From contig JAPLFR010000001.1 in NCBI GenBank assembly GCA_026390575.1, positions 186,001-250,000 of the forward strand: 64,000 nt of DNA, written 5' to 3'. The stretch comes from Ignavibacteriales bacterium. Lineage in GTDB: Bacteria > Bacteroidota > Ignavibacteria > UBA10030. Positions 1 to 64,000 of the stretch are shown in pieces; positions within the stretch are counted from its first letter, which is position 1, and every line of letters starts with the position of its first letter. Made by a program: the position numbers and the translations under genes. The notes under the pieces were generated by a model. The model had not been told where the DNA came from. It saw only the letters and a list, made by a program, of their open reading frames with translations, and did no database searches.

Positions 1-1
1 C

Positions 2-754
2 TATAACAAATATCAACAACGAATTACTCGGCAGGAAAAAGAAGCGTTTGTTCCGTTCGTTCCCCTGAGGATACTTGACTCCCGAGGTGTTCTGAACGAC
101 AATTATACGCCATGCATGAAAGTTGAATTAAACGGAAGCATATTCTATCTCATTAAAAATGACAGAACCACGTTGATAGGCGCAGGGAAACTCGGTTTGA
201 ATCAGATATACGGGAACGTAACCCTTTTGCATGATACCGTTCAGCTGATAACGAAAAGAAGCGCTGTTCTCATCTCTCCGGATAACACACAACGGGTTGA
301 TTTACGGAATGGAGAAAAACTTATCAGATATTTTCAAAAAGGAGATCAGACATATATTCGGCCCCTTGTCGCATCGCTGCGATTTGGCTGGGCTCGTCTC
401 GACGGAACTGTCCGAGCGTTACCACCTCAAGGAAAGGAACGGGATAATAATAAGAATACCGGTGTTCCAGATAAAACTCTTGAGCGGATAGAAATGAAAT
501 TCAGAGAAGTGAACACATTACTCGCAAATATATTTATGTACTTCAATAAACAATCAAATCCGAAGAAATCCATTCCACAATGGCATTCCATTGAATCTGA
601 AAGGAGTGTCGCATACGTGCTCGAGCCTGCATTGTATGGTTCGTACTTTTCGGAAAGTGATCGGTATCTTATAAGAGATCTGGATAATATACTGGTAGGT
701 ACTGTCTATTCGATGTCATATACGCCGGGTAAAATTGAAATTCGACAGAAATAA
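2..754 (+). CDS. Uncharacterised protein, 5' end outside window
   Basis: The reading frame is open to the left edge, so the ATG at 116 is internal and about 250 residues of a longer protein are visible. The visible part begins YNKYQQRITRQEKEAF and has a beta-rich stretch (about 15-130) whose alternating pattern (VPLRILDSRGVLND, FYLIKN, DTVQLI, FGWARL) suggests SH3-like or beta-sandwich folding; this is an inference from pattern only. The C-terminal part is mixed alpha/beta with no motif I recognise. A permease gene follows 46 bases downstream on the same strand, so it is probably the upstream member of the ABC-transporter operon. It does not resemble the solute-binding protein expected in such operons, though the missing N-terminus could change that view. 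Confidence 0.6.
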   Translation, partial: YNKYQQRITRQEKEAFVPFVPLRILDSRGVLNDNYTPCMKVELNGSIFYLIKNDRTTLIGAGKLGLNQIYGNVTLLHDTVQLITKRSAVLISPDNTQRVDLRNGEKLIRYFQKGDQTYIRPLVASLRFGWARLDGTVRALPPQGKERDNNKNTGVPDKTLERIEMKFREVNTLLANIFMYFNKQSNPKKSIPQWHSIESERSVAYVLEPALYGSYFSESDRYLIRDLDNILVGTVYSMSYTPGKIEIRQK

Positions 755-800
755 TATGCGGATAATTTCATCTGTCTCTCACCATTATTAAGTCCTGCGC

Positions 801-1931
801 GTGAAAAATAAGTTTATTGATCATACTCTCAGTATTCTCTTTGTAACGTTGGTGTTTGCAGTACTTCTGCTCTTTGGCGTGAAGGGCGAAACAGCCACTC
901 AGCGCAGCAATGACGTACTTATCGAATCGCTCGTCAAGCAACATACTGTTGACTTTGGTAATCCTCTTCAGAAGTCACTCTTTAAAGAGACCTTGAATCT
1001 GTTTCATCCGGATCACCGCGCGAGGAACGATTCGCTTTTGCAGGCGATCGATTCATACAGGATGGAACAATTCACCAATCAAGTTTACAAAACAGGAATT
1101 ACTCCCAAGGAACTATCGCTGCAATCGCTTCTCGACATGAGCGGTATGTTTGTCAATTTCATCCTCGTCTATCTGGTTGTCATGGCAATCAGCTATTACG
1201 CAGCGCATACGGTTGGAATCTACAGTTTTGTTAAACGAAAACAGCGGGTTTCATCATATCCCGGTATGTTTGCTCTCGCCCTGCATCCTCTTGCTGGTGA
1301 TACAAAGAATCAATATATCCGTTTGAAGATTTTCGGCAAACGTATTGTTCGTATTCTTCAAGCAATGCTCAAGGGACTCGTGTGTCTGATTCTTTTTTCA
1401 CCTGCATATATTATTGCCTATTCCATGAAATCGACGTTTGAAACGGGCGGATATATTTTTATGATTGTCCTTGGAGTTATCTCAAATGGCCTGCTTGTCA
1501 ATTATTCGTATAAATTCTATACATTTCTCCTGAATGAGAGCCGCAAGGGGTATGTGCAAAATGCAATCGTCAAAGGGTTGAACAACTCTTACGAGTGGAA
1601 TACTCCGGACGGAATATCGTTCTTATCGATTTTGAAAATGAAGAAGTCTTTCCCATCCCATGTGTTCCAGTATATTTATGCGAATGCCCGGTATCAATAC
1701 ATTCCAACGATGAAACAACATGCTTCATTTCTCATCACCGGGCTCATTATTATCGAAATGGCGTTGAATATTCAAGGACATTTGTGCTATGAACTTCTTC
1801 AAGATATTCTCTACCGGCATTATGATATTGCCATCGTCATCATCTTCGGTGTTTTTCTCGTAGTGAAGGCCACAGAAATGCTGGTTGATTCTTGGTTCTA
1901 TTATGAATCGCAGAAATATGAAAATAATTAA
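801..1931 (+). CDS. Diverged DppB-type ABC transporter permease
   Basis: Predicted inner-membrane permease of 376 residues with a GTG start. Hydrophobic segments lie near residues 9-27, 116-138, 188-208, 217-236, 309-327 and 343-360, with a long extracytoplasmic stretch after the first, the layout of DppB/OppB permeases. The C-terminal pattern (IIEMALNIQG, then LYRHYDIA, then ATEMLVDSWFYY) matches the end of DppB proteins, where an E-x-x-F-x-x-P-G segment precedes a conserved R-D-Y and an N-L-L-V-D-x-x-Y. The match is weak and several usual glycines and prolines are absent, so it is a divergent member. It overlaps the DppC-like gene by 14 bases and would form the heteromeric channel with it. 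Substrate unknown. Confidence 0.55.
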   Translation: MKNKFIDHTLSILFVTLVFAVLLLFGVKGETATQRSNDVLIESLVKQHTVDFGNPLQKSLFKETLNLFHPDHRARNDSLLQAIDSYRMEQFTNQVYKTGITPKELSLQSLLDMSGMFVNFILVYLVVMAISYYAAHTVGIYSFVKRKQRVSSYPGMFALALHPLAGDTKNQYIRLKIFGKRIVRILQAMLKGLVCLILFSPAYIIAYSMKSTFETGGYIFMIVLGVISNGLLVNYSYKFYTFLLNESRKGYVQNAIVKGLNNSYEWNTPDGISFLSILKMKKSFPSHVFQYIYANARYQYIPTMKQHASFLITGLIIIEMALNIQGHLCYELLQDILYRHYDIAIVIIFGVFLVVKATEMLVDSWFYYESQKYENN

Positions 1932-2817
1932 TACTTGGGTAGAACACGGAACCTTGAAGCAGCTGTTTGCGATACTCCGGCAAAGGAAGGATATTCGGTG
2001 GATTCTTCTTTGGCTTGGAGGACTGCTGGGATTGTGGTGGTGGGATGCGGTATTTCTCAATCCGCTTGCATACGAATTAATCCAATCGGCTCTTGTCAAT
2101 ACATTTGTCGGCGCTTCGACGGCTGTCGCGCTTTCATTATTCATAGGATGGTCGGTTGGGATTGCCCTGTATTTCTTGGAGAATGGCCGGGTGAAAAGTC
2201 TCCATCTTTCATTGATGTTTATTCTCAATCTCATTCGTTCCGTACCTCAAATCGTCGGGCTGCTCATTGGCTATATTCTCCTCACGCTCTTCATCACCTA
2301 TGGAGTTCTTCAATCTCAGTTAAACCAAATCCTCTGGATGGCATTTGTGATAAGCATTTTTTGCTCGTTAGAAGTTATCGATCTGGTCACTGAGAGAATT
2401 ATGCATTATCGGAAATCGGATTATTTCCATGCCATGCTGTGCTGCGGAATAAAAGAGAGCAGAATTATCAATGTTGAAATTCTTTGGAAGAACAGTCTTT
2501 CGCATCTGCTTCATAAGCTTGTATCGCTGTTTGGCGTCGTCGTTCTCCTGCAATGCAGCATCGATTTCATTATCTCCGTCGGGTTATCAACCGACGTAAG
2601 TCTCAGCAACTTCCCCGTAACATTAGGCAGTCTGCTGGCGAAACTTGACAGCAAGCAGGATATTCTTGCAATGGGATCGATGCTCGTAGATCCGGTGTAT
2701 GCTTCGAGGATTCTCTTCCAGCATCTGCAAGGAGTCAGTGTTGCGTTCATTATCGTATTTACTCTGTTGTGCGTTTTCCAGATTGCAGACGGACTTGTCA
2801 GGCAATATGATCTGTGA
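1918..2817 (+). CDS. DppC-type ABC transporter permease
   Basis: Inner-membrane permease of 299 residues with about five or six hydrophobic segments (around 28-45, 55-85, 100-130, 140-160, 200-225 and 265-285). The cytoplasmic coupling loop is visible as the EAA-like stretch FHAMLCCGIKESRIINVEIL followed by WKNSLSHLLHK, as in binding-protein-dependent permeases. I chose the ATG at 1918, overlapping the upstream permease by 14 bases; in-frame TTG 1885 and ATG 1903 are alternatives and none has a strong ribosome site. The ATPase gene starts 6 bases after its stop. With the upstream permease and the tandem ATPase it forms a complete set of transporter core parts. Confidence 0.65.
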   Translation: MKIINTWVEHGTLKQLFAILRQRKDIRWILLWLGGLLGLWWWDAVFLNPLAYELIQSALVNTFVGASTAVALSLFIGWSVGIALYFLENGRVKSLHLSLMFILNLIRSVPQIVGLLIGYILLTLFITYGVLQSQLNQILWMAFVISIFCSLEVIDLVTERIMHYRKSDYFHAMLCCGIKESRIINVEILWKNSLSHLLHKLVSLFGVVVLLQCSIDFIISVGLSTDVSLSNFPVTLGSLLAKLDSKQDILAMGSMLVDPVYASRILFQHLQGVSVAFIIVFTLLCVFQIADGLVRQYDL

Positions 2818-2823
2818 TATCTT

Positions 2824-4344
2824 ATGAGCATGCCTCCCTTCAATATTACTATCGCAAAACATGGCCGGAATCTGGTGAACGTGAAAGACTTCCGGATGGA
2901 AGAAAACCATATTATGTTTTTGTTTGGCGAATCAGGTATTGGGAAATCCCTCATTGCAAAGGCAATCTACGGCCTACTCAGCCCGGAAGAATTTGATATC
3001 ACAATAAACGGCGAATCGTACGATCAATATTGTAAAAAAAGCAGTACAAAAGAGATTCAACAAAGCAGTTTCTTTGTGTTTCAAGAACCTTCTTCGCATT
3101 TGAATCCATTGTCGACGATTGGTTCGCAATTAAATGAGGGAAGTCTGAGAAACAGACTTCAACAGAGCAACATTCTGCAACGGTTGTGGGAAACGACAGA
3201 CCGGAACATCATGACGAAGATGCTTGGAATCTATCCGAAACCGTACCGGCCGAGCGGGGGAGAGAAGCAGCGGTTTTTACTGGCTATGGCTTTTCTCAAG
3301 ATAGAAATGCTGCTAGAAACAATGCCGGAGCACATAAAAACTCTTTTCGTTTTTGATGAACCGAGTGGAAGCTTGGATAATCATTTTCGTGATGTATTTC
3401 TATCGCTCCTTTTTGAGAAATATCAAAAAAGAAAATTCACCGTTTTGCTCATAACGCATGATTATTCTGTGATCAGCGTTGTCAGAAACGCGGGCTTGAA
3501 GATTCTCAACGATATTTCATATAAGGAATTAATGCTTAAGCATAAAGAACTCACACTGAACGATTTCAAACCGGAATATTATACCAATTGGCTGAAACGT
3601 CAGGAAGAGAGTAAATTATCAAGCGTGCCAATCCGGGTTACGCAGCCATTGCTGCGAGTGGAAAGCGGCATCGAAGTTTTCGGACGCAGGCTTGTTGTAA
3701 TGAGAGACCGAACCGGCGGCAGCAGTTGTCCTCTTGAAATCAATCCTTTCACCATGGTATATCTCAAAGCGCCGAGCGGTGTCGGCAAGACGAGCTTTGC
3801 AAAATCGATTATGGGACTCATCAGAGCGCAGCATCTCAACATCGCTCTCAACGGCGTATCGTTTACGGAAGAAACGCCAAAACGATTCTGGCAAACCCGG
3901 GTTTGGGGAAAGCAGATGGCGATTACCTTTCAGCATGCAGATGAAGCATTGAATCAGCAATCAACGGTGAGAGGGACGTTGTCCGGGCTTCCCGCAAATA
4001 AATCAACAGCAGAAGATGTGGATCACATGATGAGGGAATTGTTTGAGGGCGATATCAATGACAGATTTCTCAATACGAAAGTTCAATATCTGAGTGGAGG
4101 ACAAAAACAGAAATTGAATCTCCTTCGAAGCCTTGTCCTTGATACAGATATTCTTATACTCGACGAGCCATTGAATGGAGTAGATTTTGAAAATATCATG
4201 AGAGTGTTATCGATGCTGAAGCAAAAACAAAAATCGGGAAAGGGAATATTATTGATCTCGCATAATGAAGAGATCTTTGATGCAATCGTTCCGGAAGAGT
4301 ACGTCTACTATCTGCAAGCTTTTCAACTCGCCTCACAACAATAA
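2824..4344 (+). CDS. Tandem ABC ATPase (DppD-DppF-like fusion)
   Basis: Cytoplasmic ATPase of 506 residues carrying two complete nucleotide-binding domains. The first has Walker A GESGIGKS (35-42), a Q-loop FQEPSSHLNP typical of peptide/nickel importers, signature PSGGEKQRF (about 143), Walker B FVFDEP and switch His in ITHD. The second has Walker A-like APSGVGKT (about 316-323, first Gly replaced by Ala), FQHADEALNQ, signature LSGGQKQKL (about 422), LILDEP and ISHNEE. Separate DppD and DppF subunits are normally encoded by two genes, so this is a fusion. The usual cysteine-containing C-terminal tails of oligopeptide ATPases are not evident. No substrate-binding protein is seen in the window. 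Confidence 0.8.
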   Translation: MSMPPFNITIAKHGRNLVNVKDFRMEENHIMFLFGESGIGKSLIAKAIYGLLSPEEFDITINGESYDQYCKKSSTKEIQQSSFFVFQEPSSHLNPLSTIGSQLNEGSLRNRLQQSNILQRLWETTDRNIMTKMLGIYPKPYRPSGGEKQRFLLAMAFLKIEMLLETMPEHIKTLFVFDEPSGSLDNHFRDVFLSLLFEKYQKRKFTVLLITHDYSVISVVRNAGLKILNDISYKELMLKHKELTLNDFKPEYYTNWLKRQEESKLSSVPIRVTQPLLRVESGIEVFGRRLVVMRDRTGGSSCPLEINPFTMVYLKAPSGVGKTSFAKSIMGLIRAQHLNIALNGVSFTEETPKRFWQTRVWGKQMAITFQHADEALNQQSTVRGTLSGLPANKSTAEDVDHMMRELFEGDINDRFLNTKVQYLSGGQKQKLNLLRSLVLDTDILILDEPLNGVDFENIMRVLSMLKQKQKSGKGILLISHNEEIFDAIVPEEYVYYLQAFQLASQQ

Positions 4345-4417
4345 CGAAATCCATCCTTGTGTAAATCGTTTTATGATGTAAATGTTTGCCCATCTGAATT
4401 CTTCAGTGAGATTTGTA

Positions 4418-4484
4418 ATGGGGAGGCGGAATACATCCGAACTCAGTATAATTGTTGAAGCTCCTTTCATCGATTTTCTGTAAT
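4418..4484 (+). repeat. Dispersed repeat, copy A
   Basis: The segment with the core catCCGAACTCAG, then a short spacer, then GAAGCTCCTTTCATC is repeated at 19502-19575 with roughly 75-80% identity by eye. Part of the core recurs near 16137. Copy A lies upstream of one hybrid kinase and the second copy lies just downstream of its paralogue. Confidence 0.6.
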
Positions 4485-4542
4485 ATTCACGCAAAGTATG
4501 AATGCAAACCAAGAGATAATCTGTAGCTTAACACAAATCAAG

Positions 4543-4641
4543 CAATTCCGCACCTTGCTATTCACTCAGTGGTTAGTTACTATTATACCTATAGTGTTAT
4601 TGCTCTATACCAAAAGGGATTGGATAAAAGAGTATGAACAC
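4543..4641 (+). repeat. Kinase-leader repeat, copy 1
   Basis: About 100 bases alignable by eye with 16577-16681 (shared blocks TTGCTATTCACT, TATAGTGT, GGATTGGA and AAAAGAGTATG). Each copy sits 130-180 bases upstream of a hybrid histidine kinase. It is probably the residue of one duplication that copied kinase and leader together. Confidence 0.6.
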
Positions 4642-4770
4642 AAAAGCAAGTTTTATTGGACAGATGTCCGATTTCATTCCCTGTATATTTCTTCCCAAGA
4701 ATTCTTATGACCTTCGTCAAGCAATCGCGAATATTGTCGATATGACTCCAAGTAGGAGGACATAAAATAA

Positions 4771-7700
4771 ATGAAGAATGAACGAAACAAAGGACGGAAA
4801 TTCATTCGTGAGAATGTGAAGAAGCCGAAACCTCGGCTGCAGAAACGTAAGCACACTGAACAAAACATTACCGAACGCAAGCGGGCAGAGGAAAAAATCC
4901 AGAGAGCGAATCGTGTCTATGCAGTGATAAGTCAAATTTACCAAGCAATTGTAAGAACACGTGATAAAGATAAACTCTTTGAAGAAGTCTGTCACATCGC
5001 TGTTGAGAATGGTAAATTTAAGATGGCTTGGATTGGGATAGTTGACGAAGAAACAAAACTTGTGCAGCCGGTTACTTTTTCGGGTGTAGAAGATGGCTAT
5101 CTCTCTACGATCAAAAAGATTTCCATAAGCGATGTACCGGAAGGACGCGGACCGACAGGAACAGCGATAAGAGAAGGAAAGCATTTTGTATGCAACGATA
5201 TCGCTGACGATCCGAGAATGACTCCATGGAAAGACGAAGCACTCAAACGCGGTTATCATTCTTCGATTGCACTCCCGCTAAAACGCTTCGGCAGAGTGAT
5301 AGGTACTTTTTCACTTTATGCATCCACTCCTCAATTCTTCAATCAGGAAGAAATTGTTTTATTGGATGAGGTGACGAACGATATTTCGTTTGCACTGGAA
5401 TCAATCGAAACTGAAAAGAAGCGAAAGGAAGCAGAAGAAGCATTGCACGAAAGCGAACAACGGCTATCCTCCATCTACGATACTGTCGGGGATGTCATTT
5501 ACCATTTAACAGTCGAGGCTCAAGATAAATATCGTTTTATTTCGATTAACCAAGCATTCTGCAATCTCACAGGATTGAGCGAGGAAATGGTAGTTGGAAA
5601 ATTAGTGAACGAAGTGATCCCCGAACCTTCCCTTTCGATGGTACTTGGAAAATATAGGCAGGCAATTGAAGAGAATTCAATTATCCGATGGGAAGAGACT
5701 TCTGATTACCCAACAGGACGATTAGTCGGTGATGTAAGTATTGCCCCCATTGTTGACGATAAAGGACGCTGTACGCATCTCGTAGGTTCAGTTCATGACA
5801 TAACCGAGCGCAAACGGGTCGAGGGAGCGTTGCGGGAAAGCGAGGATAAGTTCAAATACGTATTCGATCATTCCCTCATCGGAAAATCGATCACATTTCC
5901 TTCTGGCGAGATCCATGTGAATAGGGCTTTCTGTGAAATGCTGGGTTATTCACCGGAGGAACTCCAAAATCAAAAATGGCAGGACATCACTCACCACGAT
6001 GATATTGAATTAACTCAAAGAGCGATTAATCCACTCCTTAATGGTGAAAAGGATTTGTTACAATTCAGTAAAAGATACATTCACAAGAATGGAGATGTTG
6101 TTTGGGTTGAGGTAAGCACATCGATGCGTCGGGATAAGAAAAACCAACCGTTGTATTTCATAACGAGCGTAATGAATATCACCGAGCGTAAGCGAGCAGA
6201 GGAAGCACTCCGTAACAGTGAAGAAAAATTTAGAAAAGCATTTATGACTAGTCCGGATGCTGTCACTATCAATCGATTGAAAGATGGCATGTATGTTTCT
6301 ATCAATCAGGGTTTCACTCGTCTTATGGGATATACCGAGGAAGATATTCTTGGTAAAACTTCCATTGAAACAAATATTTGGGTCGATCTGAGCGATAGAA
6401 ATAAACTGGTGGAAGGTTTAAAGAAGGATGGGCCTGTAGAAAACCTTGTTGCTCGGTTTCGCTCAAAAACCGGTGAGATAAAGTATGGGATGATATCTGC
6501 TACCATTATTGAATTAGGTGGAATCCAACATATACTGGGCATTGTTAGAGATATCACCGAACGCAAGCAAATCGAAGAAGCATTGACTGCGAGCGAAGAA
6601 AAATATCGTGATATGGTGGAACAAATCAACGACGTAATTTATACGACAGATACGAATGGAATCTTTACGTATATCAGTCCGACAGTAGAAATATTAGGCG
6701 GATACAAACCTGAAGAGATGGTAGGTCATTCCATGGGTGAATTCCTTGATCCGCTGTTTATTCCAAAGATCAAAGAACAATTCCAAAAAGTCATGGCGGG
6801 AAATCTCGAGCCGGCTGAATATCGGGTAAAAATAAAATCGGGCGAATTACGATGGGTGCGAAGTTCGAGCAGAGCAATTATGAAAGAGAATAAACCGATT
6901 GGAATGCGCGGCGTGCTCACAGACATCACCGAGCGCAAGCAGGCGGAAGAAGCCGTACGGCAACTGCAAAAGCTGGAAGGATTAGGAACTCTTGCCGGAG
7001 GGATCGCACATGATTTTAACAATATTCTAGGAATCATATTGGGGTACATCACAAGCATCAAGAGGTTTAAAGACGATACGAAGAAATTGGATCTTGCTAT
7101 TGATATTATCATGAAAGCAGTGGATCGAGGCAAAACACTCGTCCAGCAGATATTAACTTTTGCGAGAAAAACAGAAACAGAATTTGGGCCGGTGGATGTG
7201 AATGGTATTGTGACAGAAATATCGAGCATGATATTTGAAATGTTCCCCAAGAATATTACGCTTGCAAAAAACTTTGATAAAAGTGTTCCTTTTATTAATG
7301 CCGATCGTTCGCAGTTAAATCAGATACTGCTGAATCTGTGTGTGAATGCACGCGATGCAATGCCACGCGGTGGTGTTCTCACCATCAATACTCGCATAGT
7401 ATCCGTCGCAAGTTTGCGTACGCAATATCCAGATGCCGCTGCAAGCAGTTATGTTTGCATCGAAGTGAGTGATACAGGTGAAGGAATGACCGAAGAGATT
7501 CAAAGGCGTATCTTTGAGCCGTTTTTCACAACGAAAGGAATAGGAAAAGGAACGGGATTGGGATTGTCAGTGGTGTTTGGCGTGGTTCAAACCCATAAAG
7601 GATTTATCGATGTGGAAAGCAAAATTGGTAAAGGAACAACCTTCCGCCTTTATTTGCCCGCATTGCAAGTGGCAGAGCCAATCATGGAAAAAGAGGAAGA

Positions 7701-8094
7701 AACATTGATAGAAATTCCGGGCGGAGCAGAGACGTTGTTGGTTGTAGAGGATGAAGAAATGCTTATGGCGTCTCTTCAAATGGTGCTTGTTGAAAAGGGG
7801 TACACAGTTCTATCTGCCAAGGATGGATTGGAGGCAGTGAATACTTATAAAAACCAGATGAAGGAAATTTCTCTTGTGCTTACGGATCTCGGATTACCGA
7901 GGATGACCGGAATGGAGGAGTGTGCACAGATAAAAAAAATCAATCCGAACGCTCGATTAATTGTCGTTACAGGATTTCTTGATCCGGAAATGAAATCGGA
8001 ATTTTTAAAAGCGGGGATACAACATTTTCTCTATAAGCCGTATGATCTCAAGAAAGTTCTGAAAATGGTAAGAGAAGTGCTGGATGAAAAATGA
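4771..8094 (+). CDS. Hybrid sensor histidine kinase (GAF-4xPAS-HisKA-HATPase-REC)
   Basis: Cytoplasmic sensor kinase of 1107 residues without membrane segments. A GAF domain (about 47-215) is followed by four PAS/PAC units (about 226-350, 352-475, 478-600, 602-725), each ending in DITERK- or NITERK-type PAC linkers. The kinase core has phosphoacceptor His747 in GGIAHDFNN, N-box NLCVNARDAMP (about 855), G1 box DTGEGM, F/G2 box FEPFFTTKGIGKGTGLGL, and a receiver domain (about 985-1105) with acidic pocket VVEDEE, phosphoacceptor Asp1039 in LTDLGLP and Lys1089 in YKPYD. All catalytic residues are present, so autophosphorylation and intramolecular phosphotransfer are expected. PAS1, the kinase core and the receiver are closely related to the kinase at 16859-19369. 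No dedicated response regulator is adjacent. Confidence 0.93.
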   Translation: MKNERNKGRKFIRENVKKPKPRLQKRKHTEQNITERKRAEEKIQRANRVYAVISQIYQAIVRTRDKDKLFEEVCHIAVENGKFKMAWIGIVDEETKLVQPVTFSGVEDGYLSTIKKISISDVPEGRGPTGTAIREGKHFVCNDIADDPRMTPWKDEALKRGYHSSIALPLKRFGRVIGTFSLYASTPQFFNQEEIVLLDEVTNDISFALESIETEKKRKEAEEALHESEQRLSSIYDTVGDVIYHLTVEAQDKYRFISINQAFCNLTGLSEEMVVGKLVNEVIPEPSLSMVLGKYRQAIEENSIIRWEETSDYPTGRLVGDVSIAPIVDDKGRCTHLVGSVHDITERKRVEGALRESEDKFKYVFDHSLIGKSITFPSGEIHVNRAFCEMLGYSPEELQNQKWQDITHHDDIELTQRAINPLLNGEKDLLQFSKRYIHKNGDVVWVEVSTSMRRDKKNQPLYFITSVMNITERKRAEEALRNSEEKFRKAFMTSPDAVTINRLKDGMYVSINQGFTRLMGYTEEDILGKTSIETNIWVDLSDRNKLVEGLKKDGPVENLVARFRSKTGEIKYGMISATIIELGGIQHILGIVRDITERKQIEEALTASEEKYRDMVEQINDVIYTTDTNGIFTYISPTVEILGGYKPEEMVGHSMGEFLDPLFIPKIKEQFQKVMAGNLEPAEYRVKIKSGELRWVRSSSRAIMKENKPIGMRGVLTDITERKQAEEAVRQLQKLEGLGTLAGGIAHDFNNILGIILGYITSIKRFKDDTKKLDLAIDIIMKAVDRGKTLVQQILTFARKTETEFGPVDVNGIVTEISSMIFEMFPKNITLAKNFDKSVPFINADRSQLNQILLNLCVNARDAMPRGGVLTINTRIVSVASLRTQYPDAAASSYVCIEVSDTGEGMTEEIQRRIFEPFFTTKGIGKGTGLGLSVVFGVVQTHKGFIDVESKIGKGTTFRLYLPALQVAEPIMEKEEETLIEIPGGAETLLVVEDEEMLMASLQMVLVEKGYTVLSAKDGLEAVNTYKNQMKEISLVLTDLGLPRMTGMEECAQIKKINPNARLIVVTGFLDPEMKSEFLKAGIQHFLYKPYDLKKVLKMVREVLDEK

Positions 8095-8277
8095 GTTGTG
8101 GAACCTTCTGTCAGAAAGTTGTGAGGGAGATCAGCCAAAAGATAAAGCACGGCTGACAAGTGCTCTCCCGAACTGGAAGAAACTGCTATGTGCATTCATG
8201 GTCGGGAGTATAACTCCCTCCCAACTCAAGAATAAATTTCTAAGACTGATTATCATTATTCTCCAGGTTTTCTTTGA

Positions 8278-8445
8278 AGTTGCATCAATGTTGTGAGTGC
8301 GGAAATGCTTCGGGATGCACAGGCGCATCCAGAGCAGTATCGAGACTTGATTGTGCGTGTTGCTGGATACAGCGCCTATTTCCATGACCTGGGAAAAACC
8401 CTGCAAGATGAGATCATTGCACGCACCGAGCATCAGGGATTTTGA
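8278..8445 (+). pseudogene. C-terminal remnant of a glycyl radical enzyme
   Basis: In the frame ending at the TGA at 8443 the translation reads [15 protein letters not shown], then [10 protein letters not shown], then [10 protein letters not shown], then [10 protein letters not shown]. This is the C-terminal glycyl-radical domain of the pyruvate formate-lyase/diol-dehydratase superfamily, including the radical-bearing Gly in RVAGYSA. A TGA lies in frame at 8275 and nothing upstream resembles the roughly 700 missing residues. No activase gene is seen. I infer a deletion relic lying between the kinase and the peptidase; a spare-part protein (an autonomous glycyl-radical cofactor, as in GrcA) is a less likely alternative because no start or ribosome site fits well. 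Confidence 0.75.
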
Positions 8446-8469
8446 TTTCCTGTACAGAAAGGATTATCT

Positions 8470-9693
8470 ATGCTGATCAAAGAAAAGATTGCACAGGCAA
8501 TAGGCATTCTGAAAGAGTTCAACATCGATTGCTGGGTTACGTTCACCCGCGAAAGTGCCATCAACGGCGATCCGACACTTCCATTTCTCGTACCTGCGGA
8601 TCTGACCTGGCATAGTGCACTCATTATCACGAAAGAGGGAAATACGAGAGCAATTGTCGGTCAATTCGATAAGAAGATGGTGGAAGATACCGGAGCTTAC
8701 AAGACCGTTGTTGGATATGTGGAAGGGATAAAGAAACCATTAACGGAATATCTCAGCGGCCTGAATCCGGCATCGATTGCTGTGAACTATTCCAAGGACA
8801 GTGAAATCGCCGATGGGTTGACACACGGGATGTATCTGACACTTCTTGAATTTCTCTCTGAAATCAATTTCCAGGATCGAATTATTTCTGCCGAGAGAAT
8901 AATATCTGCACTGCGGCAGCGGAAAACGAAATGCGAACTTCAACATATCAAAGAAGCAATTCGACAAACCGAAAAAATATTTTCCAAGGTTGCGAAGGTT
9001 ATCAAACCGGGAATGACAGAGGAACAGATCGCTCAGTTTATGCGCAATGAAGTGAAGAAAGCCGGATTGGAATTAGCGTGGGATGCTCATGTCTGCCCGG
9101 CGGTCTTTTCCGGTCCAGCAACAGCCGGTGCACACTATAACCCTACGAAGCGAAAAGTAAAACCGGGTCATATTCTGAACATGGATTTTGGAGTCAAGGT
9201 CGATCATTATTGTTCCGATCTTCAGCGAACATTCTATATCCTGAGGCCGGGTGAAACAAAAGCGCCGCCCGATGTGCAGAAAGGTTTCAACACCATTGTC
9301 GAGTCGATAGAGTGCGCGCGCGCGGCGATGAAACCAGGAGTTCACGGAGTCGAAATTGATTCTCTCTCGAGGCAAGTTCTAAAGAAAAATGGTTACGAAG
9401 AATTTCCTCACGGCCTTGGGCATCAAGTAGGGAGATTCGCGCATGATGGAACAGCGCTGCTTGGCCCTGCATGGGAAAAATATGCACAGAAACCTTTTCA
9501 ACCGTTGGAAGAGGGAATGGTTTTCACACTGGAACCACGTCTCACGGTTGAGGGCTATGGTGTGGCGACAGTCGAAAATATGGTAGTGGTGACCGAAAAC
9601 GGGACAGAGTATCTTTCAACTCCGCAGAAAAAACTTATTTGTATCAACTCAGGAATTCATAAAACGTCTAAAAAATTTCCTAAGCAGCGTTAA
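8470..9693 (+). CDS. M24-family metallopeptidase (Xaa-Pro aminopeptidase-like)
   Basis: Cytoplasmic dinuclear metallopeptidase of 407 residues. An N-terminal creatinase/prolidase-like domain (about 1-150) precedes the pita-bread catalytic domain (about 155-395). The metal ligands are visible: Asp in NMDFGV, Asp in CSDLQRTF, His in HGLGHQVGRF, Glu in FTLEPR and Glu in ATVENM. Start ATG follows AAAGGATT. It probably releases N-terminal residues preceding proline or splits X-Pro dipeptides. It stands alone between a remnant and a convergent efflux gene. Confidence 0.85.
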   Translation: MLIKEKIAQAIGILKEFNIDCWVTFTRESAINGDPTLPFLVPADLTWHSALIITKEGNTRAIVGQFDKKMVEDTGAYKTVVGYVEGIKKPLTEYLSGLNPASIAVNYSKDSEIADGLTHGMYLTLLEFLSEINFQDRIISAERIISALRQRKTKCELQHIKEAIRQTEKIFSKVAKVIKPGMTEEQIAQFMRNEVKKAGLELAWDAHVCPAVFSGPATAGAHYNPTKRKVKPGHILNMDFGVKVDHYCSDLQRTFYILRPGETKAPPDVQKGFNTIVESIECARAAMKPGVHGVEIDSLSRQVLKKNGYEEFPHGLGHQVGRFAHDGTALLGPAWEKYAQKPFQPLEEGMVFTLEPRLTVEGYGVATVENMVVVTENGTEYLSTPQKKLICINSGIHKTSKKFPKQR

Positions 9694-9961
9694 TAAAATA
9701 TCTTTTCATCGATAACGATCCAATAAGAACTTGATAAAAATACAAATGGATATGGCAAGAATGAAAATGCAATATTCCCGCTCACATTTGTCGATTGTAA
9801 AGACTAGAGATTGCGGGTCCTCGTGAGGTTATGAAAATGAGAAGCCGTAATTTTTCAAACTGGTCTTTCCTGTTACTGGGGGGGCGCGCACTTTGATTAC
9901 TGATCAACTCTTTGATATTTACGAAACACTATTATGAATCACAATGGTAATCGTAATCAAA

Positions 9962-11212
9962 TCATAATTTACAATCGCTCATAATTCCACCCCTATCTTC
10001 CGAAATCGATTTCAAGTTATTGTTATAACGGATAAAGATGAGTAACAGAATTGCTGAAGTTACAGCGGTTGCGGCACCAAAATAGAATGGTATGCTTGAA
10101 TCGATTTTATCGTACAATAATCCTGCAATAACACTTGCAGGCAACAGTGTGATGCCAAGTAATGCATTGTAGATACCCAAACCTGTACCCTGCTTGTTTT
10201 TATCGATCATATCTGAAATAAAAGCTTTTTGTATCCCGTCAGTTGCAGCAGAATATAATCCATAGAGTGCAAAAAGACCGACAATAACTGTAATGCTGTT
10301 CGTGGCACCAAATCCATAATAGACGATCGCATAAATCAAATAGCCTATAAAGAGAATTCTTTCTTTCCCAATTCTATCGGAAAGTGAACCGATTGGAATG
10401 GAAAGTAATACTGAAACAATGCTTGTGATCAAATACACAAGCGGAATAAAAGCAACTTTCACTCCTACTTCATTGGCTTTCACCATCAAGAGAGCGTCGG
10501 TGGAGTTTCCGAGTGTGAAGATGAAAACAATCCCAAGAAAGAAATAATATATTTTTGGAAAATCTTTGAAATGGAATTTATTAAAGAGATTTTCTTTACT
10601 CCTTTTGGCCTCTCGTATGCCAAAAAATAATACAAATACACCTAGTATGGATGGTATTCCAGCCAACAAAAAAATAAGTCTAAAGTTATCAGGAAAGGTG
10701 AAGAGCAATGCAAAGGCCATGAGCGGACCAACTATTGCACCGCTATTGTCCATCGCTTTTTGTAAACCGAAACTTTTTCCTGTCTCATTATTGGTCACCG
10801 ATCCCGCAATAAGACTGTCGCGCGGCGCAGTTCGAATTCCCTTTCCAACTCTCTCGATAAAACGCAGATATAAAACCTGGAGGGGCGAAATGACAAACGA
10901 ATAAAGCGGGATGATAATGGTAGAAATGCCATATCCTATCAACATAAAAGGTTTGTTCTTGCCGATTTTATCACTCCAAAAACCAGACAGGGATTTAAGG
11001 AGCGAGGCAGTACTCTCGGCGATACCCTCAATTATTGACAAACTAGTTTTTGAAGCACCCATCGAGAGCAAAAACATCGGCATGACAGCATAAACCATCT
11101 TAACAGAAGTGTCTGTAAGAAAACTGGTCAATCCCGTAAACAGAATATTCCTGTTGAACCCTAAATATTGTTTTTCTTTTTTGATTTCAATCTTATCTTC
11201 ACAGTTTATCAT
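9962..11212 (-). CDS. MFS transporter, drug-efflux type
   Basis: Inner-membrane protein of 416 residues with about 12 hydrophobic segments. The loop 2-3 motif is visible as GFWSDKIGKNKP, a variant of G-x-x-x-D-R-x-G-R-K/R, and the second-half copy as GSLSDRIGKE. Acid residues in IERVGKGIRTAPRD lie at the start of TM5, a stretch shared with MFS subfamilies carrying RVGKGIRTAPRD. It is the second gene of a marR-MFS pair on the minus strand, 35 bases downstream of the regulator, which suggests MarR-controlled efflux of a toxic compound. Substrate is unknown. Confidence 0.85.
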   Translation of the reverse strand: MINCEDKIEIKKEKQYLGFNRNILFTGLTSFLTDTSVKMVYAVMPMFLLSMGASKTSLSIIEGIAESTASLLKSLSGFWSDKIGKNKPFMLIGYGISTIIIPLYSFVISPLQVLYLRFIERVGKGIRTAPRDSLIAGSVTNNETGKSFGLQKAMDNSGAIVGPLMAFALLFTFPDNFRLIFLLAGIPSILGVFVLFFGIREAKRSKENLFNKFHFKDFPKIYYFFLGIVFIFTLGNSTDALLMVKANEVGVKVAFIPLVYLITSIVSVLLSIPIGSLSDRIGKERILFIGYLIYAIVYYGFGATNSITVIVGLFALYGLYSAATDGIQKAFISDMIDKNKQGTGLGIYNALLGITLLPASVIAGLLYDKIDSSIPFYFGAATAVTSAILLLIFIRYNNNLKSISEDRGGIMSDCKL

Positions 11213-11241
11213 TACAATCCCTTCCGGGGGAATTCAAAATT

Positions 11242-11251
11242 CTAACGTTAG
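11242..11251. promoter_or_regulatory. Palindrome CTAACGTTAG between marR and MFS
   Basis: Perfect 10-base palindrome overlapping the last codons of marR, 30 bases upstream of the MFS start. It shares the CTAA half-site with the palindrome upstream of marR, so it may be a second MarR operator. This is inferred from symmetry and position only. Confidence 0.4.
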
Positions 11252-11664
11252 TTACATCTCACTGTTTTTCTTAACAACTTTATCAGGATTGCTGTTTCTG
11301 TCTCACTCAATCCTGATCTTAATATTTTTGCCATACGCTCATGGGCGATCTCCATGATGGTGTTTATCTTCATTCCTTTTTTCGCTAAATGCAAATGCTG
11401 AGAACGCTTATCCTTATCAGATTGTACTCTTTTTACATACCCTTTGGCAGTCAATTTATCGACGAGCACCGTTACAGTTGGTTTTGTCAATTTCAATTCC
11501 GTCGCAAGTTCAGAAATTGATGGGTTTTTCATTCTGACAATAACTCGAAGATAGCGTAATTGCTGATGTGTGAGATCGTTAAAATCGAACTGGTTCATGG
11601 TTTCCTCAACCACATTATCGATGAGGGCAGAGAGGTAATTGATTGCTTCTTTGAGATTGTTCAT
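11248..11664 (-). CDS. MarR-family transcriptional regulator
   Basis: Cytoplasmic DNA-binding protein of 138 residues. The winged helix-turn-helix lies at about 50-110 (PSISELATELKLTKPTVTVL, then VDKLTAKGYVKR, then the wing SDKDKRSQHLHL), flanked by helices for dimerisation. The family usually represses its own operon and an adjacent efflux or enzyme gene and is released by phenolic or oxidative ligands. The MFS gene follows on the same strand, so it is the likely target. Palindromes at 11687-11705 and 11242-11251 are candidate operators. Confidence 0.9.
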   Translation of the reverse strand: MNNLKEAINYLSALIDNVVEETMNQFDFNDLTHQQLRYLRVIVRMKNPSISELATELKLTKPTVTVLVDKLTAKGYVKRVQSDKDKRSQHLHLAKKGMKINTIMEIAHERMAKILRSGLSETETAILIKLLRKTVRCN

Positions 11665-11686
11665 AATTGTTCTATCATAATATTAA

Positions 11687-11705
11687 TTAGAATAATCTAA
11701 CTAGA
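11687..11705. promoter_or_regulatory. Candidate MarR operator upstream of marR
   Basis: Inverted repeat TTAGA-ATAA-TCTAA, overlapping a second one TCTA-AC-TAGA, 23-41 bases upstream of the marR ATG on the minus strand. Position and the AT-rich half-sites fit MarR operators that overlap the promoter. Binding not shown. Confidence 0.5.
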
Positions 11706-11769
11706 ACCTATCTCATAAACGAAAAAATGACTTGTACTTTGCCAAAGTGTCATGTAAATTTAAAACACT

Positions 11770-12356
11770 ATGGCAAGACGAGAAGAAATATCAGATGAAC
11801 AATGGGCAATCATAAAACCCTGCATACCGAAACACACAACACGCGACGATGGACGTGGTCGACCTTGGCGAGACGATCGAGAAATATTCAATAGAATATT
11901 TTGGATTCTTCGTTCAGGTGCTCGATGGTGCGATCTTCCAGGACGCTTTCCACCTTATCAATCCTGTCATCGACGATTTCAACAATGGGTTCGCACTGGT
12001 GTTCTGCGAATATTACTGGAAGCTTTAGCCAGAGACCTTTGCGACCGAGGTCATTTCGACTTGAGCCAATGTTTTATCGACGCGACCTTTGTGATCGCGA
12101 AAAAGGGGGCTTCGGAGTGGGAAATACCACGCGCGGCAAAGGTACGAAGCTCATGGCAATGGCAGACAGCACTGGTCTTCCTTTCGCCATGTACGCTACA
12201 TCTGCTGCGCCGCATGAAGTCACCCTTGTTCACCATACTATCAAAGAACGGTTTCTTAGAGCTCGACCCGAACATTTAGTTGGAGATCGAGCTTACGACA
12301 GCGATCCTCTTGATGCAGAACTTGCTCACCAAAGGATCGAGTTCATTGCAGAGTAA
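11770..12356 (+). mobile_element. IS5-family (IS427-like) transposase, frameshifted and 3'-truncated
   Basis: The N-terminal part in one frame (from ATG 11770: MARREEISDEQWAIIKPC, helix-turn-helix region, then LSQCFIDATFVIAKKG with the first catalytic Asp) continues one frame back as GGFGVGNTTRGKGTKLM, ATSAAPHEVTLV and LVGDRAYDSDPLD with the second Asp. The change occurs at an A5G5 run near 12098-12107, the type of site used for programmed -1 frameshifting in this family. The protein stops at HQRIEFIAE, missing the last 60 or so residues that carry the catalytic Glu, so the copy is inactive. No right inverted repeat was found. It abuts a histidine-kinase tail in the same frame. Confidence 0.85.
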
Positions 12357-12473
12357 GTTATTCTTTTACATAAAGGCCGGATTACAGTTGAAAGCAAGCT
12401 TGGTGCTGGAAGCAAATTTATCGTTGAACTTCCCCAACAATCTTCTAACCTAAATACTCCCAAGGTTTCATAG
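12357..12473 (+). pseudogene. C-terminal remnant of a histidine kinase
   Basis: Directly after the transposase stop, in the same frame, the translation reads LLHKGRITVESKLGAGSKF then IVELPQQSS, ending at TAG 12471. This is the G2-box-distal end of a HATPase_c domain (H-x-G-x-I-x-V-x-S-x-x-G-x-G-T-x-F-x-V-x-L-P). The rest of the kinase is gone. The truncated IS end and this fragment meet at a deletion or recombination junction near 12353. Confidence 0.75.
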
Positions 12474-12597
12474 TTTTATTCCAATCGCTTAGTTTTCATT
12501 TTGTTATTCTATTTTGTTATTCTATTTTGAATATCCTTTAATTATATTTAACTTGTTATTATACATTGCTAAATATTTATCATGGAGAATATGGGCT

Positions 12598-15027
12598 ATG
12601 AAAAACACATTATTTAATAAACTCTTCTTCGTAGCACTCGGTTTTTTTATGCTGATAGGGCTTCTCATCTATCCTCAAATAGTAGATGCGCAAATAAAAA
12701 ACATACGATTCAAGCATCTCACCGTTAATGACGGGCTTTCAAATAATTGGGTGCATTCCATTCTTCAAGATAAATATGGTTTTATTTGGTTTGGCTCCGA
12801 TGACGGTTTAGATCGTTTTGATGGATATTCTTTCCGTGAATATAAAAATAACTTTCGAGATACAAATTCAATCAGCAGCGCTAGTGCTTGGACTATCTTT
12901 AAAGATAGCAGGGGAGAATTATGGATTGGCACGAGACTAGGCCTCAATCGTTATGACAGAAAAAACGACCGGTTCATTAAATATTCTGAAGTCCCACAAC
13001 AACTTGTATGCTCAATCGCAGAAGATAAAGATAAAAATCTCTGGGTATCCACAAATACTGATTTATTCTGTCTTAATTTAGAAAATAATAGTGTCCATAA
13101 GTATGGCCGAAATGATTTCTCACAGAAAAAAAATTACATAGAACTTTCTTCAGTAGTTGTTGACAGTAGAAATAATGTATGGATAGGTAGCACTAATGGT
13201 TTATTCTTGTATGATAAAGAAAAAGATTCTTTTATTAATTATAATTACGATGATAACGATCCCGGTAGTTTAGGAGATAACCGTATCTATTCAATATTGG
13301 AGGATAAAGCTGGCAGATTATGGATAGGCAATCAAGCTGGTTTAGATTTATTCACGAACGCACAGGACCATCCACAGAAAGGCATATTCGAACATTATCA
13401 AAACGACAGTCGAGATGAAAGCAGTATTTCAAAAGGGACAATTCGGTCTCTCTTAGAGGATGATAAACATAATCTATGGATAGGTACTGAAAACGGCGGA
13501 TTGGATATGATCAATCTCACTAACTTCCATAACAGGGTCAATACCTTTATCCATTTTAAAAACGATCCTAGTAACGGAACCAGCTTGAGTAATAATTCTA
13601 TTTATTCTCTATGCCAAGACGAACAAGGCAACATTTGGATTGGCACCTATGGTGATGGAATAAATAGAATTAATCTACAAGAAGATAAGTTTATTCATCT
13701 CAAGAGTGAACTCGGTAGAAAAAGATCATTGAACAATAGCCAGGTGAATACTTTCCTGGAAGAAGACGACTTTCTCTGGATAGGTACTGAAGGGGGCTTA
13801 AACAGATATAATAAAAGAGACGATACATTTACTCATTTTGTTAATGACCCTTTAGATAAAAAAAGTATAGGTTCCAATGCTGTGTGTGCTATTTATAAAG
13901 ACAAACTTGGAAACTTATGGGTGGGAACATGGGCTGGCGGTCTCAACAGGTTTGACTATAGAACAGAAACATTTGAGCATTATTATAATGATCCTAAAGA
14001 CACAAGTAGTATAGGCAGCAACAATATATTTTCTATTATTGAAGATAGCAGAGGAAATTTATGGATCGGAACCTGGGGTGACGGGCTGAATATGTTTGAT
14101 AGAAAAAAGAACACATTCACGAGGTACAATATTTCGAATTCAGGAATATGTACAAATTATGTTACTTCAATTATTGAAGCAAAAAATGGAGCTTTATGGG
14201 TGGTAGATGAAACCTCGATCGAACGTTTCGACAGAGTAACAAAAAATTTCGAGCGTTTTGTCCATTCTGCAAATGATACGACAAGCTTGAGCGGCAATAA
14301 GGTAATATCAATTTACGAAGACAGTAAAGGGAATCTTTGGATAGGGACAGATGCGGGTCTTAATCTGTTTAATAAATCTACTAATGGATTTACATATTAT
14401 CAAAGAGAAGATGGACTGCCTGATAATTCTATTAACAGCATTACTCAAGATGATCATGGAAATCTTTGGATGGGCACGAATAAAGGTATATCAAAATTCA
14501 ATAATGCAGTAAATCTTCCTATAAAACCGAAGTTCAATAATTATACATATGCAGACGGTTTGCAGGGTAACGGATTTCGCAATCGGTCATGTTGTAAGGG
14601 TACCGACGGATTGATGTATTTTGGAGGTTCAAACGGATTCAACGTATTTGATCCGGACAATGTACCGGAAAACTTATATATTCCACCGATCGTCATCACT
14701 AATTTTCAAATATTTCATAAACCCGTTAACATCGGCGAAAGGGGATTGGGAAAAGAAACTGGAGTTGATGAGGATTTGATTCTGTCTCATACACAGTCCG
14801 TTATTTCATTAGATTTTGCAGCTCTCAATTATATTGCATCTTTTAAAAACCAGTATGCATTTAAAATGGAAGGATTTGACAAAGACTGGTATTATGTTGG
14901 TGCAAAACACACTACGACCTACACAAATTTAAATCCAGGGAAGTATATTTTTCGAGTCAAAGGTTCCAATAACGATGCTGTATGGAATGAGAAAGGCGTT
15001 GCTTTGCCAATAGTCATCAAGCCATAA
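12598..15027 (+). CDS. Reg_prop/Y_Y_Y sensor ectodomain lacking a kinase
   Basis: Secreted or periplasmic protein of 809 residues with a signal peptide (1-31, ending VDAQ). It contains about 13 Reg_prop blades marked by N/E-L-W-I-G-T motifs roughly every 50-60 residues, then a Y_Y_Y domain at the end (FKMEGFDKDWYYVG, then GKYIFRVKGSNNDAVW). In its family this sensor half is followed by a transmembrane helix and a histidine kinase or hybrid kinase with AraC output. Here it stops at LPIVIKP, exactly where the membrane helix should begin, so it is probably a truncated sensor. I chose ATG 12598 because GGAG lies 14 bases upstream and a signal peptide starts there; TTG 12514 would add an unneeded hydrophobic extension. 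Confidence 0.85.
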   Translation: MKNTLFNKLFFVALGFFMLIGLLIYPQIVDAQIKNIRFKHLTVNDGLSNNWVHSILQDKYGFIWFGSDDGLDRFDGYSFREYKNNFRDTNSISSASAWTIFKDSRGELWIGTRLGLNRYDRKNDRFIKYSEVPQQLVCSIAEDKDKNLWVSTNTDLFCLNLENNSVHKYGRNDFSQKKNYIELSSVVVDSRNNVWIGSTNGLFLYDKEKDSFINYNYDDNDPGSLGDNRIYSILEDKAGRLWIGNQAGLDLFTNAQDHPQKGIFEHYQNDSRDESSISKGTIRSLLEDDKHNLWIGTENGGLDMINLTNFHNRVNTFIHFKNDPSNGTSLSNNSIYSLCQDEQGNIWIGTYGDGINRINLQEDKFIHLKSELGRKRSLNNSQVNTFLEEDDFLWIGTEGGLNRYNKRDDTFTHFVNDPLDKKSIGSNAVCAIYKDKLGNLWVGTWAGGLNRFDYRTETFEHYYNDPKDTSSIGSNNIFSIIEDSRGNLWIGTWGDGLNMFDRKKNTFTRYNISNSGICTNYVTSIIEAKNGALWVVDETSIERFDRVTKNFERFVHSANDTTSLSGNKVISIYEDSKGNLWIGTDAGLNLFNKSTNGFTYYQREDGLPDNSINSITQDDHGNLWMGTNKGISKFNNAVNLPIKPKFNNYTYADGLQGNGFRNRSCCKGTDGLMYFGGSNGFNVFDPDNVPENLYIPPIVITNFQIFHKPVNIGERGLGKETGVDEDLILSHTQSVISLDFAALNYIASFKNQYAFKMEGFDKDWYYVGAKHTTTYTNLNPGKYIFRVKGSNNDAVWNEKGVALPIVIKP

Positions 15028-15165
15028 TATTAGATTGCCTCATAGTTCCGGATTCTATGAGTGGCAGTTGCAGCAGAAATTATTTTCTAGGTTTATAAGG
15101 CGCGTGCAAGCAAGAACTATGAGAACTTGCATGCTTCAATTTTAACCAATCGAATTCGATGAACA

Positions 15166-15582
15166 TTATTCGATTGTTGCTATGACTTTCAAATCATTAC
15201 CCTTTATCGCCGATGTATGGATATATCCAATTGCTCCTAAGGTTGACGTAACCTTTTTAATCATTTCATCGTCATTTTGTACAGCTTCGGGTGCTTTCGC
15301 TTCACCGGATAGCTGTAATTTCATCCATAGTTTTCTAAGGATAAGAATATCTTCTCCAATGAAGTCACACAATGCCTGCCGGAGGAACTGATCTTTGCTA
15401 TCATAGACAATAATTTTTGTACCATCAGACCACTTCGTATTATTCAAATTATAAATTTGTTTCAAGGAACCTGCGGTTATTTTCGATACTGGGATTGATT
15501 TATTCACGATCACTGCCACTTGGGCCCAACCGATTGAAACAAACACTATCATTAGAAAAAGTACGCAATAAAAGTATTTCAT
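15166..15582 (-). CDS. PstS-like phosphate-binding-family secreted protein
   Basis: Exported protein of 138 residues with a signal peptide (1-20, ending GWAQ). The body (VNKSIPVSKITAGSLKQIYN, WSDGTKIIVYD, and LGAIGYIHTSAIKG) matches the short single-domain members of the PstS/PBP-like superfamily, in which I-x-x-I-F/Y-x-x-x-x-x-x-W-x-D-G-x-x-I is typical. It is about half the length of a true PstS and has no Pst permease neighbours. Such stand-alone proteins often sit near sensor kinases; the Reg_prop sensor converges on it here. Start ATG has GAGGGAAGC upstream. Confidence 0.75.
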   Translation of the reverse strand: MKYFYCVLFLMIVFVSIGWAQVAVIVNKSIPVSKITAGSLKQIYNLNNTKWSDGTKIIVYDSKDQFLRQALCDFIGEDILILRKLWMKLQLSGEAKAPEAVQNDDEMIKKVTSTLGAIGYIHTSAIKGNDLKVIATIE

Positions 15583-16141
15583 TGCTTCCCTCGTTCCCTA
15601 TTATATTAGGATATTACACTAACAATCAGATTGTAATTATTCGTTTTTATGATGAGTAAATCTTTGTTTTTATCTTTTAAAGACACAACTCGTTTGCAAT
15701 ATAGACTATAGCTATAATATTATCAACTAATTTCTGTTATGCAAGCTGATTCGTATAATTTGGATACCTATAGGACTACAAATATGTCGTAACCAATACC
15801 TGCCTATACTAAACAAACTAAGTTCACATTGATAATTTTCATATTTGTATCAGACATCTACCATTCATGCTTATCCTTCCCTCACTCATTCGGTCAACTT
15901 GTCAAGAAGTGACCACTTTTGGGAGCCACTGGATAGGCAGCACCGATAAAATCTCCGCTTGCTATAAAATGACAAATCTTTCTTTAGTAAGAAATGAATC
16001 AACTTTGATATTTAACCAGTCGAGAGCAATAATTATTAATGTGTAAGTATCGTTGCTGATATCTTTTGCATGTGCATCTATAAGGTAATTATTCAACTCT
16101 CAGGCTGAGTTCGTATGAGTTCCGCCCCCCGCTACATCCCG

Positions 16142-16172
16142 AACTCAGTTCACTTAGGACTGAGTTTTTTTT
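16142..16172 (+). terminator. Intrinsic terminator
   Basis: Perfect 8-bp stem AACTCAGT/ACTGAGTT with a 9-base loop followed by eight T residues. No intact gene precedes it, so it is presumably left over from a lost transcript. Confidence 0.7.
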
Positions 16173-16576
16173 CATCATTTCGCCGATTTGAGGGATTTCT
16201 GCAGGAACTGGTTGAAAATAGAAGCGGACCATCTCCGTTTTCCTATCTATTGTAATAGTCTTAATACACTTCTGAAAAATAAGCTTCTTATCATATTAAT
16301 GCAACAAAATTTTTCACCTCAAAGGAATGAAATCATTCATTCCCTTAAATATTTTTTAGTGGAACAGTTTAATAGGTCAATTTAAGCCGACAATGGGATT
16401 ATATTGAAGAGTTTATTCGTGAAATTGCGGAACGAGTAATAGAACAAAATCCGCTTTTTGGATCCCGCTATTGTGTCTTGACTTTGATGGTGGAATAATC
16501 AGCTTATACGAAAACTTGATTTACTAACAGGTGAGGGAGTGTCATCTTAACTTCCTGTATTATTAGCCTAAAGTGG

Positions 16577-16681
16577 CAAAAATCCGCACGTTGCTATTCA
16601 CTATGAGATTTGATACTTTTATACTTATAGTGTCGTAATTCTGTTCACCAAGCGTGGATTGGAGAAAAGAGTATGCACGCA
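16577..16681 (+). repeat. Kinase-leader repeat, copy 2
   Basis: Partner of 4543-4641, located 178 bases upstream of the second hybrid kinase. Conserved blocks are TTGCTATTCACT, TATAGTGT and AAAAGAGTATG. Confidence 0.6.
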
Positions 16682-16858
16682 GGAATAAGCTCTCAAGGGG
16701 TCTTATCAGTTTTCCCACCATATGTGTTTAAAAAACCAAAATCTGGTGTTTCGTATTTCCTTTTCAAAATTATTTTTTTCTACAACACACAATTTTCCTG
16801 TTCGGTCAGGATTTCCATCCTGAAATATACAAAGCGGTTTGCAATTTAGATTATCATC

Positions 16859-19369
16859 ATGAAATTTGGAAAATATTTCATACTTATTACCCTCAGTGTA
16901 TTGATCCTCTTCGCTGTATCGCTATACGCTATCTACTCCGATGTCAAACAGCAAACAATTCAGGATCTAAATTTCGCACAAAAGATCCACGCCCAGCAAG
17001 CTGCGACAGGGATTAAAGACTACATAACTAATGTAATCGGCACACTAAATTTTCTCTCCCGTTTTCCGGAAATTATCGAATCGAACGATCTTGGTAAACA
17101 AATCTTGTTGAACTACCAAAACCTAAATTCCGACGAAATAAAAGGCATTACGCGCGTCGATGCACGAGGGACAATCATCTACTCGGTTCCTTTTAAAGCG
17201 TCAATTGTGAAAGACATCTCGTACCAGGAACATATTCGTCTGAGCATAAAGACTCACAAGATTGTTGTTAGTGATGTTTTTATGGCGGTTCAGGGATTTA
17301 GGACGGTAGCCGTCCATGTTCCTGTGTTCAAGAATGGCACATACGATGGAACCATAGCATTCCTTCTGTCTTTTGACAAGATTGCACAGAAGTATATTGA
17401 AAACATCCGCATCGGAGCAAGCGGATATGCTTGGGTTATTAGTGAGAAAGGGATCGAGATTTCCTCTCCCTTCCCCGATCATATCGGAAGAAATGTTTAT
17501 GATACCTACAAAGGTTTTCCTGAAATCATTTCTATGGTTGATGAAATGCTCAAAGGTAATGAAGGAGTCACAGCATACCTTGATCATAGAGTCCGGGATA
17601 CATCTGATGAAAGAGTTCTTAAGCATGCAGTCTACATGTCTATTCCATTCGGCAATACTTTCTGGTCTATCGTCGTTGCTACACCAGATGAAGAGGCTCT
17701 AGCTTCTCTCTCGGGATTTAGATCAAACCTCTTCTTGATAACCATTGCTTTGTTGATGATTTGTGTGATTTGTATGTATCTCATTGTCAGATTCCAAGTA
17801 ATCAGCGGGGAACAAAGAAAGCGGGAAGTCGTATTAACAGCCCTTCAGGAAAGTGAGCGGCAGATTTCTCTCATCTATGATACGGTTGGGGATATCATCT
17901 TCAATCTGAAAGTGGAAAAAGAAGGGAGCTATGTCTTTACTTCGGTCAACCGGTGTTTTCTCTCGACCACCGGCCTGCAAGCCGATCAAATAATTGGAAA
18001 ACGAGTACATGAAGTTATCCCAGAACCATCTCTTACACTGGCATTGGAGAAATATTCGGAAGCAATCTATCAGAAGAAAATCGTACGATGGGAAGAGACA
18101 ACAAAATATCCGTCGGGATGGGTAACTGGCGAAGTCAGCATCGCACCTGTTGTTGATAACAAGGGAAAATGTATGCATCTCGTTGGCTCAGTCCATGATA
18201 TCACCGAGCGCAAGAAAATGGAAGAGGGGCTGCGCCAAATGCAAAAGTTGGAAGGATTAGGAACGCTTGCAGGCGGGATTGCACATGATTTCAATAATAT
18301 TCTAGGAATCATACTGGCATACATTACAAGTACCAAGCAGTTTAAAGATGATACTAAGAAGTTAGACCTCGCTGTGAACACCATCGTGAAAGCTGTCGAA
18401 CGGGGAAAAACACTTGTCCAGCAGATATTGACCTTTGCGAGAAAAACAGAAACTGCGTTTGGAGCGGTGGATGTGAATGATGTTGTCATGGAAATTATGA
18501 CCATGATCTTTGAAACATTCCCCAAAGTTCTAACCTATTCGCAGGATTTCGATAAAACAATTCCTTACATAAATGCTGATCGTTCACAGCTGCATCAAGC
18601 GTTGCTGAACCTTTGTGTCAATGCGCGGGATGCGATGCCAAGGAGCGGTGTTCTTTCCATCAGTACGCGTATGGTATCTACTGCAAGTTTGCGCAATCAA
18701 CATCCGGATGCTGTCGGGGGTAGTTATGTCTGTATTGAAGTGAGTGATAGTGGTGAAGGAATGACTGAAGAGATACAAAAGCGAATCTTTGAACCGTTTT
18801 TTACCACGAAAGGAATAGGAAAGGGAACCGGATTGGGGTTAGCTATTGTATTCGGCATTATACAGACCCATAAAGGATTTATTGATGTAGAGAGCGAGCT
18901 TGGTAAGGGAACTACCTTCCGTTTATATCTACCTGTATCGCAAGTGGCAGAACCGATCGGCGAAAATGAAGAAGCAACATTGGAAGAAATTCCAGGTGGA
19001 ACCGAGACGTTGTTGGTTGTAGAGGATGAAGAAGCGCTTATGATGTCTCTTCAGATAGTGCTTGTTGAAAAGGGATACTCAGTTCTTTCTGCCAAGGACG
19101 GATTGAAGGCATTGAAAATCTATCAGGAGAAAAAGAACGATATCGCTCTTGTGATGACCGATCTCGGATTGCCAAATATTAGCGGTCTGGAGGTGTGTCA
19201 ACTGATTAAAAAAATCAATCCGAAAGAACGCATAATTCTGGCAACAGGGTATCTTGATCCGGAAGTGAAAGCAAAATTTTTGAAAACGGGGATACAGCAT
19301 TTTCTCTTCAAACCGTATGATCCAACAAAAGTTGTGAAAATAGTAAGGGATGTGTTGGATGAAAAGTGA
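16859..19369 (+). CDS. Membrane hybrid histidine kinase (Cache-PAS-HisKA-HATPase-REC)
   Basis: Inner-membrane sensor of 836 residues. TM1 (about 8-26) and TM2 (about 291-314) flank a periplasmic Cache-type domain, with landmarks GITRVDARGTIIYSVP and GASGYAWVISEKGIEISSP. Then come PAS (about 335-460), HisKA with His476 in GGIAHDFNN, HATPase boxes NLCVNARDAMP, DSGEGM and FEPFFTTKGIGKGTGLGL, and a receiver with Asp768 in MTDLGLP and Lys in FKPYD. From PAS to the end it is a close paralogue of the kinase at 4771-8094; the sensing half was exchanged from a GAF/multi-PAS soluble input to an extracellular small-molecule input. All catalytic residues are intact. No response regulator is adjacent. Confidence 0.93.
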   Translation: MKFGKYFILITLSVLILFAVSLYAIYSDVKQQTIQDLNFAQKIHAQQAATGIKDYITNVIGTLNFLSRFPEIIESNDLGKQILLNYQNLNSDEIKGITRVDARGTIIYSVPFKASIVKDISYQEHIRLSIKTHKIVVSDVFMAVQGFRTVAVHVPVFKNGTYDGTIAFLLSFDKIAQKYIENIRIGASGYAWVISEKGIEISSPFPDHIGRNVYDTYKGFPEIISMVDEMLKGNEGVTAYLDHRVRDTSDERVLKHAVYMSIPFGNTFWSIVVATPDEEALASLSGFRSNLFLITIALLMICVICMYLIVRFQVISGEQRKREVVLTALQESERQISLIYDTVGDIIFNLKVEKEGSYVFTSVNRCFLSTTGLQADQIIGKRVHEVIPEPSLTLALEKYSEAIYQKKIVRWEETTKYPSGWVTGEVSIAPVVDNKGKCMHLVGSVHDITERKKMEEGLRQMQKLEGLGTLAGGIAHDFNNILGIILAYITSTKQFKDDTKKLDLAVNTIVKAVERGKTLVQQILTFARKTETAFGAVDVNDVVMEIMTMIFETFPKVLTYSQDFDKTIPYINADRSQLHQALLNLCVNARDAMPRSGVLSISTRMVSTASLRNQHPDAVGGSYVCIEVSDSGEGMTEEIQKRIFEPFFTTKGIGKGTGLGLAIVFGIIQTHKGFIDVESELGKGTTFRLYLPVSQVAEPIGENEEATLEEIPGGTETLLVVEDEEALMMSLQIVLVEKGYSVLSAKDGLKALKIYQEKKNDIALVMTDLGLPNISGLEVCQLIKKINPKERIILATGYLDPEVKAKFLKTGIQHFLFKPYDPTKVVKIVRDVLDEK

Positions 19370-19470
19370 ATTGTCGAATTCATGGAATGATATTGGGAAA
19401 TCAGGTTGACGAAAAATAATTGCATAAGCGCCTTGGTTCGTGGGTTAGAAGCGGGGTGGAAAAAATATAA

Positions 19471-19501
19471 AGGCGAATTCAAAATAGATTCGCCTTTTTT
19501 T
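19471..19501 (+). terminator. Intrinsic terminator after the second hybrid kinase
   Basis: Perfect 8-bp stem AGGCGAAT/ATTCGCCT with a 9-base loop and a run of seven T residues. It lies 100 bases after the kinase stop. The sequence around it (GAAGCGGGG before, TTTGTAGCGGG after) is shared with the terminator at 26286-26316. Confidence 0.75.
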
Positions 19502-19575
19502 GTAGCGGGGGGGAACTCATCCGAACTCAGCCTAATTAAAGAAGCTCCTTTCATCAATTTTTAATAAAAAAAACG
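19502..19575 (+). repeat. Dispersed repeat, copy B
   Basis: Partner of 4418-4484: catCCGAACTCAG followed by GAAGCTCCTTTCATC. It begins with GTAGCGGGGGGGA, identical to the reverse complement of the 3' end of the tRNA-Met at 26437-26510. Confidence 0.6.
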
Positions 19576-19671
19576 CAATTGCACAAGATTGGCTATCAAC
19601 TAGTATGCGTAAAGCGTATCCGTAATCCCGCCTTTTGTATACATCCTCTCAGCGTTGTTTCTTTATATTAG

Positions 19672-20694
<1,023 letters not shown>

Positions 20695-20697
20695 AAG

Positions 20698-21111
20698 ATG
20701 AATACTTTAGAAAATCAAAATGCCATTTTCCCGAAAGGTGAGAAAACGTCCCCCGATTACTTTACTGGAACTGCATGGCTGAAGATGCTGGTGCCGCAAG
20801 ACGAGACGGGAAGTTATGCAATCGGGAATGTTGTCTTCGAACCGGGTTGCAGAAACAATTGGCATACTCATCCGGCAGGGCAGATCCTGCTCGTTACCGA
20901 TGGCAAAGGATATTATCAGGAAAGAGAAAAACCCGCAAGGCTACTCGCGAAGGGCGATGTCGTTATTATTCCATCTCACGTCGAACATTGGCATGGCGCT
21001 GCGCACGACAGCAGTCTTACTCATATCGTTATTACCAACAACACGAATCAAGGCGCTGTGGAATGGTTGAAGCCGGTGAGCGATGAAGAATATAAGAGTG
21101 TTCAGAAATGA
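20698..21111 (+). CDS. Cupin-domain protein
   Basis: Single-domain cupin of 137 residues. Motif 1 is visible as NNWHTHPAGQILLVTDGKG and motif 2 as GDVVIIPSHVEHWHG, giving His, His, Gln and His as likely metal ligands; the Glu of the classical motif 1 is replaced by Gln. Cupins of this type commonly sit beside carboxymuconolactone decarboxylase and aldo/keto reductase genes, as here. Its reaction cannot be read from sequence. Confidence 0.85.
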   Translation: MNTLENQNAIFPKGEKTSPDYFTGTAWLKMLVPQDETGSYAIGNVVFEPGCRNNWHTHPAGQILLVTDGKGYYQEREKPARLLAKGDVVIIPSHVEHWHGAAHDSSLTHIVITNNTNQGAVEWLKPVSDEEYKSVQK

Positions 21112-21117
21112 GGGTCT

Positions 21118-21882
21118 ATGACTAAGAAAATGAATCTGACCGAAGCTGCAATCAGAAACCATGAAGAATTGTTTCCGATTCACAAATCAACATTAAGTGT
21201 AACAGATCCGGAACTGATAGAGGTGTTCGACAACTTTGCTTTTGATGAAGTGCTTCGTTATGGAAACTTAGATACGAGAACAAGGGTAATGATGATTCTC
21301 GCATCGACCATTGCCAGCCAGGCGCTAAGCGAATATAAAGTGATGCTTGGCGCCGCTCTTAATGTTCGTGTAACGCCTGTTGAAATTAAAGAAATCCTCT
21401 ATCAGTCCGTACCTTATGTTGGCCTCGCAAAGGTTTTTGATTTTATCCATGCCACAAATGAAGTATTGCAAAGCAGAGGAATACAATTACCTTTAGAAGG
21501 TCAATCGACAACCACACCCGAAGATCGATATGACAAAGGATTGGAAATGCAAAAGGCGATCTTTGGGGAAATGATAGACAAAATGAATAACGAGTCACCC
21601 AAAAATCAACTTCATATCCAAAAATATTTATCTGCAAATTGTTTTGGCGATTATTTAACGAGAAAAGGACTTGATATAAAAACAAGAGAACTTCTTACGT
21701 TTGCTATGCTTATATCATTAGGTGGAGTTGAGCTTCAAGTAAAAGGACATATTCAAGGCAATGTAAATGTTGGGAATGACAAAGAAACACTGATGAGTGT
21801 AGTTACACAATTGTTACCATACATAGGATACCCAAGAGCTTTGAACGCAATAAAATGTTTAAATGAAGTAATACCGGAGTAA
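21118..21882 (+). CDS. Carboxymuconolactone decarboxylase-family protein (two CMD domains)
   Basis: Cytoplasmic protein of 254 residues with two CMD/AhpD-type helical domains (about 30-115 and 155-250). Landmarks are ALNVRVTPVEIKEILYQSV, TREL-type LDIKTRELLTF and LLPYIGYPRALNAI. In the relatives I know, the second domain has G-G-C-E-x-Q-x-K-G-H-I; here it reads GGVELQVKGHI, so that cysteine is Val. Start ATG follows GAGGGTCT. The preceding cupin ends 6 bases earlier. If redox or hydroperoxide activity depends on that cysteine it is absent, and a decarboxylase or isomerase-like role is more likely. Confidence 0.85.
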   Translation: MTKKMNLTEAAIRNHEELFPIHKSTLSVTDPELIEVFDNFAFDEVLRYGNLDTRTRVMMILASTIASQALSEYKVMLGAALNVRVTPVEIKEILYQSVPYVGLAKVFDFIHATNEVLQSRGIQLPLEGQSTTTPEDRYDKGLEMQKAIFGEMIDKMNNESPKNQLHIQKYLSANCFGDYLTRKGLDIKTRELLTFAMLISLGGVELQVKGHIQGNVNVGNDKETLMSVVTQLLPYIGYPRALNAIKCLNEVIPE

Positions 21883-22755
<873 letters not shown>

Positions 22756-22820
22756 TTCAGTTCATCAATTAAAATTATTCTCAATTGTAAAACCTATAAA
22801 TAATTATATGGAGTACAATC

Positions 22821-23297
22821 ATGAAGGCATCAATTCTTGGTCTATTATTCATAATTCTGAGCGCGCAATCGTCCATTGCACAAGAAACAAAGACAAATCC
22901 GTCTACCAAAAGCAGCACAAGTACTGAGCAAGCGATAATTAATCTTTCAAAGGAGAAGTGGCAGTGGATGGCAGACAAAAATGTAGATACGCTGGACAAT
23001 CTCTTTCACGAAAAAGCTGTGTTTGTCCATATGGGAGGAAGCTGGGGGAAAGAACAAGAACTTAATGTGATAAAAAGCGGAGGGATTTGGTACAAGAAAG
23101 CGGATATCCATGAAGTATCGGTGTATATTATTGGCAATACCGCTATTCTATTAAACAGAATTACGCTATTAGCAATCGTTGGTGGGAACGAAGTCACCAA
23201 TCCCTTTGAGGTTACAGAAGTCTATGTGAAAGAAAATGGCACCTGGAAGTTAGGCTCGCTCTCGTTCACCAGACTGCTAACACCTGGCGGTCATTAA
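22821..23297 (+). CDS. Exported SnoaL/DUF4440-like (NTF2-fold) protein
   Basis: Protein of 158 residues with a signal peptide (1-20, ending SIAQ) and one NTF2-like domain (about 38-150), with motifs KWQWMADKNVDTLDNLFHEKA, VHMGGSWG, YIIGNTAILLNRITL and VTEVYVKENGTWKLGSL. Family members act as small-molecule binding or isomerase-like folds; no catalytic assignment is possible. GGAG lies 10 bases before ATG. It lies between the broken reductase and a carboxylesterase that is also exported. Confidence 0.8.
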   Translation: MKASILGLLFIILSAQSSIAQETKTNPSTKSSTSTEQAIINLSKEKWQWMADKNVDTLDNLFHEKAVFVHMGGSWGKEQELNVIKSGGIWYKKADIHEVSVYIIGNTAILLNRITLLAIVGGNEVTNPFEVTEVYVKENGTWKLGSLSFTRLLTPGGH

Positions 23298-23318
23298 AAA
23301 TGATTAAAAGGATTCAAG

Positions 23319-24941
23319 ATGAAAAAAGTATTAGCTGGTTTAGTCATTCTTATTAGTTGCTTGTTGCATGCTCAGCAAACAATTGTCAATGATACAGTGG
23401 CCGAGGGGCCAACGGTTAGCACCGCCTCTGGAATCGTGCGCGGCATAACAGATGGGGATGTCGACAACTTCAACGGAATTCCCTATGCTGCTGCACCGGT
23501 CGGTGCCTATCGCTGGCGTCCACCGCAACCTTTCCCTGCGTGGCAGGGAGTACGTGATGCAAGCAAGTTTGGCGCAAATTGTGCGCAGGCAGGATGGCCC
23601 CGCGGTTCTGGAAAAATTGCGGACGGTTCGTCGGAAGATTGCCTGTTTCTCAATATATGGCGACCTGCCGGGGCAGCACAGAAGGCAACGCTGCCAGTTA
23701 TGGTTTGGATCCATGGTGGAGCCTTCGTCTTCGGCAGCGGCTCCTTTCTGGACAATTCCGGAAATCAGTTTGCCAAACGAGGCGTCATCCTGGTCACTTT
23801 CAACTACCGTCTCGGACGCCTCGGTTTCTTCGCGTTCCACGTATTGAGTGAAGAGCATCCGGATGAGCCTAAGGGCAATTACGCCTATATGGACCAGATC
23901 GCCGCACTCAAATGGGTGCAACAGAACATTGCCGCATTCGGAGGCGATCCGAATAATGTTACCATTTTCGGTGAGTCTGCCGGTGGTGTTTCAGTACATT
24001 CACTACTGACAATTCCAGCTGCGAAAGACCTGTTCCAAAAGGCGATCAGCGAGTCTGGCGGTGGCCGAGATGGTGTTCTGACCGGTAGACCGATAAGTAA
24101 AGAAAATGCCGATCCGTTCTACCCCGTTTCAGCGGAAACGATCGGAAAAAACTTTGCTCACAAACATAGGATCGAGGGCACGGATGCGGCCGCACTTGCC
24201 AGACTGCGCTCCCTGAGTGTGGAAGAGATTGTGGATGGTGGACAAGAAATCGATGGCCCCGGAGGTCTGCCTATCTACTCAGGTCCGATTCTTGACGGTA
24301 AACTGGTTATAGAAACTGCTGAGAGCGCATATGGGGCCGGCAGACAGGCACGAGTACCACTTATAATCGGGTCGAATAGTGCGGAAGTGCAGGCTGGATT
24401 TGTCAATGCCAGTTCGAAGGACGAACTGCTGTCCCTGTTCGGGAGCCTGAGGGACGAAGCTATTACGGTCTATGATCCTGATGGTACTACTGAATTCGCC
24501 AAGATGCTCACGATGGTCAACACTGACAAAGTATGGGCAGAGCCTGCCCGGTTCACTGCGAGAGCCTTTGTCGCTAAGGGCACTCCGGCCTACATATATC
24601 TTTTCTCCTACGTCGCCACCTCAATGCAACAGATGATGCGTTATGGTGCAGGCCATGGATCCGAAATTGCTTACGTGTTTGACAACCTTAGAGATCGGAA
24701 TGGAGCCACCGTGGCACCCAAGGACAAGGAAGTCGCCAAGATGATGAACAGTTATTGGGTAAATTTCGCCAAGACTGGTGATCCTAATGGTCAGGGACTG
24801 CCGAAATGGCCAGTTTACAATCCCAAAACGAACGATCTCCTCCAATTTAAGCCGGATGGTTCGGCGGTTGGTGAACCCGATCCCAAGAAAGCGAGACTGG
24901 ATATTATTGAAAAAGCCGTAAAGATTATGATGCCACGCTAG
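23319..24941 (+). CDS. Exported type-B carboxylesterase
   Basis: Secreted alpha/beta-hydrolase of 540 residues with a signal peptide (1-18, ending LLHAQ). Family signatures are visible: [16 protein letters not shown] near the N-terminus, [11 protein letters not shown], oxyanion-hole [10 protein letters not shown], nucleophile Ser220 in FGESAGGVS and the likely catalytic His in [12 protein letters not shown]. It hydrolyses carboxylic esters such as aryl or alkyl esters. Its codons use noticeably more G/C at third positions than the neighbouring genes (for example the 23450-23650 stretch), consistent with later acquisition. It closes the catabolic cluster that starts at 19711. Confidence 0.92.
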
Positions 24942-24999
24942 TTCTGTTGGAACTTAACAGAAGTACCGTGAATCGCGGGAGAAATCATGCAAAAGCAGG

Positions 25000-25149
25000 A
25001 ATCTGGACCGAGCAGGTAAAAATGTTGAGTGTCATGTTTATTCGAAAGATGGTCACGGCTTTGATATGTGCAAACAAGGTTTACCAATTGATAACTGGAT
25101 CGAGCAATTTAAAGAATGGCTGAAAATTCAAGGATTTTTAAAGCGATGA
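25000..25149 (+). pseudogene. C-terminal remnant of an alpha/beta-hydrolase (esterase)
   Basis: In frame to TGA 25147 the translation is NLDRAGKNVECHVYSKDG, then HGFDMCKQGLP, then WIEQFKEWLKIQGFL. This matches the last 50 residues of esterase/lipase-type alpha/beta-hydrolases, where A-G-x-x-V-E-x-H-x-Y-x-x-G-x-H-G-F contains the catalytic His and W-x-x-x-x-x-x-W-L closes the fold. The remaining protein is missing and no start is available. Confidence 0.7.
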
Positions 25150-25342
25150 AGATTATTTTCTCGAACCTCATTAAATGAGAATTTTTTGATCATTAGAAAC
25201 CGGAAATGGTGTAAAAAATTTGGTATTAGAATTTCTAATACCTAACTTATTAATTATAAATCGAATTATTTAAAGCATGGTTTAAAATAATTTTTATGCT
25301 TACAGGCTATAGGAAAATAATTATTTGAAGGCTGTAATAATT

Positions 25343-26236
25343 ATGAAGCAGTTCAAAACAATAAGCGAATTACATGAAGCTCAAGGATATCCTATTCCGG
25401 AAAATCCTTTGTTTGGTCTGAAACAATTAAAGAAATCTTCTACTCCATTGAATGCAACAGAAGTCTCATTCGATTTTTATTTCATCTGTTTTAAAAAACT
25501 AAAATCTGGTAATATTTGGTATGGTAAGACAAAATATGATCACGATAGCGGATTTATGTATTTCATGAAACCGAGACAAATAATTTCTCTCCATGACGTC
25601 CAGTTGAAAGGGAAAGGTTTCTCAATTGAAATTCATGAAGACTATTTGATGGGCCATCCTTTGTTCACAGAAATAAAGAAATATGATTTCTTCGATTACG
25701 AAACAAGTGAAGCTCTTCATGTTACTCCGAGAGAGGGAAAAATCATTTGGTCATTGTTCAATAAAATAGAAACTGAGTACCGCAATAATCCGGATGAGTT
25801 CAGCAAGTCCATTATCCTTTCGCATCTTGATTCCATTCTGAAGTATGCCCAACGGTTCTATAAAAGACAATTCATTGACCGGAAGCCTTTATCAGGTAAT
25901 ACGGTGACAAAATTTAATGAGTGCCTGAATGTGTATTTTGAAAAAGGAGAGGCAGGAGAAAAGGGATTGCCTACTGTGAACTACATGGCTTCACAGATTC
26001 ATCTGTCGCCAAAATACTTAAGCGATTTGCTGAAACAGGAGACCGGCAAAACTGCTTTGGAGTTGATTCATCTCTTTGTAATCTCCGAAGCCAAAAACAA
26101 GCTCGTTGTCGGTGATCAGAGCATATCTGAAATTGCATACCAGCTTGGTTTTGAAAATCCACCGTACTTTTCCCGGCTGTTCAAAAAAGAAGTTGGTATA
26201 AGTCCAAAGGAATTTAAGAACCACATCCAGAATTAA
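25343..26236 (+). CDS. AraC-family transcriptional regulator
   Basis: Cytoplasmic regulator of 297 residues. The N-terminal part (about 1-180) is a cupin-like sensing domain without obvious metal motif, and the C-terminal 100 residues hold two helix-turn-helix units, YMASQIHLSPKYLSDLLKQE and ISEIAYQLGFENPPYFSRLF, followed by KEVGISPKEFKNH. ATG 25343 has GAAGG 10 bases upstream and is preferred over TTG 25325. Position next to the exported esterase and the reductase/cupin group suggests it controls them, which cannot be proved here. A terminator follows at 26286. Confidence 0.9.
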   Translation: MKQFKTISELHEAQGYPIPENPLFGLKQLKKSSTPLNATEVSFDFYFICFKKLKSGNIWYGKTKYDHDSGFMYFMKPRQIISLHDVQLKGKGFSIEIHEDYLMGHPLFTEIKKYDFFDYETSEALHVTPREGKIIWSLFNKIETEYRNNPDEFSKSIILSHLDSILKYAQRFYKRQFIDRKPLSGNTVTKFNECLNVYFEKGEAGEKGLPTVNYMASQIHLSPKYLSDLLKQETGKTALELIHLFVISEAKNKLVVGDQSISEIAYQLGFENPPYFSRLFKKEVGISPKEFKNHIQN

Positions 26237-26285
26237 TTAACACGACAATGAGTCGTGGATTTGAAGCGGGGGGAAGAAAATAAAA

Positions 26286-26316
26286 AGGCAAATTCATTAT
26301 GAATTCGCTTTTTTTT
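26286..26316 (+). terminator. Intrinsic terminator after araC-type gene
   Basis: Imperfect stem built from AATTCA/TGAATT with flanking GC/GC pairs and a run of eight T residues. The unit with its flanks is a degenerate copy of the one at 19471-19501. Confidence 0.65.
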
Positions 26317-26332
26317 GTAGCGGGAGGGATTC

Positions 26333-26387
26333 CCCGCATTAACTTCGTTAATGCGGGACAGGCGAACGTGGCTCTTCATCCAGCCAC
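26333..26387. repeat. Two perfect small palindromes
   Basis: 26333-26357 is a perfect 25-base palindrome with arm CCCGCATTAAC and loop TTC. 26368-26387 is a perfect 6-bp stem GTGGCT/AGCCAC with an 8-base loop. They follow GTAGCGGGAGGGATT, which matches the tRNA-Met 3' end in reverse orientation. Confidence 0.8.
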
Positions 26388-26396
26388 TATGGAATA

Positions 26397-26430
26397 AATG
26401 AAAACGCCCAGACAAGCCGGGCGTTTCATT
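26397..26430 (-). terminator. Terminator hairpin downstream of tRNA-Met
   Basis: Stem of about 12 bp, AATGA plus AAACGCCC pairing with GGGCGTTT plus TCATT, with loop AGACAAGCC. On the minus strand it begins 7 bases after the tRNA and ends in a T-rich tract. Confidence 0.65.
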
Positions 26431-26436
26431 TATCAG

Positions 26437-26510
26437 TAGCGGGGGGGGGATTCGAACCCTCGACCTGCGGATTATGATTCCGACGCTCTAACCAGCTGAG
26501 CTACCCCGCC
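26437..26510 (-). tRNA. tRNA-Met (CAT), elongator type
   Basis: 74-nucleotide cloverleaf on the minus strand. Acceptor GGCGGGG pairs with CCCCGCT (one G-T at 1:72), D-stem GCTC/GAGC, anticodon stem CGGA/TCCG with loop ATCATAA (anticodon CAT), and T-loop TTCGAAT. The T-stem contains an A-C mismatch because the 3' strand is a run of nine C residues (GAGGG opposite CCCCC). CCA is not encoded. The CAT anticodon could also be a lysidine-modified tRNA-Ile; the acceptor and D-arm resemble elongator Met. Confidence 0.88.
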
Positions 26511-26573
26511 ATAAAAATGAAGATTGATGAATTTAGATTTTAGATTTAAAAGAACACAATCAAAACAAATTTG

Positions 26574-26648
26574 AATATCGACTTCGTCGATATTTTATAA
26601 CAGGCCTCCGGCTGCGCGTTTTTTGCGTCCCGCTGTTTTTTGGCGGGA
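26574..26648. repeat. Palindrome cluster next to tRNA-Met relic
   Basis: 26574-26594 is a perfect palindrome with arm AATATCGAC and loop TTC. 26628-26648 is TCCCGC/GCGGGA with a 9-base loop. A G/C-rich less regular hairpin (AGGCC-TCC-GGCT) lies between them. Confidence 0.75.
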
Positions 26649-26780
26649 GATTATGATTCCGACTTGTCCCGATGCTTTCAATCGGGACTCTCCCCGCCCG
26701 ACTTAACGACACAGTCGTCCGGGCGGGTAACCAGCTACCTGTCCGCCATGCTTCATCTTTTGACGGAAGCTACCCCGCCA
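26649..26780 (-). pseudogene. tRNA-Met relic split by hairpin insertions
   Basis: In the + orientation four blocks identical to the neighbouring tRNA-Met appear in order: GATTATGATTCCGAC (anticodon arm), CTCT, TAACCAGCT (D-arm) and AGCTACCCCGCC (acceptor). They are separated by insertions of 24, 36 and 31 bases: 26664-26687 contains hairpin TCCCGAT/ATCGGGA, 26692-26727 contains CCCGCCCG/CGGGCGGG, and 26737-26767 contains a weaker TCCG/CGGA hairpin. The T-arm and 3' end are missing. It cannot form a functional tRNA. Confidence 0.75.
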
Positions 26781-27094
26781 ATTCAATTGCGAATTTTGGA
26801 TTGGCAATTGTTGATTTAAAGGAACTATCGATTAATCTTAATATTTTCTTCCCGACGAAAAAAAAGGCGGGTAGATCCGTCATCTCTAAAATCTTCTGAA
26901 TCAAATATAAAAAAAATCACGCGCATCTGCAATGAGAATTTCCGAAGTAGGAGAAAGAATTTCAATCTGTCATTCATGCATGGTTATATTTTCACAATGC
27001 AAAGTCTAAACTATACATTGCTTCTATCTTTCGTTTATTATAATTTGAAAATGAAGAATAAACTGATATATCCACATTTTGGTTTTCATTGACC

Positions 27095-28513
27095 ATGTTA
27101 CTTGTTGGCGTGACGGGACCTGTCGGATCTGGGAAAACTTCGTTGTTGCTCCAATTGACAACGTGGTTCCAACAGCAACATAAAGGCGTCGAAGGATTTC
27201 TTGCGATAGGGGAAGATCGCCCTTCACCCAATCGAGGTGCAGGTTGTTACCGACTGCAAATGATAGCCTCTGGACGTGAACTCCTCTATGCGACGCGCGA
27301 TGAATCGAAAATACCGCCGTATGTATTCGAAATTGAAACTGAACGGTTGCTTCAAGAATGGGCAGAACAAATTAAATTGAAGGGTGCCCCGGCACTTGTC
27401 GTTCTTGATGAGTTTAGTTCATTGGAAACTTCGGGAAAAGGACACGCAAAACTTTGGAACTCAATACAATCCTCGAATGCTCCTCTTGTGGTCATTGCAA
27501 TGCGAAGCGGGTTAGTCTCGAATATCGAACAAGTGCTTCACATACAATTTGATGTTTGTATTGATGTTCAGGAAACAGATGCGTGGAATAAACTCCGAAC
27601 CATCTGTGTGGAACATGACGACTGGAAACGTATTGGAGCATATGGCGCTGCGGCGGGAAGTTTTGAAGCAAGTGTGGGAGCGATACTGCACACGGCGCAA
27701 ATCCCTTTTCGAGGAATTGCATTATCGAGTGTGCAGTCTATGGTTATGACCTATGCCGGAGATGGCCTTGGTACTCGCAGTAAAATTGTTTGGGTGCCAT
27801 TTATTGCAGCCGGCATGAAAGCATTGTCTCCGTCGGGAAGTCGATTGAACCCTATGCTTGCGATCAGCGTACAGGGAGTACTTTTTACTGGTGCTACCAT
27901 ACTCTTCGGATGGAATATTTTTGGAATTATGCTGGGCGGTTTTCTCATTGGAGCATGGGCAGCGGCTCAGGGCGTGCTCTTACAGCTTCTCTTTGTTGGC
28001 AGCGATCTTGTACGAATGTATGATGCTGTCCTTCAGTGGATTGGTCAAAAATTGCATCTCCCACCTTTTGGGTTAATTGGCCTCTTGTTCCTCTGGTCAT
28101 CAATAGCCGGAATGTTTTCCTCTGCGGTAACATTATATGCCTATACGAGTCGCCATCGAACACCAGAAAGACTTCAGCGTCTACTTGTGACAGGTGCGGC
28201 ACATTTTGTTGCGGAAGATACAAAACGCTCTTGGAAATCCACGATCAAGCAAAGTTTGCGTGATCTCACTCGGCCGTTCTTTTGGATACCCATCGTCATT
28301 CTCATGGCATTGATTCTTGTATCCGGTTCTTCGTTAGAAAATGTTTTTTGGATTGCTGTGCGTGCATCAACTATTGCAATGGTTTTCTTCTCGCTTGCTC
28401 GAGCATTTGATCCGCGATCATTCCTGCATTGGTTGCGAAAGCGAGGATACTGGGGACCGGCGTACGCTTTTCGTTTAGTATTCTTACCGAATCGAAAAGA
28501 TAGTATTTCGTAA
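27095..28513 (+). CDS. THEP1-like NTPase fused to a multi-pass membrane domain
   Basis: Protein of 472 residues. The N-terminal part (1-175) is a P-loop NTPase resembling the THEP1/NTPase_1 group: Walker A GPVGSGKTS, FLAIGEDRP, and Walker B ALVVLDEFSSLE. The C-terminal part (about 185-460) has roughly seven hydrophobic segments, with landmarks GIALSSVQSMVMTYAGDGLG, FIAAGMKALSPSGSRLNPML and GVLLQLLFVGSDLVRMYDAV. The membrane half could be a transport core, but I do not recognise the family. I chose ATG 27095 rather than TTG 27089. No operon partner: a LysE gene converges on it. Confidence 0.7.
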   Translation: MLLVGVTGPVGSGKTSLLLQLTTWFQQQHKGVEGFLAIGEDRPSPNRGAGCYRLQMIASGRELLYATRDESKIPPYVFEIETERLLQEWAEQIKLKGAPALVVLDEFSSLETSGKGHAKLWNSIQSSNAPLVVIAMRSGLVSNIEQVLHIQFDVCIDVQETDAWNKLRTICVEHDDWKRIGAYGAAAGSFEASVGAILHTAQIPFRGIALSSVQSMVMTYAGDGLGTRSKIVWVPFIAAGMKALSPSGSRLNPMLAISVQGVLFTGATILFGWNIFGIMLGGFLIGAWAAAQGVLLQLLFVGSDLVRMYDAVLQWIGQKLHLPPFGLIGLLFLWSSIAGMFSSAVTLYAYTSRHRTPERLQRLLVTGAAHFVAEDTKRSWKSTIKQSLRDLTRPFFWIPIVILMALILVSGSSLENVFWIAVRASTIAMVFFSLARAFDPRSFLHWLRKRGYWGPAYAFRLVFLPNRKDSIS

Positions 28514-28560
28514 CTGATATTACGCACAACAGATATGACACTTAATAAAGTAATATTGTC

Positions 28561-28638
28561 ATGCCCGATTGCTTTAGTCGGGCATCTTATGTAAAATTCC
28601 CACTTAAAATCCGTGGGAATGACAATTCCTTTTTTTTA
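28561..28638. terminator. Back-to-back terminator hairpins between convergent genes
   Basis: First stem ATGCCCGA/TCGGGCAT (28561-28585). Second stem ATTCCCAC/GTGGGAAT (about 28597-28622) followed by ATGACAATTCC and eight T residues. It serves the + strand gene ending at 28513 and possibly the convergent LysE gene. Confidence 0.6.
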
Positions 28639-28814
28639 TGGTTTGGTAACATGCATTCGTAACAAGAAATTGTGATGGTGCAAGGGGGGGGATCTGGTTC
28701 ATTGATTCGATCTCGGAGATGAGTGGTCACTAACTATTACAGGGCAAAAACTTTTTAGCAGATCATTGCCGATGGGTTATTTGGAAAAAGCAGCCCTCTG
28801 TATTTGAGGCAGGG

Positions 28815-29438
28815 CTAGAATCCTCTTAATCCACTCCAGAGTGCAATGACGCCAAAGAGAGTTAAAAGGGAGCCGGCAACCTTATTGATAATAACAAGCC
28901 CATCTGTTGTGATTCTTTCGCGGAAGAAATGAACGAGACTTGTGAGGAATGAGAACCAGCTTAACGAACCGAGAAAAATACCGGCGACAAAGAAAATTGC
29001 ATAACCATGAATGCCAATAGTTTTATCCAAACCGATACCAGCAAATACAGCGGCAAAAGCGAACAAGGTCATAGGATTCGTTAAAGTGAGAAAAAAAGTA
29101 GAAACGAATGTACGTGTATGTCCATTTTTTCCATTTGTTATTATATCAGTTGACGGATGGGAAAAAAATGTGTGATACCCGAGTATGAGCAAGAGAATGC
29201 CGCCTACGAGACGAAACCAATGCTGCTGTTGAGAAATGAAGTCGGAAATGAGCGTGACACCGAATGCTGCAACGATGCCGTAGACCATATCTGCCGATGC
29301 AGCACTGAGCCCGATAATAATTCCGCGCTTGCTTCCATGCGCAAGTGTTCGCCGGATACAGAGAATTCCGACGGGACCAACCGGCGCCGCAAGTGAAAAT
29401 CCTATTGCAAGACCTTTTAAAAGATAGATCACGTTCAT
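28815..29438 (-). CDS. LysE-family amino-acid exporter
   Basis: Inner-membrane exporter of 207 residues with about six hydrophobic segments. The family signature is near the N-terminus: GLAIGFSLAAPVGPVGILCI, RTLAHGSKRG and GLSAASADMVYG, and the second half has SFFLTLTNP-type STFFLTLTNPMTLFAFAA. I chose ATG 29438, where the membrane protein starts; the open frame to 29579 adds 47 residues with no family similarity. It probably exports amino acids or related small molecules. Confidence 0.88.
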   Translation of the reverse strand: MNVIYLLKGLAIGFSLAAPVGPVGILCIRRTLAHGSKRGIIIGLSAASADMVYGIVAAFGVTLISDFISQQQHWFRLVGGILLLILGYHTFFSHPSTDIITNGKNGHTRTFVSTFFLTLTNPMTLFAFAAVFAGIGLDKTIGIHGYAIFFVAGIFLGSLSWFSFLTSLVHFFRERITTDGLVIINKVAGSLLTLFGVIALWSGLRGF

Positions 29439-29697
29439 ACAGAATGCCCAACAATGGAAATTTCCAATAAAACCATTTTTCTTATAATAAGGGAAGTTTG
29501 TGAAAATCCATAGTGAAAAATGCAGGCAGTTTTTGCTGTAGTAATAATTTATATCATTCTTCAAGGGAATGCGAACCACTCAGGATTTGGAATGGATGGA
29601 TAGCAGAAATATAAATAAATAAATGTCTTGCTGTTGGAGTGGAAAGGGTCTATACTAAATACGCTCAATACGGTTCAAAAAATAATAACAAAAAAAG

Positions 29698-29994
29698 ATG
29701 TCTGTTATGAACATCTACAAAATGCGCGGTCTCGAACTCTTTGATTCTCATAATCGAAGAATTGCCATTACCAGAGGTGAAGATATTTATGATGGCAACA
29801 GTCGGCGAATCGCTACCATTCGCGGTAATTTTCTTTTTGATGCAGATAACAGAAAAATGATGACGGTCCGCGGCGCGAATATTTATGATGCCGCCAACAG
29901 GCGGGTTGCCTCACTTTTAGATGCACAGAAATCGATAGAAGGTGCGTCGACTGAAATGCGATCTGTAGCGCTCTGGTACTGTTTTATTCGATAA
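29698..29994 (+). CDS. Tandem-repeat beta protein (4-fold beta-flower type)
   Basis: Small protein of 98 residues built from four imperfect repeats of about 19-22 residues: YKMRGLELFDSHNRRIAIT, RGEDIYDGNSRRIATI, RGNFLFDADNRKMMTV and RGANIYDAANRRVASL. The pattern I/L-Y/F-D-x-x-N-R-R-I-A-x-I-R-G resembles the beta-flower repeat proteins of bacteria, whose role is unknown. It stands alone and has no signal peptide. The last 25 residues leave the repeat pattern. Confidence 0.7.
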   Translation: MSVMNIYKMRGLELFDSHNRRIAITRGEDIYDGNSRRIATIRGNFLFDADNRKMMTVRGANIYDAANRRVASLLDAQKSIEGASTEMRSVALWYCFIR

Positions 29995-30022
29995 AAAAAA
30001 TCTGCTTTGAAAAGCTTGGAGA

Positions 30023-30643
30023 TTATTCTGTCTTTTTTATCCGTTTAAAGATAGCGTAATGGTTTCCGTAGAGAAGTGGTTTCGTGTAATCTTCTATATC
30101 GAGTCCTTTCAGCGTGCTCCGAATATTTTCTGGATAGCAATAAACGTCCACTTCGCCAATGATGCCATGGTTCTCACGCGACGTGTCAATGGAATACTGT
30201 TGGGCCAACTTGCTAAATTCCTGCCCCTGCTCTAATGCTTCATAAATCGAATCTGCTGTTTCTTTTGTAGCACATAATATTTCAGCTAAGGAAAAAAGCA
30301 ACGGGCTAGCGTAATGCAAGGGTGCTCGTAAATGACACCAAGTGCTGAATGGTTTGCCATTCATTCGCGCGGGAGAAAAATGCCATTGCTTAATAGCACT
30401 GACAGCAAGTGAATCCCATTCGTTGCTGCCGCTGCTTTTTGAAAACCGCACTTGCTCAACAGTACCGTTCTCTAGAACAAACACCGCAAGGCTTATTTCT
30501 GATGGTAACTTTTGAATTGATGTCGGAAGAGCCGGCAGCGGGGACTGGAAAAGTAATTGTGGTGTATCTGATTCGGTATTTTGCTGAATTGGAAAACAGC
30601 CGATGAAACAGGCTGTACATAAACACCAAAGGATGATCTTCAT
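30023..30643 (-). CDS. Lipoprotein with TonB_C-like and parvulin-like domains
   Basis: Predicted lipoprotein of 206 residues; lipobox CFIGC at about 12-16. Residues about 45-112 look like a TonB C-terminal domain (LAVFVLENGTVEQVRFSKSS, WDSLAVSAIKQWHFSPARMN, GKPF). Residues about 118-203 look like a PPIC/parvulin rotamase-type domain (ILCATKETADSIYEALEQGQ, FSKLAQQYSID, GIIGEVDVY, YAIFKRIKK). Neither is usual as a lipoprotein with the other. It is predicted to sit in the envelope, perhaps assisting folding of outer-membrane or exported proteins. The active-site residues of the parvulin part cannot be judged with certainty. Confidence 0.65.
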   Translation of the reverse strand: MKIILWCLCTACFIGCFPIQQNTESDTPQLLFQSPLPALPTSIQKLPSEISLAVFVLENGTVEQVRFSKSSGSNEWDSLAVSAIKQWHFSPARMNGKPFSTWCHLRAPLHYASPLLFSLAEILCATKETADSIYEALEQGQEFSKLAQQYSIDTSRENHGIIGEVDVYCYPENIRSTLKGLDIEDYTKPLLYGNHYAIFKRIKKTE

Positions 30644-30825
30644 AGTTCCTCCTGCAAAAGTATATCAAACCAAAATTCAACATAACTCATGTGAGGACTG
30701 CTCAAATATAGTTAAAATTTAATAATAAAAATCAATCGGCTTTTTTCGATACAGCAACATATCAGTAGAGATCGGAATTGTTTTTCAAACATTTTTTTGG
30801 TATTATTTAAACAATAATGTTATAG

Positions 30826-30900
<75 letters not shown>

Positions 30901-30912
30901 CAATGTAATGTT

Positions 30913-30968
30913 ATAGGTTCTGCGCCAAAGGCGCATGAGCCTTCGGCTCAGAGTCCTATAGGGCCCAC
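30913..30968 (+). repeat. tRNA-Val 3'-end copy carrying two palindromes in the T-loop
   Basis: The copy repeats ATAGGTTC and then GAGTCCTATAGGGCCCAC, identical to bases 30876-30901 of the tRNA region, but exactly 30 bases (30921-30950) are inserted between TTC and GAG of the T-loop. The insert is two abutting perfect 15-base palindromes, TGCGCC-AAA-GGCGCA and TGAGCC-TTC-GGCTCA. No attachment-site partner or integrase gene is nearby. Confidence 0.9.
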
Positions 30969-31041
30969 GATTACATGGAAAAAGTAGAGGTTGGATAAGT
31001 TGTTCAATATCCTGTCCTTCATATAGAGACTTTTACTAAAG

Positions 31042-31065
31042 ATCGGACGTTGATCCGATTTTTTT
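31042..31065 (+). terminator. Hairpin/U-run directly before thrS (possible attenuator)
   Basis: Stem ATCGGA/TCCGAT with a 6-base loop and seven T residues, ending 6 bases before the thrS ATG. It could terminate the tRNA-Val transcript or attenuate the thrS operon. No T-box specifier or long alternative pairing is obvious. The thrS start has no Shine-Dalgarno sequence, since the position is filled by the U-run. Confidence 0.6.
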
Positions 31066-31071
31066 ATACTA

Positions 31072-33012
31072 ATGAGTAAAATAAAAATCACATTCCCTGA
31101 CGGGAACCAGAAAGAATTCGATCGCGATATTACCGGTAAGCAGATTGCTGAAGGTATTAGCAAAGGTCTGGCAAAAGAAGCGCTTGCTGTTGAAGTAAAC
31201 GGAGAAGTATGGGATTTAAGCCGCCCGATAAGCCAGGATGCTTCCTTCAAAATTCTCAAGTGGGCTGATGATGGCGGAAAGCATGCCTACTGGCATAGCT
31301 CTGCTCATTTGATGGCAGAAGCAGTGGAGACATTGTACCCGGGAGCAAAATTCGGTATCGGTCCCGCTATAGAAACCGGTTTTTATTACGACCTTGATCT
31401 TGGCGAGCACAATCTCTCAAAGGATGATCTTCAAAAGATTGAAGATAAAATGAACGAGCTTGCCAATCGTGACGTTCCATATGTCCGTGAGGAAAAAAAG
31501 TGGGAAGAGGCGGTCGAGTATTTCAAAAAGAAAGGTGACCAGTACAAGCTTGAGTTACTGGATGAGTTTAAAGGTCAGGCAATTTCATTATATCACCATG
31601 GAAATTTCACCGATCTTTGCCGTGGGCCGCATCTCCCTTCAACTGGAAAGATCAAAGCCATCAAGCTCTTGAGCGTTGCCGGTGCGTACTGGCGCGGGAA
31701 TGAAAAAAACAAGATGATGCAACGCATCTATGGCGTTACGTTCCCATCAAAGAAAGAACTGGATCAATATTTGTTCCTGCTTGAGGAAGCAAAACGCCGC
31801 GATCATCGTAAGCTGGGGTCCGAGTTAGAACTTTTTCTTCTCACACCGAAAGTTGGAAGCGGTTTGCCGTTGTGGCTTCCGAAGGGAACCATCATCCGCG
31901 AATCGCTTGTAGAATTTTTACGCGACGAACAAAGAAAGCGCGGGTATCAAGCGGTCATTACACCGCATATTGCAAATCTGGAATTGTACAAAACATCGGG
32001 CCATTATCCATATTATAAGGATTCACAGTTCCCACCTATTCAAATGGAAAATGGTGAAGCGTTTCTATTGAAGCCGATGAATTGTCCGCATCATCATCAA
32101 ATTTATTCATTTAAGCCGCGTTCGTATCGCGACTTGCCGATTCGCCTGGCTGAGTTTGGCACTGTCTATCGATATGAACAATCCGGCGAGATGAACGGTC
32201 TCACACGTGTACGCGGATTTACCCAAGACGACGCTCACATCTATTGTGCACACGACCAGTTGAAAGCAGAGGTTAAATCTGTCATCGATTTGACACAATT
32301 GGTGTTTAAAACCTTTGGTATGGAAGTGAAGATTCGCCTGTCTTATCGGGACGATAAGAATGTTGAGAAATACGGCGGTGAAGCTGCCTTCTGGGAACAA
32401 GCGCAGCGCGAGATCCGCGAAGTGGCGGATGAGATGAAACTTGATTACTTTACAGCTTATGGTGAAGCATCCTTCTACGGACCAAAGATCGATTTCATGG
32501 TGAAGGATGCATTGAATCGCACGTGGCAGCTCGGCACCGTTCAAGTAGATTATGTTATGCCTGAGCGGTTTCAATTAGAATATATCGGTCAAGATGGACA
32601 ACGGCACCGTCCGGTGATCATTCATCGAGCACCATTTGGATCATTGGAACGTTTCGTAGGAATTCTCATCGAACATTTTGCCGGAGAATTTCCGTTGTGG
32701 TTGGCACCGACGCAGGTTGCGGTTTTGCCCATCAGCGATGTATTTATGGAGTATGCAAAAGAAATATTTGATGGATTGAAAGCTTCCGGTGTACGTGTTG
32801 AGTTAGACGATCGCAACGAAAAAATCGGATATAAGATTCGCGATTGTGAAACGAAGAAAGTGCCGTATATGCTTGTGGTTGGTGAGAAAGAAAAAGTTGG
32901 CGGCTTAGTTTCAGTTCGCCGGCACAAAAAAGGCGATCAGGGGACAATGAAATTTGAAGAATTCCAAAATCAAATTCTCAATACAATTAAAACAAGAGCA
33001 CTCACAGTTTAG
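31072..33012 (+). CDS. thrS: Threonine--tRNA ligase
   Basis: Class II synthetase of 646 residues that charges tRNA-Thr and edits mis-charged Ser-tRNA. Domains in order: TGS (1-62), editing domain with HSSAHLMAEA (about 76) and the later FTDLCRGPHLP, catalytic core with zinc-ligand Cys in MNCPHHH, motif 2 YEQSGEMNGLTRVRGFTQDD, motif 3 HRAPFGSLERFVGILIEH, and a C-terminal anticodon-binding domain (about 540-640). Motif 3 has PFG where many relatives have ILG. It is full length. It begins the thrS-infC-rpmI-rplT translation operon; infC starts 11 bases after its stop. Confidence 0.98.
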   Translation: MSKIKITFPDGNQKEFDRDITGKQIAEGISKGLAKEALAVEVNGEVWDLSRPISQDASFKILKWADDGGKHAYWHSSAHLMAEAVETLYPGAKFGIGPAIETGFYYDLDLGEHNLSKDDLQKIEDKMNELANRDVPYVREEKKWEEAVEYFKKKGDQYKLELLDEFKGQAISLYHHGNFTDLCRGPHLPSTGKIKAIKLLSVAGAYWRGNEKNKMMQRIYGVTFPSKKELDQYLFLLEEAKRRDHRKLGSELELFLLTPKVGSGLPLWLPKGTIIRESLVEFLRDEQRKRGYQAVITPHIANLELYKTSGHYPYYKDSQFPPIQMENGEAFLLKPMNCPHHHQIYSFKPRSYRDLPIRLAEFGTVYRYEQSGEMNGLTRVRGFTQDDAHIYCAHDQLKAEVKSVIDLTQLVFKTFGMEVKIRLSYRDDKNVEKYGGEAAFWEQAQREIREVADEMKLDYFTAYGEASFYGPKIDFMVKDALNRTWQLGTVQVDYVMPERFQLEYIGQDGQRHRPVIIHRAPFGSLERFVGILIEHFAGEFPLWLAPTQVAVLPISDVFMEYAKEIFDGLKASGVRVELDDRNEKIGYKIRDCETKKVPYMLVVGEKEKVGGLVSVRRHKKGDQGTMKFEEFQNQILNTIKTRALTV

Positions 33013-33023
33013 GAGAAGAACTT

Positions 33024-33581
33024 ATTAAACAAGAACGAGCACGGGTTAATTCCGAAATCAAAGCGCCGCAGGTGCGCGTCATTACAGATGATGGAGCACA
33101 GCTTGGTATTATGACAACTGCCGAGGCACTGCGGCGGGCACAAGAGATGACATCAGATCTCATCGAAATTGTGCCGAATGCAACTCCTCCAGTTGCAAAG
33201 ATCATGGATTTTGGAAAGTATCGGTACGAGCAGGCAAAGCGGGATAAGATTCAGAAAAAGCATCAGCACGTGACGCTTGTAAAGGAAGTTCGGTTTCATC
33301 CGAACACCGACACACATGACTTTGATTTTAAAACTCGACATGCTCGCAATTTTATTCTTGAAGGCAACAAAGTGAAAGCGACTGTTGTATTCAAAGGCCG
33401 CGAGATTACGTATCAGGATCAAGGCAAAGAATTGCTTGTCCGTTTCACAGAAGCGATAGCGGATATTGCCCGTATGGAGCAGGAACCGAAGATGGAAGGG
33501 CGCCAGATGGTATCGTACTTCGTGCCGGAAAAAGCAAAGAAAAAAAGTGTAGAAGTAACCAAACAACAACCAGAGGAATAA
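33024..33581 (+). CDS. infC: Translation initiation factor IF-3, ATT start codon
   Basis: Cytoplasmic factor of 185 residues that binds the 30S subunit, prevents premature 50S joining and proofreads initiation codons. The N-domain (INxEI-type [14 protein letters not shown], then [13 protein letters not shown]) and C-domain ([35 protein letters not shown]) are complete only if translation begins at ATT 33024, which has AGGAG 9 bases upstream; the first ATG/GTG-type codon in frame, GTG 33072, would remove 16 conserved residues. An AUU start on infC is the established basis of IF-3 autoregulation in enterobacteria. Confidence 0.95.
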
Positions 33582-33586
33582 ATCCC

Positions 33587-33781
33587 ATGCCGAAGATGAA
33601 AACCCGGCGCAGTGCCGCTAAATCGTTTAAGGTCACTGCAAGCGGTAAGATTAAACGACGAAAAGCGTTTCGCAGTCATATCTTAACCAGCAAGTCCACA
33701 AAACGCAAACGCCATTTACGCAAATCCGGATTCGTTGCTGAGACGGAAGCGTACAAAGTGCGAAGATTTTTATTAGCATAA
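33587..33781 (+). CDS. rpmI: 50S ribosomal protein L35
   Basis: Basic protein of 64 residues with the bL35 pattern [34 protein letters not shown] and [13 protein letters not shown]. It is a component of the large subunit. It follows infC by 5 bases, with AGAGGAATAAATCCC before the ATG. Confidence 0.98.
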
Positions 33782-33817
33782 ACTGAGTAGTTACGTTGAA
33801 AGAAAGGGTGAAAAGAA

Positions 33818-34165
33818 ATGCCGCGTTCACAAAATAAAGTCGCGTCGCACCGACGGCGCAAAAAATTATTGGCTTCAGCGAAAGGATATTGGGGCGGTCG
33901 CAGTAAGGTTCTGACCGTTGCCAAGCATCACGTTGATAAAGCCGGACAACATGCCTATCGGCATCGCCGGACGAAAAAGCGCGAATTCCGCGCTCTCTGG
34001 ATTGCACGCATCAATGCTGCGGCGCGTATCCATGGCACAACCTATTCCAAGTTGATATTCTCTCTTGAAAAGAAACAAGTAGGAATTAACCGGAAGGTGC
34101 TGGCGGACCTTGCTGCAAATCATAAGGAAGCGTTTGCCGAAGTTGTGAAATTTGCAACTGCGTAA
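33818..34165 (+). CDS. rplT: 50S ribosomal protein L20
   Basis: Early-assembly large-subunit protein of 115 residues. The bL20 signature is visible: [60 protein letters not shown]. In other bacteria L20 represses its operon by binding the rpmI leader; no clear operator is seen in the 36-base gap here. The terminator at 34171 follows. Confidence 0.98.
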
Positions 34166-34170
34166 TTCTG

Positions 34171-34251
34171 ATCTTCTTACCTGCGTTTATCTGAATGGAC
34201 GCTTACAGCGTTTCATTGAGGATTCATGAAAAGTCGGTAAGAAGATTTTTT
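34171..34251 (+). terminator. Terminator of thrS-infC-rpmI-rplT operon
   Basis: Perfect 11-bp arms ATCTTCTTACC (34171-34181) and GGTAAGAAGAT (34236-34246), 54-base internal loop that holds a smaller TGAAT/ATTCA hairpin, then a run of six T residues. The long loop makes it atypical. Confidence 0.6.
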
Positions 34252-34309
34252 GTTTTGATAGAACAGCGATAATGATCTGCAGTGAATTCAAGTGAGAAGG
34301 GATGATTTA

Positions 34310-34702
34310 TTGCCTATCGTCAAAATAGAAATATATAAAGGTTTTGATGCCGGATATAGAAAAAAAATCCTTGACGGTGTGCATCAAGCGCTGGTAGATT
34401 CATTCAAGATACCGGATTCAGATCGTAATCAGCTGATATATGAATTTGATGATGATAGATTCGAGAGAAACGCAAATAAATCGAGAGCGTTCACCATTAT
34501 AGAAATTACTGCGTTCAAAGGCCGGTCTCGAGAAGCCAAGAGAATGCTCTATCGAAAAATAGCTGAGAATTTAAAAGTCTTGCCGGGAATAGAACCGGAA
34601 GATATTCTCATAACAATCAACGAACCAGAATTAGTTAATTGGGGTATTCATGGCGGCAAATGTGCAGACGAAACTGATATAGGATTTAGTGTCGACATCT
34701 AA
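34310..34702 (+). CDS. Tautomerase-family protein with TTG start
   Basis: Cytoplasmic protein of 130 residues of the Tautomerase_2 (4-OT/MIF-fold) type. Landmarks: PIVKIEIYKGFDAGYRKKIL, VHQALVDSFKIPDSDRNQL, IIEITAFKGRS, NEPELVNWGIHGGK. TTG 34310 is the likely start because the codon after it is CCT, which after Met removal exposes the catalytic Pro1; GTG 34292 would bury that proline 6 residues inside. AAGGGATG lies at the right distance. It lies between the rplT terminator and pheS; its substrate is unknown. Confidence 0.85.
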   Translation: MPIVKIEIYKGFDAGYRKKILDGVHQALVDSFKIPDSDRNQLIYEFDDDRFERNANKSRAFTIIEITAFKGRSREAKRMLYRKIAENLKVLPGIEPEDILITINEPELVNWGIHGGKCADETDIGFSVDI

Positions 34703-34764
34703 CTGATTCATTTTTCTCGTTCTGCATCTAACAAACCATCAATCTAAAGCGATCCATCACTATT

Positions 34765-35775
34765 ATGTTTGATAAGATTGAACATACAAATAGAGTTTTT
34801 ACGGAAGAACTTCAAAAAGTAGCAACGCTCCAAGATCTTGAACAAGTCCGCATCAAATTTCTTGCGCGAAGCGGAGAAATTGCTGCATTATTTGAAAGAA
34901 TGAAAACGGCCGCTGTTTCTGAAAAGCCGGCCTTGGGTAAAGCATTAAACGAGCTCCGCCAATACGCCCAGGCGCAGTTCGATGAAAAGAAATCGTCGCT
35001 GGAACAAACAGCAAAGCCAAAAGAAGTTCCATTTGATCTGACACTTCCCGGACGTCCGAAACCTATCGGGACAAAACATCCCGTGGTGCAGGTGATGGAA
35101 GAGATGAAACGCATCTTTATCAGTATGGGATTTTCTGTGGAAACCGGACCGGACATCGAAAGCGATTATTATAATTTTGGGGCGTTGAATTTCGCACCCG
35201 ATCATCCGGCGCGTGATATGCAGGATACAATTTTTATTGCAGATAAAATTCTTCTTCGCACGCATACATCTCCGGTGCAAATCAGAGTTATGGAAAAACA
35301 ACAGCCGCCTGTTCGTGCCATCATGCCCGGCTGGGCATATCGCAACGAAGCCACAAGTGCTCGCAGTCTTGTCGCCTTCCACCAGATTGAAGGGTTGTAT
35401 GTGGATCGCGGCGTTACATTCAGCGAGTTGAAAGGAACGCTTGTTGCGTTTGCAAAACAATTCTACGGCAGCTCGATCAAGTATCGTTTCCGTCCGAGTT
35501 TCTTCCCATTCACAGAGCCAAGCGCAGAGATGGATATAACGTGCTTCATCTGCGGTGGAAAAGGATGCCGCGTATGTAAATATTCCGGCTGGTTAGAAGT
35601 GCTCGGCTCCGGCATGGTGCATCCGCATGTTTTTAAAGCAGTCGGATACGATCCCGAGAAATATAGCGGTTACGCATTCGGCATGGGAATCGAACGAACC
35701 GCAATGTTGCGGTATAATATTGATGACATTCGTATTCTGTATGAAAACGATGTACGATTCCTGAAACAGTTTTGA
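34765..35775 (+). CDS. pheS: Phenylalanine--tRNA ligase alpha subunit
   Basis: Catalytic subunit, 336 residues, of the alpha2beta2 class II synthetase. N-terminal coiled coil (about 1-85) contacts tRNA; then HPVVQVMEEMKRIFISMGF, GPDIESDYYNFGALN, HTSPVQIRVME (motif 2 region), YRNEATSARSLVAFHQIEGL, FRPSFFPFTEPSAEMDI (motif 2/3) and FGMGIERTAMLRYNIDDIR (motif 3). It includes a C-x-x-C-x-x-C-x-x-C-like insertion (CFICGGKGCRVCKYSGW). Complete. pheT follows 19 bases later. Confidence 0.98.
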   Translation: MFDKIEHTNRVFTEELQKVATLQDLEQVRIKFLARSGEIAALFERMKTAAVSEKPALGKALNELRQYAQAQFDEKKSSLEQTAKPKEVPFDLTLPGRPKPIGTKHPVVQVMEEMKRIFISMGFSVETGPDIESDYYNFGALNFAPDHPARDMQDTIFIADKILLRTHTSPVQIRVMEKQQPPVRAIMPGWAYRNEATSARSLVAFHQIEGLYVDRGVTFSELKGTLVAFAKQFYGSSIKYRFRPSFFPFTEPSAEMDITCFICGGKGCRVCKYSGWLEVLGSGMVHPHVFKAVGYDPEKYSGYAFGMGIERTAMLRYNIDDIRILYENDVRFLKQF

Positions 35776-35794
35776 ATGATATGCAGGCCTTGAT

Positions 35795-38215
35795 ATGAAA
35801 GTTTCCCAAATTTGGTTGAAGCAGTTTGTTGATTTCAAATTCACTCCAGAGCAGTTCACGGAAAAACTTACCATGCTTGGTTTGGAAGTGGAAAGTTATG
35901 AAGATCTCGCGAAGAAGTACGAGAACTTTATTATTGGCGAAGTTATAGAGCGAGCCAAGCATCCTCATGCAGATCGGCTTACGATATGTAAAGTGAATAT
36001 CGGTGACGCAATTCAAGAAGTCGTTTGCGGTGCACCAAATGTCGCAGCTGGGCAAAAAGTTGTTGTAGCGCTTATTGGCGCCATCATCCCGCACAACCAG
36101 CATGACCCGGAAGGAAAGCCGTTTATCATTGAACGAGTCAAAATTCGCGGAGTCGAATCCAACGGAATGATTTGTTCAGAATTAGAACTTGGACTTGGAA
36201 AAGATGCGAGCGGCATTCTTGTTCTTGATGAAAAAGCAAAAGCTGGAACTTCACTTGCCAACTATTTTGGCCAAACAGATGTTGTGTATGAAATCGGAAT
36301 TACGCCGAATCGTGCAGATTGCTTGAGCCACATCGGTGTAGCGCGGGAAATTGGTTTGTTGGTAAACAAGAAATTGAAAATGCCAAAGATCGTGTTGAAA
36401 GAAAGCACAGCGTCGGCATGGAAATTTGCAGAGATTGAAATTCTCGATAAAGAAAAATGCCCGCGGTATTCGGCACGCGTACTTCGTAATATAAAAATTG
36501 GTCCATCGCCAAAATGGCTTCAGGATTTGTTAACCTCGGTTGGAGTCCGTCCCATCAATAATGTTGTCGATGTGACAAACTATGTGCTGATGGAAACAGG
36601 TCACCCGCTGCATGCATTCGATTACGATACGCTTACCGGACACAAGATTGTTGTGAAGACAGCGCAGAATGGCGAGAAGTTTATAACGCTCGATGGAAAA
36701 GAACGCACGCTCACTGCTGAAACATTGATGATCTGTGATGCGGAAAAACCAATTGCGGTTGCCGGTGTCATGGGTGGTGCAAACACAGAAATTACTGATG
36801 CGACGACGAATATTCTCATCGAAAGTGCTTACTTTGATCCGCGAAACATCCGCCGGACATCAAAGTACCTCGGACTTTCGACTGAAGCATCATATCGATT
36901 TGAACGCGGTACCGATATCAATATCACTGTTCTTGCCGCCAATCGCGCAGCGCAGATGATTCAAGAATTAACCAGCGGTGAATTACTCAAAGGTGCACTC
37001 GACGCCTATCCCAAAAAACAAAAGCCGCTCATCGTCAAAGCGCGTGTTTCGAGAATCAATTCCATCATTGGTACTTCGCTGAAGAAAGCACAAATCATTT
37101 CTCTCTTAAAGCAGATCGATCTTGCGGCAACGTCATCTTCGAAAGACGAAATTCTTGTGAGCGTCCCCAGCTTCCGCAACGATATCCTTGAAGAAATCGA
37201 TATTATCGAAGAAGTTGCACGCGTGTACGGTTACAATAATATAGAGACAAAAACCCGCGCAGCTATCGATTTCTCTTCCAACGTGCGAACCGATTTATTA
37301 CAGGATGAAATCCGCGATTACCTCATTGGTTCAGGATTCAACGAAGTGCTTGCCATCGGCTTACAGGATGAAGCGACGATGGCGCTTGCCGGAAAACCTT
37401 TAGTGAAAGCGATCAATCCGGTCAGTGCGGAAATGGCAGCATTACGAACAAGTTTAGTGCCAAGCGCACTTCGCATTGTAAAGCACAATCGAAACCACGG
37501 TGTAAAAGATTTGCGCCTGTTCGAAATTGGCAATATCTACTTGCTTAATACCGATAAAGGGCCGGATACACTTGATGCGTATCATGAGGACGAACGGCTA
37601 TTGTTGCTGCTGGGCGGCCATACTGCGCCGGTAAGCTATGGAAGTACTTCCCGCGATGTGGATATGCTGGATTTGAAGGGAGAGGTGGCGGCGCTTCTTT
37701 CCAAGTTCTGCCTTGACAACTACCGTTTTATTTATTATGATAACCAAGAGTCTTTATGTGAACCTTGCATAGGCATGAAGATAGATGGCGCTGATGCGGG
37801 GTTCGTTGGGCGAGTCCGGGTACAAATTGCAGACGAACTTGGTATTGAGGAAGCAGTGTTTGTGTGCGAATTGAAGATCCGGGCAATTCATGATGGCTGG
37901 GCAAGAGACCGAAAATTCTCTTCGCTGCCGAAATTTCCAGGTGTAACGCGGGACCTGGCTTTTACCATTGAGGCAGCGCTTCCGCAAAAATCTGTGGAAG
38001 ATGTCATCAGAAAAGTTGGACAGCCGTTATGCACAAACGTCGTTCTTTTTGATATGTATAGCGGTCAGCAAACGGGAAGTGAGAAGAAGAGCTTGGCGTA
38101 TGCCCTTGAATTCCAATCGCCCGATCGTACGTTGACCGATAGAGAAATTGACGACGCGCTGAAGAAAATAATCGAAGCTGTACAGCGGCAATGTAACGGT
38201 GTATTACGCAGCTAA
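35795..38215 (+). CDS. pheT: Phenylalanine--tRNA ligase beta subunit
   Basis: Beta subunit of 806 residues, which provides editing and anticodon binding. Order: N-terminal region, tRNA-binding OB domain (about 38-150; IIGEVIERAKHPHADRLTIC, VCGAPNVAAGQKV), B3/B4 editing domain (about 215-390; NNVVDVTNYVLMETGHPLHA FD-type), B5, catalytic-like core and C-terminal FDX-ACB domain (about 710-805; KFPGVTRDLAFTI, LFDMYSGQQTGSEKKSLAYA). Full length. The stop is followed by AGGAG and the TTG start of the coiled-coil protein. Confidence 0.98.
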   Translation: MKVSQIWLKQFVDFKFTPEQFTEKLTMLGLEVESYEDLAKKYENFIIGEVIERAKHPHADRLTICKVNIGDAIQEVVCGAPNVAAGQKVVVALIGAIIPHNQHDPEGKPFIIERVKIRGVESNGMICSELELGLGKDASGILVLDEKAKAGTSLANYFGQTDVVYEIGITPNRADCLSHIGVAREIGLLVNKKLKMPKIVLKESTASAWKFAEIEILDKEKCPRYSARVLRNIKIGPSPKWLQDLLTSVGVRPINNVVDVTNYVLMETGHPLHAFDYDTLTGHKIVVKTAQNGEKFITLDGKERTLTAETLMICDAEKPIAVAGVMGGANTEITDATTNILIESAYFDPRNIRRTSKYLGLSTEASYRFERGTDINITVLAANRAAQMIQELTSGELLKGALDAYPKKQKPLIVKARVSRINSIIGTSLKKAQIISLLKQIDLAATSSSKDEILVSVPSFRNDILEEIDIIEEVARVYGYNNIETKTRAAIDFSSNVRTDLLQDEIRDYLIGSGFNEVLAIGLQDEATMALAGKPLVKAINPVSAEMAALRTSLVPSALRIVKHNRNHGVKDLRLFEIGNIYLLNTDKGPDTLDAYHEDERLLLLLGGHTAPVSYGSTSRDVDMLDLKGEVAALLSKFCLDNYRFIYYDNQESLCEPCIGMKIDGADAGFVGRVRVQIADELGIEEAVFVCELKIRAIHDGWARDRKFSSLPKFPGVTRDLAFTIEAALPQKSVEDVIRKVGQPLCTNVVLFDMYSGQQTGSEKKSLAYALEFQSPDRTLTDREIDDALKKIIEAVQRQCNGVLRS

Positions 38216-38262
38216 TGCACACAGAGTGTGCGCAAACATCTAAACTCATCAGGAGCTAAAGC

Positions 38263-38604
38263 TTGCCAGAACAGCTACTAGATGCTGAGACGGCTGAAAA
38301 GAAGGACTTGAGGCAACTCGAGGAATCTCTCCAATCATTGTGGGAGAAAGCTCGGCTTGTGTCCGACTTACTTCTGCGATTGAAGGCGGAGAATAAGGAA
38401 CTTCAGAGCAGAATTTCGAGTTTAGAATTAAAAGAGCGGCGTTGGGCGGAGGAACTCCGTCAACGCGAACAAGAGATGGAAGAAGTTCGTGCGCAGCTCA
38501 CACACGAACAATCAAATGGAAACAGTCTCTTTTCAAAGGAGGAGTCAGAAGCACTCAAATCACGGCTGAAGGAATTGATTGTGAAAATCAATTCGCGTTT
38601 ATGA
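38263..38604 (+). CDS. Coiled-coil protein upstream of zapA
   Basis: Protein of 113 residues, almost entirely predicted coiled coil (LRQLEESLQSLWEKA, LLRLKAENKELQSRIS, REQEMEEVRAQLTHE). TTG 38263 is used as start because AGGAG lies 13 bases upstream and no ATG occurs until later. Small coiled-coil partners of ZapA/ZapB type occur next to zapA in many bacteria, so a cell-division role is a reasonable inference. No catalytic residues. Confidence 0.7.
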   Translation: MPEQLLDAETAEKKDLRQLEESLQSLWEKARLVSDLLLRLKAENKELQSRISSLELKERRWAEELRQREQEMEEVRAQLTHEQSNGNSLFSKEESEALKSRLKELIVKINSRL

Positions 38605-38668
38605 ATCAAACAGACGATGACGGTACGTTGTGGAGAATTCGATAAAAACTATTCAGTTAGTCCGAACA

Positions 38669-38977
38669 ATGAACGGCAAAAGTATTCGAGTAAAAATATT
38701 TGGAAATGAGTATCCGCTTCGCGGAGAGAACGAAGACCTGACAAAACGCGTGGCTTCTTATGTGGACGGTATGTTGATGAAGATCCATGATAAGATTCCG
38801 GAACAGCCGCCATTGACGGTCGCGGTTCTTTCAGCATTGAATATTACAGAAGATCTTCTGCAAGAACGGGAAAAAAACACACAGGAAGTAGCGCACCTTG
38901 AAGCAGAAGTAGAAAAACTTTCCAACTATCTTGACAATTGTCTTTTGTCGGAACCGTCGGACGAACGGCTTTTATAG
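38669..38977 (+). CDS. zapA: Cell division protein ZapA
   Basis: Cytoplasmic FtsZ-ring-associated protein of about 102 residues. The ZapA pattern is clear: SIRVKIFGNEYPLRG, LTKRVASYVDGMLMKIHDK, LTVAVLSALNITEDLLQERE with a C-terminal coiled coil. ZapA dimers/tetramers crosslink FtsZ filaments. GTG 38630 would add 13 residues; I prefer ATG 38669 because the family begins a few residues before V-x-I-F-G, but neither start has a clear ribosome site. Confidence 0.9.
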   Translation: MNGKSIRVKIFGNEYPLRGENEDLTKRVASYVDGMLMKIHDKIPEQPPLTVAVLSALNITEDLLQEREKNTQEVAHLEAEVEKLSNYLDNCLLSEPSDERLL

Positions 38978-39089
38978 AACCGTCACCTGTTCTTTCTAAC
39001 ATACGGATGCGGAATTTATTGAAAACCGCACCATCAGCCGTAATCAATACCATATTAAAGAACCAAACAATTCTGTTAATATGGGAGCT

Positions 39090-39225
39090 TGACTCATAAG
39101 CGTGGAGCGCAAGCCATCTATTCCTTAACTGTGAATAGCCCTGCGATGACGTCTTTGCCTTTGGCGAAGAACGAGCGGGTTGTGGAAGTGTGAAATGCTT
39201 AGGCAAGTCCCCACCGTGTAAAGAG
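39090..39225 (+). ncRNA. ssrS: Candidate 6S RNA between zapA and rny
   Basis: The 330-base gap after zapA has no coding frame. The stretch can be drawn as a long rod: outer pairing GTGGA (39099-39104) with TCC-CAC (39210-39217), AAGC with GCTT, a large internal bubble with TTCCTTAACTGTGAATAG opposite GTGGAAGTGTGAAAT, then CCC-GC/GC-GGG, and a terminal hairpin GTCTTTGCC-TTT-GGCGAAGAAC. That shape and the position next to zapA fit 6S RNA. I have not folded it by computer, and ends are approximate. Confidence 0.4.
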
Positions 39226-39306
39226 AGAGGTTCTTTCAATACACTTGATTGTGGCAGATGCGTGCGGTTTTGTTTTATCAAGAAGTTGTTTTAACTGAGG
39301 AATATC

Positions 39307-40869
39307 ATGGAACCTTATATTCTTATTCTTATTGGAGCGTTGATCGGCGGCGGATCGTTTTTCATGGGCTGGTCGTTGAATGCGCGAAGCGGCCAGAATA
39401 AAATCATGGACGCTCAAGAACGCGCGAAGAAAATTATTGAAGAAGCAGAGAAGGAAGCAACAACCGCTAAACGCGAAAAACTTCTCGAAGTCAAAGATGA
39501 ATGGTATCAAAAGAAAAAAGAATTCGAATCTGATGCCCAGTCCAAGCGGACAAAATTGCAGGCGTACGAAAAGCAATTGAGTAATCGCGAAGAGAATCTG
39601 GAAAAAAAGCTTGATCTGCTGACGAAGAAGGAATCAACCCTTCAGACCACGGGCAAAGAAATTGCGGACCGGCAAAAACGACTCATCGAGCAAGAGAAAG
39701 AACTTGATCGATTAGTGGAAGAAGAAAATCTTCGGTTGGAAAAAATGGCCGGAATCAATCGCGAGGAAGCAAAGAAATATTTGTATCAAAATCTGATTGA
39801 GACTGTGAAGTCTGAAGCAACACAAACACTCAAGGATATACGCGATACCACAAAGATTACAGCAAAGAAAGAAGCCCAGAAAACGATCGTGCAGGCAATC
39901 CAGCGTTCGGCTGTCGATTTCACCTTAGAGACGACAGTGAGTGTCTTGAACGTTGGCACAGACGAAATGAAAGGGCGCATCATCGGCCGCGAAGGACGGA
40001 ACATCCGCGCATTTGAAGCTGCTACCGGCATCGATGTCATTGTTGATGATACACCGGAGGCAGTGATTCTCTCCGGATTTGATCCTTTCCGCCGCGAGGT
40101 CGCACGGGTTTCGCTGGAACGGTTGATCGCCGATGGACGTATTCATCCGGCTCGCATTGAAGAAGTGGTTGAGAAAGTAAAGAAAGAATTGGAAGAAGAA
40201 GTTATCCATACGGGGGAAAACACACTGCTTGAAATCGGTTTGCACGGTGCGCATCCCGAAATTATCAAACATATCGGCCGGATGAAGTATCGCTCCAGCT
40301 ATGGTCAGAATTTGCTCGAGCACAGCATCGAGGTTGCTTATCTGACCGGTATTATGGCCTCGGAACTTGGACTGGACCCGGTACTTGCGAAACGCGCCGG
40401 TTTGTTGCACGACATCGGTAAAACAATTGATAAAAGCGTTGAAGGTCCGCACGCATTGTTAGGGTTTGAACTTTGCAAGAAGTTCAACGAACACACTGTC
40501 GTATGCAACGCGGTTGGATCGCACCATGAGGACATCCCGATGGAACATCCTATCTCGGCGCTTGTGCAAGCGGCAGATTCCATCAGCGGCGCGCGGCCTG
40601 GCGCGCGGCGTGAATCGGTAGAAGAGTACATCAAACGGTTAGAAAAGTTGGAAAATATCGCCAAGTCATTCAACGGCGTTATCAATACATATGCTATTCA
40701 AGCAGGACGCGAAGTGCGTGTCATCGTCAGTCACGAGAAACTTGATGATGCCGCTGCTGACCAGCTGTCGCATGACATTGCAAATAAGATTGAACAGGAG
40801 ATGGAATATCCCGGACAGATTAAAGTTGTGGTGGTAAGGGAATTTCGTTCGGTCGCTGTAGCGAAATAA
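39307..40869 (+). CDS. rny: Ribonuclease Y
   Basis: Membrane-anchored endoribonuclease of 520 residues that initiates mRNA decay. An N-terminal TM helix (about 4-24) is followed by a long coiled coil (about 35-200), a KH domain (about 210-275; KGRIIGREGRNIRAFEAATG), and an HD domain with metal motif His368-Asp369 in LLHDIGKTIDKS. Full length relative to the family (about 520). Ribosome site GAGG 9 bases before ATG. In many bacteria rny lies near zapA, as here. Confidence 0.97.
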   Translation: MEPYILILIGALIGGGSFFMGWSLNARSGQNKIMDAQERAKKIIEEAEKEATTAKREKLLEVKDEWYQKKKEFESDAQSKRTKLQAYEKQLSNREENLEKKLDLLTKKESTLQTTGKEIADRQKRLIEQEKELDRLVEEENLRLEKMAGINREEAKKYLYQNLIETVKSEATQTLKDIRDTTKITAKKEAQKTIVQAIQRSAVDFTLETTVSVLNVGTDEMKGRIIGREGRNIRAFEAATGIDVIVDDTPEAVILSGFDPFRREVARVSLERLIADGRIHPARIEEVVEKVKKELEEEVIHTGENTLLEIGLHGAHPEIIKHIGRMKYRSSYGQNLLEHSIEVAYLTGIMASELGLDPVLAKRAGLLHDIGKTIDKSVEGPHALLGFELCKKFNEHTVVCNAVGSHHEDIPMEHPISALVQAADSISGARPGARRESVEEYIKRLEKLENIAKSFNGVINTYAIQAGREVRVIVSHEKLDDAAADQLSHDIANKIEQEMEYPGQIKVVVVREFRSVAVAK

Positions 40870-41002
40870 TTGGTAAGATAAATTTCAAATCTCAATAATC
40901 AAATTCCAGATAAGCTCCAGTGGCCAATCGATAGTTTGAAGATTTGGATTTGCTATTTGTGATTTGTTTGGAATTTGTATTTTGTTCTTTTGAACTTTTT
41001 CT

Positions 41003-41641
41003 TTGACGTCTTCAAGTAAACATATTCTCAAAATTGGTATCACAGGCGGCATAGGTAGCGGCAAGTCTACTGTCTGTTCCATCTTCGCACATCTCGGTAT
41101 ACCTGTACTCTACGCTGACGATCTCGCTAAAGAATTAAGCAGCACGGATTCAACCGTTCGTAAAAAACTCACGACACTGTTAGGTGAATCGGCTTTCCAG
41201 ACCGATGGCTCTCTGAATCGCTCGTTCATTGCCTCTGAAATATTTTCCAGCAAAACCATGAAGCAAAAGGTGGAATCCATAATTCACCCGCGTGTCGAAA
41301 TTGAAATTGAACGGCGAATGAAAGAGTTGGCGCAGCGCGGAGAACACCTAGTCATTGTTGAAGCGGCACTTATCTATGAAGCCGGATTGTATAAAAAACT
41401 CGATGCCGTTATCGTTGTTGATGCTGATGAATCGGTGCGTATCAGCCGCGTACGCAAGCGGGATGTCGTTTCGGAAGATGCCGTTCGCAACCGTATGGCA
41501 GCCCAGCTTGATGTGAAAAAGAGGCTGGAAAAAGCAGATTACATCATTTATAATAACGGTACTTCAGAAGAGCTTGAGTCCAAGGTGCGATTTTTGTATA
41601 GTGTATTTAAACAATTAGCCGACGAGGGTTCTCATGTCTGA
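41003..41641 (+). CDS. coaE: Dephospho-CoA kinase
   Basis: Cytoplasmic kinase of 212 residues catalysing the last step of CoA synthesis. P-loop GITGGIGSGKST begins at residue 12; then GIPVLYADDLAKE, HPRVEIEIERRM, VIVEAALIYEAGLYKKLD and VIVVDADESVRISRVRKRD. No ATG or GTG lies upstream of the P-loop, so TTG 41003 is the best start; it is preceded by an AT-rich spacer of low complexity. It overlaps the next gene by 8 bases. Confidence 0.93.
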   Translation: MTSSSKHILKIGITGGIGSGKSTVCSIFAHLGIPVLYADDLAKELSSTDSTVRKKLTTLLGESAFQTDGSLNRSFIASEIFSSKTMKQKVESIIHPRVEIEIERRMKELAQRGEHLVIVEAALIYEAGLYKKLDAVIVVDADESVRISRVRKRDVVSEDAVRNRMAAQLDVKKRLEKADYIIYNNGTSEELESKVRFLYSVFKQLADEGSHV

Positions 41642-42818
41642 ATCGATTTTTGAAAAAGAATCAAAATATTTTTTCCATACATTTCACCGGCTTCCTCTTG
41701 AAATTGATCGAGGCGAAGGTATTTATCTCTATACAAAAGATGGCAAGCGCTATATGGATTTCTTCGGCGGGCTTGCCGTCAATGCGCTTGGCTATAATCA
41801 TCCGCGTATCACTGATGCGATCGAGAAACAAATCCATCGTTACATTCATCTCTCCAATTATTACGTGCAAGATAAAACGGTGGAATTAGCTGAGAGAATT
41901 ATTGCAGCGAGCGGTTACAAGCGCATTTTTTTCTCCAACAGCGGTACGGAAGCAGTCGAAGGCGCCATCAAAATTGCACGCAAATGGGGAAGGGGGACTG
42001 AGAAGACACGGCTGTTAAACTTGAGCAATTCATTTCATGGCCGGACAATGGGCGCGCTTTCTCTGACGGAACGGCCGGCGTACCGAGAAGGATACGAACC
42101 GTTTCTCCCGAATACCGATTCCATCGAATTCAACAATGTTGGAGATTTGCAGGCGAAAGTGAATGGTCAGACGCTTGGGGTCATTCTTGAATTTATTCAG
42201 GGTGAAGGCGGCATAAATATCATTAGCAAGGAATTTGTTCAGGAGTTGAAAACACTGCATGAAAAATATGGTTTTCTTGTCATTGCTGATGAAATTCAAG
42301 CTGGCGTTGGACGCACGGGTAAATTTTTTGGTTTCGAGCATTACGATATACATCCTGACATTGTTGTCATTGCAAAAGCGATTGGCGGTGGACTTCCGCT
42401 TGGCGCAATTTTAGGGAATGATAAAGTTGCCGATGTGCTTACGTACGGCACACACGGAACAACCTTTGGCGGAAACCCTGTTGCCTGTGCTGCCGGCTGT
42501 GCGGTCATGGAAGAAATTATTGATAAAGGGTTGATGAAACAGGCTGGCATCATCGGTGAGTATCTCAAATCGAAAGCAAGAGAACTGCAGAAACAATTTC
42601 CTGCCATCATCACGGAAGTGCGCGGGTATGGTTGCATGCTTGGAATAGATTTATCTCGAGGCGGCCAGCCGGTTGTAGATGAATTACTCAATCGAGGGAT
42701 ACTGATTAATTGTACAAACACTACCGTTCTGCGGTTCCTGCCGCCGTATATCATCACGCAGGAACAGTGTGATCAGTTGATGTTTGAGTTGCATTCGGTT
42801 TTGAAATCATCGAAGTGA
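41634..42818 (+). CDS. argD: Class III aminotransferase, ArgD-like
   Basis: PLP enzyme of 394 residues. Landmarks: MDFFGGLAVNALGYNHP, SNSGTEAVEGAIKIARKWG, FHGRTMGALSLTE, FIQGEGGINII, VIADEIQAGVGRTGKFFGFE, PLP-Lys248 in VIAKAIGGGLPLGA and GTHGTTFGGNPVACAAG. The closest groups I know are acetylornithine/succinylornithine transaminases. No other arginine gene is adjacent, so ornithine or 4-aminobutyrate transaminase activity is not excluded. ATG 41634 overlaps coaE by 8 bases, implying translational coupling. Confidence 0.75.
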   Translation: MSESIFEKESKYFFHTFHRLPLEIDRGEGIYLYTKDGKRYMDFFGGLAVNALGYNHPRITDAIEKQIHRYIHLSNYYVQDKTVELAERIIAASGYKRIFFSNSGTEAVEGAIKIARKWGRGTEKTRLLNLSNSFHGRTMGALSLTERPAYREGYEPFLPNTDSIEFNNVGDLQAKVNGQTLGVILEFIQGEGGINIISKEFVQELKTLHEKYGFLVIADEIQAGVGRTGKFFGFEHYDIHPDIVVIAKAIGGGLPLGAILGNDKVADVLTYGTHGTTFGGNPVACAAGCAVMEEIIDKGLMKQAGIIGEYLKSKARELQKQFPAIITEVRGYGCMLGIDLSRGGQPVVDELLNRGILINCTNTTVLRFLPPYIITQEQCDQLMFELHSVLKSSK

Positions 42819-42843
42819 CTGTAATTTATTAAAGGTGATAACA

Positions 42844-43299
42844 ATGGCGATCAGTGAAACAAGCAAGGTGATTCTTACAAACACCTTAAAAGAATGGATG
42901 AAATTTGCAGTAGAGCGAGAACGACTGACTCTCGCTGCGAATGAGCTTGCTGTTTTTACGAGAAAGGTTGTCCAGGAAGATCTTGCCTTCTTGAAAGCGC
43001 AGAACCTTGACATCCAATGCGATTCACCGGATGAAATGAAAATTCTTGGAGTGCCTGTGCACATTGATCCGATGATTGAAGCGGTTTTTCCAAATGTGAA
43101 GGCGAGTGTTATATTAAAATGCAGTGGATCAACAAGAGCTATTCTTGTCAATCCGAATATGACAATTTCAGCCGGCGGAACTGTTATGACGTTTGATCAA
43201 TTGAAAAAAGGCATTCCAGAACCGTTTGGAACAAATACAGCTGATTTTGTACGGGATAGTTTCTTGTATGTCGCGCGTTCCGGTGCAAAAGAGGAATAG
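42844..43299 (+). CDS. Uncharacterised small cytoplasmic protein
   Basis: Protein of 151 residues with no signal peptide or membrane segment and no motif I recognise. The N-terminal half is predicted helical with a charged coiled pattern (EWMKFAVERERLTLAANELA), the second half mixed beta (VKASVILKCSGSTRAILVNP, AGGTVMTFDQLKKG). AAAGGTG lies 10 bases before ATG 42844, which I prefer to GTG 42835. It is followed 12 bases later by the thioredoxin-fold gene. Confidence 0.55.
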   Translation: MAISETSKVILTNTLKEWMKFAVERERLTLAANELAVFTRKVVQEDLAFLKAQNLDIQCDSPDEMKILGVPVHIDPMIEAVFPNVKASVILKCSGSTRAILVNPNMTISAGGTVMTFDQLKKGIPEPFGTNTADFVRDSFLYVARSGAKEE

Positions 43300-43311
43300 T
43301 CACAAAAATAA

Positions 43312-44331
43312 ATGGAACTCGAGCCTAAACATATTCACGCTCCGGAACTCTACGGAAACTTCTGGCTGAATTCCGAACCGATTTCTCTCCGTGATTACAG
43401 CGGTGAAGTCGTCTTAATTGACTTTTGGGACTACACGTGTGTTAATTGCATTCGGACATTGCCTTACATTCAAGAGTGGCAGAAGAAGTACAAAACATTC
43501 GGCCTAACGGTTGTTGGAGTGCACACGCCGGAGTTTGAATTTGGCGCTTCGCAAGAGCGCGTGCAGAAAGCTCTCGAAAATTTCAAGATCACTTATCCGG
43601 TTATGCTCGACAATAAAGCAATTATTTGGAATGCATATTCTGTGCGCTATTGGCCTACTCGTTGTCTTGTTGACCGTGATGGGTATATCCGATTCGTTCA
43701 ACACGGTGAAGGCGGTTATGTTGAATTTGAACGTGCAATCCAGCAATTACTCAGCGAAGCTGGCAGCCACGGTGAATTGCCTGCTCTCACTGTTCCTTTT
43801 CGCGAGGAAGATCGTACCGGCGCTGTTTGTTTTCGCCCGACAAGTGAATTATACCTCGGATACCTTCGCGGCGCGCTTGGCAACCCGGAAGGTTACAATC
43901 CTGAATCAACGCTTGAGTACACTGATCCCGGCATTTATCTCCCTGAACGGTTTTATGCAACCGGCAAGTGGATGAACGAACGCCAGTGTTTGCGGTTTGA
44001 TGGAAACGAAGGAGAAAATGGTGGGATTCTTTTTCCATATCAAGCACGTGAGGTAAATGCGGTTATGGGATCGCGTGATGGATCGGTGTGTGAAGTTGGC
44101 GTTCAGCAGAACAGCCAGCCGCTGCGCAAGGAAATTGCTGGTGAAGATATCATCCTATGGTCCAAACAGCAATCATCTCTTTTTGTTGATGTACCGAGAA
44201 TGTACACGATCGTCCGAAATAAAGAATTCGGCAGCCATCTGCTTAAGTTGATTACTGCAAATCCGAAACTTGAAGTCTATTCGTTTAGCTTTACTACCAG
44301 TGTTATTCCCGAATTGATATCGACAAATTGA
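43312..44331 (+). CDS. Thioredoxin-fold protein with C-terminal DipZ-like domain
   Basis: Protein of 339 residues without a signal peptide. N-terminal thioredoxin/TlpA-like domain (about 15-150) has the redox motif C-V-N-C in DYTCVNCIRTLPY, then GVHTPEFEFGASQERV and the cis-Pro region YWPTRCLVDRDG. The rest (about 165-339) has TSELYLGYLRG and SLFVDVPRMYTIV, similar to the domain that follows the thioredoxin part of DipZ. Because no export signal is visible, the protein is probably cytoplasmic. Likely a thiol-disulfide oxidoreductase. It lies 12 bases after the unknown gene. Confidence 0.75.
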   Translation: MELEPKHIHAPELYGNFWLNSEPISLRDYSGEVVLIDFWDYTCVNCIRTLPYIQEWQKKYKTFGLTVVGVHTPEFEFGASQERVQKALENFKITYPVMLDNKAIIWNAYSVRYWPTRCLVDRDGYIRFVQHGEGGYVEFERAIQQLLSEAGSHGELPALTVPFREEDRTGAVCFRPTSELYLGYLRGALGNPEGYNPESTLEYTDPGIYLPERFYATGKWMNERQCLRFDGNEGENGGILFPYQAREVNAVMGSRDGSVCEVGVQQNSQPLRKEIAGEDIILWSKQQSSLFVDVPRMYTIVRNKEFGSHLLKLITANPKLEVYSFSFTTSVIPELISTN

Positions 44332-44478
44332 TCAGCGTTCGTTTTGTGCTTGAAAGGAAAATTGGCTTGAATTCTTTTCCTACATGAGTTGTCAGGAAGA
44401 TGTTCTATTACTCATTTCTAGCTATCATTCATAAAATCCAATTGCTCTTCATTCCTTTCTTTTGTATATTTTTATAGT

Positions 44479-44535
44479 GGTGATTTGAACGATAGCTTGC
44501 GGCCACGATAAAGAATCGCTAAAGCGTCAACCGAA
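44479..44535 (+). promoter_or_regulatory. SAM-II-like riboswitch upstream of metH
   Basis: The stretch carries, in order, TGATTTGAACG, AGCTTGC, GGCCACGATAAAGAA and CGCTAAAGCG, the conserved elements of the SAM-II (SAM-alpha) aptamer (GATTTGA, TTGC, CCACG-TAAA, GCTAAA). SAM-II senses S-adenosylmethionine, the end product of the metH pathway. The following terminator at 44547 is the likely expression platform. I have matched motifs by eye, not scored a covariance model. Confidence 0.7.
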
Positions 44536-44546
44536 ATGAACTTCGA

Positions 44547-44577
44547 TCCCGACGCGAACAACGTTGGGAATTTTTTT
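44547..44577 (+). terminator. Terminator of the metH leader
   Basis: Stem TCCCGACG/CGTTGGGA (one G-T pair) with a 7-base loop, then A and seven T residues, ending 30 bases before metH. Bases GCGTC at 44524-44528 inside the aptamer can pair with GACGC at 44551-44555, providing an antiterminator that competes with the terminator stem. Confidence 0.7.
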
Positions 44578-44606
44578 ATGAAGAAGAAGTAACGAGTTAC
44601 GAGTCG

Positions 44607-47600
44607 ATGAGTAAAACCTTTCTCGAAATATTACGCGATAAAATCATCGTCTTTGATGGTGCAACGGGAACACATTTGCAAGGTCAGGGTTTAACGCCGG
44701 ATGACTTTGGCAGTGAGCAGCTTGATGGATGCAATGAGTATCTTGTCATCTCAAAGCCATCAGCGGTAGAAAATGTACACACCGATTTCCTCGAAGCAGG
44801 ATGTGATGTTATCGAGACAAACTCTTTTGGCGGTACGCGCATTGTGCTTGCAGAATATAGTTTGCAAGATCGTGTATACGAATTGAATTTTAAAGCCGCG
44901 CAAATTGCCAAACGCATTGCACAAGATTATTCCGGCAAGGGACATCAGCGTTTCGTTGCTGGTTCGATGGGACCGACCACAAAACTTCCGTCGCTTGGAC
45001 ATATCAGTTTTAAAGACATGGCGATGGCATATCACGAACAGGCAAAAGGTTTAGCCGAAGGCGGCGTCGATCTGCTGTGTGTTGAAACATGCCAGGATAT
45101 TCTGCAGACGAAAGCAGCGTTGTATGGAGTGTTTGAATATTTTTCCCAGGCGAAAAGGAAATTACCTGTCATTGTTTCCGTGACAATCGAATCCATGGGA
45201 ACGATGCTGCTTGGCACAGAAATATCTGCCGCATTGTCAAGTATCGAACCGTACGATGTTGACGTTATAGGTATCAACTGTGCAACCGGACCGAAAGAGA
45301 TGTCCGAACATATTCGTACACTTGCAGACATTAGTCCTAAACCGATTTTTGTTATGCCGAATGCTGGCATACCGGAAAATATTGGTGGGCACGCACACTA
45401 TCATTTGACACCGGAAGAGATGGCGCACTATCTTTCTCACTTTGTAAAAGATCTCGGTGTCAACGTTGTCGGCGGCTGCTGCGGTACAACGAAGGAACAT
45501 ATCCGTCAACTTGTGCAAGCAGTTGGCCACCTTGCTCCAAAGAAACGCGACTATGAATTTATTCCGGGTGCATCGAGCTTGTATCAATCCGCCGCGTTCC
45601 GCGTTGATAATCCGCCGACACTGATCGGCGAGCGGACGAATGCCAATGGCAGTAAACTCTTCCGCGATCTGTTAGCGAAAGAAGATTGGGAAGGCATCGT
45701 CGCGATGGGACGCGAGCAGGTAAAGGAAGGCGCGCACATGCTGGATGTCTGCGCGGCATATGTGGGGCGCAACGAAGCGGCGGATATGCGCGAAATTATA
45801 ACGCGCTTCAATCAGCAAATTACAATTCCGTTAGTCATTGATTCCACGGAAGCGAATGTGATTGAAGAAGCACTTCAGCGCATTGGTGGCAAGGCTGTCG
45901 TCAATTCTATCAATTTAGAAGATGGCGAAGAACGTATTGGCAAGATTGTGCCTTTGTGCAAAAAATACGGTGCGGCTGTCATCGCATTGACGATTGACGA
46001 GCAGGGGATGGCGAAAACGGCGGAGAACAAACTTTCTATCGCCCGTCGCATTTACAACTTGGTTGTGAACAAGTACGGTATGAAGCCGCACGATGTGATT
46101 TTCGACTCGCTGACATTTACGCTCGGCTCCGGCGATGAAGAATTCCGCCGCTCGGCGATAGAAACAATTGAGTCCATACGGCTCATGAAAAAAGAATTTC
46201 CTGAAGTCCATACATCGCTGGGTGTGAGCAATGTTTCGTTCGGATTATCGCCGGCAACAAGGCAGGTACTGAATAGCGTTTTCCTGCATTACGCAATTGA
46301 AGCAGGACTCGATATGGCGATTGTGCATCAATCGAAAATTCTTCCGCTCTTCAAGATTGATGAAAAAGGGCGCGAGCTTGCGCGGCAATTGGTGTTTGAT
46401 GAAAGGCGGTATGAAGGTGAAGGAGAGAATCGGAAAGTTGTCTTCAATCCATTGACGGAATTAATGGTGCATTACTCCGGCAAGATGAAGGAAGAGAAAG
46501 AATCGAAAGTCGTTGATGGAACGATTGAAGAGCGGTTGAAAAACCGCATCATTGACGGCAGTAAAGTTGGAATACAGGCTGATCTCGATGAAGCATTGAA
46601 GAATTATGCTCCGCTAGAAATCATCAACACTATTCTGCTTGATGGAATGAAGACGGTTGGGACTTTGTTCGGCTCGGGACAGATGCAGCTGCCGTTTGTT
46701 CTTCAATCGGCGGAAGTGATGAAGTCGGCAGTGGCGTACCTTGAACCGTTCATGGAGAAGAATGCGGAGAGCCAAAAGGGAACGATGGTGGTTGCCACCG
46801 TGAAAGGTGATGTGCACGACATTGGCAAAAATTTGGTGGATATTATCCTGACGAACAACGGGTACAAGGTTATCAACCTGGGTATTAAGTGTTCGATAGA
46901 AAAGATGATCGAAGCGGCAAAAGAACACAATGCAGATGTGATCGGAATGAGCGGATTGCTTGTAAAATCTACGCTGGTGATGAAAGAAAATTTGGAAGTG
47001 CTAAACGAACAGAACATCACGATTCCGGTTATTCTCGGCGGCGCGGCACTGACACGGCGTTATGTTGATCAGGATTTAAAATCGGTATACAACGGGAAAG
47101 TCTTCTATGCGAATGATGCCTTTGATGGTCTACGATTGATAGAAGAAATTAAAAGCGGAAAGAAGGGAGATGATAGAAACGAGCGGGGAATTGGTCAAAC
47201 AGAAAAGGAAAACGAAGAAACGCTGATTGGTACAGAAGCAAAGATTGCACTGATGTTTGCAGAAGAGGAAAAGACACCGACGCGATCAAAAATTCGGACG
47301 GATAGTGAAATTCCGAAGCCGCCATTCTGGGGTTCACACGTTGTGGATGATATTTCGCTTGACGAGGTTTTTCGCTACATCAATGAAGCTGCGCTTATTC
47401 GCGGACAGTGGCGGGTGGTGCGCGGAAAGAAGAGCGAAGAGGAATATCGGCGGATTCTTCAGGAACAAATTTATCCGGAATTTGAAACTTTAAAATTAAA
47501 AATTAAAAAAGAAAAACTTTTTGAACCGAAAGTTGTGTATGGATATTTCCCTTGCCAATCGGATGGGAATGATCTTATTATCTATGCAATACCTGATGAC

Positions 47601-48137
47601 ATTTCGAATTTCGAATTTCCAAATTCGAAATTAAAAAAACGGCTTCGGTTTACATTCCCGCGCCAAAAAGATGACCGCTTCTTGTGCATCAGTGATTACT
47701 TCGCGCCGGTGAATTCAGGTAAGATTGATGTCGTGGCATTTCATCTCGTGACTATGGGAAAGGTAGCATCTGAGCACTCGAAGAAGCTTTTTGATTCAAA
47801 TGAATATAAAGAGTATCTTTATTTTCACGGGCTGAGTGTTGAGTCCGCAGAAGCGCTCGCGGAGCTCTGGCATAAGAAGATTCGCGAAGAACTTGGTATT
47901 GCCGGTAAAGATTCACCGGAAATCAAGCGCCTGTTCAGCCAGGGATATCAAGGTTCGCGGTTCAGCTTTGGCTATCCAGCGTGTCCGAATCTTGAAGATC
48001 ACAAAAAGCTTTTTGATTTGCTGAAACCGGAGCGCATCGGCGTGACAATGACCGACGAGTTTATGCTGAATCCTGAACAATCAACAGATGCTATCGTTGT
48101 TCATCATCCTGAAGCGAGGTACTTTAATATCAAGTAA
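44607..48137 (+). CDS. metH: Cobalamin-dependent methionine synthase
   Basis: Full-length cytoplasmic enzyme of 1176 residues transferring the methyl group of methyl-tetrahydrofolate to homocysteine. Domains in order: homocysteine/zinc (1-320; VIGINCATGP and GGCCGTTKE with the Cys ligands), folate-binding (about 345-600; IGERTNANGSKLFRDLL, VIDSTE), cobalamin cap (about 645-730), B12-binding with His737 in GDVHDIGKNL (about 730-870) and the activation domain (about 900-1176; PEFETLKLKI, GYPACPNLEDHKK, MTDEFMLNPE). All four modules are in one chain, so no separate reactivase is needed. The SAM-II-like leader predicts repression when SAM is abundant. Its cofactor fits with the PduO-type adenosyltransferase at 50753 and queG nearby as users of cobalamin. 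Confidence 0.98.
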   Translation: MSKTFLEILRDKIIVFDGATGTHLQGQGLTPDDFGSEQLDGCNEYLVISKPSAVENVHTDFLEAGCDVIETNSFGGTRIVLAEYSLQDRVYELNFKAAQIAKRIAQDYSGKGHQRFVAGSMGPTTKLPSLGHISFKDMAMAYHEQAKGLAEGGVDLLCVETCQDILQTKAALYGVFEYFSQAKRKLPVIVSVTIESMGTMLLGTEISAALSSIEPYDVDVIGINCATGPKEMSEHIRTLADISPKPIFVMPNAGIPENIGGHAHYHLTPEEMAHYLSHFVKDLGVNVVGGCCGTTKEHIRQLVQAVGHLAPKKRDYEFIPGASSLYQSAAFRVDNPPTLIGERTNANGSKLFRDLLAKEDWEGIVAMGREQVKEGAHMLDVCAAYVGRNEAADMREIITRFNQQITIPLVIDSTEANVIEEALQRIGGKAVVNSINLEDGEERIGKIVPLCKKYGAAVIALTIDEQGMAKTAENKLSIARRIYNLVVNKYGMKPHDVIFDSLTFTLGSGDEEFRRSAIETIESIRLMKKEFPEVHTSLGVSNVSFGLSPATRQVLNSVFLHYAIEAGLDMAIVHQSKILPLFKIDEKGRELARQLVFDERRYEGEGENRKVVFNPLTELMVHYSGKMKEEKESKVVDGTIEERLKNRIIDGSKVGIQADLDEALKNYAPLEIINTILLDGMKTVGTLFGSGQMQLPFVLQSAEVMKSAVAYLEPFMEKNAESQKGTMVVATVKGDVHDIGKNLVDIILTNNGYKVINLGIKCSIEKMIEAAKEHNADVIGMSGLLVKSTLVMKENLEVLNEQNITIPVILGGAALTRRYVDQDLKSVYNGKVFYANDAFDGLRLIEEIKSGKKGDDRNERGIGQTEKENEETLIGTEAKIALMFAEEEKTPTRSKIRTDSEIPKPPFWGSHVVDDISLDEVFRYINEAALIRGQWRVVRGKKSEEEYRRILQEQIYPEFETLKLKIKKEKLFEPKVVYGYFPCQSDGNDLIIYAIPDDISNFEFPNSKLKKRLRFTFPRQKDDRFLCISDYFAPVNSGKIDVVAFHLVTMGKVASEHSKKLFDSNEYKEYLYFHGLSVESAEALAELWHKKIREELGIAGKDSPEIKRLFSQGYQGSRFSFGYPACPNLEDHKKLFDLLKPERIGVTMTDEFMLNPEQSTDAIVVHHPEARYFNIK

Positions 48138-48236
48138 AAAATTGAAAGTATAACGTAAGTAAGTATTAAGACAAAATATTGTTAAAAGTAAACAGCTGAT
48201 AACTGACAACTGATAACTTTTATATAAGGATCAACT

Positions 48237-48872
48237 ATGCCACATCTAGTACTTCTCCGTCATGGAGAATCACAATGGAATCTTGAAAACCGTTTTACCG
48301 GCTGGGTGGATATTCCTCTTTCGCCAAAAGGCGAAAAGGAAGCGAGCCAAGCAGGAGAGAAGCTCAAAGGATATAAATTCGATAAAGGATACACATCCGT
48401 TCTCAGACGTGCTATCAACACGATGGATATTGTTCTAAAAATCATAGGTCAAAGTAATCTTCCTCTTGATCGGGACAAGGCACTGAATGAACGTCACTAT
48501 GGTGCTCTGCAGGGATTGAATAAAGCCGATATCGGTAAACAGTATGGTGAAGAACAGTTGAAAATCTGGCGCCGCAGTTACGATGTACCGCCGCCGAGAG
48601 ATGTGACCGAACTGAATCCCGACGGTATTAGCGAGAGCCTAAAGGACACAGCCGCGCGCACGCTGCCGTATTTTGAAGCAAAGATCATTCCCGATGTTCT
48701 CGCCGGCAAGAATGTGATTGTCGCGGCACATGGAAATAGTCTGCGTTCCATTGTTATGCGGTTAGACAACCTTACAAAAGAACAAGTGCTGGAACTTAAT
48801 ATCCCTACAGGTGTTCCATTATTATATGTCTATGACAGCAATGGAAAAATCACAGAACATCGATATTTGTAA
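48237..48872 (+). CDS. gpmA: 2,3-Bisphosphoglycerate-dependent phosphoglycerate mutase
   Basis: Glycolytic enzyme of 211 residues in the histidine phosphatase superfamily, interconverting 3- and 2-phosphoglycerate. Catalytic phospho-His9 in LLRHGESQWN, then FTGWVDIPLS, RAINTMDIVL, LNERHYGALQGLNK and the second catalytic His in VAAHGNSLRSIVMRL. It is about 20-35 residues shorter than many dPGMs, mainly in the C-terminal tail. Motifs are all present. ATAAGGATC precedes the ATG. Confidence 0.93.
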   Translation: MPHLVLLRHGESQWNLENRFTGWVDIPLSPKGEKEASQAGEKLKGYKFDKGYTSVLRRAINTMDIVLKIIGQSNLPLDRDKALNERHYGALQGLNKADIGKQYGEEQLKIWRRSYDVPPPRDVTELNPDGISESLKDTAARTLPYFEAKIIPDVLAGKNVIVAAHGNSLRSIVMRLDNLTKEQVLELNIPTGVPLLYVYDSNGKITEHRYL

Positions 48873-49023
48873 AAAACAGGCAATATTTTTGCGGAATTTC
48901 CGCTTGCATTTCGGTTGTCTCTTTTGCATATTCGATGCGTCAAAATTAGAGTTGTAATTGCATGATCCCGCATTGATAACGAGACAACTCATCACTAAAG
49001 TTTTTTAATCAAGGAGACACCCT

Positions 49024-49362
49024 ATGGCGACGAAGATCACTGAAGAATGTATTAACTGTGGCGCATGTGAACCTGAATGCCCGAATACGGCAATCTACTC
49101 CAGCGGCACATCTTATGAATTAGGCGGAAAAACATTTGACGCATTATCTAAGGATTTCTATTATATCGTTCCTGAAAAATGCACTGAGTGCGTCGGCCAC
49201 TTCGATCAAGAGCAGTGCGCGGCGGTTTGTCCGGTTGATTGCTGCGTACCGGATCCGGAACATGTTGAAACGGAAGAGCAATTAGCTGCAAAAGCAAAGG
49301 TGATTCACCCCGAAAAAACCTTCGGAGAATTAAACGCGTCAAACTCGCGTTTCCGCAAGTAA
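49024..49362 (+). CDS. YfhL-type 4Fe-4S dicluster ferredoxin
   Basis: Electron carrier of 112 residues with two 4Fe-4S sites: [13 protein letters not shown] (residues about 10-22) and [20 protein letters not shown] (about 57-76), the second with a widened spacing between the second and third cysteines, as in YfhL/Alvin-type ferredoxins. Cytoplasmic. AAGGAGAC lies 5 bases before ATG. A terminator follows, so it is probably monocistronic. Confidence 0.92.
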
Positions 49363-49382
49363 TAACTGAGCGGTTAGTTTTT

Positions 49383-49421
49383 AAAGTCGGTTCTTCCAAC
49401 AGCGAGGGACCGACTTTTTTT
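49383..49421 (+). terminator. Intrinsic terminator after ferredoxin gene
   Basis: Perfect 9-bp stem AAAGTCGGT/ACCGACTTT with a 17-base loop and a seven-T run. Confidence 0.85.
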
Positions 49422-49451
49422 ATTTTGACCACTGCATGCGCCGGGAGGAAA

Positions 49452-49790
49452 ATGATCGGATTTGAAAAGGTTGCACAGGTTGATGAAATTACCCAAGCGT
49501 TTCCCAAACGCGTTAAAGTTGGAGAATGCGAATGTGTGCTCCTTCGCGTTGGGGAACAAATATTTGCTATCGAAAATCTTTGTCCGCATCAGCGGTATGC
49601 AGTTTTTCACCAAGGGATATTGGAACAACACACGATTACTTGCCCTATGCATGGCTGGAGTTTCGATATAAGGACCGGAAAAGCGGTAACGGGGAGCGGG
49701 CGCTTGAATATCCTTGAGGTTCGTGTGGATAAAAACAATGTCTGGATAAAAAAGTCTGAAGATGAGAACATACTTCCTGGATCCTCATAG
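49452..49790 (+). CDS. Rieske-type ferredoxin
   Basis: Small 2Fe-2S protein of 112 residues. Both halves of the Rieske motif are visible: C-P-H in NLCPHQRYAVFHQG and C-P-M-H in ITCPMHGWSFD. ATG 49452 has GGGAGG 6 bases upstream; TTG 49425 would add nine residues with no match. It resembles NirD/BphF-type soluble Rieske proteins. It lies 5 bases upstream of queG, suggesting co-transcription, though a Rieske partner is not established for QueG. Confidence 0.9.
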   Translation: MIGFEKVAQVDEITQAFPKRVKVGECECVLLRVGEQIFAIENLCPHQRYAVFHQGILEQHTITCPMHGWSFDIRTGKAVTGSGRLNILEVRVDKNNVWIKKSEDENILPGSS

Positions 49791-49795
49791 GGCGT

Positions 49796-50737
49796 ATGAA
49801 ATTATCCCTCACATACCGCATAAAAACGAAAGCTCATGAGCTCGGCTTCTCCGGCATCGGAATCGCACGCGCTGAAGTATTGAATGAAGAAGAAAACCAT
49901 ATACGCGAATGGTTTGCCCGCGGTTATCATGCTTCGATGAAATGGTTGGAACGTGATCTCGAGAAACGTCTTGACGTAACGAAAATCCTCCCGAAGGCGA
50001 AATCAGTAATTTGTGTCGCTCTCAATTATTATACACCATCACAACATTCCAACGCCGCTGATGTTGGTAAAATATCAAGATACGCCTGGGGTGATGATTA
50101 TCACTTTGTGCTGACGAATCGGTTGGAGAAGTTGTATGAATTTATTAAGTCGGAAATTCCTGGAGCTGAAGGGAAAATTTATGTTGATACCGGGCCGGTG
50201 ATGGATAAAGCCTGGGCTGTTCGTGCCGGTATCGGATGGTTGGGGAAGCATACAAATATTATTACACGGAAGTTCGGGTCGTGGGTATTCCTTGGAGAAA
50301 TCTTGATCGATGCAGAACTGGAATACGACACGCCGATGGTAGACTACTGCGGCACGTGCACTGCATGCATTGATGCGTGTCCGACACAGGCAATCGTTCA
50401 GCCGTATGTACTCGATGCTCACAAATGTATCTCCTACCTGACCATCGAACATCGCAGTGAATTGCCACAAGAGATTGTTTCGAATTTTCAGAATTGGATA
50501 TATGGGTGCGATATTTGTCAGGATGTTTGCCCATGGAATCGATTTCAGCATGAGACGAAAGAACCGGCTTTCCAGCCGCGGGAAGAAAATGTTGCACCCA
50601 GGTTGACAGAACTTGCCGAAATGCATCAGGAAGAATTCAGCCGGCGGTTCCGAAAAAGCCCCATAAAACGTACGAAGCATTCCGGAATGACCCGAAATGC
50701 AAAAGCCGTATTGGAATCTTTCAAAGATATAACATAA
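49796..50737 (+). CDS. queG: Epoxyqueuosine reductase QueG
   Basis: Cobalamin- and 4Fe-4S-dependent enzyme of 313 residues that reduces epoxyqueuosine to queuosine in tRNA. Landmarks: LGFSGIGIARAEVL, YFTP-type NYYTPSQHSN, GDDYHFVLTNRLEKL, VDTGPVMDKAWAVRAGIGWL and the two clusters CGTCTACIDACPTQAI and CDICQDVCPWNRF. Complete. Downstream, 16 bases away, is a cobalamin adenosyltransferase gene. A decayed partial copy of this gene lies at 52896-53077. Confidence 0.97.
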   Translation: MKLSLTYRIKTKAHELGFSGIGIARAEVLNEEENHIREWFARGYHASMKWLERDLEKRLDVTKILPKAKSVICVALNYYTPSQHSNAADVGKISRYAWGDDYHFVLTNRLEKLYEFIKSEIPGAEGKIYVDTGPVMDKAWAVRAGIGWLGKHTNIITRKFGSWVFLGEILIDAELEYDTPMVDYCGTCTACIDACPTQAIVQPYVLDAHKCISYLTIEHRSELPQEIVSNFQNWIYGCDICQDVCPWNRFQHETKEPAFQPREENVAPRLTELAEMHQEEFSRRFRKSPIKRTKHSGMTRNAKAVLESFKDIT

Positions 50738-50752
50738 CATCAACAATAAAGA

Positions 50753-51313
50753 ATGAGTATGAAAATTTATACTAAAACCGGCGACACAGGCGATACTTCA
50801 CTTTTTGGAGGCAAGCGTGTCCCGAAAAGCTCACTCCGCATCGATGCGTACGGCACAGTAGATGAATTGAATGCACTGCTTGGAGTTTCCCGTGCCCTCA
50901 AACCTCACACTGAAGTGGACAGCATTCTTGAGCAAATTCAGAATCAGCTTTTTGTGCTTGGTGCCGATCTCGCCACACCTTTCGATACTACGCCGATGAA
51001 GATGAAACGCGTTCAACAAAATGAAATTCAAATTCTTGAAGAAACAATTGATCGATTGGATGCACAATTAGAACCTTTGAAATCATTTATTCTTCCTGGC
51101 GGTTCGGCCGTGAGTGCGCAGCTGCATGTTGCAAGGACAGTCTGCCGCCGTGCCGAACGGTTCGTAGATGCGCTTGGAAGAAAAGAAGAGATTGGAAAAT
51201 TTCCGCTCGTGTATCTCAATCGGCTTGCCGATCTTTTGTTTGTATTGGCGCGCTATGCAAATAAGATTTCAAAGGTGAATGAAATTTCCTGGCATCCAAC
51301 ATCCGAGATTTGA
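50753..51313 (+). CDS. PduO-type cob(I)alamin adenosyltransferase
   Basis: Cytoplasmic enzyme of 186 residues that attaches adenosyl to cob(I)alamin using ATP. Signature: KIYTKTGDTGDTSLFGGKRV at the N-terminus (ATP site), DAYGTVDELNALLGVSRA, FILPGGSAVSAQLHVARTVC and CRRAERFV. ATG 50753 or ATG 50759 are both possible. It is 16 bases after queG. With metH and queG it forms a cobalamin-linked neighbourhood. Confidence 0.93.
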   Translation: MSMKIYTKTGDTGDTSLFGGKRVPKSSLRIDAYGTVDELNALLGVSRALKPHTEVDSILEQIQNQLFVLGADLATPFDTTPMKMKRVQQNEIQILEETIDRLDAQLEPLKSFILPGGSAVSAQLHVARTVCRRAERFVDALGRKEEIGKFPLVYLNRLADLLFVLARYANKISKVNEISWHPTSEI

Positions 51314-51513
51314 TCGCCCGAAAATCGGAAGAACAGGACACTAGTAGCTGAGCAGTTCCCACGAGAATGATCGGCACTCCTGTGTAGGTCTTTCGTCCAT
51401 TGAATTCGTGGTTATAAAGAGAATTGAAAATTTCTATTGCCTTTCTGTTTGACTTCAACTATCTTTTCATAATCCCTTTTTGTCTTTCATGATGTAACCC
51501 TTTTTAATAAAGG

Positions 51514-52689
51514 ATGAGTGCCTTGTCCTCTCCGCTTTCAATTCTTTTGCTTGAAGACGATCCATCGTCAATCCGTCTCTTTACACGGAAGACACAATCT
51601 GCTCCTGTGGAGATGATCGTGAAAGATGTTCGCAACAAAGAAGCATTCCTTCGTGAGCTTGAAGCACCCCGATTTGATTGCATTGTCATCGATTATACGC
51701 TTCCTGATATCAATGGACTCGAAGCACTCCGGTTTGTCAATGAACTTGCACCCGGAACACCAACGATTATTTATACCGGCTCTGTAGGGGAAGAAAAAGC
51801 TGTTGAATGCATGAAAGAAGGGGCATCCGAATTTCTTTTAAAGACAAACAGCATTCGATTGGTTCCCGCGATTCTTTCTGTTGTGAATCAGAAACGTGAT
51901 CGTGAGGCGCGTATGCGCGCGGAAGAAGCACAGAGACAAAGCGAAGCACGGTTCAAAGCGCTTGCGGAGATGAGTACTGCCCTCATTGTGATTTACCAGG
52001 GGGAACGATTCACATATGTAAATACTGCTTCAGAACAGATTACCGGCTACACAAAAGATGAATTGCTCAATATGAAATTTTGGGAGTTAGTGCATCCGGA
52101 GTATCGCGAGATGGTTCATCAGCGAGGATTAGCACGGCAGCGCAATGAAAATGTACCGGCTCGTTATGAATTTAAAATCGTAACGAAAGACGGAAAAGAG
52201 CGATGGATGGATTTTGCCGCAAGCGCGATTCATTATGAAGGTATTCCTGCAGGACTAGGTATTGCGTTTGACGTAACGGATCGAAAACGTATAGAAGAAC
52301 AATTGCAGGCATCAGAGCTGAGGTACCGTCTGCTTTTTACAGCCAATCCGCATCCAATGTGGCTCTATGACATCGATACACTGCAATTTTTAGAAGTGAA
52401 TGATGCCGCGGTGCATTACTATGGTTACAGCCGCGAAGAATTTCTTTCCATGTCGATCAGGGATATTCGACCGGAGGAAGATAATAAGGCTTTAACGAAG
52501 CATTTGAAGAAAACTTCAGAGCACGATGGATTTAATGAAGCTGGGGTGTGGCGTCATCGGAAGAAGAACGGCAAGATTGTCGAAGTCGAAATCATTTCAC
52601 ATACACTGGAATTCAACGGGCATAACGCGAAGATGATCCTGGCTACTGAAATCACAAAACCAAAACGCACCAAGAAAAAGAAAATATAG
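51514..52689 (+). CDS. Response-regulator/PAS protein (REC-PAS-PAS), no output domain
   Basis: Cytoplasmic protein of 391 residues. Receiver domain (about 8-125) with acidic pair in LLLEDDPSS, phosphoacceptor Asp in VIDYTLPDING and Lys in FLLKTN; then PAS1 (about 150-265, FTYVNTASEQITGYTKDELL) and PAS2 (about 275-385, WLYDIDTLQFLEVNDAAVHY). The C-terminus ends KKKKI after a DITK-like linker with no kinase, GGDEF, EAL or DNA-binding domain. It probably relays a signal by protein-protein contact or is a kinase that has lost its C-terminal half. AAAGG overlaps the start region. Confidence 0.88.
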   Translation: MSALSSPLSILLLEDDPSSIRLFTRKTQSAPVEMIVKDVRNKEAFLRELEAPRFDCIVIDYTLPDINGLEALRFVNELAPGTPTIIYTGSVGEEKAVECMKEGASEFLLKTNSIRLVPAILSVVNQKRDREARMRAEEAQRQSEARFKALAEMSTALIVIYQGERFTYVNTASEQITGYTKDELLNMKFWELVHPEYREMVHQRGLARQRNENVPARYEFKIVTKDGKERWMDFAASAIHYEGIPAGLGIAFDVTDRKRIEEQLQASELRYRLLFTANPHPMWLYDIDTLQFLEVNDAAVHYYGYSREEFLSMSIRDIRPEEDNKALTKHLKKTSEHDGFNEAGVWRHRKKNGKIVEVEIISHTLEFNGHNAKMILATEITKPKRTKKKKI

Positions 52690-52895
52690 TATTTCAATTT
52701 AACATTCGAATCACAAGACATAATCACTCTACCAGCGATCAATCAATGGAGATGATCGATCATAAGATCAGGAGTATTCCACGCGAGCTTTGACTGCCTT
52801 CATTCGGACATTGGTGCATGTTGCACCAAACAATTCCTTCTTGTACTACGTTAGCCCAGCATAAAACAGAATGAGACCTTCTCAGAGAGTATCTG

Positions 52896-53077
52896 CTCAA
52901 TGGAGAAATCTTGGTCGGGCCGGAACTGGAATACAGTATGCCGATGTTAGACTACTGCGAATGAGTCAGGAAGAGTTCAGCCGGCGGTTCAGAAGAAGTT
53001 CCATGAAACGGCTAAAGCATTCCGGATTAACTGGAAATGCGAAAACTGTACTTGAATCTCATAGAAGTTCAAAGTAG
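52896..53077 (+). pseudogene. Deleted and decayed copy of queG
   Basis: One frame gives NGEILVGPELEYSMPMLDYC, matching QueG LGEILIDAELEYDTPMVDYC; two bases later another frame gives MSQEEFSRRFRRSSMKRLKH then SGLTGNAKTVLES, matching the QueG C-terminus MHQEEFSRRFRKSPIKRTKH then SGMTRNAKAVLES. About 280 bases encoding both Fe-S clusters are missing between the two parts. The open frame 52871-53077 is therefore not a real gene. Confidence 0.85.
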
Positions 53078-53227
53078 TTTTGTTGTGCAGTCTAAGATTC
53101 TGAATCCTTTTTAGACTGAGTTTCATCTAATAGAGTGAAAGTTATCAGATATCAGTTGTATAAGTAAAAGACAATTTTTAAATCATAAAATCATTAAATC
53201 TCTAGATCACTAAATCGAAAATCGAAT

Positions 53228-54169
53228 ATGTCTGATCATCGCAAAGTTATCATCATCGGTTCCGGACCAGCCGGACTTACTGCTGCGCTTTATGCAGGGC
53301 GCGCAAATCTCTCACCACTCGTATTTGAGGGGCAGCAGCCCGGCGGACAATTAACCATAACAACGGAAGTAGATAATTATCCCGGATTTCCTGAAGGAAT
53401 CATGGGGCCGGATCTCATGGATGCCATCCGAAAACAAGCACAGCGATTTGGTGCGGAAACGGTGTTCAAGTCGGCTGAATCGGTAGATCTCTCAAAGCGT
53501 CCATTTAAAGTCGTTGCGGAGGGTGAAGAATATTTTGCCGAGTCACTGATTATTTCCACAGGAGCGTCGGCGAAGCTGTTGAACATGTCCAGCGAATCGG
53601 AATATATGGGCTATGGAGTTTCCGCGTGCGCCACATGCGATGGATTCTTTTTCAAGAATCAGCACGTTGTAGTTGTGGGCGGCGGTGATACGGCTATGGA
53701 AGAAGCCACATACCTCACAAAGCATGCCGCACGGGTGACAGTCGTGCACCGGCGGAATGAACTGCGTGCGTCAAAGGCAATGATTGACAAGGCGAAGAAA
53801 AATCCGAAGATCGATTTTATATGGGATTCAGTAGTTGAGACAGTACTTGGTACAAACGAAGGCGGACATAAGAAATTAACCGGTGTACGATTGAAGAATG
53901 TAAAAACAAATGCTGAGACAGATTTCAAATGCGATGGACTTTTCCTTGCCATTGGCCATCAACCGAACACAAAATTATTTGAAGGTGTGTTAGCAATGGA
54001 TGCCGTCGGTTATTTAAAGACACAGCCGCAAAGCACAGCAACGAACATTCCAGGAGTTTTTGCTGCGGGTGATGTTGCAGACCCAAAATATCGGCAGGCA
54101 ATTAGTGCGGCCGGTACAGGCTGCATGGCTGCAATCGATGCCGAGCGATTTTTGGCAGAATATGAATAA
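53228..54169 (+). CDS. trxB: Thioredoxin reductase
   Basis: FAD/NADPH disulfide reductase of 313 residues. FAD-binding GSGPAGLTAALYAGRANL, redox pair Cys134-Cys137 in CATCDGFFF, NADPH-binding VVVVGGGDTAMEEA and the C-terminal FAD motif VFAAGDVADPKYRQAISAAG. Complete. Start ATG 53228. It is followed by a strong terminator, so it is probably monocistronic. Confidence 0.97.
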   Translation: MSDHRKVIIIGSGPAGLTAALYAGRANLSPLVFEGQQPGGQLTITTEVDNYPGFPEGIMGPDLMDAIRKQAQRFGAETVFKSAESVDLSKRPFKVVAEGEEYFAESLIISTGASAKLLNMSSESEYMGYGVSACATCDGFFFKNQHVVVVGGGDTAMEEATYLTKHAARVTVVHRRNELRASKAMIDKAKKNPKIDFIWDSVVETVLGTNEGGHKKLTGVRLKNVKTNAETDFKCDGLFLAIGHQPNTKLFEGVLAMDAVGYLKTQPQSTATNIPGVFAAGDVADPKYRQAISAAGTGCMAAIDAERFLAEYE

Positions 54170-54178
54170 CAACTAAGA

Positions 54179-54227
54179 AGATAGAGTCCATTTCACTTAG
54201 TTTATCTTGGGTAAGTGGACTCTATCT
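54179..54227 (+). terminator. Terminator after trxB
   Basis: Perfect 12-bp arms AGATAGAGTCCA (54179-54190) and TGGACTCTATCT (54216-54227), with an inner CACTTA/TAAGTG pairing. The trailing T-run is weak (ATTATC), so it may act in both directions or as an RNA-stabilising hairpin. Confidence 0.65.
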
Positions 54228-54441
54228 ATTATCAGGGTAGTACATATCTATCGGTCTGTTGTAGTCTCCAACTTCTGTGAACAAATACTTCATTTATTCG
54301 TTGTAATACTCATTTTATTCATATCTCTTTTTTCAGCTTGTTTGATTGACTTTCCGCCCTCTATTTCATAATTTGTTTCGCCATAATAACTTACACGAAA
54401 GGCACGAAACGAGCTAATCAAGCTCGATCTTCGTGGAATCT

Positions 54442-55344
54442 ATGTCCAAAACTTCAAAATGGGTCATAGGCATTATTGCCGCGCTCGTATTCCTCTTTGG
54501 GCTATTTGTCCTGACGATAGTCTCGTGGATATTTTCTGACGAAAGCGAAGAAACAATATCGACCGGCGGCGAAAAGATTGCTGTGGTTGAACTGAAAGAA
54601 CCGATTATCTCTTCCGAAGATATTGTGAGGCAGTTCAAAAAGTATCGCGAGAACAAATCGATTCGGGCAATTGTATTTCGTGTTGAATCGCCGGGTGGCG
54701 GAGTATCGGCGAGTCAGGAAATTTATGAGGAAGTGAAAAAGACTCGTGATGCCGGTAGACCTGTCGTTGTGTCGATGGGTTCTGTGGCGGCAAGCGGCGG
54801 GTATTATGTTTCGTGTGGTGCAACGAGAATTGTAGCAAATCCCGGAACGCTCACGGGAAGCATCGGCGTCATATTTCAATTCATGCATTTTCAGCAGCTC
54901 ATGGATAAAATTGGCATAGATCAGACGACATTCAAGACGGGCAAGTTTAAGGATTCCGGTTCACCATTCCGCAAGACCACGGAGGAAGAGAAACGGTACT
55001 TCAACATGCTTATCGGCGATGTATACGATCAGTTTGTCGATGTTGTCGCAGAAGAACGCGGAATGGATCGCAAGGATGTCTTAAAGTATGCCGACGGCCG
55101 TGTGTTTACCGGACGGCAGGCAGAAGAATATGGGTTTGTCGATACACTCGGTACCATGGAAGATGCCATAAGCATTGCAGCGGAGCTTGGTGGTATTCAT
55201 GGCAAACCGAGCATTGTGAAAGAGACAAAGAGAAAAACAATCTTTGAAAAACTCATTGGTGATGCGGCAACGGAAGTGACAAAAATTCGGCAGGAGTTTT
55301 TGCAGCAGCCGGTTTTGCAGTACCGATTCACGTCCCCCAACTAA
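54442..55344 (+). CDS. sppA: Signal peptide peptidase SppA (short form)
   Basis: Membrane serine protease of 300 residues that degrades cleaved signal peptides. N-terminal TM anchor (about 7-30), then the SppA fold: RVESPGGGVSASQEIYEEV, nucleophile Ser in MGSVAASGGYYVSCG, GTLTGSIGVIFQF and the catalytic Lys region TGKFKDSGSPFR. ATG 54442 is taken; GTG 54433 would add three residues. HU gene follows 17 bases later. Confidence 0.92.
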   Translation: MSKTSKWVIGIIAALVFLFGLFVLTIVSWIFSDESEETISTGGEKIAVVELKEPIISSEDIVRQFKKYRENKSIRAIVFRVESPGGGVSASQEIYEEVKKTRDAGRPVVVSMGSVAASGGYYVSCGATRIVANPGTLTGSIGVIFQFMHFQQLMDKIGIDQTTFKTGKFKDSGSPFRKTTEEEKRYFNMLIGDVYDQFVDVVAEERGMDRKDVLKYADGRVFTGRQAEEYGFVDTLGTMEDAISIAAELGGIHGKPSIVKETKRKTIFEKLIGDAATEVTKIRQEFLQQPVLQYRFTSPN

Positions 55345-55361
55345 CACTGTAAGGAGGTTCC

Positions 55362-55658
55362 GTGACAAAAGCAGATATCGTAGAAGTTATTGCATCGGCA
55401 ACAGGACTAACGAAAGTAGAAACCGAAGCCGTGGTGGATGGATTCATCATGACGGTTATTTCTGCAATGAAGGAAGGAAAGAATATCGAGATTCGCGGTT
55501 TCGGCAGTTTTAAGGTTAAGAAACGAAAAGGCCGGATGGCACGCAATCCGCGCACAGGCGCGCAGGTGATGGTGGATGAACATTTTGTCCCGATATTTAA
55601 AGTATCGAAAGAAATGAAGCAAGTAGTAAATGAAAATCTGAAGAAGAGCGCTGCTTAA
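55362..55658 (+). CDS. HU/IHF-family DNA-binding protein
   Basis: Nucleoid protein of 98 residues with GTG start and a very strong ribosome site AAGGAGGT. The HU pattern is visible: TKADIVEVIASATGLTKVET, VEAVVDGF, GKNIEIRGFGSFKVKKRKG, ARNPRTGAQVMV (the DNA-intercalating arm), FKVSKEMKQ. The 98-residue length is a little longer than classic HU. Its stop overlaps the next ATG (TAATG). Confidence 0.95.
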   Translation: MTKADIVEVIASATGLTKVETEAVVDGFIMTVISAMKEGKNIEIRGFGSFKVKKRKGRMARNPRTGAQVMVDEHFVPIFKVSKEMKQVVNENLKKSAA

Positions 55659-56416
55659 TGGCGGGAATGAAACCAAAAATTACATGCACGCAATGCGGCT
55701 CGGCATTAACACGAAAGGATATGTTGTGTCCATCGTGCGGTGTTGCAGTGGATTGGGCAGAAACCGCAACTGCGGTTGAAGCCGTTTCGCAAAAGGATAC
55801 ACTCAAAAAAAAACTACGAGAAAATAAATCGCAAAATAAAAATATTTCTGCGCCTTGGTCGTCGAAATCAATTCTCGGTTCGATTGCTGTTATAGCGCTT
55901 GCTCTCACTGCGTATGTATTGTTGGTTGAGAAACGGCCGGGTGCTGATGTGGTTCAACAGCAGGCAATCCAACCGGTGAGCGCACCGATGCAAGTACCTG
56001 CAGAGATTCAGGAATTGGAAAGCAGAGTAGCAGCTCAACCGAAAGACATGACGTTGACGCTGCAGCTTGCTAATCTTTTGCATGACGGACTTTTCTTTGA
56101 GAAAGCAATTCCATACTACAAAAAGTATTTATTGCAGAATCCGAGCGATGCCAATGCTCGTGTGGACTTGGGAATTTGCTTTAAGGAACTTGGCAATTTT
56201 TCAGAAGCAAAGAACGAAATGAAGACGGCGTTACATTACGTTCCAAACCATCTGTATGCGCATTTCAACCTTGGAATTGTTTGTCTCAGCGAAGGCAGCC
56301 TCCAGGAATCGAATACATGGTTTAAGAAGACAGTTGCTCTCGATCCCGCCAGTGAAGTCGGGAAACGAGCGCAGCAACTTTTAACTCAACACAACTCACA
56401 AACAATGAAGCAGTAA
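55658..56416 (+). CDS. Zinc-ribbon, single-TM, TPR protein
   Basis: Predicted inner-membrane protein of 252 residues. An N-terminal zinc ribbon (C-T-Q-C ... C-P-S-C, residues about 10-27) precedes a TM segment (about 70-88, ILGSIAVIALALTAYVLLV) and TPR units in the C-terminal half (about 125-235; AIPYYKKYLLQNPSDANARV, DLGICFKELGNFSEAKNEMK, HFNLGIVCLSEGSLQESN). The ATG overlaps the HU stop by one base, so it is translationally coupled. Probable scaffold or complex-assembly protein; exact role unknown. Confidence 0.8.
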   Translation: MAGMKPKITCTQCGSALTRKDMLCPSCGVAVDWAETATAVEAVSQKDTLKKKLRENKSQNKNISAPWSSKSILGSIAVIALALTAYVLLVEKRPGADVVQQQAIQPVSAPMQVPAEIQELESRVAAQPKDMTLTLQLANLLHDGLFFEKAIPYYKKYLLQNPSDANARVDLGICFKELGNFSEAKNEMKTALHYVPNHLYAHFNLGIVCLSEGSLQESNTWFKKTVALDPASEVGKRAQQLLTQHNSQTMKQ

Positions 56417-56435
56417 TAACAGAAAGGAGCCGCGT

Positions 56436-56531
56436 ATGCCATGTGGTCGTAAGCGGAAACGCCATAAAATAGCGACACACAAGCGCAAGAAGCGTTTGCG
56501 GAAGCAGCGTCACAAGAAGAAGTCCCGTTAG
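56436..56531 (+). CDS. AURKAIP1/COX24-type small basic ribosomal protein
   Basis: A 31-residue highly basic protein (MPCGRKRKRHKIATHKRKKR, then LRKQRHKKKSR) with AAGGAG 7 bases before the ATG. The sequence is close to the AURKAIP1/COX24-domain proteins annotated in Bacteroidota and relatives, related to mitochondrial small-subunit protein mS38. It is expected to be a ribosome component. It lies 19 bases after the TPR gene and before an inverted repeat. Confidence 0.8.
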   Translation: MPCGRKRKRHKIATHKRKKRLRKQRHKKKSR

Positions 56532-56545
56532 GTTCTTATCCCTTT

Positions 56546-56574
56546 GCCTGCCGGTTGGTTCACTCACGGCAGGC
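56546..56574. repeat. Inverted repeat after the small basic protein gene
   Basis: Perfect 8-bp arms GCCTGCCG (56546-56553) and CGGCAGGC (56567-56574) with a 13-base loop. No T-run follows, so it may be a small palindromic element or an RNA-stabilising hairpin rather than a terminator. Confidence 0.6.
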
Positions 56575-56674
56575 AGAGTAAGATACGAATGTGAGTTGAT
56601 GGAGAGAAGAATTGAGATGAAAATGTAATGATGTTCAGTTCAACAGTTAAAATCGTCACATACAGGAGGTTGTA

Positions 56675-57007
56675 ATGGCACAGGAAAATGATGGTATGGC
56701 GAAAGGACTCATTGTTGGGTTCATCGCAGGCAGTATCGTCGGTGCGGCAATTGCGCTGCTCTATGCACCAAAAACAGGCAAAGAACTGCGCGCCGATATA
56801 AAAGAAAAGGCAGGCGATATGATGGATGACGCTCAGGAATATATGGCGCGTGCGAAATCGACAGCAGTCGATATTATTAATGAAGGAAAACAAAAAGCCA
56901 GCTCGCTGGTAGATGATGCACGCCGCAAGGCCGACTCAATCATGGGCGATGCAGATCGTGTTATGAATCACGCGCGCACCAAGAACGAAGGCGGAAAGAA
57001 CGCCTGA
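56675..57007 (+). CDS. YtxH-domain protein
   Basis: Small membrane-anchored protein of 110 residues with an N-terminal TM helix (about 10-31, LIVGFIAGSIVGAAIALLYA), PKTGKELRADIKEK and a charged amphipathic C-terminal region of repeated D-x-x-x-x-x-A heptads. YtxH proteins occur in stress or envelope operons; function not known. AGGAGG lies 7 bases before ATG. It precedes the DUF948-like gene by 56 bases. Confidence 0.85.
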   Translation: MAQENDGMAKGLIVGFIAGSIVGAAIALLYAPKTGKELRADIKEKAGDMMDDAQEYMARAKSTAVDIINEGKQKASSLVDDARRKADSIMGDADRVMNHARTKNEGGKNA

Positions 57008-57063
57008 TTGTGTATTGAAATCCAAACAACACTATTCACTAAATCCATAAGAGGGAAACTCGA

Positions 57064-57459
57064 GTGGAAACATTAATTCATCTTTCAATAATACTAGCGC
57101 TGTTCAGCGCTTCCGCACTGTGCATTTATCTTATCGTTGTCCTGACTCGCTTCAATGCATTTCTGCAGATCTTGCAGCGTGAGCTTGTCGATTTGAATAA
57201 AAACCTGAAACCGATCCTCGAAAATATCAATACAATGACGGACAAGCTGCGTTTGATAGCTTCCAAAGTGGACGAACAGGTCAACATGGTGCAGGGAGTT
57301 TTTGTTGCGTTCAAACGCATTACGGAAAACGTGACTCGTTTTGAGGAACGTTTTCAACAGATGTTGGAAGAGCCGCTCTTGCGCGTGAGCGCATTGTTCG
57401 GCAACGTCATCAATCGCGTTGTATCCTTGCTCGGGCGTCGCTCGCAGGATATCTTCTGA
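57064..57459 (+). CDS. DUF948-like single-TM protein
   Basis: Protein of 131 residues with GTG start, N-terminal TM helix (about 4-26) and a coiled-coil region (LVDLNKNLKPILENINTMTD, KLRLIASKVDEQVNMVQG) as in DUF948 proteins, which often accompany YtxH as here. GAGGGAAACTC precedes the start. Likely a membrane-associated envelope protein of unknown role. Confidence 0.75.
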   Translation: METLIHLSIILALFSASALCIYLIVVLTRFNAFLQILQRELVDLNKNLKPILENINTMTDKLRLIASKVDEQVNMVQGVFVAFKRITENVTRFEERFQQMLEEPLLRVSALFGNVINRVVSLLGRRSQDIF

Positions 57460-57560
57460 TGTAGTCCTAAGAAAAAAGAATTTTATGCTGACGACGGATA
57501 CCCGCCTGCCTTCTGCAGCGGAATGCTGGCGTTGCTATTTTAAGGATAGGAGAGACCATC

Positions 57561-59672
57561 GTGTCAAAAACAACAGGTAAAGAATATTCAATTGATAAAA
57601 TTCGAAACATTGCATTTATCGGTCACGGAGGTTCAGGGAAAACGACGTTGACCGAGTCGTTGATGTTTGTCTCAGGAGCCGCTGCACGCATGGGACGTGT
57701 GGAAGACGGTTCGACAATCTCTGATTATCATGCGGATGAAATTGAACGCAAGATTTCTATCAACGCCGCTGTACTTCATACCGATTGGCAGGGAACAAAG
57801 ATCAATATTATCGATACTCCAGGCTATTCAGATTTTACGGGCGAAGTTATTAGTTCACTGCGTGTCGCTGATCTTGCGGTTGTACTTGTCAAAGCGGTTG
57901 AAGGTGTGGAAGTCGGTACTGAAATAGTGTGGAACTACACAAAAGCTCACAATCTGCCTGCACTGTTAGTGGTCAATAAATTGGATGCAGAAAACGCCGA
58001 TTTCGATCAGGCGGTTTCGACAGCAAAAGAACGATTTGGGAATGATGTTGTGCTGGTGCAGTTTCCCCTGAACCAAGGGCTTTCATTTGACACCGTTGTA
58101 GATGTACTGAAGATGAAACTGCTGAAATTCAATCGGGAAGGTAACGGAAAATTTATTGAGCTCGATATTCCCGCCGACCTGCAGCAGAAAGCTGAACAGT
58201 TGCACGAAGAACTCATCGAAAAAATTGCAGAAACCGATGAATCTTTAATGAATAAGTTTTTCGAGGATGGTACGTTGAAAGATGCCGATCTCGAAAACGG
58301 CTTCCGCATTGCACTGCTCACGCGAAAAATTTTCCCCATCTATTGTACTGCCGCTACGTTTGGCATAGGGGTGGGACCACTCATGAGCTTCATCGATACC
58401 TACGGGCCTTCGCCAAAGTATCGCGGTGCAGTGAAAGCAACAAATACCACCGATAAAAAGGAAATTGATGTAGAGCCTGATGTAACGAAGGAACCGTCGC
58501 TCTTTGTATTTAAAACAGTTTCGGAGGAGCACGTTGGCGAGTTATCGTACTTCCGTGTGTATTCCGGTACAATCATGCCGGGATTGGATCTTTTGAACCA
58601 ATCCAACGGTAAAGGCGAGCGCCTCGGACAATTGTTTTTGATGAACGGCAAAGAGCGACAGGAAATTGCAAAGCTGACAGCAGGCGACATTGGCGCCGTG
58701 GTGAAGTTGAAAGATACGCATACCAATAACACGCTCAGCAGCCGGACTTTTCCGGTCGTGTACTCAGCGATCGCTTTCCCGGATCCGGTTATTCGCATGG
58801 CAATTCATTCTAAAGTAAAAGGGGATGAAGACCGGATGGCAAATGGATTGCATTCTTTGCACGAGGAAGATCCGACATTTGTTGTTTCGGTCGATGGCAA
58901 ACTGAGCCAGACTATCATTGCCGGACAGGGCGAATTGCATTTGCTCATAGTGACCAAACGTCTGAAACTCAAGTACAGCGTTGATGTGGATCTTACTGAG
59001 CCGAAAATTCCATACAAAGAAGCGATCCGTGCTGTGGCACCGGATGTAGAATATAAACACAAGAAACAAACCGGCGGTCGCGGACAATACGGACACGTGC
59101 ATATTAAAATTGAACCACGGCCGCGAGGCGCAGGATTTGAATTTGAAGATGCTCTTGTCGGCGGCGTCGTGCCGGGACGTTTTGTGCCGGCGGTTGAAAA
59201 GGGCGTTATCGAAACGATGCTGCGCGGCGTGCTTGCCGGTTACGAAGTGGTGGATGTGAAAGTGACAATTTTCGACGGCTCATACCACGCGGTGGATTCT
59301 GATGAACATTCTTTCAAAATTGCCGGTGCTATGGCTTTTAGAAAAGGCATTATGGAAGCGAAACCAGTTCTTCTGGAGCCGATCAATATTATTGAAGTGA
59401 CAGTGCCGGAAGAATATATGGGCGATGTTATGGGCGATCTTTCAGGACGGCGCGGAAAGATTCAAGGGATGGAAGCAGAAGGGCATTTCCAAATTATTAA
59501 AGCCACCGTTCCGATGTCCGAGATTCATAAGTATTCCACGATTCTCCGTTCTATGACACAGGGACGCGGAGTGTACAAAACAAAGTTCTCGCATTACGAT
59601 GAGATGCCGCGTGAAGCAGCAGAGAAGGTCATCGAAGCCAGCGCGAAGAATAAGAAGGAAGAAGAAGAGTAA
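57561..59672 (+). CDS. Elongation factor G paralogue (EF-G2-like GTPase)
   Basis: Translational GTPase of 703 residues, GTG start with GGATAGGAG upstream. G1 HGGSGKTT, G3 DTPGYSDF, G4 NKLD; then domains II-V with MLRGVLAGYEV, and SGRRGKIQGMEAEG near the end of domain V. It differs from canonical EF-G in the P-loop (HGGSGKTTLTE rather than A-H-I-D-A-G-K-T-T) and the switch I sequence, as in EF-G2/FusA2 paralogues. A second, canonical fusA is expected elsewhere. Function may be in ribosome recycling or stress. The downstream terminator at 59687 closes this unit. Confidence 0.88.
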   Translation: MSKTTGKEYSIDKIRNIAFIGHGGSGKTTLTESLMFVSGAAARMGRVEDGSTISDYHADEIERKISINAAVLHTDWQGTKINIIDTPGYSDFTGEVISSLRVADLAVVLVKAVEGVEVGTEIVWNYTKAHNLPALLVVNKLDAENADFDQAVSTAKERFGNDVVLVQFPLNQGLSFDTVVDVLKMKLLKFNREGNGKFIELDIPADLQQKAEQLHEELIEKIAETDESLMNKFFEDGTLKDADLENGFRIALLTRKIFPIYCTAATFGIGVGPLMSFIDTYGPSPKYRGAVKATNTTDKKEIDVEPDVTKEPSLFVFKTVSEEHVGELSYFRVYSGTIMPGLDLLNQSNGKGERLGQLFLMNGKERQEIAKLTAGDIGAVVKLKDTHTNNTLSSRTFPVVYSAIAFPDPVIRMAIHSKVKGDEDRMANGLHSLHEEDPTFVVSVDGKLSQTIIAGQGELHLLIVTKRLKLKYSVDVDLTEPKIPYKEAIRAVAPDVEYKHKKQTGGRGQYGHVHIKIEPRPRGAGFEFEDALVGGVVPGRFVPAVEKGVIETMLRGVLAGYEVVDVKVTIFDGSYHAVDSDEHSFKIAGAMAFRKGIMEAKPVLLEPINIIEVTVPEEYMGDVMGDLSGRRGKIQGMEAEGHFQIIKATVPMSEIHKYSTILRSMTQGRGVYKTKFSHYDEMPREAAEKVIEASAKNKKEEEE

Positions 59673-59686
59673 AAATATTTAATCTT

Positions 59687-59720
59687 TGTAGGTGTTCAAT
59701 ATATTGAACACCTACATTTT
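59687..59720. terminator. Symmetric terminator after the EF-G paralogue
   Basis: Perfect 14-bp arms, TGTAGGTGTTCAAT and its reverse complement, with a 2-base loop, followed by ATTTTTATT. It stops the + strand unit and may serve the convergent response-regulator gene. Confidence 0.85.
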
Positions 59721-59859
59721 TATTCACGCGTCCCGTGAGGTAATCCTGATGGGACGTTCTGTTTTTACGTGGCGGCAAACAAGCGGGGCTCTCTATCCTT
59801 GTAAGCCATGTGGAATTTGATTTCAGATATTGCGGAGCTGTATGAATCTATCGAATGAT

Positions 59860-60237
59860 TTATGATGTAGATTTTGTTTTGAGAATCGAATTGACTTTCT
59901 CGAGAAGCACGTCGAGAGTGAATCCTTTTGTAAGATATTCTACAGCTGCGCCAGTTTTCCATTCCCTGTCTGCTTGGGCTTCCTTGGTCATCATAATAAT
60001 AGGTATATCGGCAGTTCCCGGATACTCCTTCAGCACTTCTAACATAAGGAAGCCGTTTAAATTCTTCATCACAACGTCGCTAATAATCAAATCAGGATGA
60101 TGTTGTTTTGCAAGTTCAAGCCCTGCGAATCCATCTTCGGCTTCCAGTGTTTCAAAACCGCCTTTCATTCTAAGTGCAGCAGTTACGGATTTGCGCACAG
60201 ACTCATCGTCGTCTACCACAAGTATTTTTTTCCCCAT
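59860..60237 (-). CDS. Single-domain response regulator (CheY-like)
   Basis: Cytoplasmic receiver-only protein of 125 residues. Acidic pocket VVDDDES, phosphoacceptor Asp in LIISDVVMKNLNG and Lys in EYLTKGFTLD, all present (GF rather than the usual PF after Lys). ATG 60237 has GAGG 10 bases upstream on the minus strand; ATG 60252 overlaps that ribosome site, so it is less likely. It is a candidate phosphorelay partner for the two orphan hybrid kinases, though those are 40-55 kb away. Confidence 0.92.
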   Translation of the reverse strand: MGKKILVVDDDESVRKSVTAALRMKGGFETLEAEDGFAGLELAKQHHPDLIISDVVMKNLNGFLMLEVLKEYPGTADIPIIMMTKEAQADREWKTGAAVEYLTKGFTLDVLLEKVNSILKTKSTS

Positions 60238-60354
60238 AAGAAATATCCTCATTAAATATTGATATAAACCTACAAAGTTTCTTTCCTAAATACAAGGTAA
60301 TAAGGTTGACTTTGTTTTCCCGTCTCCTCTTTTTTCTGTATCTTACATATACTT

Positions 60355-63207
60355 ATGGCAAAAAAGAAAACAAAAGCGAACCTTCAGAAGGTCTCTGGGT
60401 TAGAGCAGAGCAACCTTCCGAAGGTTTCCCGGAAGCCATCCGATATCATTATCCGCGGGGCAAGAGTTCATAATCTCAAGAACGTCAGCCTCACGCTGCC
60501 GCGGAATAAACTCATTGTCTTTACCGGTGTGAGCGGTTCCGGTAAATCGAGCCTCGCATTCGATACAATTTATGCCGAGGGTCAGCGGCGTTATGTGGAA
60601 AGTCTCTCATCGTACGCCCGGCAGTTTCTTGAGCGTATGGAGAAACCGGATGTCGATTTGATTCAAGGAATGAGTCCGGCGATTGCCATTGAACAAAAGA
60701 CCACTTCACGCAACCCGCGCTCAACCGTCGCCACTTCTACAGAAATTTACGATTACCTTCGGCTGCTCTTTGGCCGCATCGGACAAACGTATTGCCGGGT
60801 TTGCGGTAGATTGGTAACGAGAGATACCGTGACGACGGCTGTTGATAGAATCCAGCAGGAACCGGATGGAGCAAAAGTGTACGTGATGTTCCCGATGCAT
60901 GAACATGCGGGGCGCACGCTGAAGGAAGAATTAGACGTTCTCAAGCAGCGCGGTTTTTTCCGGCTTATTGTGGATGGCGAGCTGATCGATTTGAATGAGC
61001 AAGCATTTAAAACGAAATCAAAAAAGAATATTCATGTGTTAGTGGATCGCCTTATCGTACGCAAGAATGGAAAAGAAAATGTAACGCGATTGGCAGATTC
61101 CATTCAGACTGCATTTGAAGAAGGAAGCGGGTACGCGCACATGTATGTGTTGGAGCAAAAGCAACTGCTCCGTTTCTCCCAGCATTTTGAGTGTATAGAA
61201 GACGGCATACGATATGAAGACCCGGAGCCGCGACTTTTTTCATTCAATAATCCGGTCGGTGCGTGCCCCACGTGCCAGGGGTTCGGCAGAATCATTGGCA
61301 TCGATATGGATCTTGTTGTACCGGATCCCAGCAAGACAATTCGGCAAGGCGCTATCCTGCCGTGGACATTTCCTCGCTGGCGGGAAAATCTTGTCGATCT
61401 GCTCCGTATTGCTAAAGAAGCAAATGTGCCGCTCGATGTTCCATTTAACGAATTGACAAAAGACCAGCTTGCAGTCGTCATGAATGGATGGAAAGGATTC
61501 GACGGCATTCATAAGTACTTTAAATACATCGAACGCAAATCATACAAACTACATTATCGTGTCTTCCTCAGCCGCTTTCGCGGATATACAACGTGCGAAG
61601 AATGCGGCGGTTCGCGGCTGCGCAAAGAAGTACTCAATGTTCGTGTCGGCGGGAAAAATATCCGCGACATTGTGCACATGACAATTGAAGAGGCGAACTT
61701 GTTTTTCCAGAACATTTCGCTCTCGAACTATGAAGAAGAAATTGCCAAACGTATTTTGGAAGAAATTCGCAAGCGGCTTCGCTTTCTCGACGGAATAGGG
61801 CTGGGCTATATCACACTGGACCGTTTGTCGATGACGCTTTCCGGCGGCGAATCGCAGCGCATCAATCTTGCCACATCGCTCGGCTCTTCGCTGATGGGAT
61901 CGCTTTACGTTCTTGATGAACCGACCATCGGACTGCATCCGCGCGACAACGGGCGGCTCATCGCTCTGTTGAAATCATTGCGCGATATCGGAAATACCGT
62001 ACTCGTCGTTGAGCACGATGATGAGATGATGCGCGAAGCCGATATGATTGTAGATATAGGACCACGAGCCGGTGAGCATGGCGGCGAACTTGTCTTTCAA
62101 GGAACAATGGAACAGCTTCTTCAGCACCCGTCATCTCTTACCGCGCAGTATTTGAACGGCACGCTGAAAATTCCAACACCAAAATCAAGAAGAGCGGACA
62201 ATGAGCAATCGCTCTTTGTTCACCGTGCATCGGCAAATAATCTGAAAAATATTGATATCCGTATTCCGCTGAATATGTTCGTCTGTGTAACCGGAGTGAG
62301 TGGTTCCGGCAAGAGTACGCTCGTGCACGAAGTTTTATATGCCGGAATCATGAAACGGAAAGGCGGCTTTGATGGAACTGCCGGTATATGTAAAGCGATC
62401 GAAGGAATCGATTATATCAATCGTGTCGAATTGATTGATCAGTCGCCTATCGGCAGAAGTCCGCGCTCGAATCCGATCACGTACATTAAAATTTTTGATC
62501 TCATCCGCGACTTGCTTGCCCACACACCGGCGGCGAAGACCCATGGTTATGCGCCCGGACATTTTTCATTCAACGTGCCCGGCGGCAGGTGTGAGGTGTG
62601 CGAAGGCGACGGTTTGCAGCGCATCGAAATGCAGTTTCTCGCAGATATTTTTCTGCCATGCGAATCGTGCAAAGGCAAGCGTTTTAAGCAGGAGGTACTC
62701 GATGTCCGATACCGCGGTAAGAATGTGGATGATATTTTGAATATGACCGTGACAGAGGCAATGGGTTTTTTCTCTCTGGGACCGGATAGCCGGCGCATTG
62801 CAAAACGATTGAAGGTCTTGGATGATGTAGGACTGGGCTATTTACGGCTTGGCCAACCTGCAACAACGCTTTCAGGCGGCGAAGCACAGCGCATTAAACT
62901 TGCGCATCATCTTTCGACGAGTGAACAGGAAGGCAATGCGCTCTTCATTTTTGATGAGCCGACAACCGGACTTCATTTTGATGATATTGCAAAACTTCTT
63001 AAGTGCTTTGACGCACTCGTTGAGGCGGGACATTCCATTATTGTTATCGAACATAATATGGATGTCGTGAAGTGTGCCGACTTTGTCATTGATTTAGGAC
63101 CTGATGCAGGCGAGCGAGGCGGAGAAATTGTTGCAACCGGTACACCGGAAGAGATTGCTCAAAATCCTCGTTCCTACACAGGTGCTTTTCTGAAAAGACA
63201 CCTCTGA
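60355..63207 (+). CDS. uvrA: Excinuclease ABC subunit A
   Basis: DNA-damage recognition ATPase of 950 residues in nucleotide excision repair. First ATPase half: Walker A TGVSGSGKSSLAFDTIYAEG, zinc motif CPTCQGFGRI, signature LSGGESQRINLA; second half: Walker A TGVSGSGKSTLVHEVLYAG, zinc motif CEVCEGDG and CESCKGKRF, signature LSGGEAQRIKLAHHL, and Walker B LFIFDEPTTGLHF. Full length. Upstream 100 bases separate it from the divergent response regulator. Confidence 0.98.
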   Translation: MAKKKTKANLQKVSGLEQSNLPKVSRKPSDIIIRGARVHNLKNVSLTLPRNKLIVFTGVSGSGKSSLAFDTIYAEGQRRYVESLSSYARQFLERMEKPDVDLIQGMSPAIAIEQKTTSRNPRSTVATSTEIYDYLRLLFGRIGQTYCRVCGRLVTRDTVTTAVDRIQQEPDGAKVYVMFPMHEHAGRTLKEELDVLKQRGFFRLIVDGELIDLNEQAFKTKSKKNIHVLVDRLIVRKNGKENVTRLADSIQTAFEEGSGYAHMYVLEQKQLLRFSQHFECIEDGIRYEDPEPRLFSFNNPVGACPTCQGFGRIIGIDMDLVVPDPSKTIRQGAILPWTFPRWRENLVDLLRIAKEANVPLDVPFNELTKDQLAVVMNGWKGFDGIHKYFKYIERKSYKLHYRVFLSRFRGYTTCEECGGSRLRKEVLNVRVGGKNIRDIVHMTIEEANLFFQNISLSNYEEEIAKRILEEIRKRLRFLDGIGLGYITLDRLSMTLSGGESQRINLATSLGSSLMGSLYVLDEPTIGLHPRDNGRLIALLKSLRDIGNTVLVVEHDDEMMREADMIVDIGPRAGEHGGELVFQGTMEQLLQHPSSLTAQYLNGTLKIPTPKSRRADNEQSLFVHRASANNLKNIDIRIPLNMFVCVTGVSGSGKSTLVHEVLYAGIMKRKGGFDGTAGICKAIEGIDYINRVELIDQSPIGRSPRSNPITYIKIFDLIRDLLAHTPAAKTHGYAPGHFSFNVPGGRCEVCEGDGLQRIEMQFLADIFLPCESCKGKRFKQEVLDVRYRGKNVDDILNMTVTEAMGFFSLGPDSRRIAKRLKVLDDVGLGYLRLGQPATTLSGGEAQRIKLAHHLSTSEQEGNALFIFDEPTTGLHFDDIAKLLKCFDALVEAGHSIIVIEHNMDVVKCADFVIDLGPDAGERGGEIVATGTPEEIAQNPRSYTGAFLKRHL

Positions 63208-63218
63208 GAAATATTTTA

Positions 63219-63268
63219 CCTTGTTCCCAAACTCTGTTTGGGAACAAGGAGTGATGAAGCTCCGCTTC
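63219..63268. repeat. Two three-base-loop palindromes before the Y1 transposase
   Basis: 63219-63249 is a perfect palindrome with 14-base arm CCTTGTTCCCAAAC and loop TCT. 63256-63268 is GAAGC-TCC-GCTTC. They lie immediately upstream of the transposase gene, in the position of the REP-like elements that accompany TnpA_REP genes. The first may also terminate uvrA. Confidence 0.85.
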
Positions 63269-63287
63269 AAAACAAAAAACGATAAAT

Positions 63288-63821
63288 ATGGGGCGCAGTC
63301 GGTACAAAATATATGATTCACAGTATCCTCATTTTCTTACAATGACGGTTGTAGATTGGTTGCCGATATTTTCCAATCGGGAGGTAACAGACATTATTCT
63401 TGATTCATTGAGATATCTACAAGAAGAGAAAAAGGCAAAACTCTACGCATATGTTATAATGGAAAATCATCTTCATTGTGTTGTTCAAAGCGATGAGTTA
63501 ACGAAGGTGATACAATCATTCAAATCGTACACAGCGCGTGCCATTATTGATTACTTCACGGAACGGAAGAATGCAGGTATACTCAGGAAGTTGAGACAAA
63601 ACAAATTGAGCCATAAAACAGAGAGCGAATATCAGGTTTGGCAGGAAGGGAGTCATCCTGTAGAAATAACGACAGATGAGATGATGCATCAGAAGATAGA
63701 ATATATACATAACAATCCTGTTCAACGTGGGTATGTTGAAGAAGCGAGTTATTGGCGTTATTCTAATGCGCAAAATTATGAGAGTAAGCAAGGATTAGTG
63801 AACGTAGAAATGGAATGGTGA
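63288..63821 (+). CDS. REP-associated tyrosine (Y1) transposase
   Basis: Protein of 177 residues of the TnpA_REP/RAYT branch of the HUH superfamily. The HUH-type pair is in MENHLHCVVQ (H-L-H), and the nucleophilic Tyr candidate is in KIEYIHNNPVQRGYV, a hallmark of these proteins. Start ATG 63288. Such enzymes nick and join single-stranded DNA at REP palindromes rather than forming a classic transposon. The gene is flanked by perfect three-base-loop palindromes on both sides, as expected. Confidence 0.9.
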   Translation: MGRSRYKIYDSQYPHFLTMTVVDWLPIFSNREVTDIILDSLRYLQEEKKAKLYAYVIMENHLHCVVQSDELTKVIQSFKSYTARAIIDYFTERKNAGILRKLRQNKLSHKTESEYQVWQEGSHPVEITTDEMMHQKIEYIHNNPVQRGYVEEASYWRYSNAQNYESKQGLVNVEMEW

Positions 63822-63849
63822 ATATCGGGAAAGCAGAGCCTTCAAGTTA

Positions 63850-63874
63850 CGCTCCCAAGCGGAGCTTGGGAGCG
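63850..63874. repeat. Palindrome after the Y1 transposase
   Basis: Perfect palindrome with 11-base arm CGCTCCCAAGC and loop GGA, 28 bases after the transposase stop. It shares the TCCCAA core with the upstream one at 63219. Confidence 0.85.
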
Positions 63875-63888
63875 AGTTCTATATGCAC

Positions 63889-64000
63889 TTAAAACATCGA
63901 ACCAAATGAAAGCGTTATAAATAATCCGCCGAAGGTTCTAACAAAACCGCCATACATCACTTCAATCCCATCCGGGAATTGAGCGTAGAAGTACTTTACA
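63889..64000 (-). CDS. C-terminal end of a probable outer-membrane protein (partial)
   Basis: The last 36 residues of a minus-strand gene entering from the right edge: KYFYAQFPDGIEVMYGG, then FVRTFGGLFITLSFGSMF, stop at 63889-63891. Alternating hydrophobic residues and a terminal Phe resemble the last strand of an outer-membrane beta-barrel. Nothing more can be said without the rest of the gene. Confidence 0.5.
   Translation of the reverse strand, partial: VKYFYAQFPDGIEVMYGGFVRTFGGLFITLSFGSMF

What the first reader, a model, noticed from the sequence alone, without database searches (positions are those of the whole stretch)
30913..30968. Two abutting three-base-loop palindromes inserted precisely in the T-loop of a tRNA-Val 3'-end copy
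The 26 bases ATAGGTTC plus GAGTCCTATAGGGCCCAC of tRNA-Val recur 12 bases after the tRNA, but with exactly 30 bases inserted between TTC and GAG. The insert is TGCGCC-AAA-GGCGCA joined to TGAGCC-TTC-GGCTCA. The insertion is clean, has no target duplication that I can see, and lies in the conserved T-loop. This looks like targeted insertion of tiny hairpins into a spare tRNA copy.
Basis: seen in the sequence. Interest (0 to 1): 0.85.

Follow-up and report, generated by a model that had tools for sequence, protein, structure and literature searches.

The report
Hairpin-tagged leftover half of tRNA gene
Next to a healthy tRNA gene lies its old, pushed-aside back half, split at one exact point by two tiny DNA hairpins; similar layouts recur beside tRNA genes of several bacterial groups, some with a small gene for a putative DNA-cutting enzyme in between, which points to tiny parasitic elements that break tRNA genes and repair them.

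Summary
Five of five congeners lack the 67-bp insertion; in four, the bases that here follow the interrupted copy directly follow the intact tRNA, so this copy is the displaced ancestral 3' half. The pattern is systematic: around the genome's 47 tRNA genes, 17 of 17 matching 3'-half copies lie downstream on the same strand. Several longer versions carry a small GIY-YIG nuclease gene between intact tRNA and displaced half; in related genomes 35 of 45 such genes close after a tRNA have the displaced half behind them (reversed probe 0). The nuclease tree follows target tRNA (14 changes; shuffled 39-48). Two copies identical for 101 nt left and 18 nt right differ by the 30 bp. Best reading: an ORF-less relative of GIY-YIG elements that split and restore tRNA genes, as fungal mitochondrial mORFs do in protein genes; the hairpin pair is a separate insertion into the dispensable T-loop. 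What inserts the hairpins is unknown; no cutting was measured.

The parts
30826..30901 (+). intact tRNA-Val(GAC) gene
   Evidence: ARAGORN; Rfam RF00005 69.7 bits
30884..30901 (+). 3' half (G57-C74) that now completes the intact tRNA; by position the newer of the two copies (inferred)
   Evidence: 18/18 identical to 30951-30968; the alignment gap of G001 and G004 opens at 30884
30884..30950 (+). the 67 bp absent from five congeners (placed at C56|G57; could be slid within the repeat)
   Evidence: alignment for G001 and G004; G002, G003 and G005 were in the other orientation there and were read by eye from the raw sequences of the same call
30902..30920 (+). 19-nt spacer without room for an ORF; 30906-30917 repeats the tRNA's 5' flank, 30913-30920 (ATAGGTTC) repeats the 5' side of the T-arm
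30921..30935 (+). hairpin 1, TGCGCC-AAA-GGCGCA
30936..30950 (+). hairpin 2, TGAGCC-TTC-GGCTCA
30951..30968 (+). displaced ancestral tRNA-Val 3' half
   Evidence: the flank that follows it (GATTA...) directly follows the intact tRNA in four of five congeners
30815..30826 (+). 5' flank repeat TAATGTTATAGG, partner of 30906-30917
31072..33012 (+). downstream gene, read as threonyl-tRNA synthetase (name recalled, no family search); its start also follows the empty site in G001 and G004
26317..26363 (-). probable second case in this window: 31 nt with an 11-bp triloop hairpin (26333-26357) between TTC (26364-26366) and GAATCCCTCCCGCTAC, a displaced 3' half downstream of tRNA-Met (26436-26510); left of TTC the T-stem is not recognisable
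   Evidence: read by eye; not found by the ungapped scan (2-nt length difference)

Best explanation
A very small element inserted into the tRNA-Val gene at the T-loop (C56|G57). It brought or duplicated the 18-nt 3' half, so the tRNA stayed whole (shown: empty site in congeners, intact tRNA upstream). The old 3' half was left downstream (shown by the ancestral flank). Elements of similar layout in the same genome and in related genomes encode a small (roughly 80-110 aa) GIY-YIG nuclease between the intact tRNA and the displaced half. The window copy is an ORF-less derivative or a copy moved in trans (inferred). Most likely mode (inferred): the nuclease cuts its cognate tRNA gene, repair copies the element into the break, and the carried tRNA half rescues the essential gene. 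The 30-bp hairpin pair is a second, separate insertion (supported by a filled/empty pair of tRNA-Ser copies) into the TTC|GA of the now dispensable T-loop. The native T-loop offers the same sequence but cannot tolerate it (inferred). The hairpin machinery, and whether the hairpins protect the displaced site from re-cutting, are open.
For: Empty site in 5 of 5 congeners, ancestral flank next to the displaced half in 4 of 5. At tRNA-Lys the flank of G004 matches what follows the displaced half; at tRNA-Val(TAC) the three congeners shown (G001, G004, G005) read GATCCC as does the displaced half, while the intact gene reads GAACCC. 51 hairpin-pair copies (40 locus-tRNA pairs, 12 isotypes) lie downstream of an intact tRNA; the one negative hit is a tRNA call overlapping the hairpins themselves. 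Exact identity of the right half ends at 17-21 letters (tRNA end at 17-20) in 25 of 52, runs on in 7, stops earlier by mismatch in 20 (my count). Own genome: 17 of 17 matches (14 places, 11 with at most 2 mismatches) downstream, same strand. GIY-YIG: 9 domains in the own genome, 7 free-standing, 5 of them 3-113 nt after a tRNA, a sixth 443 nt after one in the tRNA-Ser array. 35 of 45 have the displaced half, reversed control 0. An ORF-bearing element with displaced half at tRNA-Val(GAC) itself in G058. Tree follows target. TTC-pair-GA sites in 9 of 17 GIY-YIG-rich and 0 of 17 GIY-YIG-lacking genomes, Fisher p 0.0009. Filled/empty pair.
Against: The window copy has no ORF. Its spacer partly repeats the tRNA's own 5' flank, which a plain tandem duplication with internal deletion would also give. 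6 of 10 perfect pairs in the own genome are not in tRNA sequence; 88 of 148 pairs in the named loci had no look-alike of their flank in the same stretch; the identical 30 bases occur outside tRNA in G025. Of 30 GIY-YIG matches in the named loci, only 10 lie within 250 nt after a tRNA on the same strand. 10 of 45 tRNA-adjacent ORFs gave no displaced half at the threshold (2 of these are cut by a contig end). 44 of 103 ORFs had neither a tRNA nor a T-arm upstream; 17 of the 24 with a tRNA within 200 nt downstream show a 5' tRNA part upstream (my count, no control run). One search looked only within 700 nt, so larger islands would be missed. The 9/17 versus 0/17 comparison is not corrected for kinship or completeness. 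No cleavage or mobility has been measured.
Confidence: 0.6

Rival explanations
1. Plain tandem duplication of the tRNA gene, decay and internal deletion of the second copy (here between two ATAGG), then insertion of a mobile hairpin pair into the unneeded T-loop. No nuclease element was ever at this site.
For: 12-bp 5' flank repeat beside the copy; several degenerate tandem copies at tRNA-Thr; spacers resembling the tRNA's own 5' part in some loci (7 of 30 at p<0.05); hairpin pairs also occur outside tRNA sequence.
Against: 3'-half copies lie only downstream (17 of 17; 51 of 52, the exception a doubtful tRNA call), whereas loss of either copy should be equally viable; exact homology runs past the tRNA end in only 7 of 52, several of them array units; 23 of 30 spacers show no significant resemblance; a similar arrangement elsewhere holds a nuclease ORF.
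Confidence: 0.27
2. attR remnant of a tyrosine-integrase island that used the T-loop and was later deleted, with a hairpin pair inserted in it.
For: Regenerated tRNA plus displaced fragment marks such islands (Islander, PMC4383910, abstract start seen); T-loop attB sites exist (mycobacteriophage Ms6, PMC1762012, abstract start seen). One search was limited to 700 nt, so islands of full size would not have been counted.
Against: Here the spacer is 19 nt; within the 700-nt limit the gaps were 8-554 nt, too short for an integrase gene, and several of the longer ones hold a GIY-YIG ORF; arrays with about 74-140 bp periods.
Confidence: 0.08
3. The copy is a functional RNA or processing signal of the tRNA-Val transcript (T-arm with a branched loop), kept by selection.
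For: Stable predicted fold, -29.6 kcal/mol, z -3.9, 0 of 200 shuffles as stable; right halves often identical to the native tRNA.
Against: The stability comes largely from the palindromes themselves (inference); absent in five of five congeners and apparently decayed at tRNA-Lys in G001-G003 (by eye); in some copies the left T-stem no longer pairs.
Confidence: 0.04

Closest known systems
mORF gene-hybrid elements of fungal mitochondria (Allomyces atp6; Glomus atp6, atp9, cox2, nad3)
   Same: Endonuclease ORF plus a carried 3' part that completes the host gene, with the displaced native 3' part behind it (PMC3630166, passages read).
   Different: Bacterial tRNA genes instead of mitochondrial protein genes; small ORF; carried part as short as 18 nt; displaced part often carries inserted hairpins; the window copy has no ORF.
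Genomic islands in tRNA genes
   Same: Regenerated tRNA and displaced fragment (PMC4383910, abstract start seen).
   Different: Insertion of tens to hundreds of bases in the cases seen, no room for an integrase, displaced 5' parts as well as 3' parts.
Double-hairpin elements of mitochondrial DNA
   Same: Two adjacent short hairpins thought to be mobile (known here from the search listing and from recall; no such paper read).
   Different: Bacteria; stems of 6 bp with 3-nt loops; recurrent position in tRNA loops (TTC|GA).
REP/RAYT palindromes
   Same: Small dispersed palindromes; the genome has 13 Y1 transposase matches, and the one in the window is flanked by triloop palindromes of other sequence.
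   Different: The palindromes near the three Y1 genes looked at are not the T-loop hairpin pairs. REP super-families with tagged ends are described in PMC3733652 (title and abstract start seen); I noticed no GTAG or CGTC tag in the flanks printed but did not search for it.
UPF0213 small GIY-YIG proteins
   Same: Closest solved chains 1zg2 and 1ywl, then SLX1 structure-specific nucleases.
   Different: Here multicopy and often placed at tRNA genes.

Membership tests
mORF-type gene-restoring homing-endonuclease element | endonuclease ORF inside the element | tested here: not met
   Window copy: 19-nt spacer. Met in longer relatives of the same genome. The window copy is therefore called a derivative, not a member.
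mORF-type gene-restoring homing-endonuclease element | host gene completed by the upstream copy, displaced native part behind | tested here: met
mORF-type gene-restoring homing-endonuclease element | empty site in relatives | tested here: met
   5 of 5 congeners lack the 67 bp
mORF-type gene-restoring homing-endonuclease element | nuclease cuts the element-free allele | not testable with these tools
   needs a cleavage assay
GIY-YIG nuclease (PF01541), for the ORFs of the longer elements | match above the curated cut-off | tested here: met
   3 of 3 proteins given, 50.9-55.6 bits, cut-off 22.6; no NCBIfam family at E 0.001
tRNA genomic island with tyrosine integrase | integrase gene between the two halves | tested here: not met
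   spacer 19 nt in the window; gaps 8-554 nt, which looked only within 700 nt
Double-hairpin element | two abutting hairpins | tested here: met
Double-hairpin element | present/absent at otherwise equal sites | tested here: met
   tRNA-Ser copies: 30 bp present or absent, 101 nt left and 18 nt right identical; shown for another locus of the genome, not for the window copy itself
REP mobilised by RAYT | same palindrome flanks a Y1 transposase gene | tested here: inconclusive
   3 of 13 Y1 genes looked at, none flanked by the T-loop pair sequences

The most novel reading that the evidence does not exclude
Several bacterial groups, Ignavibacteriota, Bacteroidota and candidate-phyla bacteria among them, host a class of very small gene-restoring homing elements: target-specific GIY-YIG nucleases that split tRNA genes and carry the missing half, a natural cut-and-rescue drive on essential RNA genes. 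The hairpin pairs are part of the system: they are inserted at the cut site of the displaced half (T-, D- or anticodon loop) and lock it against re-cutting and precise loss, with ORF-less copies such as this one moving in trans.
Probability: 0.28. Interest if true: 0.93.

Novelty: new variant of a known kind. Interest (0 to 1): 0.8.

Why it matters
If right, tRNA genes of little-studied bacterial groups are targets of natural cut-and-rescue elements, the logic used in synthetic gene drives, and the elements are small enough to assay in full. It also gives an unusual recurrent insertion site for palindromic DNA, between positions 56 and 57 of tRNA T-loops, which makes the movement of small palindromes testable. 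It would explain scattered tRNA fragments near tRNA genes and give many small GIY-YIG proteins a likely target.

Tried and rejected
Full tRNA genes interrupted by the pair: after taking out the 30 bp in a script, ARAGORN called a spanning tRNA in only 1 of 148 cases, so most are fragments, not genes with a splicable insert. Target-site duplication around the pair: not general; the longer ones in the part of the output shown were mostly in repeats or AT-rich DNA. Resemblance of spacers to the tRNA's own 5' part: 7 of 30 at p<0.05. E. coli tyrT/rtT repeats (recalled) as a precedent: the library gave nothing useful. A strict pattern over the phylum found 2 of 296 genomes, too strict because stem letters vary. 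Streptomyces matches (stems TCTGCCCGTGGCAGA) look like something else and were not followed; they stay in the counts of 118 loci and 148 pairs. Literature searches (the open PMC library only, listings capped) listed no report that I recognised of GIY-YIG elements that split and restore bacterial tRNA genes, nor of hairpin pairs in T-loops. PMC6506933 (passages) describes truncated gene copies and free-standing endonuclease ORFs in Armillaria mitogenomes but was not needed for the argument.

Qualifications: 'downstream only' holds for 3'-half copies; displaced 5' parts upstream of intact tRNAs exist. The 17 matches are 14 places, because tRNAs that share a 3' end count some twice; three have 3 mismatches and may be chance, and its label 'DHE' is a loose text match. 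The seven of 21 own-genome palindrome loci in tRNA-like sequence were judged by inspection; five have computed support (Val-GAC, Val-TAC, Lys, Thr; Ser), the Met-like and Pro-GGG ones are by eye. In one search the ORFs came from fetched loci of the best-scoring listed matches, plus seven own-genome loci, not from all matches. The GIY-YIG-rich genomes were 17 that I picked from those with seven or more matches; the lacking ones are all 17 without a match.

Full report
What is there. tRNA-Val(GAC) at 30826-30901 is followed after 11 bases by ATAGGTTC, then two perfect 15-nt hairpins with 3-base loops (30921-30935, 30936-30950), then GAGTCCTATAGGGCCCAC (30951-30968). The cut lies between C56 and G57 of the T-loop (positions counted by me). 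I see no duplication at the cut.

More than chance. In the 3.82-Mb genome the two stem types occur at 26 places (21 loci, 5 of them abutting pairs), the backward-read control at none. In the window alone the signal is weaker: 2 matches, 0.32 expected, 5 of 100 shuffles with 2 or more. Ten perfect pairs of the general form TNNGCC-NNN-GGCNNA twice are present, control none. By their flanks, four of the ten lie in the T-loop of tRNA 3' copies (Val-GAC, Val-TAC, Lys, Ser) and six do not. tRNA genes number 47, about 0.1% of the genome. The identical 30 bases also occur outside tRNA sequence in a relative of the same family (L074, G025).

Widespread. Phyla from record titles: Ignavibacteriota 24, Bacteroidota 19, 28 without a phylum, 4 Actinomycetota, 1 archaeal, the rest spread over other, mostly candidate, phyla. 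Of 148 pairs in these stretches, 60 had a look-alike of their flank (18 of 21 letters or more) in the same stretch, reversed probe 0; in 54 of the 60 the look-alike overlapped a called tRNA, in 6 it did not; 88 pairs had none. A second count, with five own-genome loci added, found 52 pairs within 700 nt of a tRNA whose 3' half they repeat (13 of 16 letters or more): 51 downstream on the same strand, one negative where the tRNA call overlaps the hairpins. Exact identity of the right half ends at 17-21 letters (tRNA end at 17-20) in 25 of 52, runs on in 7 (several are array units) and stops earlier in 20; left identity is mostly 4-9 letters, range 0-22 (my count).

Displaced ancestral half. Five of five congeners lack the 67 bp. 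In four of them the intact tRNA is followed by GATTA..., the bases which here follow the interrupted copy; in the fifth (G002) the flank differs (G001 and G004 by alignment, the others read from the raw sequence because they were in the other orientation). At tRNA-Val(TAC) the three congeners shown read GATCCC like the displaced half, while the intact gene reads GAACCC; at tRNA-Lys the downstream flank of G004 matches what follows the displaced half, and G001-G003 look like decayed versions (by eye). One base change could also be a later mutation.

Direction. Around 47 own tRNA genes, 17 three-prime-half matches within 1.2 kb (14 places, 11 with at most 2 mismatches) were downstream and on the same strand, none upstream or opposite. 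A tandem duplication in which either copy may die predicts both orders.

The nuclease. Longer spacers (Arg-TCG, Pro-CGG, Leu-CAA, Ser-GCT) hold an ORF; the three of these proteins that I scanned match GIY-YIG, PF01541. The genome has nine GIY-YIG domains: two in long ORFs (639 and 290 aa), seven free-standing. Five of the seven lie 3-113 nt after a tRNA on the same strand, a sixth is the second unit of the tRNA-Ser array (443 nt), the seventh, with a stop inside, is near a contig end. In the 118 named loci 30 domain matches were found (two in one ORF), 10 of them within 250 nt after a tRNA on the same strand; in L128, L149, L162, L202 and L203 the order is tRNA, ORF, then the hairpin pair 15-21 nt after the domain.

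Survey. 81 of 98 genomes of the order have such proteins. Of 103 ORFs in fetched loci, 45 lay within 150 nt after a tRNA; 35 of those 45 have the displaced half within 900 nt, reversed control 0. 44 of 103 had neither tRNA nor T-arm upstream. Of 24 ORFs with a tRNA within 200 nt after them and no displaced 3' half, 17 have at least 16 of 20 letters of the tRNA 5' end upstream of the ORF, several with hairpins in the D-loop, anticodon loop or T-loop (my count and reading, no control run). In 20 of 34 displaced 3' fragments a perfect hairpin of 6 bp or more lies in the stretch (up to 70 nt) before G57, against 16 of 566 control windows.

Target specificity. In a tree of 112 proteins, poorly resolved (51 of 108 inner branches open), 76 labelled by neighbouring tRNA need 14 changes of isotype; 200 shuffles need 39-48. 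Pro-CGG, Pro-GGG, Leu-CAA, Arg and Ser groups are visible. Shared descent inflates this.

The hairpins as a separate step. In the tRNA-Ser array on C5, unit 2 has a bare T-arm; a copy near the end of contig C3 has the same sequence (101 nt left, 18 nt right identical) with 30 bp added at C56|G57. That the C3 copy belonged to the same array is inferred. Other palindromes occur in the same T-loop position at tRNA-Arg, tRNA-Leu and others (by eye). Seventeen genomes rich in the nuclease, picked by me, have TTC-pair-GA sites in 9 cases; the 17 genomes without it in none (Fisher p 0.0009), not corrected for kinship or completeness.

What it works like, and what it is. Fungal mitochondrial mORFs carry an endonuclease ORF and a 3' part that completes the host gene, with the native part displaced (PMC3630166, passages). 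The long elements here have the same anatomy in bacterial tRNA genes. The window copy lacks the ORF, so it is filed as an ORF-less derivative, not as a member. The closest solved proteins are UPF0213 and SLX1.

What is shown and what is inferred. Shown: exact sequence, empty site, displaced half, recurrence, nuclease neighbourhood, clustering by target, presence/absence of the pair at another locus. Inferred: cutting by the nuclease, rescue by the carried half, trans-mobility of ORF-less copies, any protective role of the hairpins. Unknown: what inserts the hairpins; Y1 transposases are present (13 matches), but in the three looked at no link was seen.

Organism. Unnamed; three related contigs have the same lengths as public Ignavibacteria records (G003:C116 169745 and PMDB01000074; G005:C123 16095 and RPQN01000100, both same genus; G015:C242 5286 and VGWB01000242, same family), so Ignavibacteriota is the likely phylum (inference).

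Noticed in passing
window 26317-26366 (-): The other tRNA of the window, tRNA-Met, seems to have a displaced 3' half (GAATCCCTCCCGCTAC) downstream with an 11-bp triloop hairpin at the T-loop position; upstream of it a piece like its anticodon arm (GTCGGAATCATAATC) lies among palindromes (by eye).
   Followed up: partly
window 63288-63821 (+): 177-aa ORF at a Y1 transposase match (RAYT-like), flanked by triloop palindromes CCAAACTCTGTTTGG, TGAAGCTCCGCTTCA and CCAAGCGGAGCTTGG.
   Followed up: partly
L305, L307, L309, L311, L315, L327, L332, L348, L357, L367, L375, L380: Mirror layout: 5' part of a tRNA with hairpins in its D-loop, anticodon loop or T-loop, then a GIY-YIG ORF, then the intact tRNA.
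   Followed up: partly
L066, L067, L141, L171, L183: Tandem arrays (about 74-140 bp periods) of T-arm pieces with hairpin pairs, several next to tRNA genes.
   Followed up: partly
L049, L058, L059: Hairpins nested inside the loops of other hairpins (such as CTTGTCCGCCATTTTTTGGGCGGA) in tRNA copies.
   Followed up: no
L075-L078, L080: In G030 and G031 a closely similar hairpin pair sits in several non-tRNA places, next to GTGTCTT-like sequence.
   Followed up: no
L074 (G025:C10): The identical 30 bases of the window's hairpin pair in a place without a tRNA copy.
   Followed up: no
window 44467-44542 (+): SAM_alpha riboswitch, 40 bits.
   Followed up: no
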